This document shows, piece after piece, positions 1-39,097 of a stretch of 39,097 nt of DNA; the first letter of the stretch is position 1, and the number at the start of each line of letters is the position of its first letter. The notes under the pieces are model-generated. The model had not been told where the DNA came from, ran no database searches, and saw only the letters and a list, made by a program, of their open reading frames with translations. The translations under genes were made by a program, and so were the position numbers. Source of the stretch: Brachyspira murdochii. GTDB taxonomy: Bacteria > Spirochaetota > JAAYUW01. The DNA is taken from positions 2,787-41,883 of the forward strand of contig DYJT01000018.1 of assembly GCA_020722965.1 (NCBI GenBank), read 5' to 3'.

Positions 1-150
1 TTTATTAGCTTTGATTTATTAGCTTTGATTTATTTGTTTAATTTTTTTTAAATTTATTTATTTTTATTTATTTGCTTAAATTTATTTACTTTATTTACTT
101 ATTATTTGCTATTTATTATTTGCACTTGTTTTTAAAAATAAAAGTGTTGT
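1..150. repeat. A+T-rich low-complexity tract with a 14-nt tandem repeat
   Basis: Positions 1-14 and 15-28 are identical 14-nt units (TTTATTAGCTTTGA), followed by a partial third unit. The rest is degenerate TTATTT(G/A)CTT-like sequence to about position 140. No gene is seen. Read on the other strand, the tract resembles the AAATAAA-rich sequence at the right end of the window. Confidence 0.7.
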
Positions 151-198
151 TATTAAAGAAGGTCAAACAGATTAAAAGCTAAGATATTTGGAGGGCAA

Positions 199-1392
199 AT
201 GTTTAATTTTCCTAAAAGAGCTGAAATTTCAGATTCTGAAACACTTAAAATTAATTCCGATGTAATTGAACTTAGAAAACAGGGCAAAGATATCATCCCT
301 CTTGTTGCAGGAGAACCAGATTTTGAGACCCCTGATATCATAAAGAAAAAAGCTATAGAAGCAATTGAAAACAATTTTACACGTTATACGCCAACTTCTG
401 GTATGCTTGAACTTAGAGAAAAAATTGCTCAAAAACTTAAAAAAGAGAATAATATTATCTATGATCCTTCTGAAATAGTTGTAGGATGTGGTGCGAAACA
501 ATCTTTATCTACGGCACTTATGGCTTTGACAGATAACGATGATGAAGTTATTATTCCTGCTCCATATTGGGTTTCTTATAAAGCTATGGCTGAGATTGCC
601 GGGGCAAAACCAGTTATAGCCTATACAGATGAAAAAAATAATTTTAAGCTTACAGTTGATGATTTGAAAAAAGTCTTGACCCCTAGATCCAAAATATTAA
701 TTTTCAATTCTCCATCAAATCCAACTGGTATTGTTTATTCGGAAGATGAATTAAAAGAGATAGCGGAATTCATCATCAATAATAAATTGATTGTAATATC
801 AGATGAAATATACGAAAAGCTGATTTATGACAATAAAAAACACATTTCTATTGCTTCATTAGGTAAAGAAATATATGACAGAACTATTGTAATAAATGGT
901 TTTAGTAAATCTTATGCAATGACTGGTTGGAGAGTTGGTTATTCTGCTGCACCAAAAAGATTTACTGATATTTTTAAAAAAATACAGGCTAACACAGTTA
1001 CCCACACTTCATCAATAAGCCAATATGCAAGTCTTGCTGCTTTTGATTTAACAGAAGAATATTATAAAAAAAATTCAGATACTTTCCAACAGAGGAGAGA
1101 TTTTATAGCAAATTGGCTTGATAAAAGAGATGATATTTCATATATAAAACCAGAAGGTGCCTTTTATTTTTTTATTAAGATATCTAATCTTTTTGGTAAA
1201 AAAATAGAAAATGAAATAATCGAATCCGATAGTAGTTTTTATTCAAAATTATTGGAAAAAAAGCTTGTAGCAGTTGTTCCTGGAAGCGCTTTTGGTAATC
1301 CGAATTATATCAGAATTTCTTATTCATACTCATTGAAGAATCTTGAAAAAGCATTTAATAGGATTGGTGAATTTTTAGATGCTTGTAAATGA
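199..1392 (+). CDS. Class I PLP-dependent aminotransferase (aspartate aminotransferase type)
   Basis: This enzyme transfers an amino group between an amino acid and a 2-oxo acid in the cytoplasm; aspartate/2-oxoglutarate is the usual pair for this subgroup. The 397-residue length is normal for fold-type I aspartate aminotransferases. The substrate-side NPTG motif lies in FNSPSNPTG. The PLP-binding lysine is K237 in GFSKSYAMTGWRVGY, whose trailing arginine contacts the phosphate, and a YIRISYS segment near the C-terminus supplies the conserved carboxylate-binding arginine. A GGAGGG ribosome binding site at 190-195 fixes the ATG. The next gene overlaps it by 14 bases, so the two are probably co-transcribed. 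The substrate cannot be settled from sequence: aspartate is the default, but alanine or aromatic specificity is possible. Confidence 0.93.
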   Translation: MFNFPKRAEISDSETLKINSDVIELRKQGKDIIPLVAGEPDFETPDIIKKKAIEAIENNFTRYTPTSGMLELREKIAQKLKKENNIIYDPSEIVVGCGAKQSLSTALMALTDNDDEVIIPAPYWVSYKAMAEIAGAKPVIAYTDEKNNFKLTVDDLKKVLTPRSKILIFNSPSNPTGIVYSEDELKEIAEFIINNKLIVISDEIYEKLIYDNKKHISIASLGKEIYDRTIVINGFSKSYAMTGWRVGYSAAPKRFTDIFKKIQANTVTHTSSISQYASLAAFDLTEEYYKKNSDTFQQRRDFIANWLDKRDDISYIKPEGAFYFFIKISNLFGKKIENEIIESDSSFYSKLLEKKLVAVVPGSAFGNPNYIRISYSYSLKNLEKAFNRIGEFLDACK

Positions 1393-2296
1393 AAAACTTG
1401 CTTTGATTTTGATTATATTTTTAGCTTTTATTCTTCTTTTCGCTGGAACAAAGCTTTATAATATTTCCTTAAAAGATATCTTTAATACGGTATCAGTAGA
1501 AATTGTCTCTCCTTTTTATGATTTTTCTTTGACTTTTAAAGAGCAAAATATTGATAACTTTGATTCGCAGAAGCTTTATGAGATTGAACAGAAACTAAAG
1601 CTTGTGAATTCTAGTGAAAATGAGGTTTATAATATTATTTCTCGAATTTCACTTCAAAATGAATTAGCGAAATTTTTCAATAAAAGACTAAGTACAGTTT
1701 ATGCTAAAAATAGTTGGGAATTAACCTATTGCGAATTAAAAGACTTGAAATTTAAAATGCCGATAGATAATGGCTTACTTGTTTATAATGAGTATTATTA
1801 CCCAGGAGCCTTACGAAGATACAGAAATGGTATACATCAAGGAATAGATCTTTCTATTACAAAGGACTGGATAAAATTGCCAAGAGGTTCACCAATATAT
1901 TCAATTTCAAAAGGGATTGTTGTAAAGATAACTAATTATGAATATTACAGTTACCAAAGAAATTACTTTCAATTTCTTGCAATTTGCAAGAATCAAAGAC
2001 ATACCGATGACAGATATCTCGATCTTTTTAGAGGGAAACAGGTTCAGATAAAATATAAGAATCTGTTGATTATCTATTGCCATCTTGATAGTTTTAATGA
2101 TAAATTGAAGATAGGTTCGAAGGTTTCAAAGGGAACTTTAATTGGTTATATGGGCAATTCTGGAGTAGAGTATATGGGTTCCTCGCCTCATCTTCATCTG
2201 GAGGTTTATTTAAATAACTTCATCATTGGTGTAAATAGAGAAAGAACACCATTTGATTATGAATATAAACTTTTTTCGACTTTGTTTAACCAATAA
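1379..2296 (+). CDS. Membrane-anchored M23 (LytM-type) metallopeptidase
   Basis: The C-terminal half (about residues 150-280) is an M23 peptidase fold. The zinc ligands are visible: H153 and D157 in HQGID, and the HLH motif at H271/H273. A GNSG turn lies between them, as in lysostaphin and LytM. The catalytic set therefore looks intact, unlike degenerate EnvC/NlpD-type activators. Residues 7-24 form one hydrophobic segment, so the enzyme is probably tethered to the inner membrane with its catalytic domain in the periplasm. Residues 50-100 look helical and may be a short coiled coil. The likely job is cleaving peptidoglycan cross-bridges during growth or division. It overlaps the aminotransferase gene by 14 bases, with no obvious functional link. 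Confidence 0.85.
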   Translation: MLVNEKLALILIIFLAFILLFAGTKLYNISLKDIFNTVSVEIVSPFYDFSLTFKEQNIDNFDSQKLYEIEQKLKLVNSSENEVYNIISRISLQNELAKFFNKRLSTVYAKNSWELTYCELKDLKFKMPIDNGLLVYNEYYYPGALRRYRNGIHQGIDLSITKDWIKLPRGSPIYSISKGIVVKITNYEYYSYQRNYFQFLAICKNQRHTDDRYLDLFRGKQVQIKYKNLLIIYCHLDSFNDKLKIGSKVSKGTLIGYMGNSGVEYMGSSPHLHLEVYLNNFIIGVNRERTPFDYEYKLFSTLFNQ

Positions 2297-2361
2297 AAAT
2301 TTTATCATTTAATAATATATAAAAATAATATATAAATATTAAAAGATAAATGGAGGAATTT

Positions 2362-3081
2362 GTGAAATGCATTGTTCTCGCTGCCGGTAAAGGGAAAAGA
2401 TTATTATCAGAGAAATTTCAACTTCCAAAAGCACTTAGAATTTTAAATAGTAAACCATTAATATCATATGTTCTTGATAATATTAGTTTTATAAATAAAA
2501 AAGATATAGTTATCGTTGTTGGCTTTATGGGGGAAAAGATAGTTGATGCAATAGGAAAAGATTTTATTTATGTCTGGCAAAAAGAGCAACTTGGAACAGG
2601 GCATGCAGTGATGATGGCTAAAGAATATTTCGATGAAAATATTAATTTAATCCTGATGGGAGACATGCCTTTTATAAAAAATTCCACACTTATAAAGTTT
2701 TTAAAATTTCATCAAGATAACTTAAATGACCTTTCCATACTTACCGTAAAAGGAAAAGAAGACTCCTCTTTTGGCAGAATAGTAAGAAAAAGCGATGGTT
2801 CGATTTTAAGAATAGTCGAAGTAAAGGATGCTAATGATGAAGAAAGAAAGATAAAAGAGTTGAATACAGGGATAATGATTTGCAATAAAAAAGTCCTTTC
2901 ATTATTAGATCAATTAAAGGCTGATAATGCACAAAAAGAATATTATCTTACAGATTTAGTTAAACTTTCGATAGACAAAGGATATAAAACAAGTGCATAT
3001 ATGGTTGAAGATGAAATAGAATTTTTAGGTATAAATACATATGAAGATCTGGAATTAGCCGAAAAATATATAAAAAATTAA
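2362..3081 (+). CDS. GlmU-type UDP-GlcNAc pyrophosphorylase, uridylyltransferase domain only
   Basis: This is a nucleotidyltransferase that activates a sugar-1-phosphate. The N-terminus has the signature LAAGKGKRL, followed by LPKAL. QLGTGHAVM matches the uridine-binding loop of GlmU, LMGDMPF supplies the metal-binding aspartate, and NTGIM and the C-terminal LGINTYEDL match the end of the GlmU pyrophosphorylase domain. At about 239 residues it stops where GlmU would continue into its left-handed beta-helix acetyltransferase, which is absent. Start choice: an in-frame ATG exists at 2350, but its own bases form GGAGG (2352-2356), which sits 5 nt before a GTG at 2362. That GTG gives MKCIVLAAG, the usual family start, so it is preferred. 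UDP-GlcNAc synthesis is likely, though a related NTP-sugar reaction is possible. Confidence 0.85.
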   Translation: MKCIVLAAGKGKRLLSEKFQLPKALRILNSKPLISYVLDNISFINKKDIVIVVGFMGEKIVDAIGKDFIYVWQKEQLGTGHAVMMAKEYFDENINLILMGDMPFIKNSTLIKFLKFHQDNLNDLSILTVKGKEDSSFGRIVRKSDGSILRIVEVKDANDEERKIKELNTGIMICNKKVLSLLDQLKADNAQKEYYLTDLVKLSIDKGYKTSAYMVEDEIEFLGINTYEDLELAEKYIKN

Positions 3082-3275
3082 TAAATAACTGACCTGGTTT
3101 TACATAATCCGCCAAAAGCAGAAATTTTTAAAAAAATATATAAAAAATTTATAAATTATTGACTTATTCATTATAATTTGTATAATTTTATTAGTAGATA
3201 AAAGATATTTTTTATTATAGATAAAAAAAGTACTTCTTTGATTTTTCATTTTATACAACTCTTAGAGGGAAGTAT
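3082..3275. other. Intergenic leader before the CheY-like gene
   Basis: The first part (about 3090-3128) is richer in G+C than its surroundings. It can form an imperfect hairpin from CTGGTTTT and AAAAGCAG, followed by AAATTTTT, perhaps a weak terminator for the upstream gene. The remainder holds the promoter listed separately and an untranslated leader of about 80 nt. Confidence 0.4.
3159..3186 (+). promoter_or_regulatory. Sigma70-type promoter for the CheY-like/QueH operon
   Basis: A -35 TTGACT (3159-3164) and a perfect -10 TATAAT (3181-3186) are separated by 16 bases. They lie about 90 nt upstream of the response-regulator start. Predicted from consensus only. Confidence 0.65.
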
Positions 3276-3650
3276 ATGAAAGAAATATTTATTGTTGATG
3301 ATCAAATGTATATTCGAAAAATGCTTCAGATGGTTCTTCAAGAAAATGGTTATTTAACAAGGGAATTTGCAAATGGGAATGAATTTCTAACATTTTTGCA
3401 AACCATGAATAAAAATGAAAAACCTATGCTTGTCCTTCTTGACATAATGATGCCAGAAATTAGTGGTTTTGAAATATTACAAAAAATGGCTTCAGAAGAT
3501 AATCTTAAAGATATTCCTGTAATAATTATTTCAGCAAGGAATCAGAAAGAGGATGTTTTACAGGCTTTAAAACTTGGTGCAAAAGATTATATGGTTAAAC
3601 CACCAAATGTAGAACTTTTATTGAAAAAAATTAAAACATTCGAATCATGA
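3276..3650 (+). CDS. Single-domain response regulator (CheY-like receiver)
   Basis: This is a 124-residue stand-alone receiver domain with no output domain. The acidic pocket is D8-D9 in IVDDQ, and the phospho-acceptor is D56 in LLDIMMP. The switch Ser/Thr is S86 in IIISARN, and the conserved lysine is K108 in YMVKPP. All catalytic positions are present, so it should accept phosphate from a histidine kinase and signal through protein contacts. No kinase is adjacent. It could be a chemotaxis CheY or a general adaptor; the chemoreceptor at 25278-27365 makes chemotaxis plausible but does not prove it. A GAGGGA ribosome binding site precedes the ATG. It overlaps queH by four bases (ATGA), showing translational coupling. 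Confidence 0.9.
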   Translation: MKEIFIVDDQMYIRKMLQMVLQENGYLTREFANGNEFLTFLQTMNKNEKPMLVLLDIMMPEISGFEILQKMASEDNLKDIPVIIISARNQKEDVLQALKLGAKDYMVKPPNVELLLKKIKTFES

Positions 3651-4243
3651 AACTTTTGGTTGATGTTTGTTGTGGTATATGTCTTTTAGGGGTTTTGCCT
3701 CAAATCCAGGATATGGATTATTACCTTATTTTTTCCGGTGATAATATCTGTTGCGAAGAAGAATTTGACAGAAGAAAGGATGTTTTTTTAAAGGTTTGTT
3801 CATATTACAATATCCATAATTATCTGACATTTTCATATTACCATAAAGGATATCTTGAGTATGTTAAAGGTTTTGAGAACGAGAAGGAAAGAGGCAAAAG
3901 ATGCCAGCTCTGTTTTGAATATAGATTCAATAAACTTTTAAATAATTTAACAAATTTTAAATTCAATGAAAATTTTGTCGATAATAAAATATTTAATAAA
4001 TCTTACGAAAATAATGATGATGAAATTATGTTTACAACTACTTTAAGTGTTTCAAGATATAAAAATTATAATCAAATATTGTTAGCTGGTAATACTGTCG
4101 CCAATAGATTTAATAACAAAATTAAATTTTTAAGTAAAAATTTTAAAAATGATCAATTATATGCAAAGGGCTATAGAATAGCGAAAGATTTAGGGCTATA
4201 TAGACAAAAATTTTGTGGTTGTGAATTTTCAAAAAGGCAATAA
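3647..4243 (+). CDS. queH: Epoxyqueuosine reductase QueH
   Basis: QueH performs the last step of queuosine synthesis, reducing epoxyqueuosine to queuosine in GUN-anticodon tRNAs, and is the non-cobalamin alternative to QueG. The family's cysteine sets are all visible: VCCGIC near the N-terminus, RCQLCFEYR around residue 88, and FCGCEFS near the C-terminus. The intervening FTTTLSVSRYKNY segment is also typical. These cysteines bind the iron-sulfur cluster and metal. The 198-residue length is normal. The first motif reads CCGIC, where CCAPC is usual, a mild change. It is translationally coupled to the receiver-domain gene by an ATGA overlap, an unusual pairing with no obvious mechanistic reason. 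Confidence 0.9.
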   Translation: MKLLVDVCCGICLLGVLPQIQDMDYYLIFSGDNICCEEEFDRRKDVFLKVCSYYNIHNYLTFSYYHKGYLEYVKGFENEKERGKRCQLCFEYRFNKLLNNLTNFKFNENFVDNKIFNKSYENNDDEIMFTTTLSVSRYKNYNQILLAGNTVANRFNNKIKFLSKNFKNDQLYAKGYRIAKDLGLYRQKFCGCEFSKRQ

Positions 4244-4286
4244 AAAAAATTTGAAAAATTGATAAAAAAGATGAAGTCTTCTGTAT

Positions 4287-5321
4287 ATGATAAAAAGAAT
4301 CAATAAAATTTTATTATTACTTCTAATTATTTCAATGCTTTTTCTTTATATTTTTGATTTTTTAAGTTGTAATAATACACAATCTGAAAAAGTTTTAAAA
4401 GAAAAAAGATTTTTATTTGATTCCTTCTTTGAAATTAGTGTTATATCAAAAAATCAAGATATTGTTAAAAATGATCTGAATCTTATTTTTACAGAGATTG
4501 AAAGATTAGGAAATGATCTTGACTGGAGAAATGAGAAAAGTTACTTATCTAGCATAGACAATAATGGCAACCTTGCTATTTCGGATCAATTCGAATATTT
4601 ATTTACAAAGGTAAAATATTATTATGACTTTACAGATGGCTATTTTAATCCTTTTTTACGCAAACTGGTATTAGCCTATAACAATTTCAAAAGTGGGACT
4701 ATACCACCAGATCAAAAAGAGATTGATAATATTTTATATTCAATCAAAAAAAGTAAAATCAATCTTGGTAAAATAAATGGTGAAAAAGGAAAGGTGATTT
4801 TAGCGGGAAATCTTGATTTAGGCGCTGCTATTGCCGGTTTTTTGGTAGATTATTGCTATAATTTTCTTTTATCAAAAGGATATAATGATTTTTTAATAAA
4901 TGGGAGTGGCGAAATAAGGGTACATGGAAATAAATTCGGTAAAAAATGGATTATAGGAATACAATCCCCTTTTTCGAGTGAAATAATTGATGCCATCTTT
5001 CTCCCTGAAGGATATTCTATTTCAACTTCTGGAAGTTATGAGAGATATTTCATCTACGATAACAAAAAATACCATCATATATTAAATCCTTTTACTGGAA
5101 AGCCTGATTCCGATTTAATATCCGTTTCAGTAGTTTCACAAAATTCATGTCTTGAAGCAGATATTTTATCTACAGCTATTTTCTCAATGGGTTTTAAAAA
5201 AGCTATTAAATTTTGCAATGAGAAAAATATTGAATATTATTTAATCTATAAAGAAAATAATGAAACTTTAATTAAAAAATCTAACTTTTTTATTACTTCA
5301 AATTTAAAACATGGGAAATAA
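4287..5321 (+). CDS. apbE: ApbE-type FAD:protein FMN transferase, probable lipoprotein
   Basis: ApbE (Ftp) splits FAD and attaches FMN to a threonine of exported flavoproteins such as Rnf and Nqr subunits. A basic start, a hydrophobic run (residues 9-26) and FLSC at residues 25-28 look like a spirochaetal lipobox, so the mature protein is probably lipid-anchored and faces the periplasm. Family motifs are LDLG (about 175), NGSGEIRVHG, STSGSYERYF, HHILNPFTGKP (metal and substrate site) and EADILSTAIFSMG. One oddity is that the usual DLGG-IAKG block reads DLGAAIAG, losing the lysine. It overlaps ispE by 11 bases. No Rnf or Nqr genes are in this window. Confidence 0.88.
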   Translation: MIKRINKILLLLLIISMLFLYIFDFLSCNNTQSEKVLKEKRFLFDSFFEISVISKNQDIVKNDLNLIFTEIERLGNDLDWRNEKSYLSSIDNNGNLAISDQFEYLFTKVKYYYDFTDGYFNPFLRKLVLAYNNFKSGTIPPDQKEIDNILYSIKKSKINLGKINGEKGKVILAGNLDLGAAIAGFLVDYCYNFLLSKGYNDFLINGSGEIRVHGNKFGKKWIIGIQSPFSSEIIDAIFLPEGYSISTSGSYERYFIYDNKKYHHILNPFTGKPDSDLISVSVVSQNSCLEADILSTAIFSMGFKKAIKFCNEKNIEYYLIYKENNETLIKKSNFFITSNLKHGK

Positions 5322-6237
5322 GGATCTATATATTATCTATCCAAATGCAAAGATAAACATCAATTTATATATAGGGGGAAAAAAGAAAACATGGTGGGGT
5401 AAATATTACCATAATATTTCAAGTTTAGTAGTTCCTATAAATATCTTTGACAGAATGGTAATTAAGCCAGGTAAATTTTCTGTGACATATAAAAAACAAG
5501 ATATTTTAAATAATGAAAAACCTGAATTAATTCAAGTTGAAAATTGTATTATTAAAAGAGTACTGGAAAAATTTGAAATAAGAGAAAGGGATTTAAATTT
5601 TCAGATTACAATCGAAAAAAATATCCCTATAGCCTCAGGTCTTGGAGGTCCATCATCAGATGCGGCATTTTTTATAAAATTTTTAATTGAACAAAAATTA
5701 ATTAAACATTTTAACAAAAGAGAAATCTATAAAAAATCATGTGAAATCGGAAGTGATATCCCTTTCTTTTTATATAACAAGCCAGCAGTTATATATGATT
5801 TTGGAGAAAAAATAAAAGCGGTTAAATTTTTTCCTAAGCTTTATTTCGTGATAATTCAACCATTTAAAAAAATATCTACAGAGATTATGTACAATGAATT
5901 AGACAGGTTTAGGGAAGAAAAATATAATAAAAAATTAATTAATGAAAAAATTAAAAAAAATTTTAAAAAAAATAATAAAAAATACTTGCAAAATAGCAAA
6001 AATAATGTTTCTTTTCTTAGTGAAATTGCAGATAATGATTTTGAACTAATAGTAGCTGAAAATTATCCCGATTTTCTTGATTGGAAGCTATTATTTGAAA
6101 AATCTTTATTTGCAAGTATGAGTGGAGCAGGTTCTTCAATCTTTGGGGTTTATGGTAACTACAAGGATGCAAAGGATTGCTTCAACAATCTTTTAAATAT
6201 TCATGGGCGTGTTTATATTTGCTCATGTAAAACTTAA
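5311..6237 (+). CDS. ispE: 4-(cytidine 5'-diphospho)-2-C-methyl-D-erythritol kinase IspE
   Basis: IspE phosphorylates CDP-methylerythritol in the non-mevalonate (MEP) isoprenoid pathway. It is a GHMP kinase: AKININLYI at the N-terminus, the ATP loop PIASGLGGPSSDAA around residues 105-119, GSDIPFF, and the third GHMP motif SMSGAGSSIFG around residue 270. The region that usually reads GKRPDGYHEL is altered (KKKTWWGKYYHNI) but keeps the tyrosine-histidine pair. A lysine/asparagine-rich insert (about residues 195-235) makes it slightly longer than typical. It overlaps apbE by 11 bases, and spoVG follows after 19 bases, so these are probably co-transcribed. Its presence implies isoprenoid supply via MEP. 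Confidence 0.9.
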   Translation: MGNKDLYIIYPNAKININLYIGGKKKTWWGKYYHNISSLVVPINIFDRMVIKPGKFSVTYKKQDILNNEKPELIQVENCIIKRVLEKFEIRERDLNFQITIEKNIPIASGLGGPSSDAAFFIKFLIEQKLIKHFNKREIYKKSCEIGSDIPFFLYNKPAVIYDFGEKIKAVKFFPKLYFVIIQPFKKISTEIMYNELDRFREEKYNKKLINEKIKKNFKKNNKKYLQNSKNNVSFLSEIADNDFELIVAENYPDFLDWKLLFEKSLFASMSGAGSSIFGVYGNYKDAKDCFNNLLNIHGRVYICSCKT

Positions 6238-6256
6238 CTTATGAAAAGGAGCCACG

Positions 6257-6529
6257 ATGGAAATCACTAACATTAAAATCAACAAAGTTACTAGCGAGCG
6301 CCCATCAAGTGGAAAAAGAAAGCTGCTTGCGTACGCTTCAGTCACTTTTGACAATTGTTTTGTTGTTCACAACATCGCACTTTATGATGGTGAAGAAGGC
6401 AGAAAAATTGTTATGCCAAGAAGAAAAACTTCTAAAGGGGACTTTAAAGATGTTGCGCACCCCACAGTAAACGACTTCAGAGAGTTTTTAACTAACTCTA
6501 TCTCTGATGCGTATGATAATGTGGTATAA
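6257..6529 (+). CDS. spoVG: SpoVG, small nucleic-acid-binding regulator
   Basis: SpoVG is a site-specific DNA/RNA-binding regulator of about 90-100 residues, known from Bacillus, Staphylococcus and Borrelia. The family hallmarks are an N-terminal MEITNIKINKV, a central ASVTFDNCFVVHNI strand pair, and the MPRRKTSKG basic loop followed by KDVAHP. A strong AAAGGAG at 6244-6250 precedes the ATG. Codon choice differs from the neighbours, with more C-ending codons and fewer A/T-ending ones, consistent with very high expression. A hairpin follows directly. As in Borrelia, it heads the series rplY, pth, tilS, ftsH. Confidence 0.95.
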   Translation: MEITNIKINKVTSERPSSGKRKLLAYASVTFDNCFVVHNIALYDGEEGRKIVMPRRKTSKGDFKDVAHPTVNDFREFLTNSISDAYDNVV

Positions 6530-6539
6530 CTTTTAATTT

Positions 6540-6584
6540 AAAGAGGATTGCCAGAGTTTTAATATAAACCTGGCGATCCCTTTA
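6540..6584 (+). terminator. Stem-loop terminator after spoVG
   Basis: AAAGAGGATTGCCAG (6540-6554) pairs with CTGGCGATCCCTTT (6570-6583) across a 15-nt A/T loop, with G-U wobbles. The T-tract is weak (TTTATATAATTTT), so it may be a partial terminator or an mRNA-stabilising hairpin. Confidence 0.6.
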
Positions 6585-6697
6585 TATAATTTTGAATTAC
6601 ATTATTGATTTAGTTTCTTATTGTACTTCAGGTTTTTCTACAAATCAAATCTAAAAATTGTTTAAAATATATTAATTTATCAAAAAGGAAGTTATAT

Positions 6698-7330
6698 ATG
6701 AAAAAAGAGCAAATAATAATCGAAGCAGAAAAAAGAGAGATTAAAACGAAAAGCATTGTTAAAGACGCCAAGAAAAATGGACTTCTTCCTGCTTGTGTTT
6801 ATGGGAAAAGCTTAAAAGAAAATATTAACCTCTTTATTAATGAAAACGAAATATTGAGGATTATCCAAAAATATGGTGAATCACATCCAGTAACATTAAA
6901 AATTAAGGATAAAAAGATAAATGTTATAGTAAAAGATTTCCAATACAATGTCCTTAAAAATAGATTATTGCATGTCGATTTTTACGCTGTATCATCTTCT
7001 GAAAAAATCAAAACCCATATACCAATTAATTTAATAGGGGTATCAAAAGGTGAAAAATCTGGTGGGTTGGTTGAAAAATTCCATCTTTCTGTTGAAGTTG
7101 AAGGTAAATTGGAAGAAATTCCAGAATCTATTGATATAAATATTGAAAATATGGATATAGGAACAAGAGTTCATGCATCAGATTTGCAAATACCTTCAAA
7201 TCTTCACCTTATAACAAATCCGCAGGAAGTTTTATTTTTAATAGCAGGTAAAAAAGAGGCTGAAGCACAAACAACAGAAGGTTCTATGACTACTGAAGAA
7301 GCCGAGAAAGCTAAAGAAATTTTTGATTAA
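6698..7330 (+). CDS. rplY: 50S ribosomal protein L25 (Ctc/TL5 type)
   Basis: This protein binds 5S rRNA in the large ribosomal subunit. Residues 1-95 form the L25 domain, with the typical GLLPACVYGKS turn and LLHVDFYAVS strand. The remainder is the longer C-terminal TL5/Ctc domain with HIPINLIGVSKG and a GTRVHASDLQIP-like stretch. The 210-residue length fits the long CTC form, not the 94-residue E. coli form. The last 25 residues are acidic and threonine/glutamate-rich, as is common for CTC proteins. An AAAAGGAAG site precedes the ATG. It is the second gene of the spoVG-rplY-pth-tilS-ftsH block. Confidence 0.95.
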   Translation: MKKEQIIIEAEKREIKTKSIVKDAKKNGLLPACVYGKSLKENINLFINENEILRIIQKYGESHPVTLKIKDKKINVIVKDFQYNVLKNRLLHVDFYAVSSSEKIKTHIPINLIGVSKGEKSGGLVEKFHLSVEVEGKLEEIPESIDINIENMDIGTRVHASDLQIPSNLHLITNPQEVLFLIAGKKEAEAQTTEGSMTTEEAEKAKEIFD

Positions 7331-7387
7331 TTAGTTTTTATTAATTTTGTAAAAGAATTTTATAAAAAAAGGTATATAATCGGTAAG

Positions 7388-8071
7388 ATGAATAAATCAG
7401 ATAATAATAATCCAATGGTTTTAGTTGCAGGTTTAGGAAATCCAGGTGGTAATTATTATAAACATAGACACAATCTGGGATTTCAATTTGTCGATTATAT
7501 CGCAAGAAGAGTTACTGGAGCAAAGAAAACTGATTTTATTACAAAAAAAAAGAAAGCAGATTTTTTAACCTTAAAGTTAGATAATAGAGAATTCACGCTT
7601 GTTAAACCATTGACATTCATGAATAATTCTGGGGAAGGCATTCTTTTTATGGCTGCCTTCCTTAAAATACATGAAGAAAATATTATTGTAATTTATGATG
7701 ATGTCGATTTAGAATTTGGAGATCTTAGATTAAGACACAGTAAGAACGAAACTAACCATAATGGTATTATCTCGGTAGAAAAACTACTTAAAAAAGAGAA
7801 CTTTACAAGATTAAGAATAGGGATTGGTAAGCCTAAGGATCAGAATGGGAAAATTATAAATGATCCCGATTTGGTCCAGGAATATGTTTTATCTGATTTT
7901 ACACTTGTTGAAGAATACCAACTTGAAAATATTATCTTTAATTATACCTTTAATGTGATAAAAGGTTTCATAAAAGGCGGGTATAATTGTGCATATGAAG
8001 AGCTAGATAAAGCGAGAATCAAAATTAAAGATGAAATCGCTCGAGGACCAAGTCTATCATTCTCTGAGTGA
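7388..8071 (+). CDS. pth: Peptidyl-tRNA hydrolase
   Basis: Pth frees tRNA from peptidyl-tRNA released by stalled ribosomes. The signature GLGNPGGNYYKHRHNLGF contains the substrate asparagine N18 and the catalytic histidine H28. KPLTFMNNSGE holds the second conserved asparagine, and YDDVDLEFG the aspartate that orients the histidine. The usual GGxxGHNG segment is changed to NETNHNG but keeps HNG. At 227 residues it is longer than the typical 190, mainly through N- and C-terminal extensions. An internal ATG (7415) would give the classic start, but only the upstream one has an AAGG-like sequence near it. tilS begins 41 bases before its stop. Confidence 0.93.
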   Translation: MNKSDNNNPMVLVAGLGNPGGNYYKHRHNLGFQFVDYIARRVTGAKKTDFITKKKKADFLTLKLDNREFTLVKPLTFMNNSGEGILFMAAFLKIHEENIIVIYDDVDLEFGDLRLRHSKNETNHNGIISVEKLLKKENFTRLRIGIGKPKDQNGKIINDPDLVQEYVLSDFTLVEEYQLENIIFNYTFNVIKGFIKGGYNCAYEELDKARIKIKDEIARGPSLSFSE

Positions 8072-9458
8072 ACAAATTCCTGAATTTACTTCAACTTCCA
8101 TAACTGTTGCATTAAGCATGGGTTGTGATTCGATGGCATTGTTTCATATTCTATATAGTTTAAAACTTAAATTTAATTTCAAACTTTCAGCATGTCATTT
8201 GAATCATGGCATAAGAGAAGAATCAGAAATCGAACAGAAAGAGTTCGTAAAATTAATGGTTAAATATGGAATACCATATTATACAGAAAGTTTGAAGATT
8301 CCATATGATTTGATTAATTCTGGTAAATCATTTGAAACCTGGGCAAGAAATGAAAGATATAAGTTTTATAAGAGATCTAAAGAAATTTTAAATTCTAAAT
8401 ACATTGCTACGGCTCATATAAAAGAAGATGTCATAGAGACATTTTATTTTAATTTATTTAGAGGAAGTGGTTTATCCGGTGTCTGTTCGATCCCCTTTAA
8501 AAGAGGTTATATTATTAGACCACTTATAAATATCTCGAAAAAGGATCTTAAAAATTATTTAAACAAAAAATCTGTTTTTTACTTTGAAGATAAAACAAAT
8601 ATGGATTCAAAGATAAACAGAAATTATATTAGAAATCTTATCTTGCCACTAATTGATAAAAGATTTCCGCAGTCAAATGATTCAATTTTAAGTTTTATAG
8701 ATGAAGTAAAGAATACCTTACAATTCATAAATTCATTTATACCAATATGGTATAATCAGTTAATATGGTCAAAGGAAAATTTTAGTAAACTTTCGGATTA
8801 TTTACAAAACTACATCGTTTACAAAAAGATAAAAGAATTATCCTTTGAAATTAAAGGTGATTTTTCCGATATTGCTATATCGAGAAAAAATATAGCAGAA
8901 ATTGTAAGAAAATTAAATACGATAGATAAGGGTTATGTTGCAAGATTTTCATTTTTTGATATATATCTTTCATATGGAAATATATATTTCTCAATTAATA
9001 AAAATTATAATCAAGACAGAGTTGAATTAAATATCGACGAAATAATAAAAGATATAAAAAAAGAGATAAATTATAGAAATTATAAAATCTACATAGAACA
9101 TATTGACAATAAAGAAAAAATAGAACAGATTATAAAAAGTAGAAAAGATAAGGGGAATCAAAATCTGGTTTTTTATAATAATAAACTTGATAAATTAATA
9201 ATTTCAGGATGGAAAAAAGGAGATAAAATAAAATTTTCGACAGGAGAAAAAAAATTACAGGATATTTTTGTAGACTGGAAAATACCTCTTCCATTTAGAG
9301 AAGATATAGTTGTTATTAGAAGCGAAAAGGATATCATAGGATTTTATATTCCATATAATTTTAGGAATATTTATAATTTTATCCTTTCTAAAGATTACTA
9401 TGTTGATTTTAATCTTAATTTTAGTTATATTTTATTGACAATAGAATATTCGAAATAA
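8031..9458 (+). CDS. tilS: tRNA(Ile)-lysidine synthetase TilS
   Basis: TilS converts C34 of the CAU-anticodon tRNA(Ile2) to lysidine so that it reads AUA, a codon that must be frequent in this A+T-rich genome. The N-terminal PP-loop ATPase domain is followed by CHLNHGIREES, WARNERYKFY, LFRGSGLSG, a FEDKTN segment and INRNYIRN, all family landmarks. The PP-loop itself is unusual: residues 29-34 read SMGCDS where SGGxDS is expected, and TAHHxDD is replaced by TAHIKED. The C-terminal region (about 375-470) matches the TilS tRNA-binding domain by position and by GWKKGDKIKF. It overlaps pth by 41 bases in another frame. Confidence 0.9.
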   Translation: MKSLEDQVYHSLSEQIPEFTSTSITVALSMGCDSMALFHILYSLKLKFNFKLSACHLNHGIREESEIEQKEFVKLMVKYGIPYYTESLKIPYDLINSGKSFETWARNERYKFYKRSKEILNSKYIATAHIKEDVIETFYFNLFRGSGLSGVCSIPFKRGYIIRPLINISKKDLKNYLNKKSVFYFEDKTNMDSKINRNYIRNLILPLIDKRFPQSNDSILSFIDEVKNTLQFINSFIPIWYNQLIWSKENFSKLSDYLQNYIVYKKIKELSFEIKGDFSDIAISRKNIAEIVRKLNTIDKGYVARFSFFDIYLSYGNIYFSINKNYNQDRVELNIDEIIKDIKKEINYRNYKIYIEHIDNKEKIEQIIKSRKDKGNQNLVFYNNKLDKLIISGWKKGDKIKFSTGEKKLQDIFVDWKIPLPFREDIVVIRSEKDIIGFYIPYNFRNIYNFILSKDYYVDFNLNFSYILLTIEYSK

Positions 9459-9490
9459 ATTTATAGTTTTAATTATTTTAAGGAAGGATC

Positions 9491-11419
9491 ATGGGAAATT
9501 TAAATCAAAATCCAAAAAACAAAAAGGGCTTATCAGGAGGATTATTAATATTACTTATAGCCGTTGGATTTTTGGCAATATTATTTTTAATGTCAAATCC
9601 TATAACGGATATTATAGATAAAATAACATACTCCGATTTTATAAAATTTGTAGAAAGCGGTAAAGTAGATTCAGTTGTAATCACTGGTAATCAGATTAAG
9701 GTTATAATGAAAAAAAGTGCCGAATCAGATAAAGCCGATCAATATAAAGTCGTTATTCCATATATAGATCCTGAACTTTTGACCTATCTAAGAGAAAATA
9801 ATGTCAATGTTGAAGGGCAAGAACCGAAAGATAATTCTTCTTTTTGGTGGTACATTATTCCTTTAGGATTGACCATATTATCGATTTTTTTCTTTATGAA
9901 TATTACCAAGCAGATCGGTGGAGCCAATAATCAGGCATTCTCTTTTGGTAAAGCAAGAGCAAGATTGTATGTTAATACATCTACTAAATTTTCAGATGTC
10001 GCAGGTATTGATGAAGCCAAACAGGAACTATTTGAAGTCGTTGAATATTTAAAAAACCCGATAAAGTTTTATTCATTAGGTGCGAAAATACCCAGAGGAG
10101 TCTTGCTTGAGGGACCGCCAGGTTGCGGAAAAACCTTACTGGCTAAAGCTGTGGCAGGAGAAGCGGGCGTACCATTTTTCTCCATCTCTGGTTCCGATTT
10201 TGTTGAAATGTTTGTCGGCGTTGGTGCTTCAAGAGTTAGAGATCTATTTAATCAAGCAAAAGAAAAAGCACCATCTATTATATTTATAGATGAACTCGAT
10301 GCCGTTGGTAGATCAAGAGGAGCCGGGCTTGGTGGTGGTCATGATGAAAGAGAACAAACCCTGAATCAGATACTTGTTGAAATGGATGGATTTGAAACTC
10401 AAGATTCTGTAATTGTTTTAGCGGCAACAAACAGAGCAGATATTTTAGATAGAGCACTTTTAAGACCCGGAAGATTTGATAGAAAAATCTATGTCGATTT
10501 ACCAGATCTTTACGGTAGATATGAAATTTTGCAAATTCATGCTAGAAAGGTACCTCTTGCGAAAGATGTTGATCTTTTTGCAATTGCCAGAGGAACTCCT
10601 GGCTTTTCCGGGGCAGATTTAGCAAATATCATAAATGAAGCAGCAATTTTGGCTGCTAGAGAAAATTTAACATCTGTAGATATGAACTGCCTTGAAGAAG
10701 CAAAGGACAAGGTTTTAATGGGACCTGAAAGAAAATCCTTAGTTCTTTCTGACCAGGAAAAGTTAGTCACTGCATATCATGAAGCTGGGCATACTCTTGT
10801 AGGTGCATTGATGAAAAATTCTGAACCAGTTTATAAGGTAAGCATTATCCCCAGGGGAGCAGCATTGGGTTTAACTGTAAATATCCCTCTTGATGATCAG
10901 CATCATTATTCTAAATCCTATCTTTTTGATAAAATTTGTGTTTTATTGGCTGGAAGGGTTGCCGAAGAATATAAATTTAATGAGATCTTCACTGGTGCCC
11001 AAAATGACATTGAAAGAGCGACAAAAATTGCTCATGATATGGTAACCAGATTTGGAATGTCTTCTTTAGGACCACTTGGCTTTGGTTCCGATAAAGATGA
11101 TGTTTTTTTAGGAAAAGATCTGGTGAGAGAAAAGAATTATTCTGAAGAAACCGCAAAAAAGATAGATTTGGAGGTTCAAAAGATAATTACCGATGCTTTT
11201 GAAATAACAAAAAAATTGATTAAAGATAATATCGATAAACTGGATTTGCTTTCTAAAAATCTTATAGAAAAAGAATCTTTGATCGCATCAGAGATCTATG
11301 ATCTTCTTGGCATTAAGGATCCTCACAAAGACGCGACAATAGAATCTTTTAAGAAGAAATACCTTGATAAAAATTCAGATGAAGAAAAGGTTAAAGATAT
11401 CGATCAAGCACATGTTTAA
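9491..11419 (+). CDS. ftsH: ATP-dependent zinc metalloprotease FtsH
   Basis: FtsH is a membrane-bound hexameric AAA+ protease that degrades misfolded membrane proteins and short-lived regulators. It has two membrane segments (about residues 15-35 and 117-138) flanking a small periplasmic domain. The AAA module has Walker A GPPGCGKT (about 206), Walker [12 protein letters not shown] and the second region of homology [20 protein letters not shown] (about 311-331). The zinc site HEAGH is near 428, with the third ligand in the [12 protein letters not shown] segment. The 642-residue length is normal. An AAGGAAGG ribosome binding site precedes the ATG. It sits between tilS and glmM, with 19 bases to glmM. 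Confidence 0.97.
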
Positions 11420-11438
11420 TTATAGGGTCTAATTATTT

Positions 11439-12848
11439 ATGGATTATGAAATAAAAAGATATAATATTTCTGGATTAAGAGGCGTTATAGGTGAGACTTT
11501 AACGCCTTTAACATTATATTATAATATCCTTTCTTTTATAAAATACCTGGAAAAACGAAGTTTTTATAAAGGTGAGAAAAAAAAGATCAGGCTTTTTGTT
11601 GGAAGAGATGCAAGAAATTCTGGTGATTCTATTACCTCTTATATTCTTGGTCTATTAAATCTTTTTTCAATAGATGTAGATTTTGGAGGTGTGATTCCAA
11701 CTCCGACTGTTTTACATCAAATAAAAATTGGTCAATATGACGGTGGAATAGCTATCACGGCATCTCATAATCCAATTAAATATAATGCCATTAAGCTTGT
11801 AAAATTTGGTGGATATTTTCTAGATTTAAAAGATATTGAAGAGATGAACTTATATTTTGATCGGTTACTTAAGGATAAAAATCACCCTTCTGCGGATTTT
11901 TCAAATCTTGGTTCAACCAGATTATTTTCCAATGCCTACGAATATCATATAGATAAGGCTTTATCTCACTTCGATGTAGAACTAATAAAAAAGAGAAGAT
12001 TAAAGGTAGCTGTGGATTTTTGTAATTCAACCGCTGCAAATGTTTTCCCGTCTTTGTTTAATAAGCTTAATGTTGAATATAATGCTATTTTTGATAAAAT
12101 TTCCGGAAAATTCGAAAGAGAACCAGAACCCAATAGAGAAACTATGCAATATCTATCTTCTATTATGAAAGAATCATCTTTCGATGTAGGTTTTGTCTTT
12201 GATCCTGATGCAGATAGAGTAGCAATATTGTTTGAAAATGGTTATATCCCATCTGAAGAATATACTTTAGCCTTATCCTATTTGCATTACTGTAAGAATA
12301 AAGGTGGTGGAGATTGTGTAGTTAACCTTTCAACTTCTTCGATGATAAGATTTATTGCCGATAAATATCGGTTTAATGTTTATTTTGCGCCAGTTGGCGA
12401 GATTAATGTTACAAACAAAATGTTAGAAAACAGAATAAATTTCGGTGGTGAAGGCAATGGCGGTGTAATTTATCTTCCTGTCTCAAATAGCCGTGATACC
12501 ATTGTTGCCGTTTTGTTTATTTTAGAACTTATAGCAAAAGAAGAAAAGAAATTATCTATTATAGCAAATGAAATTCCTCAGTATAACATGAGAAAATATA
12601 AAATAGATAGAACAAATGATTTTGATAATAATAGAATTTTAAATGTATTAAATCTATTTGAAAAAAATCAGATTAAGGTATTAAATTACGATTCATCTGA
12701 TGGGGTGAGATTTAATCTAACAAATGGATTTTGCCATATTAGGGCATCAAATACTGAACCTGTTATCAGGGTGATTATTGAAAACAGCGATGTAGAAGAA
12801 TTTAATAAATTACAATCTTTAATTGATGAAATTAAATTAATTTTTTAA
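11439..12848 (+). CDS. glmM: Phosphohexomutase, probable phosphoglucosamine mutase
   Basis: This alpha-D-phosphohexomutase probably converts glucosamine-6-phosphate to glucosamine-1-phosphate for UDP-GlcNAc synthesis. The four family loops are present: the phosphoserine loop TASHNP (about residue 106, serine 108), the metal loop DPDADRV (about 254), the sugar-binding GEGNGG (about 336) and the phosphate-binding RASNTEP (about 434). GlmM is favoured by the GEGNGG form, the start resembling YNISGLRGVIGE, and the presence of UDP-GlcNAc pyrophosphorylase-type genes in this window. Phosphomannomutase/phosphoglucomutase activity cannot be excluded. It directly follows ftsH, a pairing also seen in other bacteria. 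Confidence 0.85.
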   Translation: MDYEIKRYNISGLRGVIGETLTPLTLYYNILSFIKYLEKRSFYKGEKKKIRLFVGRDARNSGDSITSYILGLLNLFSIDVDFGGVIPTPTVLHQIKIGQYDGGIAITASHNPIKYNAIKLVKFGGYFLDLKDIEEMNLYFDRLLKDKNHPSADFSNLGSTRLFSNAYEYHIDKALSHFDVELIKKRRLKVAVDFCNSTAANVFPSLFNKLNVEYNAIFDKISGKFEREPEPNRETMQYLSSIMKESSFDVGFVFDPDADRVAILFENGYIPSEEYTLALSYLHYCKNKGGGDCVVNLSTSSMIRFIADKYRFNVYFAPVGEINVTNKMLENRINFGGEGNGGVIYLPVSNSRDTIVAVLFILELIAKEEKKLSIIANEIPQYNMRKYKIDRTNDFDNNRILNVLNLFEKNQIKVLNYDSSDGVRFNLTNGFCHIRASNTEPVIRVIIENSDVEEFNKLQSLIDEIKLIF

Positions 12849-12910
12849 ATTATTTTAATTCTTCTAATTTAAAAAACTAAATTTGTAAAAAAATATTTTT
12901 ATAGTGATAT

Positions 12911-12938
12911 TTGCAAAATCTTATTTATATAGTAATAT
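12911..12938 (+). promoter_or_regulatory. Candidate promoter for rpiB
   Basis: TTGCAA (12911-12916) and TAATAT (12933-12938) are separated by 16 bases, about 20 nt before the rpiB start. A consensus match in an A+T-rich gap, so only moderately convincing. Confidence 0.4.
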
Positions 12939-12958
12939 CAGTTTAATAGGGTGAAAAG

Positions 12959-13405
12959 ATGTCAAAAATAGCAATTGGCAGCGATCATGCAGGTTTTTTA
13001 TTGAAAAAAGAAATAATAGAGTACTTGAGATCGAAAAACTTCGATGTATTAGATTGTGGTACGTATTCCGAACAATCCGCTGACTATCCTGATTATGCTA
13101 AAATTGTAGCAGAAAAGGTTTCCACAAAAGAAGCTGATTTCGGGATACTTTTTTGTGGTACTGGTATTGGTGTATCTATTGCTGCTAATAAAGTTAAAGG
13201 TATAAGAGCAGCAAATGTTTATAACGAAGAGATGGCTATACTTGCAAAACAGCATAATGATGCCAATGTTATTTGCCTGGGAGCCCGGTTTATAGCACCT
13301 TATTATGCAACGAAGATAATAGATTCCTTTTTCAACTCTACATTTGAAGGTGGAAAACATAAAAGAAGAATAGATAAAATTAGTTTGATTGAAAAAGAAT
13401 ATTAG
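12959..13405 (+). CDS. rpiB: Ribose-5-phosphate isomerase B
   Basis: RpiB interconverts ribulose-5-phosphate and ribose-5-phosphate in the pentose phosphate pathway; some members act on allose- or galactose-6-phosphate. The 148-residue length is standard. GSDHAGF at residues 7-13 holds the conserved aspartate-histidine pair, and FCGTGIGVSIAANK (about residue 66) carries the active-site cysteine and anion hole. KHNDANVICLGAR-type sequence is present as KQHNDANVICLGAR, and a basic C-terminal KHKRRIDKI contacts the phosphate. An AGGGTGA-like site precedes the ATG. It probably has its own promoter after the glmM gap. Confidence 0.94.
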   Translation: MSKIAIGSDHAGFLLKKEIIEYLRSKNFDVLDCGTYSEQSADYPDYAKIVAEKVSTKEADFGILFCGTGIGVSIAANKVKGIRAANVYNEEMAILAKQHNDANVICLGARFIAPYYATKIIDSFFNSTFEGGKHKRRIDKISLIEKEY

Positions 13406-13447
13406 CACGCAATTTTTTCTTTGAAAATTAATCAAAAAGATATAAAA

Positions 13448-14056
13448 ATGCCACTAAAAGCAATTATATATGATATTGAAATCAATATATTGAAGATCCA
13501 TTATGATCCAATTATCTTAAAAATAAAAAAAGATTTAAATATTAATTTACAGAAGATAAAAAAATTATTCTTTTCTCCTCAATTTTATTTTTTCACCATA
13601 GGAAAAGTCTCTTTCAAATCTTTTATTAAAACATCATTCAATGAACTAATGTTAGATGATGAATACATAATTAAACTTGAAAGAAAATATAAAAAATCGA
13701 TTGAATATAGATCAGAAGTAAAAGAGAACATAATGGCTGTAAGCGATTTGCTCGGATTAAAGGTTTATTTTTCCGGTGATATTGATGAATCTATATATTC
13801 ATCTGTTATAAAAAAGGATTTGTCGTTAAGCAAAATATCTTTTTTTTCATGCAATATGCATTCTGTTAAGCAAGAGAGTCAATTTTTAGAAAAATTGACT
13901 AACTTACTGGATTTCGAAGAAAATGAGATTTTGGTTGTCGATGATAATCTCGATGTTCTTCTAAGTGCCAAAGATAAAAGTTTTTTAACCTTATTTTATG
14001 ATGGGAAAAGGGATTTTTATTCGATTATCAAAATGATTTCAGAAAATTTAATATAA
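13448..14056 (+). CDS. Degenerate HAD-superfamily-like protein
   Basis: The overall pattern is that of a haloacid dehalogenase fold: an N-terminal AIIYDIE strand where motif I (DxD) should be, a helical cap-like middle, VYFSGD in the position of motif II, a lysine near SVKQES (motif III) and ILVVDDN, a good motif IV. Motif I reads D-I-E-I-N rather than DxDGT, so phosphatase chemistry may be lost or altered. An upstream TTG at 13421 is in frame, but only the ATG at 13448 has an AAAGA-like site nearby and gives the family-like start MPLKAIIYD. It follows rpiB closely. No specific function can be assigned. Confidence 0.6.
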   Translation: MPLKAIIYDIEINILKIHYDPIILKIKKDLNINLQKIKKLFFSPQFYFFTIGKVSFKSFIKTSFNELMLDDEYIIKLERKYKKSIEYRSEVKENIMAVSDLLGLKVYFSGDIDESIYSSVIKKDLSLSKISFFSCNMHSVKQESQFLEKLTNLLDFEENEILVVDDNLDVLLSAKDKSFLTLFYDGKRDFYSIIKMISENLI

Positions 14057-14062
14057 TAAATA

Positions 14063-14131
14063 ATTGATTGACAAATCAATAAAATTTATTAATCTTTAAT
14101 TGTCGTTTTTGTATTAAACATATTGATGTTT
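14063..14131. promoter_or_regulatory. Two short dyads upstream of the alpha-oxoamine synthase
   Basis: ATTGATT-GACA-AATCAAT (14063-14080) has perfect 7-base arms around a 4-base centre and contains TTGACA. AAACAT-ATTG-ATGTTT (14116-14131) has 6-base arms with the same spacer length. They lie 25-90 nt before the start of the next gene and could be operators; A+T composition makes chance occurrence possible. Confidence 0.35.
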
Positions 14132-14154
14132 TTATTATATTACTAGGAGACTTT

Positions 14155-15333
14155 ATGGATATTTTTGCAAAATGTTTTCAATATGATGAACCAGAAAAAG
14201 CTAAAGCCGCTGGTTTTTATCCTTATTTTAGAGCTCATCACGCCAAAACCGATACTGTAGTATTAATGGAAAATCGTGAAGTTATAATGCTTGGTTCTAA
14301 TTCTTATCTTGGCCTAACATCTCACCCAGAAGTAAAAGAAGCTGCGAAAAAAGCTATAGATATCCATGGAACAGGTTGTGCAGGTTCCAGGTTTTTAAAT
14401 GGAACACTTGATTTGCATGAAGAGCTGGAAAAAAAATTAGCTAACTTTGTTGGAAAAGAGGATGCTATAATATTTTCAACAGGTTTTTTTGCAAATCAGG
14501 GAGCGATCTCTGCATTGGTTAGCAGGAACGATGTTGTTTTCATAGATAAATTAGATCATGCATCTATTGTCGATGGTACAAGATTAGGATTTGGGGAAAT
14601 AATGAGATTCAGACACAACGATATGAAACATCTTGACAATCTCTTAGCTAAATATCCCGATAAAGGGAAAATGGTTGTTGTAGATGGTGTATATTCTATG
14701 GATGGAGATATAGCCCCTCTTCCAGATTTAATCAAAGTTTGTAAGAAACATGGTGCAAGATTGTATGTTGATGATGCACACTCTTTAGGTGTTCTTGGGA
14801 AAAATGGTAGAGGTACTGCAGATCATTTTAATTGTACCGATGATATCGATATTATCATGGGAACTTTTTCAAAATCTCTTGCAGCACAAGGTGGTTTCAT
14901 AGCCGGAGATAATAAAGTAATTGATTATATCAGACACCATTCGAGGCCATTTATTTTTTCAGCATCTTTAGCTCCAGCTTTACTTGCTACAGTTGACAAA
15001 GCACTTGAAATTATGTTGAGAGAGCCCGAGAGGATAGAAAATCTATGGAAAATAACAAGGTATGCAGCAGAAGGATTTAAAAATTTGGGATTTAACATTG
15101 GTAATGCTCAAACACCGATAATACCCATAATTATTGGTGAGATGGAAAAAACATTTAAATTCTGGAAATTAATTTATGATATGGGAGTCTTCGCAAATTG
15201 TGTTATTCCTCCTGCTGTTCCTGAGAATAAATGTATAATTAGAACCTCCTATATAGCAACGCATACCATAGAACAAATCGATAAAGCCCTGGATGTATTT
15301 GCAAAAGCAGGAAAAACTTTGGGGATTATTTAA
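14155..15333 (+). CDS. Alpha-oxoamine synthase, serine palmitoyltransferase-like
   Basis: This fold-type I PLP enzyme condenses an amino acid with an acyl-CoA and releases CO2. The PLP lysine is K240 in GTFSKSLAAQGG, and VDDAHSLG (about 205) holds the aspartate and histidine that contact PLP. The family includes BioF, Kbl, ALA synthase and serine palmitoyltransferase. The segment GCAGSRFLNGTLDLH (about residues 80-94) and RFRHNDMKHL resemble the bacterial serine-palmitoyltransferase-like subgroup more than BioF (usually GSGGSR) or Kbl. No biotin genes are nearby. The likely role is making a 3-keto long-chain base, or another aminoketone. An AGGAG site precedes the ATG and a strong terminator follows, so it is probably monocistronic. 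Confidence 0.78.
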   Translation: MDIFAKCFQYDEPEKAKAAGFYPYFRAHHAKTDTVVLMENREVIMLGSNSYLGLTSHPEVKEAAKKAIDIHGTGCAGSRFLNGTLDLHEELEKKLANFVGKEDAIIFSTGFFANQGAISALVSRNDVVFIDKLDHASIVDGTRLGFGEIMRFRHNDMKHLDNLLAKYPDKGKMVVVDGVYSMDGDIAPLPDLIKVCKKHGARLYVDDAHSLGVLGKNGRGTADHFNCTDDIDIIMGTFSKSLAAQGGFIAGDNKVIDYIRHHSRPFIFSASLAPALLATVDKALEIMLREPERIENLWKITRYAAEGFKNLGFNIGNAQTPIIPIIIGEMEKTFKFWKLIYDMGVFANCVIPPAVPENKCIIRTSYIATHTIEQIDKALDVFAKAGKTLGII

Positions 15334-15380
15334 TATTTGCAATTTTTTTGATTTATGAAATTATTAATTTAAGTTAATAT

Positions 15381-15413
15381 TTGCCTCGCTGTAAATTTGC
15401 GGGGCAATTTTTT
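15381..15413 (+). terminator. Intrinsic terminator after the alpha-oxoamine synthase gene
   Basis: TTGCCTCGC (15381-15389) pairs with GCGGGGCAA (15399-15407) with one G-U, around a 9-nt loop, and is followed by six T. A classic rho-independent terminator. Confidence 0.9.
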
Positions 15414-15443
15414 ATTGAATAATTTATTAAAAAGAGGGAATTT

Positions 15444-16889
15444 ATGGCTGAACAAAAAGAAAAAAAATCAAAATATGAAGCCTTAGAAGAAAAATTGACT
15501 TACAAAAATGAAAATGTCTGGAATTCTTTGAGTCATAATGAGGAAAATCAGTTAGAAAACCTTTCTGATGAATACATCGATTATATAGGAAAATGCAAGA
15601 CCGAAAGAGAATCGGTAAAATATCTTCAAAACAAAGTTCTTGCAGCTGGTTATAAAGATTTAAATAGTTTTTCAGGGAAAGCAAAAGCAAATGACAAATT
15701 TTTTTGGAATTTTCGAGATAAAGTTTTAGCAGTTTTTAAGATAGGTGAGGATCCTATTTTTACAAATGGAATAAATATAGTTGGTGCGCATGCCGATGCC
15801 CCAAGATTGGATTTAAAACAAAATCCATTATATGAAGATTCTGGTATGGCATTATTGAAGACTCATTACTATGGCGGGATAAAAAAGTATCAATGGTTGA
15901 GTTTACCTCTGGCTTTACATGGTGTTATAATACTTGAAGATGGCAAAAAAATAGAGATAAATATTGGTGAGGATGAATTAGACCCGGTTTTCGTCATTTC
16001 GGATTTACTTCCACACCTTTCGAGAAATGTTCAATCTGAAAAAAAACTTTCTGAAGCTGTATCAGCAGAAAATATGGTATTAATAGTTGGATCAAAACCA
16101 GTTAAAGACAAAGGGATAAAAGAAAAAGTCAAACTCTATGTATTAGATTATTTATATAGACAATATGGCATTAAAGAAGAAGATTTCATTTCGAGTGAAA
16201 TCGAAGTTGTCCCTGCATTAAAACCAAAGGAAGTAGGCTTTGATAGGGCATTAATTGGCGCTTATGGTCATGATGATAGAGTTTGCGCATTTTTATCTAT
16301 ATCTTCATTATTATCAAACTCCAATATAAAGAAAACAGGTATGGCTTTGGTTGTTGATAAGGAAGAAATCGGTTCATCCGGGGCAACAGGTTCTGATTCT
16401 TATCTTATTAATCACCTATTTACGATGATAGGGAACATTCTCCAAAAGGATGATATCTCCTTGGGAGAATTAAGAAAAGCGTTATTAAATTCAAATTGCA
16501 TCTCTTCTGATGTTGCAGCAGGGATTAACCCTCCATATAAACAGGTACATGATCTTCAAAATGCTGCCAGGTTGGGTTACGGCGTTGCTATTACAAAATA
16601 TACAGGTTCGGGTGGAAAATTTGCCGCTAATGATGCCGATGCAGAGTTTGTTGGTAGAATTAGAGGGCTTTTAAATTCGCATAAAATTCCATGGCAATAT
16701 GCTATGCTTGGAAAGGTAGATGAGGGCGGTGGTGGAACAATCGCAAAATTTATCGCATATTACGGTATCAATACTATTGACGCAGGTGTTCCGGTGGTTG
16801 GAATGCATTCACCATACGAATTGATCTCAAAAGCAGATCTGTGGTGTGCGAATAGATTTTATTCTGCTTTTTTTGCTGAATATGTTTAA
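15444..16889 (+). CDS. M18-family aminopeptidase
   Basis: This is a dinuclear-zinc aminopeptidase that removes N-terminal residues, typically acidic or hydrophobic, from peptides in the cytoplasm. Metal and catalytic sites are visible: the HAD of GAHADAPRLDL, DKEEIGSSG with the paired glutamates, and the late histidine in GMHSPYELISKADL. YGHDDR supplies another metal aspartate. The 481-residue length suits the longer M18 'aminopeptidase 1' group found in clostridia and spirochaetes. The N-terminal 30 residues are lysine- and glutamate-rich and probably helical. An AGAGGG site precedes the ATG. Terminators on both sides suggest a single-gene transcription unit. Confidence 0.9.
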   Translation: MAEQKEKKSKYEALEEKLTYKNENVWNSLSHNEENQLENLSDEYIDYIGKCKTERESVKYLQNKVLAAGYKDLNSFSGKAKANDKFFWNFRDKVLAVFKIGEDPIFTNGINIVGAHADAPRLDLKQNPLYEDSGMALLKTHYYGGIKKYQWLSLPLALHGVIILEDGKKIEINIGEDELDPVFVISDLLPHLSRNVQSEKKLSEAVSAENMVLIVGSKPVKDKGIKEKVKLYVLDYLYRQYGIKEEDFISSEIEVVPALKPKEVGFDRALIGAYGHDDRVCAFLSISSLLSNSNIKKTGMALVVDKEEIGSSGATGSDSYLINHLFTMIGNILQKDDISLGELRKALLNSNCISSDVAAGINPPYKQVHDLQNAARLGYGVAITKYTGSGGKFAANDADAEFVGRIRGLLNSHKIPWQYAMLGKVDEGGGGTIAKFIAYYGINTIDAGVPVVGMHSPYELISKADLWCANRFYSAFFAEYV

Positions 16890-16941
16890 TTAATAAATAT
16901 TAAATTAGTTAAGTTAGTTCAAATTAATTTAAATTAGTTAT

Positions 16942-16979
16942 AAAAGTGCCGAAAAATTTTCTTTTTGGCACTTTTTTTT
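16942..16979 (+). terminator. Intrinsic terminator after the M18 peptidase gene
   Basis: AAAAGTGCC-G-AAAAA pairs with TTTTT-GGCACTTTT with a single bulged G, followed by further T residues (eight in a row at 16972-16979). Confidence 0.9.
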
Positions 16980-17037
16980 GACAAAATCAATTTTATTCTT
17001 AAAATTAAACAAAGAAATTTTTCGTTGAGGATTTAAA

Positions 17038-17841
17038 ATGAGACATAATTTAATTCTTTCTCCTATATTTTTAACATTTTTAGGGACATTGTTTACCTAT
17101 TCCATGACTGCTTTAGGTGCTGCTATTGTTTTTTTATTCAAAAAATATAATAAAAAATTGATCGATGGAATGCTTGGTTTTGCTGCAGGGATAATGTTAG
17201 CAGCAAGTTTTTGGTCCCTGCTTGTGCCTTCGATAGAATTATCCCGACAGATGGGTAAAAATCCGATATTACCGGCAGCTATTGGATTTATAATTGGAGG
17301 TGTTTTTATTAGACTTATAGATTTTATATTACCACATTTACACATGGGGGAAGATAGACCAGAAGGTTTACCTTCAAAATTAAAAAAAATCGTTCTTTTG
17401 ACACTTGCAATGACCATACATAATATTCCAGAGGGTTTAGCGGTTGGAGTTGCTTTTGGTTCCATTGGTATAGAAGGTTCAGGTGTTACCATACTTAGCG
17501 CAGCTATTCTAGCGTTGGGTATTGGAATACAAAATTTCCCTGAAGGTGCTGCAATTTCGCTTCCATTGAAGGCGGAAGGTTTTTCAATCAAAAAAAGTTT
17601 TATGATTGGGCAATTATCAGCAGTTGCAGAACCAATTTTTGGTATTTTGGGAGCATTTCTTGTCCTATTAGTAAAATCAATCCTTCCTTATGCACTTTCT
17701 TTTGCGGCTGGAGCAATGATTTATGTTGTTGTTGAAGATTTAATTCCTGAATCTCAAAATTCCCAAAATACCGATATGGCAACAATGGGAACTCTGGTAG
17801 GTTTTCTTGTAATGATGATTCTAGATGTGGTATTTAGTTGA
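17038..17841 (+). CDS. ZIP-family metal transporter
   Basis: ZIP proteins import divalent metals, mainly zinc and also iron or manganese, across the cytoplasmic membrane. About eight hydrophobic segments can be drawn along the 267 residues. The two signature metal-site helices are clear: MTIHNIPEGLAVGVAFG in the fourth segment and QNFPEGAAISLPL in the fifth. The loop between segments 3 and 4 has a histidine pair (LPHLHMGE) in place of the long histidine-rich loop of eukaryotic ZIPs. GAGG 8 nt upstream supports the ATG. It lies between an intrinsic terminator and the promoter of the next gene, so it is probably transcribed alone. Exact metal specificity is unknown. Confidence 0.92.
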   Translation: MRHNLILSPIFLTFLGTLFTYSMTALGAAIVFLFKKYNKKLIDGMLGFAAGIMLAASFWSLLVPSIELSRQMGKNPILPAAIGFIIGGVFIRLIDFILPHLHMGEDRPEGLPSKLKKIVLLTLAMTIHNIPEGLAVGVAFGSIGIEGSGVTILSAAILALGIGIQNFPEGAAISLPLKAEGFSIKKSFMIGQLSAVAEPIFGILGAFLVLLVKSILPYALSFAAGAMIYVVVEDLIPESQNSQNTDMATMGTLVGFLVMMILDVVFS

Positions 17842-17865
17842 AAAAATAATATTTAAATATATAAT
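17838..17865 (+). promoter_or_regulatory. Promoter for the exported unknown protein
   Basis: TTGAAA (17838-17843) overlaps the ZIP stop codon; a perfect TATAAT (17860-17865) follows after 16 bases, about 34 nt before the next start. Confidence 0.6.
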
Positions 17866-17898
17866 ATATATAGAAATAAATAGTTTTGGAGGTCTATT

Positions 17899-18543
17899 AT
17901 GAAAATAGACAAATTCATATCCAGAGCTCTTATTTTTTTATTGATTTTGTTTTTTGGAAGTTTAACTATATTAGGTCAATTATCCTTTAATATGACAGTC
18001 GGATTTCCATTCCCTATTCTTACAAACATATCTTCCGAAGTTTTCGAAAGTTTAATGGTTTTTGCAGATATGGATTTATGCTATCTGAGGAATAATAATC
18101 TAATTGTAGGTATATATACAGAATTTTTAATGACTACACAGTTTTTTTTAGATACATATGAAACATTATTTTGGATTTTATTTTTTCCTATATCAATATT
18201 TCTAGCTCGTGAAGGGATATGGCCATTTCCTACTTTTCATGATACTTTTATTAACTTAAATATAGGACCTGTTATTGGTATTAGAATATTAAATGAGCAA
18301 AAAACAATAATTGACCTATTGGTAAAAATAGGTATAGGTAATTTGTCCTATTCTAAGGTAAGTTATCAAGGGTTAGCATTTAATTTAATACCCAATCTTT
18401 TAATTAAATTCCCCTTTGGTAAATTTGGTGGCTTTACAATGGTAATTGGCTACAATGTAATAATATTGAAAAATCCATTGGATAATGAAAAAATCTTGTA
18501 TTATCCATTCTTGGGAATTAATTTATACCTAGGGGAAAATTGA
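17899..18543 (+). CDS. Unknown exported protein, possibly a small outer-membrane barrel
   Basis: I do not recognise a family. Residues 10-30 form a hydrophobic signal-like segment after a basic start, ending near LGQ. The rest has many alternating hydrophobic/polar stretches (such as LSFNMTVGFPF, IVGIYTEF, LNIGPVIGI, FTMVIGYNVII) suggestive of beta strands. It ends in an aromatic/hydrophobic strand YPFLGINLYLGEN, like a final barrel strand. One longer hydrophobic stretch (about 82-105, rich in F, L, I and W) is unusual for a barrel and could be a membrane helix. Its own promoter and a strong GGAGGT site suggest good expression. It converges on the tRNA gene. It might instead be a porin-like lipid-binding protein. 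Confidence 0.55.
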   Translation: MKIDKFISRALIFLLILFFGSLTILGQLSFNMTVGFPFPILTNISSEVFESLMVFADMDLCYLRNNNLIVGIYTEFLMTTQFFLDTYETLFWILFFPISIFLAREGIWPFPTFHDTFINLNIGPVIGIRILNEQKTIIDLLVKIGIGNLSYSKVSYQGLAFNLIPNLLIKFPFGKFGGFTMVIGYNVIILKNPLDNEKILYYPFLGINLYLGEN

Positions 18544-18547
18544 AAAA

Positions 18548-18620
18548 TGGGTGGTATAGGACTTGAACCTATAGCCCCATGCACGTCAAGCATGTGCTCT
18601 GCCAGTTGAGCTAACCACCC
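18548..18620 (-). tRNA. tRNA-Val(GAC)
   Basis: On the minus strand the sequence folds as a full cloverleaf. The 7-bp acceptor stem is GGGTGGT/ACCACCC, the D arm is GCTC/GAGC, the anticodon stem CATGC/GCATG carries the loop TTGACGT (anticodon GAC), and the T arm has loop TTCAAGT. The discriminator base is A. The CCA end is not encoded (TTT follows). It lies 20 nt downstream of the fapA-like stop on the same strand, so it may be co-transcribed with that gene. Confidence 0.93.
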
Positions 18621-18640
18621 ATCGTTTTTATTTAACCATT

Positions 18641-20323
18641 TTATCTTTTTTTGTCAATATTCCTTTTATTTGTTTCTTCTTTTTTAGAACCTTTTTCAAG
18701 AGATTTTTCTTTACTAAATTTTTCTTCAATCTTTTGAAAAATATTTAATGACTTAAAAAGATTCTCGATTCTATCTTTAATTTTAATTGGAAGACTAATA
18801 ATACTTATTGCAGGTCCTGGTTTATAATAGATAGTGACCTCTGTATAATCTTTCTCTATTTTATGTTCGCAAATGGGACCGATCATCATATTATCTTCAA
18901 ATATAGTTTTAATAACAAAAACATGACTTTGAAGATTATAAATTTTCGATTCTATTCTTTTTTCATATTTCGAAAGCATATCGAGCTTAAATTTCCTGAT
19001 TTTCTCATTTTCTATCTTCTGAGCTTCCAAGATTAGTTTTTTAATTATCTGTAAATTTTGTTCTGCCAAATATGAATGTCCAAGATATATCCTATTTGCA
19101 TTTCCATGATCATTGCCAAGATTTTTAACTATTATATCTTTTGAGCAGTGAATTATGGATGAAAGAATCACTCCATTTTTTAAGTAACAGATAAGATTTT
19201 TGTTTATATATAAAAGTGAATTCATAATATCATCATCTACAATACAATCTCTTTTTACAAAAAATGATGCATTTCTTATGTATTTAGAATAAAGAGATCC
19301 TTCGCAAAAATAAAGGGTCTTGGGTTTTCCAATTATCCCTCCTTCGCAAATAATGTTACCTTTGACCTTTAATGAAGATGGCGATGAGATCATCCCATGA
19401 ACGATAAGATCTCCTTCGACATTTACATCAATATTTTCTAAAATATTGCCACTAATTAAAACAGAAGAGTTGCTATTTATATTTCCAGTGTATAATGATG
19501 CATCTCCGGAAATTTTAACAAGATTAAAAATGTTAATTATCTTACCGCTAAGAGACAGAACACCATCATTAGAAGCTACGACAAATCCCTCATTTTTTTC
19601 TACATTCATTCCACAGATGAAAAAGGGATCGTTATCATAAGAAGATGGGATGGGTTTACCAAATATATCATAACCATCTTCATTGACTTTTTCTGGGATC
19701 ACTTTTGCAATAGTGTCACCTTTTTTGAAGCTTCTTAAGAAATTTCTCTCAAAAAAGTTAATGTTTCCTTTTTCATCAAGTTTTCCGGCGGTTAATTTAT
19801 CATCAAACAATGGGAAAATTTTTTCACAGTTTCCATTAATTGGTTCTTTTCCGCTAGCAATAACAAAAATTCCTGATTGTTTATTTGATATAATTTTATT
19901 AATAAGATTAGTATCAATATATGGAGAATGAATTTCATTTAAATCGTGAAATAATAAGTCTTTATCAAAAAAATTCAAAATAGTATTTGTCAAGATAAGA
20001 TATAACTTCATATTATCATTGGAGACAACATAAATTGGATCAATTTTTACAAAAGAACCAGTAATTGTTACAAAGCCTTGATTTGAAGTGCAAAAAGAAT
20101 GTTCATCCGTGTTATAATATATATCTCCTTTCAAAATCTCGGAAAAATTTAAATTAGAAGAATCTTTTACATTTTCTAGCTCTGTATCTAAAATTGCTAT
20201 TTTTTGATGTACTTTTACAAAGGATTTCGCAAGAATCTCAAGATTAACGCTACTTAATTTATGTTTCTTTAAATTATCTAATATCGAGTCGATAGGTAAA
20301 TTTTTTTCTAATAAAAATTTCAT
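18641..20323 (-). CDS. FapA/DUF342-family protein
   Basis: DUF342 (FapA) proteins are beta-solenoid proteins common in spirochaetes, clostridia and vibrios; some are linked to flagellar assembly or membrane-curvature binding, but the biochemical role is not settled. The landmarks are an N-terminal helical region, ASGKEPINGNCEKIFP with GKLDEKGNINF (the typical 'G.P..G..G' start) and FKKGDTIAKVIP followed by GYDIFGKPIP. Then come short repeated strands with regular glycines (about 255-370), consistent with a right-handed solenoid. A coiled coil (about 415-460) and a C-terminal beta segment near IYYKPGPAISI follow, then a charged tail. The ribosome binding site (AAAGG) is only one base from the ATG, so the start is uncertain. 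It follows add by 8 bases. Confidence 0.82.
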   Translation of the reverse strand: MKFLLEKNLPIDSILDNLKKHKLSSVNLEILAKSFVKVHQKIAILDTELENVKDSSNLNFSEILKGDIYYNTDEHSFCTSNQGFVTITGSFVKIDPIYVVSNDNMKLYLILTNTILNFFDKDLLFHDLNEIHSPYIDTNLINKIISNKQSGIFVIASGKEPINGNCEKIFPLFDDKLTAGKLDEKGNINFFERNFLRSFKKGDTIAKVIPEKVNEDGYDIFGKPIPSSYDNDPFFICGMNVEKNEGFVVASNDGVLSLSGKIINIFNLVKISGDASLYTGNINSNSSVLISGNILENIDVNVEGDLIVHGMISSPSSLKVKGNIICEGGIIGKPKTLYFCEGSLYSKYIRNASFFVKRDCIVDDDIMNSLLYINKNLICYLKNGVILSSIIHCSKDIIVKNLGNDHGNANRIYLGHSYLAEQNLQIIKKLILEAQKIENEKIRKFKLDMLSKYEKRIESKIYNLQSHVFVIKTIFEDNMMIGPICEHKIEKDYTEVTIYYKPGPAISIISLPIKIKDRIENLFKSLNIFQKIEEKFSKEKSLEKGSKKEETNKRNIDKKR

Positions 20324-20331
20324 GCCTTTTT

Positions 20332-21414
20332 TTATATGAGATAATTTTTTTCAAATTCTGAAACTTTTTTTAAATATTTTTTTAAAAGTTCCTTTTTATC
20401 TTTTTCAGATAAAAATGAGCTATTTATAGCAGTCTGGTTTATTTCAACAAGTTTATTATAATCGAATGAAAAATAATTGACAAGTTTTAGGTAATCATCG
20501 GTTAAATCAGAATTTTGAATAATGGGATCATCTGTATTAATAGTTACAGGTACTCCATTTTCGATAAGTCTGGCGCATGGATGAGTTTTTTCATCTGGCC
20601 AGGAACCAGTTTGGTGATTGGATGTAATACATTGTTCTAATGCTATTCCTTTTTCTTTTAAGTATTTTTGAAGATTTTTGTCATGTATTGCAGCGACTCC
20701 ATGACCTATTCTGGATGCATAACATAACATTATGGCATCCCATATGGAAGAAGAAGGGGTAACTTCTCCGGCATGAACAGTTGCCTTGTATATACCATCA
20801 TTAAAAATCTCATTAAAAAATTTGGAAAAATCTTTGGGGGGGAAATTTATTTCATCACCTGCAAGATCTATCCCAACAATATCTGGAATATTGGCTTTTA
20901 TTAATTTTTTATAAAGAGCTATCATCTCCTTTTGGTTTTGTTTTCCCCTATTAAATGTAATAAGATATTTTATATTTAAATTTATCTCTTTTGCCGCTTT
21001 ATTACAAGAATCTATTATAAGCTTTGTAACTTCGATTCTATCAAAATTGTTTTCTAATGAATAATGTTCTGGTGAGAATCTTAATTCTATATAAAATATA
21101 GACTCTTTTTCTAGAGCCTTGACAGAATCAATACAGACTCTTTCAATATCTTCATAACTTTTATACCAATTATTTTTGAATTTAGATAAAAATAACAAAA
21201 AATCTGGCTTTTCATCCTTAGGAAATTGAATGGACCTTGAAAATTCCTCAAAATTATCAGGATAATTTAATTTGTTTTTTTTTGAAAGATAAAATAGGGT
21301 TTCTAATGGCATTGTTCCTTCAAGGTGTCTATGTAATTCCACTTTTGGGAAATGTGACATAATCTCTTTTGTATATATAAGTTTTGGTGGGCTACTTAAA
21401 TTTTTCTTTATCAT
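20332..21414 (-). CDS. add: Adenosine deaminase family protein
   Basis: The enzyme converts adenosine (or 2'-deoxyadenosine) to inosine with a zinc-activated water. The metal-dependent amidohydrolase motifs are in order: ELHRHLEGT (HxH zinc ligands, about residue 27), VDLAG-like IDLAGDE, HAGEV (histidine plus the catalytic glutamate), RIGHGVAA, and TINTDDP (zinc and catalytic aspartates). The 360-residue length is typical. Related adenine or 6-aminodeoxyfutalosine deaminases share these motifs, so the nucleoside specificity is inferred. It is the first gene of a leftward unit with the FapA-like gene 8 bases downstream, and is divergent from serS. Confidence 0.9.
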   Translation of the reverse strand: MIKKNLSSPPKLIYTKEIMSHFPKVELHRHLEGTMPLETLFYLSKKNKLNYPDNFEEFSRSIQFPKDEKPDFLLFLSKFKNNWYKSYEDIERVCIDSVKALEKESIFYIELRFSPEHYSLENNFDRIEVTKLIIDSCNKAAKEINLNIKYLITFNRGKQNQKEMIALYKKLIKANIPDIVGIDLAGDEINFPPKDFSKFFNEIFNDGIYKATVHAGEVTPSSSIWDAIMLCYASRIGHGVAAIHDKNLQKYLKEKGIALEQCITSNHQTGSWPDEKTHPCARLIENGVPVTINTDDPIIQNSDLTDDYLKLVNYFSFDYNKLVEINQTAINSSFLSEKDKKELLKKYLKKVSEFEKNYLI

Positions 21415-21562
21415 TTTTTTACCTAATTTTATGATGTAAAAAATAAAATTAAATATTAAAGTTTTTAATTATATCGGCATTCGAAATATTAAAATGTAGA
21501 ATAAGTTTTTTATTGGAAAATTTTAATAAAATGTTAATTCTTTTTATAAATAAGGGGTAAAT

Positions 21563-22846
21563 ATGTTAGATTTAAAATTTATAGAAGAAAATAAAGATTT
21601 GGTTAAGCAGGGTATAATTAAAAAAAATTTTAAAGTCGATATCGATAGATTGCTTGATTTAAATGCCCAAAGAAAAGCATTAACAAGGGAAAGTGAACAT
21701 ATTAAAGGTATTAAAAATTCTGTATCTAAAGAAATTTCAAAACTAAATAATGAAGAAAAAATGATAAAATTAGCTCAGATGAAGGATTTAACTGAAAAAG
21801 AAAGGCAAATTGATGATAAATTAAATAAAATAAGGCAGGAAATAAATGATTTACTCTTAACTGTACCAAATCCTCCAGAAGAATCTGTCCCTGTAGGTAA
21901 AGATGATACAGAAAATGTTGAGGTCCAAAGGGTTGGGAAGATTAAAAGAAAAGAAGAATTTGAAACTTTTAAAGATCATATTGAACTTGGAATCTTACTT
22001 GATATAATCGATTTTAATAGGGCTTCTAAGATTGCTGGAAGTAGAACATATTATCTGAAAAATGAAGGAGTTCTTCTTCAGCTTGCCATAATGAGATTTG
22101 CACTCGATACTATCTTGGCAAAGGGTTTTATACCTTTTTATCCGCCTTATTTAGTTAAAGATATAGCTATGACAGGGACGGGATATTTCCCGGTAGGGAA
22201 AGAACAAAGCTATAGCATGGAAAAAGATGAACTTTTTCTTATAGGAACATCAGAAGTTTCTTTGGTTTCATATCATTATGATGAAATTATTGATGAAGAC
22301 CTTTTACCCATAAAATATGCCGGTTATTCTTCCTGCTTTAGAAGAGAGGCTGGAACTTATGGGAAAGATACCAAGGGTCTATATAGAATTCATCAATTCG
22401 AAAAAATAGAACAGGTAATAATCTGCAAAAATAGCAAAGAAGAATCAGATTATTTTCATGATTATATATTAAAAAATTCAAAAGAATTAATTGAAAAACT
22501 TGAGTTACCATATAGGGTAGTAAATGTTTGCACCGGTGATTTAGGTCTTGGGCAGGTAAAAAAGAACGATATTGAATGCTGGATGCCATCAAGAGATGGG
22601 TATGGAGAGACACATTCATGTTCAAGTTTTTATGATTTTCAATCTAGAAGATCTAAAATAAGAGTAAAATCTAAAGATGGCTCGACTTATTATCCTTATA
22701 CTTTGAATAATACACTTATAGCTTCACCAAGAATTTTAATACCAATTTTAGAAATGAATCAATTACCCGATGGTTCGGTTAAGATTCCAAAGGTTCTTTT
22801 ACCATACATGAACGGGATAGATATTATAAGACCCAAAAAAGTATGA
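21563..22846 (+). CDS. serS: Seryl-tRNA synthetase
   Basis: SerS charges tRNA-Ser, and tRNA-Sec where present, with serine. The N-terminal region (about residues 30-105) is the long antiparallel coiled coil that grips the tRNA's variable arm. The class II core shows LIGTSEVSL (the TAEVPL-like serine site), motif 2 FRREAGTYGKDTKGLYRIHQFEK, and motif 3 around NTLIASPRILIPILE. Here TSEVSLV replaces the commoner TAEVPLT, a modest variation seen in divergent SerRS. The 427-residue length is normal. An AAGGGGT site precedes the ATG. It overlaps the ROK-kinase gene by four bases. Confidence 0.95.
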   Translation: MLDLKFIEENKDLVKQGIIKKNFKVDIDRLLDLNAQRKALTRESEHIKGIKNSVSKEISKLNNEEKMIKLAQMKDLTEKERQIDDKLNKIRQEINDLLLTVPNPPEESVPVGKDDTENVEVQRVGKIKRKEEFETFKDHIELGILLDIIDFNRASKIAGSRTYYLKNEGVLLQLAIMRFALDTILAKGFIPFYPPYLVKDIAMTGTGYFPVGKEQSYSMEKDELFLIGTSEVSLVSYHYDEIIDEDLLPIKYAGYSSCFRREAGTYGKDTKGLYRIHQFEKIEQVIICKNSKEESDYFHDYILKNSKELIEKLELPYRVVNVCTGDLGLGQVKKNDIECWMPSRDGYGETHSCSSFYDFQSRRSKIRVKSKDGSTYYPYTLNNTLIASPRILIPILEMNQLPDGSVKIPKVLLPYMNGIDIIRPKKV

Positions 22847-23898
22847 AAAAGATAGAATACTATTCTTTTGGCATAGACATTGGTGGTACAAATACTAAAA
22901 TATCTATTTTCCATATCTGTTCAACAAAGAAAAAAGATAAACAGCAGATTAGATTAAAATTTAATGATTTATCTTTAGGAATAAAATTAATAGATAGTAC
23001 CACTTTTAAAACAGTCGAATCAGGTAATAACTTAAACAATTTTATCGATAATTTATACAGATCATTTAATCTATTATTGACTAAAAATAATATAAACAAA
23101 AACTATCGATTTGCATTTTCTTTTGCTACACCTGGATTACCAGATAATTTAAAAAAAAGGGTAATTGGCGGGGCTTATAATATTGAATTTTTGAATAAAA
23201 TAGATTTTAAAAAGGTTATTAGAAATTTCGATAAAGATTACTTATATTTAAATTTAATAAATGATGTAACATCACAGGGTTATTATGAACAGGTCTTAAA
23301 AAAGGATAAGTTTATCAATTCTGATGATATAGCCTTACTTATAGCCATAGGGACTGGAATTGGGGGAGCCATATTTTCAAAAGATAAGATAATACTAGGT
23401 CATAGAGGATGGGCTGCAGAATTTGGACATTTACCAATATGGTTTGAAAGCATGGGAAATTTAAAATATAAATGCACATGTGGTAAATTAAATTGCATAG
23501 AGACTTTTGCTTCTGCAAGAGCCTATATAAATATGCTAAAAGAAAAAGGATTATTTTTAAACGCAGAAGAGGCTATTTTAAAATTTTTGTCAAATGATTC
23601 TAATGATGAAATTTTAACAATAACAGAATTTTGGTTAGATTCTTTGTCTTCTTTAATCTCTTCATTAATTTATATTTTTAATCCATCTATTATAATCATT
23701 GGAGGATCAATAGCAAAAATCGAGAAATTTTCGGAATTACTTTATAATAAAACAAAAGAAAAGGTAAACCCTATAATTTTTGAAAATGTTAAATTTTATC
23801 CTTCTTCTTCAGCCGTTTTAGCCGGCACTTATGGAGCTGTTATTCATGGTATAACTGCAGAATTTAAGAAAATAAGGAGAAATTATGCCAGCCGATAA
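22843..23898 (+). CDS. ROK-family sugar kinase
   Basis: ROK kinases phosphorylate glucose, fructose, N-acetylglucosamine or N-acetylmannosamine with ATP. FGIDIGGTNTK (residues 8-18) is the phosphate loop, INDV near residue 140 holds the catalytic aspartate, GTGIGGAIF the sugar-side glycine loop, and WAAEFGHLP includes the conserved EFGH. The zinc motif CTCGKLNCIE (about 209) is the ROK signature. No DNA-binding domain is present, so it is a kinase rather than a NagC/XylR repressor. It overlaps serS by four bases, and the UDP-sugar pyrophosphorylase gene starts 14 bases before its stop. That link suggests a sugar-activation route, possibly GlcNAc or glucose. Confidence 0.88.
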   Translation: MKKIEYYSFGIDIGGTNTKISIFHICSTKKKDKQQIRLKFNDLSLGIKLIDSTTFKTVESGNNLNNFIDNLYRSFNLLLTKNNINKNYRFAFSFATPGLPDNLKKRVIGGAYNIEFLNKIDFKKVIRNFDKDYLYLNLINDVTSQGYYEQVLKKDKFINSDDIALLIAIGTGIGGAIFSKDKIILGHRGWAAEFGHLPIWFESMGNLKYKCTCGKLNCIETFASARAYINMLKEKGLFLNAEEAILKFLSNDSNDEILTITEFWLDSLSSLISSLIYIFNPSIIIIGGSIAKIEKFSELLYNKTKEKVNPIIFENVKFYPSSSAVLAGTYGAVIHGITAEFKKIRRNYASR

Positions 23899-25264
23899 CT
23901 TAGTAGAGATTTTACAAGCTAATAAGCAGGATAAATTAATTGAATATTTAATGGAAATTGATGAAAAATCGAAAGATAAGCTTATTGAAAGGTTGTCTAG
24001 CCTGGATTTAAAAAATTACTTTAATATATTAAAAAAAGATATTAGTACAAATCAATCGAAGTTTAAAAAATTAGATAAACCATTTGTTTTTGAACAGGGT
24101 AAATTCGATTCTGAGAAATACAAAAAAGTGGGGTTAAATGTTTTAAAAAATAAAGAAGTTGGTTTTTTTATAGTAGCAGGGGGTCAGGGTTCTAGGCTTG
24201 GTTTCGAACATCCAAAAGGAATGTTTCCAATTTCGCCTATCTGTAATAAGACTCTTTTTCAAATTCATCTAGAAAAGGTTATAGCCTGTGGTAGATATTA
24301 TGGTTTTAAACCCTATTTGTTCATAATGACAAGTTCAACAAATCATGATGAGACTGTGCAATACTTTAAAAACGAACTAAAAGATCTTTTTAATCTATCC
24401 AACATCTATTTTTTCAATCAAAGAGATTTGCCAGCTGTTGATCTTGATGGAAATCTGATTTTAAGCGATAGTTTAGCTCCTTTTACAGCTCCAGACGGAC
24501 ATGGTGGAGCTCTTTTAGCATTGAAAAATAGTAGCATGATTGACATAATGAAAGAAAATGGGATAAAGTACCTTTCATATTTTCAAGTGGATAATCCTTT
24601 GGTTAATATTGCAGATCCTGTATTTTTAGGGTTACATATTTTAGAAAAAAGTGAGGTTTCTTCAAAGGTCTTGCCAAAAAGATCTGCAGATGAAAAGGTG
24701 GGTGTCGCTTCCATTTCCGATGGTAAAGCCATGGTTGTCGAATATTCTGATTTACCGCAAGATTTAGCTACTAAAAAAGATAGTGATGGTAGACTTCTTT
24801 TTAACTATGGTTCGATTGCAATACATATATTTTCTACCGAATTTATAAATAGAATTACCACCAAGGATTTGCAACTCCCATATCATATTGCCAAAAAAAA
24901 GATCCCTTATTTTGATATTAAAACTAAAAAAATTGTAAATCCCGATAAACCTAATGGGATAAAGATGGAACAATTTATCTTTGACTCAATACCTATGGCT
25001 GAAAATGCGATTTTTTATGAGACAATTAGAGAAAATGAATTTTCTCCATTAAAAAATAAAGATGGAGAGGATTCAATTTATACCTGTAAAAACGGCATAT
25101 CTAATTTCTATAAGAATTGGTTTAAGTTAAGCAACATCGAATTTGAAGATGAAAATTCAACCACCGTTGAAGTATCTTCTTTTTTCGCCTTCACAGAAGA
25201 TGAATTTAAAATTAAAATTAAAAAATATGTAAATAAGGTACCAAAAAAATTGTATTTAGAATGA
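23885..25264 (+). CDS. UDPGP-family sugar pyrophosphorylase, UDP-GlcNAc pyrophosphorylase (UAP) type
   Basis: This is a UTP:sugar-1-phosphate uridylyltransferase of the UDPGP family, the group best known from eukaryotic UAP1, not the bacterial GlmU or GalU families. The catalytic loop is AGGQGSRLGFEHPKGMF (about residues 98-114). KTLFQIHLEK, then DGHGGALLAL and YFQVDNPLVNIADPVFLG, are close to the UAP forms (VDNxLVxxADPxFxG). A basic lysine-rich substrate region and GIKMEQFIFDSIP match the C-terminal part. The 459-residue length fits the shorter bacterial members. It overlaps the ROK kinase gene by 14 bases. UDP-GlcNAc is the probable product, but UDP-glucose or UDP-GalNAc is possible. Confidence 0.85.
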   Translation: MPADNLVEILQANKQDKLIEYLMEIDEKSKDKLIERLSSLDLKNYFNILKKDISTNQSKFKKLDKPFVFEQGKFDSEKYKKVGLNVLKNKEVGFFIVAGGQGSRLGFEHPKGMFPISPICNKTLFQIHLEKVIACGRYYGFKPYLFIMTSSTNHDETVQYFKNELKDLFNLSNIYFFNQRDLPAVDLDGNLILSDSLAPFTAPDGHGGALLALKNSSMIDIMKENGIKYLSYFQVDNPLVNIADPVFLGLHILEKSEVSSKVLPKRSADEKVGVASISDGKAMVVEYSDLPQDLATKKDSDGRLLFNYGSIAIHIFSTEFINRITTKDLQLPYHIAKKKIPYFDIKTKKIVNPDKPNGIKMEQFIFDSIPMAENAIFYETIRENEFSPLKNKDGEDSIYTCKNGISNFYKNWFKLSNIEFEDENSTTVEVSSFFAFTEDEFKIKIKKYVNKVPKKLYLE

Positions 25265-25277
25265 TTAAATGTTAATT

Positions 25278-27365
25278 TTACTCTGTTTTAAATTTATTCA
25301 TCTGCTCGTTAACCTTTACGATATTTTCCTTATTTGTTAAAGTTAGATCCTCGATTCGATTTATACTTTTATTGATCTCAGAAAGTCCGAGACTCATCTC
25401 TTCAATACTCTTGTTTATCTCAAATGTGATGCTCATAAGATTATCAAAGGCTTCTTTAATCTTATTGCTGTCTGAAACCATTTTTGAAGAATCAGATTTT
25501 ATATTTGATGTAATCAGTGAAATTTGCTTAATTGCCTCAAGAATCTGTTTTGATCCGGAACTCTGCTCTTCCATTGCATTTTTAATGATCAATTCTTGTT
25601 GTTTTACTTCTTTTGCAAGCTGATAAAATGATTCAAACAATTTTTGTGTATTCGATGTAGTTTCAAAGACTTTATCTATAGATTTTTTAAGTTGACCAAG
25701 TACAGTTGTAATTGATTTACCCTGATTGTTTGAAGTTTCTGCAAGTTTTCTTATTTCATCTGCTACGACAGCAAAACCTTTTCCTGATTCTCCGGCATGT
25801 GCAGCTTCGATAGCCGCATTCATAGCAAGAAGATTAATTTGATCTGCTATATTTTGAATTGCGTTTACTGCTTCAAGTAGACCTTCTGAATTATTATTGA
25901 TCTCTTTAACAAGTTCGGAAACGGCGTCCATTCCTTCTTTGCCTTTGTCGGCGCCAACCATCATGTTTTCAACAGATTCATTATTTTTCTGTAGTATGTC
26001 ATTAGTAGATTGAATGTTTCTAACCATTTGTTCGATTGATGATGAAGATTCTATAAGGCTGGCAGATTGATTTTCAATATTCTGGTTAAGCTTTTCAAGA
26101 TTCGTAAGTATGGAATCTACATTTGATTTTGTGTTGTTAATATATTCAGATTGGTATTCAACCTGTTTTTTAATGCTTTGAGCATTAGCAGAAATCTCAT
26201 TTACAGCTGCAGCATTTTCTGTCATCTGAGTCGATAGGTCTATCCCTATTTTATTTAAATTCTCAGTAGAATTTCTTATAGATTTGACCATATTTGCAAG
26301 GTTTGAAATAAATTTATTAAAATTATTTGATAGCTGTCCAACTTCATCTTTAGATTTATATGAAATTTTCTGAGTCAAATCACCTTCTCCTTCAGCCATC
26401 TTTATGAAAAAGTTAGATACATTTTTTACCGGTTTTACTATAAGTTTTCCAAGAATAAAAGATATGATTACAAAGATTAAAATTGAGGTTATTGAAATAA
26501 TGGTGATTAATTCAATTAATGTAAAAAGTGGAGCTTTTAATTCATCTTCTGAAACAGAAAGCGCTATCTTCCAGTTATTAGAATGAGGAACAGATGAAAA
26601 TAATATATTTTCTTTTTTCTTTTGGTTGTTTTCGACCAAAAAAGATCCTTTATCATTGTTTTTAATAATTTCAATGGAATTTACAAAGCCTTTAAATCCT
26701 TCTTCATCTAACTGTTCAATCTTTTTATTCATTATATATTCTTTGTTCGGGTGGGCGATTATAGTATTTGTTCCATCGAATAAAAATGCGTAGCCTGATT
26801 TACCAAAGGATACCTTACTTGCAATATCTGTTAACTTGTTTAAGGTTATGGTGGAAGCGATAATACCAGTTTTTTGTTTTTCAAAGTTAAAGATTGCAAC
26901 GGCAATTACGAATATTTGAGCATTTGTTGACCTTGATATAATAGGATCGCTTATAGATACACTTTTGCCTTTTTCAAAAATATCTTTAAAATAACCTCTA
27001 TCTTTAATATTAACAGATACTTTATTTGTGGTATAGGCATCTCCAAATTGATCTGCATAAAAAAGTATCTCAAAGTCTGGATTCATCTTATCTGCAAGAT
27101 AATCCAGCTCTGATCGAATTTGATCCCAATCGTTGCTTTTAAATACTCTTTCTTTAGATAAAAGAGTTAATTCATTTATATACCCATTCATCAAATTATC
27201 CAGTTGCAAAGCAGTTCTATCCGTTATTTCTGAACCGAGATCTTTTATGTTTGATATAAAATTAGTTTGAACCGAGTATATTACTAAAAATGAAAAAGAA
27301 ATAAAAACAAGTATAGCGAAAGAAGAGAAGAAAAATAAGATTTTTTGAGATATTCCTAATTTCAT
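25278..27365 (-). CDS. Methyl-accepting chemotaxis protein with Cache-type sensor
   Basis: This is a transmembrane chemoreceptor that controls CheA activity. Topology: a membrane helix at about 7-30, a periplasmic sensor domain of about 250 residues resembling dCache (with [17 protein letters not shown]), a second helix (about 285-310), a HAMP linker (about 310-365) and a long cytoplasmic coiled coil. The conserved signalling tip [19 protein letters not shown] with [13 protein letters not shown] lies near residues 505-545. No NWETF-type methyltransferase-docking tail is seen at the C-terminus. AAAGGAG precedes the ATG, and a good promoter lies 70-100 nt upstream. The ligand is unknown. It converges on the UAP-like gene with only 13 bases between them. 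Confidence 0.94.
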
Positions 27366-27436
27366 ATAAAATCTCCTTTACTTTATTGTTATACTTTTTT
27401 AAATACATGAAATTAATTACCCTTATTCTACTTATT

Positions 27437-27465
27437 AATATATTTTATTAATTGTTAAAAGTCAA
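27437..27465 (-). promoter_or_regulatory. Promoter of the chemoreceptor gene
   Basis: On the minus strand TTGACT (27465-27460) and TATATT (27442-27437) are separated by exactly 17 bases, with the gene start about 70 nt downstream. It lies after the stop of the coiled-coil gene, so the receptor can be transcribed independently. Confidence 0.6.
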
Positions 27466-27476
27466 AATTGTCGATT

Positions 27477-27902
27477 TTATATCTTTTCTTCGAAAAACCT
27501 TGAAGTGTCTTCGGAAAAGGGGTTATTCCCTTGAATTTTAAGGTTTAATAAACTATTTTGAATCTTATCTTTTTCTTTAGTAAATTTACTATTAATATTT
27601 TCAATTTGTTTTTCAATTTTTGCTTTAATAATTTCTTCTTCTTTCAATTTTTTATACAAAAAATTTTCATAATCTTTATTTTTTTCAGTTAAAGAAAAGA
27701 AAATTTTATTATATGATTTTATATCTTCAAATATATTGGTCAATTTTTCATGAAATTTTACCATCTTCTCTTCAAATGAAGGGGAATTTATAGCAAGTGA
27801 TTCAATATTTTCTAAGATTTTTGAATATTGATTTAACAATTCTAACTTTTTTAACTCAATCTCTAACAAATATGAATAATCCATCTTTTTCTCATAATAC
27901 AT
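27477..27902 (-). CDS. Small coiled-coil protein of unknown function
   Basis: I do not recognise the family. The 141 residues are almost entirely charged and helical, with heptad-like leucine/isoleucine spacing (for example LEIELKKLELLNQY and KAKIEKQIENINSKF), and no signal peptide or cysteine. Its size, helicity and place upstream of a chemoreceptor gene would suit a flagellar export chaperone of the FlgN type, but no diagnostic motif supports that. The ATG at 27902 has only a weak AAAG site. The methionine at residue 7 has a better purine-rich sequence in front and could be the true start. The downstream chemoreceptor has its own promoter. Confidence 0.55.
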   Translation of the reverse strand: MYYEKKMDYSYLLEIELKKLELLNQYSKILENIESLAINSPSFEEKMVKFHEKLTNIFEDIKSYNKIFFSLTEKNKDYENFLYKKLKEEEIIKAKIEKQIENINSKFTKEKDKIQNSLLNLKIQGNNPFSEDTSRFFEEKI

Positions 27903-28027
27903 CTTTTATTTTAATCATTTCTCGATTTAATTATAGCTGAACTAGATATTATTTCAATAATCAAAAATTAATATTAAAATATTTGAAAAAGTAAAATTTC
28001 GTGTAAATCTTTTCAAAAAGGTTTCAT

Positions 28028-28513
28028 ATGAAAATAGGTGTATATCCTGGATCTTTTGATCCTATTACCAATGGGCATTTAGACATAATTAATCGTTCAT
28101 CAATACTTTTTGACAAGTTGATAATCCTAATAAGTTCTAATCCAAATAAAAATCTGCTTTTTACTTTTGAAGAAAGGTTATTTATAACAAAGCAGCTCAC
28201 AGAAAATATGCAAAATGTATCTGTTGAATACCATAAAGGTTTATTGGTAGATTATCTTGTAAATAAAGATATTCACTATATAGTCAGGGGTTTAAGGGCT
28301 TTGTCTGATTTTGAATATGAATTCGAAATGGCTCTTGCCAATAGATGGCTTTCTTCAAAGGGTGTTGATACTATTTTTTTGATGACAGATGAAAAGTATT
28401 TTTACATTTCCTCCTCTTTGATTAAGCAGATTGCAAGTTTAGGGGGCGATGTATCATCAATGGTTCCAGAAATTGTAAACAAGATGCTGAAAGAGAAGTT
28501 TAATAAAAAATAA
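28028..28513 (+). CDS. coaD: Phosphopantetheine adenylyltransferase
   Basis: CoaD adenylates 4'-phosphopantetheine to dephospho-CoA, the penultimate step of coenzyme A synthesis. The 161-residue length is typical. YPGSFDPITNGHLDII (residues 5-20) contains the TxGH nucleotidyltransferase motif, VRGLRALSDFEYEF the substrate-binding arginine loop, and YISSSLIKQIASLGGDV the C-terminal ISSTxVR-like ATP loop. An AAAAAGG site precedes the ATG. The LOG-like gene follows after 15 bases on the same strand. Confidence 0.96.
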   Translation: MKIGVYPGSFDPITNGHLDIINRSSILFDKLIILISSNPNKNLLFTFEERLFITKQLTENMQNVSVEYHKGLLVDYLVNKDIHYIVRGLRALSDFEYEFEMALANRWLSSKGVDTIFLMTDEKYFYISSSLIKQIASLGGDVSSMVPEIVNKMLKEKFNKK

Positions 28514-28528
28514 AAGGTTTTATGGTTT

Positions 28529-29056
28529 ATGAAAAGCAAAAAGGCAAGAAAATTTCAGGTATCCATAATAGGTAGTAGTGATGCAACCCAGATTCAATAT
28601 AATGCGGCTTATGATCTTGCCTCTTATATTGCGAAAAAAGGATGGATTCTTATTAATGGTGGAAGAACAGGGGTAATGGAAGCTAGTGCAAAAGCCGCAT
28701 TTGAGAATAATGGAATCTGTGTCGCAATCCTACCTTCTGATTCCCTAGATAGTGGCAATATCTATTCAACAATAGTAATACCTACAACCATTGGCTATGC
28801 GAGAAATTGTATCACAGTTTCAAGCGCCGATGTGGTAGTAGTAGTTGGCGGTAAAAGTGGCACCTTATGTGAGCTAACCTATGCGTGGCAATATGGTAAG
28901 ACAATCATCGCTGCAGCATGGATAGATGGTGTCAGTAAAGATTATGCCGGTAAATTGCTCGATGACAAAAGGGATATGCCTATAATCAAAGCTGAAAATT
29001 TGAATGAAATCTTTGATCTACTTGATAATGAATATAAAAAATTCATTTCAAAATAA
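28529..29056 (+). CDS. LOG-like Rossmann-fold protein (TIGR00725-type)
   Basis: This small Rossmann-fold protein is related to the lysine-decarboxylase-like/LOG family, which includes cytokinin-type nucleoside-5'-phosphate phosphoribohydrolases. GGRTGVMEASAKAA (about 41-54) replaces the family's GGxxGLMGxxA, and VVVGGKSGTLCELTYAW (about 105-121) matches PGGxGTxxE. The central PGGxGT motif thus begins V-G-G-K-S-G-T, so it retains the glutamate but diverges from active LOG enzymes. The 175-residue length fits. The true reaction of this subgroup is not known. It sits 15 bases after coaD; any link to nucleotide metabolism is inference. Confidence 0.8.
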   Translation: MKSKKARKFQVSIIGSSDATQIQYNAAYDLASYIAKKGWILINGGRTGVMEASAKAAFENNGICVAILPSDSLDSGNIYSTIVIPTTIGYARNCITVSSADVVVVVGGKSGTLCELTYAWQYGKTIIAAAWIDGVSKDYAGKLLDDKRDMPIIKAENLNEIFDLLDNEYKKFISK

Positions 29057-29311
29057 ATAAAAAAAATTAAAATAATTAAAAATGAAAAAAAATTATTATA
29101 AAATAAATAAAAAAAATAATAGAACAAATACAAATAAAAATTAATATAAAATATTCATTTCAAGATATTTAAAAATGAGGGGGAAAAAAGAATAAAGATA
29201 AACGAATAAAATAGATTCATTTCAAGATAAACAAAAATAAAGAAAATGAATAAAATAGGTTTATATTTAATATGGATAAAATAGATTTATGATTTGTTAG
29301 AAATTTAAATT
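29041..29311 (+). repeat. A-rich intergenic tract with two families of short repeats
   Basis: ATTCATTTCAAGATA occurs exactly at 29153-29167 and 29215-29229, and with one change at 29041-29055, where it spans the last codons and stop of the LOG-like gene. A second 15-mer, ATAAAATAG(A/G)TT(C/T)AT, occurs at 29206, 29250 and 29276. The remainder is AAATAAA-rich sequence. No gene is seen. A 9-base dyad (AATTTAAAT, 29302-29310, and ATTTAAATT, 29318-29326) overlaps the 3' end of the recombinase gene. Confidence 0.65.
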
Positions 29312-30217
29312 TTAGATATTTAAATTAAAGATATATTTATCATACATATTTTTCAAATGAGTATAATCAAGTTGAGTGTAAATCTCTGTGGTTACTATAG
29401 AGCTGTGTCCTAAAAGCTCCTGAACAAAACGAAGATCTGCACCATTTATCATTAGATGTGTGGCAAAGGAATGTCGCAAGATGTGAGGGTAGATATTTTT
29501 TTGTATATTGGCAATCTTGCTATAGGCCTTTAATCTTTTCCAGATGCCTACCCTGGAAATAGGTTTTTTCAATCTTGATATAAAGATATTCTGAGTCTTG
29601 ATGTTTTCCATCAAATTTCTTAATTTGAAATAATCATTTAGTTTCGTAAGAGCTACCTTACCGAATGGCACAAGTCTTTCTTTTCTTCCTTTTCCATATA
29701 TTATTAAATAATTTTCTTCGAAATTTATCTGATTAAACTTTAAATTTGCACATTCTGACACTCGAAGCCCACAGGAATAAAGTATTTCAAATAAAGCTAG
29801 ATCTCTTTTTTTTGTAAAATCATCTGTTTTCGAGTTTTCTATGGCTTCAAATAGATTTTTTATCTCTTCGCAAGTTAAATAAGATGGCAAATTTCTCGAA
29901 ATTTTCGGGTAATCTATCAAACTCATCGGATTTGAATTTCTATGTTTTTTTACAATCAAAAATTCAAAAAAATTACTAAGACTCGAGTAGTTTCTTGCAA
30001 CTGTCGAATCTGATGTTTCTTTGTTTCCAATAAAATAGAGAAAAAAAAGAATATCTTCCTCATCTATTTCATTTACAAGTTTATTTGTTTGTTCAATGAA
30101 TTTTACAATATCATGCTTATATGAGTTGACGGTATTTATTGAATAGTTTTTCTCGGCAAAGAGGTAGTCTACATATTCGTTTAAGATAGAAGAATTATCT
30201 AATTGTTTTTTACCCAT
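29312..30217 (-). CDS. Xer-type tyrosine recombinase
   Basis: XerC/XerD-like recombinases resolve chromosome dimers at dif sites; relatives move integrons and elements. The N-terminal SAM-like core-binding domain occupies about residues 15-100, with the catalytic domain after it. The catalytic set is complete: arginine in SCGLRVSECA, lysine in GKGRKERLVPF, HILRHSFATHL, histidine in LLGHSSI, and the nucleophile tyrosine in TTEIYTQ. The 301-residue length is normal for Xer. An upstream in-frame TTG (30247) exists, but the ATG at 30217 gives the usual start and an 8-base overlap with the CBS-ATPase gene, so it is preferred. No other mobile-element gene is nearby, so a housekeeping Xer is likelier than an integrase. 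Confidence 0.87.
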   Translation of the reverse strand: MGKKQLDNSSILNEYVDYLFAEKNYSINTVNSYKHDIVKFIEQTNKLVNEIDEEDILFFLYFIGNKETSDSTVARNYSSLSNFFEFLIVKKHRNSNPMSLIDYPKISRNLPSYLTCEEIKNLFEAIENSKTDDFTKKRDLALFEILYSCGLRVSECANLKFNQINFEENYLIIYGKGRKERLVPFGKVALTKLNDYFKLRNLMENIKTQNIFISRLKKPISRVGIWKRLKAYSKIANIQKNIYPHILRHSFATHLMINGADLRFVQELLGHSSIVTTEIYTQLDYTHLKNMYDKYIFNLNI

Positions 30218-31160
30218 TTTTAATGTTTTTATCAAAAAATACCTCAAAAATCAACTTTGTACCCTCTTTTGAAGAATGTATATTAAAGATATCGACAGAT
30301 TTTTTAATATTTGGAAGACCCATTCCAGCTCCAAATCCAAGATCTCTTGCTAACTGGGTGGCGGTAGAATAACCTTCTTCCATCGCCTTTTCTATATCGG
30401 GAATTCCTGGACCAAAATCTACGAATTCTTCATGTATTTTTTCAGAATTGATATCGATCATAGCATAACCACCGACACTATGGATAATAACATTTATCTC
30501 TGCCTCATATGTTGCAACACTTATTCTTCTTGTAATTATTCTATCAATATTCATCTTCCCCAAAATTTTTTTTAACTCAGATGAAAGTTTTCCTGCATTA
30601 TCAAAATCATTTTTTTTTAATTCCCGTTTGAATCTAATCGGCTGATCTATTCTAATCTCATCGAGATTAAGAGCAGACGCTAACTTTATCGCCTCTTTTT
30701 CCGTTGCTTCGCTAAATTTTTCAACTCTTAAAAGTAAACTTTTTAATATTATACCATTTGTAATTATACCAATAACCCTTCTTTCGTAATCTATAACAGG
30801 AATCCTGCCTATCGATTTTGTCGAAAGAAGATCCAGTGCTTTAACGATATTTACCTCAGGATGAATAGTATAAATTTGTGTCGTCATCCAATTTTGAACT
30901 ATGTCATCGGATTTATTGGCATAAAGAGCGTCAAGTATATCGGACATTGAAATTATCCCTTTTAATATATTGGCTTCATCTAAAACAGGGCAACCTGTTA
31001 TATGATATTTTTTAAAAATATCCATTACCTGTTTAATGGTTATAGATTCACGAACAGAAATTACATTTTTTTCCATTATTTCGGCAACAGTTAGAGTATA
31101 AAGAAGCTCAATTGCATGGGAATAATAGTTATTGTTGCCGATAAATTCATTTGAAATCAT
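30210..31160 (-). CDS. CBS-pair protein fused to an anti-sigma-factor-type ATPase domain
   Basis: Two CBS domains (about residues 25-80 and 90-145) start with TVAEIMEKNVISV and IVQNWMTTQIYTI; such pairs usually bind adenine nucleotides or related ligands. After a linker comes a GHKL ATPase of the RsbW/SpoIIAB/RsbT kind (about 180-316). Its N-box is YEAEINVIIHS, G1 is DFGPGIPD and G2 is GFGAGMGLPNI, all intact, so ATP binding and serine-kinase activity are plausible. No histidine phosphorylation domain is present. The architecture suggests a ligand-gated regulatory kinase. No sigma or anti-sigma partner is adjacent. It lies 19 bases downstream of the DHH gene and overlaps the recombinase start. 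AAGGA precedes the ATG. Confidence 0.85.
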   Translation of the reverse strand: MISNEFIGNNNYYSHAIELLYTLTVAEIMEKNVISVRESITIKQVMDIFKKYHITGCPVLDEANILKGIISMSDILDALYANKSDDIVQNWMTTQIYTIHPEVNIVKALDLLSTKSIGRIPVIDYERRVIGIITNGIILKSLLLRVEKFSEATEKEAIKLASALNLDEIRIDQPIRFKRELKKNDFDNAGKLSSELKKILGKMNIDRIITRRISVATYEAEINVIIHSVGGYAMIDINSEKIHEEFVDFGPGIPDIEKAMEEGYSTATQLARDLGFGAGMGLPNIKKSVDIFNIHSSKEGTKLIFEVFFDKNIKNG

Positions 31161-31179
31161 TGAAATTCCTTATTTTAAA

Positions 31180-32256
31180 TTATTCTAAACTTAATAGTCT
31201 TTCTCTTTCTATAGTTTTCAGAATATCTTTTTCCAGTTCTTCAATATTTGAATATCTGTTTTTACTTATCTTAAAAGCCGCAGCATTCGCATGTCCTCCA
31301 CCACCAAATTGATTCGCTAGAATGGAAGCGGCTTTTATACTACTTCTTATAGAAACCTTTATCTCGTCTTCAAATTCTCTAATAAAAATTGCTATAGAAA
31401 CATTTCTTAAACTCATAAGATGATTTATGAAACCTTCAGTTGAAATAATAGGAGCAAAATCTCTATTTAAATTTTTGAATTTTGCAAAAAGTTCTGCATT
31501 TGCCCTGGCTATAACTACCTTGTTTTCATAAAATAAAGAGATTGTAGATAGAATATTTCCCCAAAGTTGATAAATAATAGGATTTTGATTTTTAAAAAGA
31601 ATATTTTTTAATTTATGCATTGAACCAGTTCTTTCTTGAAGCTTTGCGGCTCTTTCAAGTAAAATATAGTCGACATTTTCGGTCTGGAAATAATATGTAT
31701 CGAATAGAATGCCCATAAATAAATTTTCCAGAAGATTTATTATTAGACTATTTTTTGTAGGATCATCATCTTTTATAATTAAGTCTGAATCTTCGATTAA
31801 ATTGTAGATTATCTCGCTTGCAGAACAAAATTTTGGAGCGACAATATTAAAATCGCAAAAAAATTTATTATCTATATGATGGTCGATGCAAAAAGAAGGT
31901 TTTATGATTTTGGTTTCTTTTTTCAATCCACTTCTTTCAAGAGAAGGGGTATCTACAAAAAAAATCCCATCAAATTCATTTTGAATAAAATTATCGAGTG
32001 GTAATAGATTTAAATCCCATGCATTATATTCTAAATAAGGTGGATTATTGAATAAAAAGATCTTCGTTTGAATGGATAGAAGTTTGCATATAAAATGTAT
32101 TGATGCAATGCTGGCTAAAGCATCACCATCAGGGTCAATGTGAGAAATAATTGCAATTTTATTTTTATTTTGGAAGAAGTTAAAAAAAAGATCCCTTTCA
32201 AAGTCTTTAACAAATCGAGAATTATTAAAACGATTATCTATAGATTTATATTGCAC
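31180..32256 (-). CDS. DHH-family phosphoesterase (NrnA-like)
   Basis: DHH/DHHA1 proteins of the NrnA group hydrolyse short oligonucleotides (nanoRNA), pAp, or the cyclic-di-AMP product pApA. The manganese-binding motifs are in order: SHIDPDGDALAS (about residue 38), FVDTPS (the third aspartate), IDHHIDN (the DHH, about 122) and the substrate loop FGGGGHANAAAF (about 317) in the DHHA1 part. There are no membrane segments or PAS/GGDEF modules, so it is the soluble form, not GdpP. The start is a GTG with AAAGGA 7 bases upstream. A perfect palindrome lies just upstream. It heads an operon with the CBS-ATPase and recombinase genes. Confidence 0.87.
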   Translation of the reverse strand: MQYKSIDNRFNNSRFVKDFERDLFFNFFQNKNKIAIISHIDPDGDALASIASIHFICKLLSIQTKIFLFNNPPYLEYNAWDLNLLPLDNFIQNEFDGIFFVDTPSLERSGLKKETKIIKPSFCIDHHIDNKFFCDFNIVAPKFCSASEIIYNLIEDSDLIIKDDDPTKNSLIINLLENLFMGILFDTYYFQTENVDYILLERAAKLQERTGSMHKLKNILFKNQNPIIYQLWGNILSTISLFYENKVVIARANAELFAKFKNLNRDFAPIISTEGFINHLMSLRNVSIAIFIREFEDEIKVSIRSSIKAASILANQFGGGGHANAAAFKISKNRYSNIEELEKDILKTIERERLLSLE

Positions 32257-32278
32257 AAAAGATTCCTTTAAAAACTAT

Positions 32279-32292
32279 TTAATAGCTATTAA
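32279..32292. promoter_or_regulatory. Perfect 14-base palindrome upstream of the DHH gene
   Basis: TTAATAGCTATTAA is fully self-complementary and lies 22 bases before the GTG start, overlapping a plausible -10 (TTTAAT on the minus strand). It could be an operator of a dimeric regulator; no known site is recognised. Confidence 0.35.
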
Positions 32293-32663
32293 ATATGAAT
32301 ATATAAATTCATCAAGAAATTTTTAATTGATAATATTTCAATAACTCCAACATAATAACATATATAAAGGAGTTCAAAGGATTAAATGGATATGAACTTT
32401 ATAAAACAAACTTAGAGTGTAGGTTTGGAATGGTTGATCATATTAATAATTCTTAGATCTATTATTAAAAAAAAAATATTAAATTAAACTCATTTATAAA
32501 TATTAGTAAAATACTTTTATCTATAATAAAATTTATTACTATCCATATAGGACAGAATTTAATGCATTTAGATAAATTATTCCTGAAATTATTCAAAATT
32601 TTTTACAATTTTACTTAACATAAATTAAAAAAATATTACAATTACCAAAATGAAAACATATAA

Positions 32664-33093
32664 AATCTTATATCTTATAGCCTGAATTCTCGATTATTTT
32701 TAATTAAAACCAAATCATTAATTTTTAACAAAAATTTAATATATTTTAATATTTCAAAACTTAATATACATTCTAAAATCATTAAATCTTTTAACATTAA
32801 GAAAAATTTAATATCTTCATCTATTTTTACTCTATTTTTTTTATTTTCGATATCATTAATTTTTCTCTCATCTTCCTTTCAAACATCTTCCTTTCAAATT
32901 AATCTTAAAAATGGAATTGCGAATTTTAAGATATTTTTCAAATACGATTTATTCATGTAATAATAGTTAAATAAAACCATAAAGACCAGCTAGTAAATCC
33001 CTTGCATCTAATATAGATGAATTATATATCCTTGTAGTTGGAGCAAATGAAGATTATGATCAAACAAATGGTTATCAATTAATAGTAGACTAG
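32664..33093 (+). pseudogene. Probable remnants of a decayed exported-protein gene
   Basis: Two fragments look coding although neither has a start codon. In the first (frame ending at the TAA 32958-32960), codons from about 32781 give a basic stretch, a run of hydrophobic residues like a signal peptide, then LSSSFQTSSFQINLKNGIA. In the second (32983-33093, a different frame), 36 codons read from RPASKSLASN through LYILVVGANEDYDQ to NGYQLIVD and a stop. This ending resembles the final strands of a beta-sandwich such as a PPC-like domain. Several stops separate the two, consistent with a large internal deletion. An exact 15-nt tandem duplication (32869-32898) lies in the first fragment. Chance open frames are possible in such A+T-rich DNA. 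Confidence 0.4.
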
Positions 33094-33153
33094 GATAAAA
33101 ATATATTCCTTATTTTATTTTATAAAATTAATCTAAATACTTTATTGAAAATG

Positions 33154-33244
33154 TCTTTATAATTTTTGAATTCAGAAATATTTTTACTATTGCTAAATAT
33201 TTGTTTTTTTAAAAGTATACAACTTTCTTTATAATTTTTGAATT
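33154..33244 (+). repeat. Exact 19-nt direct repeat pair
   Basis: TCTTTATAATTTTTGAATT occurs at 33154-33172 and again at 33226-33244, 72 nt apart, in the gap before the transporter gene. This may be the trace of a local duplication. Confidence 0.6.
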
Positions 33245-33488
33245 AATAAGTTTCTTATAATATAATTTACAAACTATTATAATAATTGTTTCAGAATTCT
33301 TTATTTTATGCAATTACATTCTTGTCATTTATTAAAAATTTGTTGTTAAAAAATTTCTTTTATCAACTTAACAATTAAAATTCATTTATGAATTTTCAAT
33401 TCAATTTGTTTTTACAATTTTTTAAAATAAAATAAATTGAAAAAAATTAAAATTTATTTATTATTATTAAAACCGATTAGGGGATTAT

Positions 33489-34766
33489 ATGGAAAAAGAG
33501 GCTAAAAGATCTTTCTATTTAACAACATTTTTAATAGGTCTTGGATTTTTTACGATGGGGATGATGGATCCACTTTATGATTCTTTTGTACCTATTTTTC
33601 TTCAGAAATATATACCAAGTAAAGGAGTAATTGGTTCAATAATGACAATTGACAATATCTTCGCTATTTTCTTAATCCCAATTGTCAGCGCTATTTCAGA
33701 TAGGACAAGGACACCTATAGGTAGAAGAATGCCATATATTTTGGTGACATTGCCATTATCTGCATTATTTTTTGCATTAATACCATTTGGTGCTTTAAAA
33801 AGTCTTGCTGCCTTAATAATAGTTGTCTTTTTATTAAATGTATTCAAACAATCAGCAAGAGGTCCTGTTGTAGCACTAATGCCAGATACAGTTCCAGCAG
33901 ATTACAGATCTGAGGCTAATGGTGTAATAAACACAATGGGTGGCATAGCGACAATAATCGGGAGTCTTTTTCTTGCCAAATTGATGGATTTATCCATCGA
34001 TCTTCCCATAATAGGCAATACAAAAGATAAGTTGCCATTTATAATCGCTGGATTTCTAGTCGTTCTCGCAACTCTGATATTGTTTTTAACTGTAAAAGAA
34101 AAACGCAGGGATGAAGGTGATAAAAGAGTTTCAATTACCAGATCATTAAAATTGATCTTTTCTTCAGAGGATAAAAGTGCTACATTAATTCTTTTTTCTC
34201 TTTTATTCTGGTTTTTAGGATATCAAGGAGTTCTTCCGTTCGTAACTATGTATGCAATGCAATTTATTGGGGTAACTAAAGGAACAGCAGGCATTTCTCC
34301 TGGAATGGTTGGCCTTGCATATGCCATTTTTGCCGTTCCTTCCGGGGTGATTGCACACAAAATAGGAAGAAAAAAAGCGATATCTATATCTCTTGTTGGT
34401 ATTTTTATAATAATTTTGCTTATTTTCTTTTCTAAACCTTTTGCAGATCTTTTAAGTCTTTCACAAACCATACATCTTTTTATCTTCTGGGGATTATTAT
34501 TTGCTTTTGGTATTTTCTGGGTAAGTGTTATTACAAATTCATTCCCTATGCTATGGCAAATGGCGACATATGATGATATGGGTATATATACAGGGTTATA
34601 TTATACTTTTTCTCAAACAGCAGCGATTCTGGCTCCACCTATTGCCGGATTTTTGATTGATGGATTTGGTTTTAGAGTTGTTTTTATTTATACCGCTATT
34701 TGTATGGCAATTGCTTTTATATTGATGCAATTTGTGAAAAAGGGTGAACCACAGAAGGTAAAATAG
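33489..34766 (+). CDS. MFS transporter, SLC45/GPH-like
   Basis: This is a 12-helix major-facilitator permease of 425 residues. SAISDRTRTPIGRRMPYI in the loop between helices 2 and 3 is the SLC45-type version of the MFS signature and recurs more weakly as HKIGRKKAISI between helices 8 and 9. SLC45 and GPH members carry sucrose, maltose or other glycosides with protons; here the substrate is inferred only. An early acidic/aromatic segment MMDPLYDSFVPIFL resembles the first helix of this group. AGGGGA precedes the ATG. It is isolated on the + strand and converges on tsaE with just two bases between the stop codons. No glycosidase is nearby. Confidence 0.86.
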   Translation: MEKEAKRSFYLTTFLIGLGFFTMGMMDPLYDSFVPIFLQKYIPSKGVIGSIMTIDNIFAIFLIPIVSAISDRTRTPIGRRMPYILVTLPLSALFFALIPFGALKSLAALIIVVFLLNVFKQSARGPVVALMPDTVPADYRSEANGVINTMGGIATIIGSLFLAKLMDLSIDLPIIGNTKDKLPFIIAGFLVVLATLILFLTVKEKRRDEGDKRVSITRSLKLIFSSEDKSATLILFSLLFWFLGYQGVLPFVTMYAMQFIGVTKGTAGISPGMVGLAYAIFAVPSGVIAHKIGRKKAISISLVGIFIIILLIFFSKPFADLLSLSQTIHLFIFWGLLFAFGIFWVSVITNSFPMLWQMATYDDMGIYTGLYYTFSQTAAILAPPIAGFLIDGFGFRVVFIYTAICMAIAFILMQFVKKGEPQKVK

Positions 34767-34768
34767 AT

Positions 34769-35236
34769 TTACTCTATCTGAAAAAGGTTAATGATTCGAA
34801 ATTCCTCTTTTCCAAAGTTGTCATGTGCTATCTGAATTATATATACTCTTTCAGAAAAATCATGGATGGTGGGAAGAAAGTTCTTCCCCCATTCGAAACA
34901 ATTTATATAATTTCCCTTGAAAAAATAGTCAAAAGGTAATTCAATTAATTCTTTTGGTTCTTCGATTCTGTAAAGATCGAAATGATTAAATCTTATTCTT
35001 CTATTTTCCAGTTTCCCTTGGTGCTCATTAACAAGATTAAATGTAGGTGAACTAATTTTTAGTCTATCTATCCTGAGAAATGATGCGATTTCTCGAATTA
35101 AGGTGGTTTTACCAGATCCTAAAGCACCTTCAAATACTATAGATGATGGAAATTTAATTTCACTTAGTATATTAGATGCTGCTCTTTTTAAATCTTTTAA
35201 TTTATAGACTTTTAACAACATTAAATTTTTATACAA
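34769..35236 (-). CDS. tsaE: tRNA threonylcarbamoyladenosine synthesis ATPase TsaE
   Basis: TsaE is the ATPase that works with TsaD and TsaB to make t6A37 on ANN-decoding tRNAs. GALGSGKTT (about residues 37-45) is the Walker A loop. SPTFNLVNEH is the signature switch segment, HFDLYRI the conserved aspartate-leucine-tyrosine-arginine motif, and CFEWG the closing tryptophan-glycine motif. The 155-residue length is normal. The start is decided by ribosome binding: AAAGGAG sits 5 bases before a TTG (35236), whereas the in-frame ATG at 35221 is 20 bases away. TTG is therefore chosen. No TsaB or TsaD gene is in the window. Confidence 0.9.
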   Translation of the reverse strand: MYKNLMLLKVYKLKDLKRAASNILSEIKFPSSIVFEGALGSGKTTLIREIASFLRIDRLKISSPTFNLVNEHQGKLENRRIRFNHFDLYRIEEPKELIELPFDYFFKGNYINCFEWGKNFLPTIHDFSERVYIIQIAHDNFGKEEFRIINLFQIE

Positions 35237-35249
35237 TATAACTCCTTTG

Positions 35250-35331
35250 TTCTTGAAACAAGAATACCATTAACCTTTATAGCAGATTGAATGAAAAAAT
35301 CACTTAAATTTTTAAAATTTCGAAAATTTTA
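35250..35331. promoter_or_regulatory. Two dyads in the tsaE-mraZ divergent region
   Basis: TTCTTG-AAA-CAAGAA (35250-35264) and TAAAATTT-CGA-AAATTTTA (35313-35331) are perfect inverted repeats with 3-base centres. The second lies just upstream of the mraZ -35 box. They could be operators or hairpins. No known site matches. Confidence 0.35.
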
Positions 35332-35343
35332 TTAGAAAAAGAC

Positions 35344-35372
35344 TTGACAGCTGAAATTATCTGTTCTATATA
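35344..35372 (+). promoter_or_regulatory. Promoter of the mraZ division cluster
   Basis: A perfect -35 TTGACA (35344-35349), a 17-base spacer and TATATA (35367-35372) place the transcript start near 35379. It lies inside what would otherwise be an N-terminal extension of mraZ, which argues against the upstream TTG start. Confidence 0.7.
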
Positions 35373-35374
35373 TA

Positions 35375-35399
35375 TGGTGAATAGTGGTGAATGGTGGAT
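35375..35399 (+). promoter_or_regulatory. Candidate MraZ operator (TGG boxes at a 10-bp step)
   Basis: TGGTG (35375), TGGTG (35385) and TGGAT (35395) recur at exact 10-base intervals; an extra TGGTG begins at 35392. E. coli MraZ is known to bind three TGGGN boxes separated by five bases, the same 10-base step. The boxes straddle the expected transcript start and the ribosome binding site of mraZ, suggesting self-repression. Confidence 0.55.
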
Positions 35400-35856
35400 G
35401 CTAAATTTTTTTGGTGAATATCGATTTTCAATTGATGAAAAGGGTAGAACTGCATTACCCGCATCTTTTAAAGATATTTTAGAAAAAGAAAATGAAGATT
35501 CAGAACATTGGGTAATAACCAAAGGGATGGAACAATCTATTTTGCTGTATCCAATGAAGATCTGGCAGCAATTACTCGAATATTTATCACAAAAACTTTC
35601 TTATAAAAATGAGGTAGATAGAACATTTTTAAGATACTTCATCTTTCCTGCAAAAGAAATTGTTGTAGATAAGCAAAATAGATTTGTAATACCTAAAAAT
35701 CTGATTGAACATTCCAGGATAAGTAAAAATGTCGTTTTTCTGGGGGCATTGAATAAGATAGAGATATGGTCAGAAGATTACTGGGAGGGGTATATTAGTA
35801 ATTCTTCTGACCAACTATCTCAACTGATTAGTAGATTGGATGATTTGAATCTTTGA
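35398..35856 (+). CDS. mraZ: Transcriptional regulator MraZ
   Basis: MraZ is a ring-forming DNA-binding protein that represses the division and cell-wall (dcw) cluster, including its own promoter. It has two SpoVT/AbrB-like half-domains, each with the DxxxR signature: SIDEKGRTALPASF (first) and VVDKQNRFVIPKNL (second). With the ATG at 35398 the protein is 153 residues and begins MLNFFGEYRFS, the usual family start. The open frame reaches further upstream to a TTG, but that stretch contains the promoter and operator-like boxes. A GGTGA at 35386-35390 can serve as ribosome binding site. rsmH follows after a structured gap of about 200 bases. Confidence 0.92.
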   Translation: MLNFFGEYRFSIDEKGRTALPASFKDILEKENEDSEHWVITKGMEQSILLYPMKIWQQLLEYLSQKLSYKNEVDRTFLRYFIFPAKEIVVDKQNRFVIPKNLIEHSRISKNVVFLGALNKIEIWSEDYWEGYISNSSDQLSQLISRLDDLNL

Positions 35857-35976
35857 TTCCGATTCAAATTAAATATAATCTACTTTGTTTAAAATTCAAG
35901 AGCAAAAAAATCTGGGAGGGGGATTTTTTTGGGTCTCTTGAAAAACTGGGAGGAAGCTGGGGTTTTTAACCCCAGC
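35843..35976 (+). promoter_or_regulatory. Three consecutive hairpins between mraZ and rsmH
   Basis: Hairpin 1: ATTTGAATC/GATTCAAAT (35843-35869, 9 bp, 9-nt loop that includes the mraZ stop). Hairpin 2: outer TTCAAGAG/CTCTTGAA (35895-35942) enclosing AAAAAAATC/GATTTTTTT with loop TGGGAGGGG. Hairpin 3: GCTGGGGTT/AACCCCAGC (35956-35976), 9 bp with a TTT loop. The G-rich loop of hairpin 2 and the CCCAG of hairpin 3 could pair instead, giving alternative folds. A terminator, attenuator or regulatory leader is possible; no long T-tract follows hairpin 3. Confidence 0.6.
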
Positions 35977-36053
35977 AAATTTTAATAAATAAATAAATTT
36001 AAATAAAAAATTAAATTTTAATATAAAAAAATTTTAATAAAAAGTTCAAGGAG

Positions 36054-36935
36054 ATGTTTATTAACTACCATACGCCAGTATTGATCGATAAGATCATAGA
36101 ATTTGTTCCCCAAAATATCGATAGTGCAAATAATTTACTCGTTGATGCCTGTTTTGGAGAAGGTGGTTATACAGATAGATTTTTATCAAGATTTAAAAAT
36201 TTAAATATTCTTGGAATAGAGCAAGATTCTGAAATTTATAATATAGTTAAAGAAAAGTATAAGAATGAAAAAAGGGTTTTAATAAAAAATGGAAATTTTG
36301 TCAAAATAGACGAATTTGTAAATGAAGAATTTGTTAAAGATAAAAGACTCAAATTCGTAGTATTCGATCTTGGAATTTCTATGTTTCATATTAAGGCTTC
36401 CACTAAGGGGATAAGTTTTAATAAAGAATTAAGATTAGACATGCGATTGAATCCTGATGCGAGTGAAAGCGCATATGATATTATAAATTACTATAAAAAA
36501 GAAGATCTTGCAGATCTTTTTTATAATTATGCAGATGAACGAATGTCGAAACAGATAGCACATGCTATTGTTGAATTTAGAAAAACGAAGAAAATAGAGA
36601 CAACTTCCGAACTTGTTAAAATAATATCTTCGGTTAAAAAAGATAGAAGGAAAAATCCTGCAACAAAAGTTTTTCAAGCTTTAAGAATTAAGGTAAATAA
36701 TGAATTTGAAAACTTAAAAAATGCACTTGAGAAGATAATCCCGTTTTTAGATCAGGATGGAAGAGTCGCCATAGTTTCATATCATAGTGGTGAAGATAGA
36801 ATAGTTAAAAATTTTATTAAAAATCGAATAGATTTAAGACCAATTTTTAAAAAGCCAATTATTCCAGATTATTCTGAAATGAGTATTAATCCAAGCGCGA
36901 GATCGGCAAAATTAAGGATTTTTGAAAAAATTTAA
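36054..36935 (+). CDS. rsmH: 16S rRNA (cytosine-1402-N4)-methyltransferase RsmH (MraW)
   Basis: RsmH methylates N4 of C1402 in the ribosomal decoding centre using SAM. YHTPVL at the start, VDACFGEGGYT (the SAM-binding glycine loop), FDLGIS, KGISFNKELRLDMRLNPD and SYHSGEDRIVKNF are family landmarks, and the 293-residue length is right. NPATKVFQALRI matches the conserved R-FQALRI-type helix. The AAGGAG at 36048-36053 abuts the ATG with no spacer, which is odd. An ATT at codon 3 would have ideal spacing, but a rare ATT start is only speculation. It lies in the dcw order mraZ-rsmH-ftsL. The next frame begins at its stop codon. Confidence 0.93.
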   Translation: MFINYHTPVLIDKIIEFVPQNIDSANNLLVDACFGEGGYTDRFLSRFKNLNILGIEQDSEIYNIVKEKYKNEKRVLIKNGNFVKIDEFVNEEFVKDKRLKFVVFDLGISMFHIKASTKGISFNKELRLDMRLNPDASESAYDIINYYKKEDLADLFYNYADERMSKQIAHAIVEFRKTKKIETTSELVKIISSVKKDRRKNPATKVFQALRIKVNNEFENLKNALEKIIPFLDQDGRVAIVSYHSGEDRIVKNFIKNRIDLRPIFKKPIIPDYSEMSINPSARSAKLRIFEKI

Positions 36936-36955
36936 TGTTTTTAGGGTTATATCTT

Positions 36956-37249
36956 ATGAAAATTAGTTTTGCTTTAATAATTGTGATAATCTTTATTATC
37001 CTGGGGTTTTCACTATTTTATCTTACAATAATTCAGAAGGGGAAAAACCTGGATAATCAGATCGAAAATGAAAGAAAGCTAAATCATAATCTGAAAGTAT
37101 TTTTAAAAAGCAAGTTATCTATATTTAATCTATCCAAAATTTTTCATGGTGAAGAATTAAGACAGATGGATGAAGATGATTTGATAATTTTAGAAAAAAA
37201 AGAAGATAATAAAAAGAGCAATGAACCTGCTCAAAACGATGGAAAATAA
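36956..37249 (+). CDS. FtsL-like small membrane protein
   Basis: Position between rsmH and murE is that of ftsL, the bitopic divisome protein that binds FtsB and FtsQ. After a short start there is a single hydrophobic helix (about residues 3-25), then a lysine/asparagine/leucine-rich stretch (about 28-55) that could form the short periplasmic coiled coil, and a charged tail. FtsL sequences are too variable to prove this by eye. An in-frame ATG at 36935 overlaps the rsmH stop, but AGGG sits 9 bases before the ATG at 36956, which is therefore preferred. Only 20 bases separate it from murE, and the usual ftsI between them is missing. Confidence 0.55.
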   Translation: MKISFALIIVIIFIILGFSLFYLTIIQKGKNLDNQIENERKLNHNLKVFLKSKLSIFNLSKIFHGEELRQMDEDDLIILEKKEDNKKSNEPAQNDGK

Positions 37250-37269
37250 AAAAGTTTCAAAGGTGTAAG

Positions 37270-38913
37270 ATGAATAGGTTTAATATTAAAGATCTTGTGA
37301 AATATTTAAAAATCGAAAAAATCGATTTTGAACTATTTGGCTACAATAAATATACATGTAAGTATATTGTTAAAAATGTTTTTACAAATACTAAAATGGT
37401 TTTTTCTTCAGACCTACCCAAAAAGTTTACAAACCTATTTATCGCTATTAAAGGACAGAGATTCGATAGTCATTTTAAAATAAAGGATTTAACCGATAAA
37501 TGCAAAATTTTTGTTATAGAAAATTTATCTTTTCTTGATAATTCTGAAAATTTAAATGAATTTTGCCAGAATAATGAACTTATTATTTTAAAAGCGAAGA
37601 GCACAAGATTTTTAATGGCATATATCTATAAGTTTTATTACAACTGTATTGACGAAAAACTAAATATTTTTGCCATTACAGGAACGGATGGTAAAACATC
37701 GATGGTTTACATACTGAGCTCTATTTTTAGCAAAATCTATGGAAACTCTGCTTCTATTGGTACACTTGGTGTTAATTATAATGGGAAAAAGTTAGATATA
37801 GATCAAACTACTCCAACAACCCCAGAAATTTATGATTTATACAATATTTTTTCACAATTGTATAAGCGTAAGACAAAGTATGTTTTTATGGAAGCGACTT
37901 CCATTGCTAGCATTCAAAATAGACTTTCTAGCATCTCATTTGATTCTATTTGCTTTACAAATATGACGGCTGATCACCTTGATTTTCACGGGAATCTTGA
38001 AAACTATTATGGTGCAAAGATCTCATTTATAGATAGAATTGCTGGATCAAGGAAAAAAAATAAAACTGTAATATATAATCTTGATGATGAAAATAAAAAC
38101 CTGGTTGAGCAAAGATTTAAAAATTATCAGAATTTAAATATTTTGACATACGGGTTTAACAAAGATTCAGATTTTGTAATTTCATCATCTGAATATCAGC
38201 AAAGATATTTTAAGATAAAAATTATTATTTCAAAGAAACTATTAGAAAAATTTAATTATAAAGATAATCCAAAAGACATAGAAATAAAAACATCTCTCAT
38301 AGGAAGATTTAACGCATATAATATAGCAAATTCCCTGGCTCATCTTTTTAATTATTTTGTTATCGTCAAAAAAAATGGTATAGAAAAATTTTTTGAATTA
38401 ATCGATAAAACAAAAGAAGTTTTTTTAAATTTAAATATTCCTGGTAGGATGCAAAGGATTAAATATAAAAATCATGATATCTATATCGATTATGCACATA
38501 CCGCTGCAGCACTTGAAAATGCCATTAATACCTTAAAGGATGTAGGATATAGTAAAATTATAACGATAATGGGCTGTGGGGGTGATCGTGATAAGACAAA
38601 AAGACCTATTATGGGTAAAGTATCAACAGAATTATCCGATTTTACGATTTTGACTTCTGATAATCCAAGAAGCGAAGAACCTTTAAATATTATAAAAGAA
38701 ATTGAAGAAGGAATTTCCAAAAATAATTATTTAATTGAAGTTAATAGAGAAAAAGCAATAGAAAGGGCGATTGATTTTTTAAATAAAGAAAAAGATCCGA
38801 CAGCCTTATTAATTGCAGGGAAAGGGCATGAAGATTATCAGGAGATAAAGGGTGTAAAGTATCATTTTAATGATAAAGAGGTGGTTGAAAAAATAATTGA
38901 TAAATCAAAATAA
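37270..38913 (+). CDS. murE: UDP-MurNAc-tripeptide synthetase MurE
   Basis: MurE adds the third amino acid, meso-diaminopimelate or lysine/ornithine, to UDP-MurNAc-L-Ala-D-Glu during peptidoglycan synthesis. The ATP loop is GTDGKT (residues 138-143). TTPTTPE and EATSIAS mark the central Mur domain, YYGAKISF carries the carbamylated lysine, and YIDYAHT and MGCGGDRDKTKR the later nucleotide-binding parts. The substrate motif reads DNPRSE (residues 464-469). DNPR is the signature known for meso-diaminopimelate enzymes, whereas lysine enzymes usually read DNPA. A/T-rich neighbours apart, the gene is normal in length (547). AAAGGTG precedes the ATG. Confidence 0.93.
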   Translation: MNRFNIKDLVKYLKIEKIDFELFGYNKYTCKYIVKNVFTNTKMVFSSDLPKKFTNLFIAIKGQRFDSHFKIKDLTDKCKIFVIENLSFLDNSENLNEFCQNNELIILKAKSTRFLMAYIYKFYYNCIDEKLNIFAITGTDGKTSMVYILSSIFSKIYGNSASIGTLGVNYNGKKLDIDQTTPTTPEIYDLYNIFSQLYKRKTKYVFMEATSIASIQNRLSSISFDSICFTNMTADHLDFHGNLENYYGAKISFIDRIAGSRKKNKTVIYNLDDENKNLVEQRFKNYQNLNILTYGFNKDSDFVISSSEYQQRYFKIKIIISKKLLEKFNYKDNPKDIEIKTSLIGRFNAYNIANSLAHLFNYFVIVKKNGIEKFFELIDKTKEVFLNLNIPGRMQRIKYKNHDIYIDYAHTAAALENAINTLKDVGYSKIITIMGCGGDRDKTKRPIMGKVSTELSDFTILTSDNPRSEEPLNIIKEIEEGISKNNYLIEVNREKAIERAIDFLNKEKDPTALLIAGKGHEDYQEIKGVKYHFNDKEVVEKIIDKSK

Positions 38914-39097
38914 ATAGATTAAAATAATAAATAAATTATGGTAAATAAACAAAAGTAAATAAACTAAAATAATTAAACTAATGGAAATAAATTAAAATAA
39001 TTAAAATAAAAGATAAATTAGTTAAATAAATAAACTAAGACTAAAGAATTAAAATAATTAAAATAACAAATAAAATATTTAAATAAATAAACTAAGA
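38914..39097 (+). repeat. A-rich tract with an imperfect 57-nt tandem repeat
   Basis: AATTAAAATAATTAAAATAA recurs at 38990-39009 and 39047-39066, and TTAAATAAATAAACTAAGA at 39022-39040 and 39079-39097. Both pairs are exactly 57 nt apart, so this is a tandem unit of 57 nt whose second copy is cut by the window end. Sequence from murE to 38989 is looser AAATAAA-type repeat. No gene is present. Confidence 0.75.

Follow-up and report, generated by a model that had tools for sequence, protein, structure and literature searches.

The mraZ operator of E. coli was reportedly described by Eraso et al. in 2014 as an array of TGGGN boxes. Inspection of the E. coli K-12 sequence revealed TGGGA, TGGGG and TGGGA at a 10-bp step, beginning 8 nt after the -10 element. 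MraZ is a repressor of its own cluster in both E. coli and M. genitalium (PMC8475190), and the PmraBc site of B. cenocepacia is reported to lie downstream of the -10 element 'as in E. coli' and to overlap the transcription start (PMC7761207). For Mollicutes, the passage of PMC5282649 that cites Fisunov 2016 gives the MraZ site as (AAAGTGK N3) repeats. MraZ autoregulation of this type is already known in E. coli and many other bacteria, and the finding reported here is sound but ordinary; a deep uncultured spirochaete lineage is now placed in the known scheme.

The window, that is, the whole analysed stretch of 39,097 nucleotides from an Exilispira (Spirochaetota) genome, contains a candidate MraZ operator at mraZ, composed of three direct GTGG/TGG boxes at a 10-bp step (threshold, at least three). 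It is located at the promoter of the gene, downstream of the -10 element, and the transcript start is a predicted one. The promoter comprises a -35 element TTGACA (35344–35349), a 17-nt spacer and a -10 element TATATA (35367–35372). Letters and coordinates of the promoter and the three boxes agreed exactly with those in a preliminary description of this DNA. The features of the locus are as follows.

35344..35372, + strand: sigma-70-like promoter TTGACA-N17-TATATA, with -35 and -10 conserved in three congeneric genomes
35375..35379, + strand: putative MraZ box 1, A-TGGTG, 2 nt past the -10, at the predicted transcript start
35385..35389, + strand: putative MraZ box 2, G-TGGTG, a 10-bp step from box 1
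35395..35399, + strand: putative MraZ box 3, G-TGGAT, overlapping the start codon by two bases (AT)
35398..35856, + strand: mraZ, 152 aa, start ATG 35398 (TIGR00242, PF02381, in-frame stop in the congeneric genome G001, PDB homologues)
35901..35976, + strand: two hairpins in the mraZ-rsmH gap (z -3.97; 79% match in G001), the second (35956–35976) terminator-like

The mraZ product scored 111.2 bits against TIGR00242 (cut-off 98.35; the profile was run on the longer ORF) and gave two PF02381 matches above the cut-off, corresponding to two MraZ/AbrB-like domains, with 1n0e and 9qlr as homologues in the PDB. Residues D13, K15, R17, D91 and R95 were invariant in an alignment including E. coli MraZ, and the DxK.R and D...R motifs were present. 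The ATG at 35398 aligns with the N terminus of other MraZ proteins, and the longer starts TTG 35344, ATG 35374 and GTG 35377 were rejected because the sister species G001 carries an in-frame TAG just before box 3. The preliminary description had named the right ATG but took the boxes to fix it, whereas the proof is this stop codon. A GGTGA at 35386–35390, inside box 2 and 7 nt before the ATG, may be a Shine-Dalgarno sequence, a role that we infer only, since the assembly contains no 16S gene and the anti-Shine-Dalgarno comparison had nothing to match. Downstream, the gene order is mraZ, rsmH, a short ORF and murE.

A scan with the sigma-70 consensus did not report the mraZ promoter, because its rule requires the -10 to end in T. 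An extra TGGTG at 35392 lies outside the 10-bp register. Another TGGTG, at 35412, was rejected as a box; at 17 bp from box 3 it does not fit the register, and the coding sequence accounts for it (GGT GAA codons, GEY motif). About 5e-5 TGG triples at 10-bp steps are expected per 100 nt on one strand at 28.6% G+C, and the window contains a single one, at mraZ, with both strands counted. Across the 2.07-Mb genome there were five bare TGG triples versus two for the reversed-pattern control, and the bare triple alone is therefore weak evidence and not significant genome-wide. The repeated unit GTGGTGAATNGTGG occurs in this genome at mraZ only, alone among the five triples. GTGG pairs at a 10-bp step showed no genome-wide excess (5 versus 6 for the reversed control), and by these counts nothing points to a wider regulon with an MraZ-type site in this genome, where no second site stands out.

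Comparison of this genome (G000) with those of two congeneric species (G001 and G002) revealed that 22 of the 24 positions from -24 to -1 before the mraZ ATG were identical in all three, versus 21/55 in the region further upstream; the boxes are thus conserved in the close relatives, on which the preliminary description had made its reading depend. Within the promoter, 6/6 positions of the -35 element, 5/6 of the -10 element and 4/17 of the spacer were conserved among the three genomes, the other two species having TATTTA as the -10. In this compact Exilispira layout, box 1 starts 2–3 nt after the -10; it is preceded by A (ATGG) in two of the three species, and most boxes have a G at that position. 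The cleanest array was found in G001, reading TGGTGAATAG TGGTGAATAG TGGATG. In G003, which belongs to another family of the same order, the array comprises four boxes, the last of which includes the GTG that starts mraZ. The conserved short operator GTGGTGAATNGTGGAT is now available for binding tests.

At the sensitivity used, an MraZ match was found in 119 of the 247 Spirochaetota genomes. The remaining 128 gave no match with the query used, which may reflect repeated loss or strong divergence. The upstream regions with an assignable mraZ start (n = 96) were searched within 160 nt and compared with dinucleotide shuffles (200 rounds). Of these regions, 90 had two or more TGG spaced by 10 bp, versus a mean of 8.7 (maximum 20) in shuffles, and 35 had three or more, versus 0.24 (maximum 2), with TGG-to-TGG distances peaking at 10, 20 and 30. 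Among 76 named loci, mostly from other phyla, at least two boxes were counted in 70 and at least three in 55, as counts without a shuffle control. Arrays of boxes at 10 bp precede nearly all spirochaete mraZ genes found, and their position ranges anywhere from the -10 to the start codon: the box-to-start-codon distance across Spirochaetota had a median of 27.5 nt (5th–95th percentile, -2 to 116), and the last box was within 5 nt of the start codon or overlapped it at 25 of 94 loci from several families (by automatic call, with some starts uncertain). An array that reaches the start codon, as here, is a position within known variation, occupied in about a quarter of spirochaete loci and in several families. 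Since TGGT boxes are common among spirochaete mraZ loci, the earlier view of TGGTG as a special box type was abandoned.

Conservation of the boxes in the genus, together with the 10-bp periodicity across the phylum, argues that the boxes are an MraZ operator, and both results back the earlier proposal of an MraZ-type operator at a sigma-70-like promoter. Judged from the sequence, the array at 35375–35399 is very probably an operator at the gene's own promoter, through which MraZ would occlude the transcript start in negative feedback, and control of mraZ by its own product through the conserved TGG site is most likely. With the GTGG-type boxes spaced by one helical turn, MraZ oligomers would contact one after another on a single face of the DNA, beginning immediately past the -10 and ending at the start codon. 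When abundant, MraZ would cover the transcript start and stop RNA polymerase loading or promoter clearance, and this occupancy would close a negative feedback loop. We infer both the binding of MraZ to the array and its repressive sign; autorepression by occupying the transcription start appears to be the best explanation, because MraZ represses in E. coli and M. genitalium and the residues are kept here. In favor of the operator count the difference in conservation (22/24 versus 21/55), the phylum-wide periodicity, the layout in E. coli and at 70 of the 76 named loci, the intact MraZ and the restriction of the repeated unit to mraZ; counted against it are the missing G before box 1 and the hairpin after mraZ, which may split mraZ from the cluster.

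The same 24 nt could be conserved mainly as a translation signal, with the 10-bp step an accident and GGTGA/GGTGG forming the Shine-Dalgarno sequence and the context of the start codon; the end of the array at the ATG and the GGTGA 7 nt before it fit such an account. Box 1, however, is too far upstream for a Shine-Dalgarno role, the entire 24-nt stretch rather than a single hexamer is conserved, and boxes across the phylum hold their 10-bp step while the distance to the start codon varies, which together make this account highly improbable. Hardly more credit is given to a dual action, in which MraZ would block transcription at the boxes and also bind its own mRNA, at the leader that carries them, to regulate translation. 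The transcript does include boxes 2 and 3, which cover the presumed Shine-Dalgarno sequence and the start codon, and the start codon of G003 forms part of a box, but most lineages have their boxes at a large distance from the start codon, and MraZ is known as a DNA-binding protein (PMC8475190; established knowledge). The array probably reaches into the leader and start codon simply because the leader is very short, and not to provide a second tier of control. That the TGG repeats arose by chance in an AT-rich leader would be in line with the genome-wide counts of bare triples (five, versus two for the control, in 2 Mb), but this account is contradicted by the conservation in the genus and the periodicity across the phylum, and its probability is negligible.

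Both hairpins between mraZ and rsmH contain the repeated CTGGGAGG, and G001 retains the stems TTCAAGAG/CTCTTGAA and CTGGGG/CCCCAG. The G002 version resembles an intrinsic terminator in that a T-run comes after it. Rfam gave no match at the gathering threshold around the mraZ locus, including the hairpins. The hairpin may limit the reach of MraZ control into the cluster; transcription of rsmH and the genes after it may require read-through or start at a separate promoter.

The start codon of rsmH appears to be ATT (36060) here, ATT in G001 and ATA in G002, with ATG at the same codon in G003. It precedes the RsmH motif HxPV by two codons, and AGGAG is found at a typical distance from it in the three Exilispira genomes (36049–36075 in this genome). 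Between the ATT of G001 and the nearest preceding in-frame stop there is no ATG, GTG or TTG, the sole alternative start in G002 is a distant TTG at -78, and in G000 there is an ATG in direct contact with the Shine-Dalgarno sequence. The apparent start of infC in this genome is ATC, in the context AAGGAG-TATAAC-ATC-GAC-AGA (G000:C14:17368-17862, minus strand); a non-canonical infC start is known elsewhere.

RsmH methylates C1402 at N4, and loss of this methyl group has been reported to raise non-AUG initiation (PMC7379855). The apparent AUU and AUA starts of rsmH suggest a translational feedback, in which low RsmH would lead to higher RsmH synthesis, as non-AUG initiation rises without the C1402 methyl group; the proposed loop, an attractive idea, resembles the control of infC by IF3. 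A limited literature search revealed no self-limiting RsmH loop in titles or abstracts. That two feedback loops, MraZ acting on an operator spanning the start codon and RsmH acting on its own translation, stand at the head of the Exilispira division and cell wall cluster is a tentative proposal that we consider possible but rather doubtful. The rsmH start observation may matter more than the mraZ operator itself.

Among the known or surveyed sites, those of the spirochaete families f18, f42, f50 and f2 share a last box within about 5 nt of the mraZ start codon or overlapping it, but there box 1 often follows the -10 by 8–12 nt, and in some arrays the step is 20 bp, the middle box being degenerate. 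The Mollicutes site, as given in the passage cited above, has the same 10-nt period, GTG core and position upstream of mraZ, whereas the unit here is GTGGTGAATA. At PmraBc of B. cenocepacia (PMC7761207), the repeats likewise lie past the -10 and over the transcript start, with binding seen by gel shift there and predicted here; that site differs in having four 7-nt repeats with 3-nt spacers. The preliminary description had set the present array apart from that of E. coli by its position over the transcript start and ribosome binding site. Boxes over the transcript start are the rule, however, and in E. coli too they cover the expected start; the reach to the ribosome binding site and start codon is a real difference. 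The array ends about 18 nt before the start codon in E. coli and at the start codon here, box 1 begins 8 nt versus 2 nt after the -10, and the boxes are TGGGN in E. coli versus TGGTG, TGGTG and TGGAT here. In both operators, the Exilispira one being a candidate, TGG occurs three times as a direct repeat, spaced by 10 bp and shortly after the -10.
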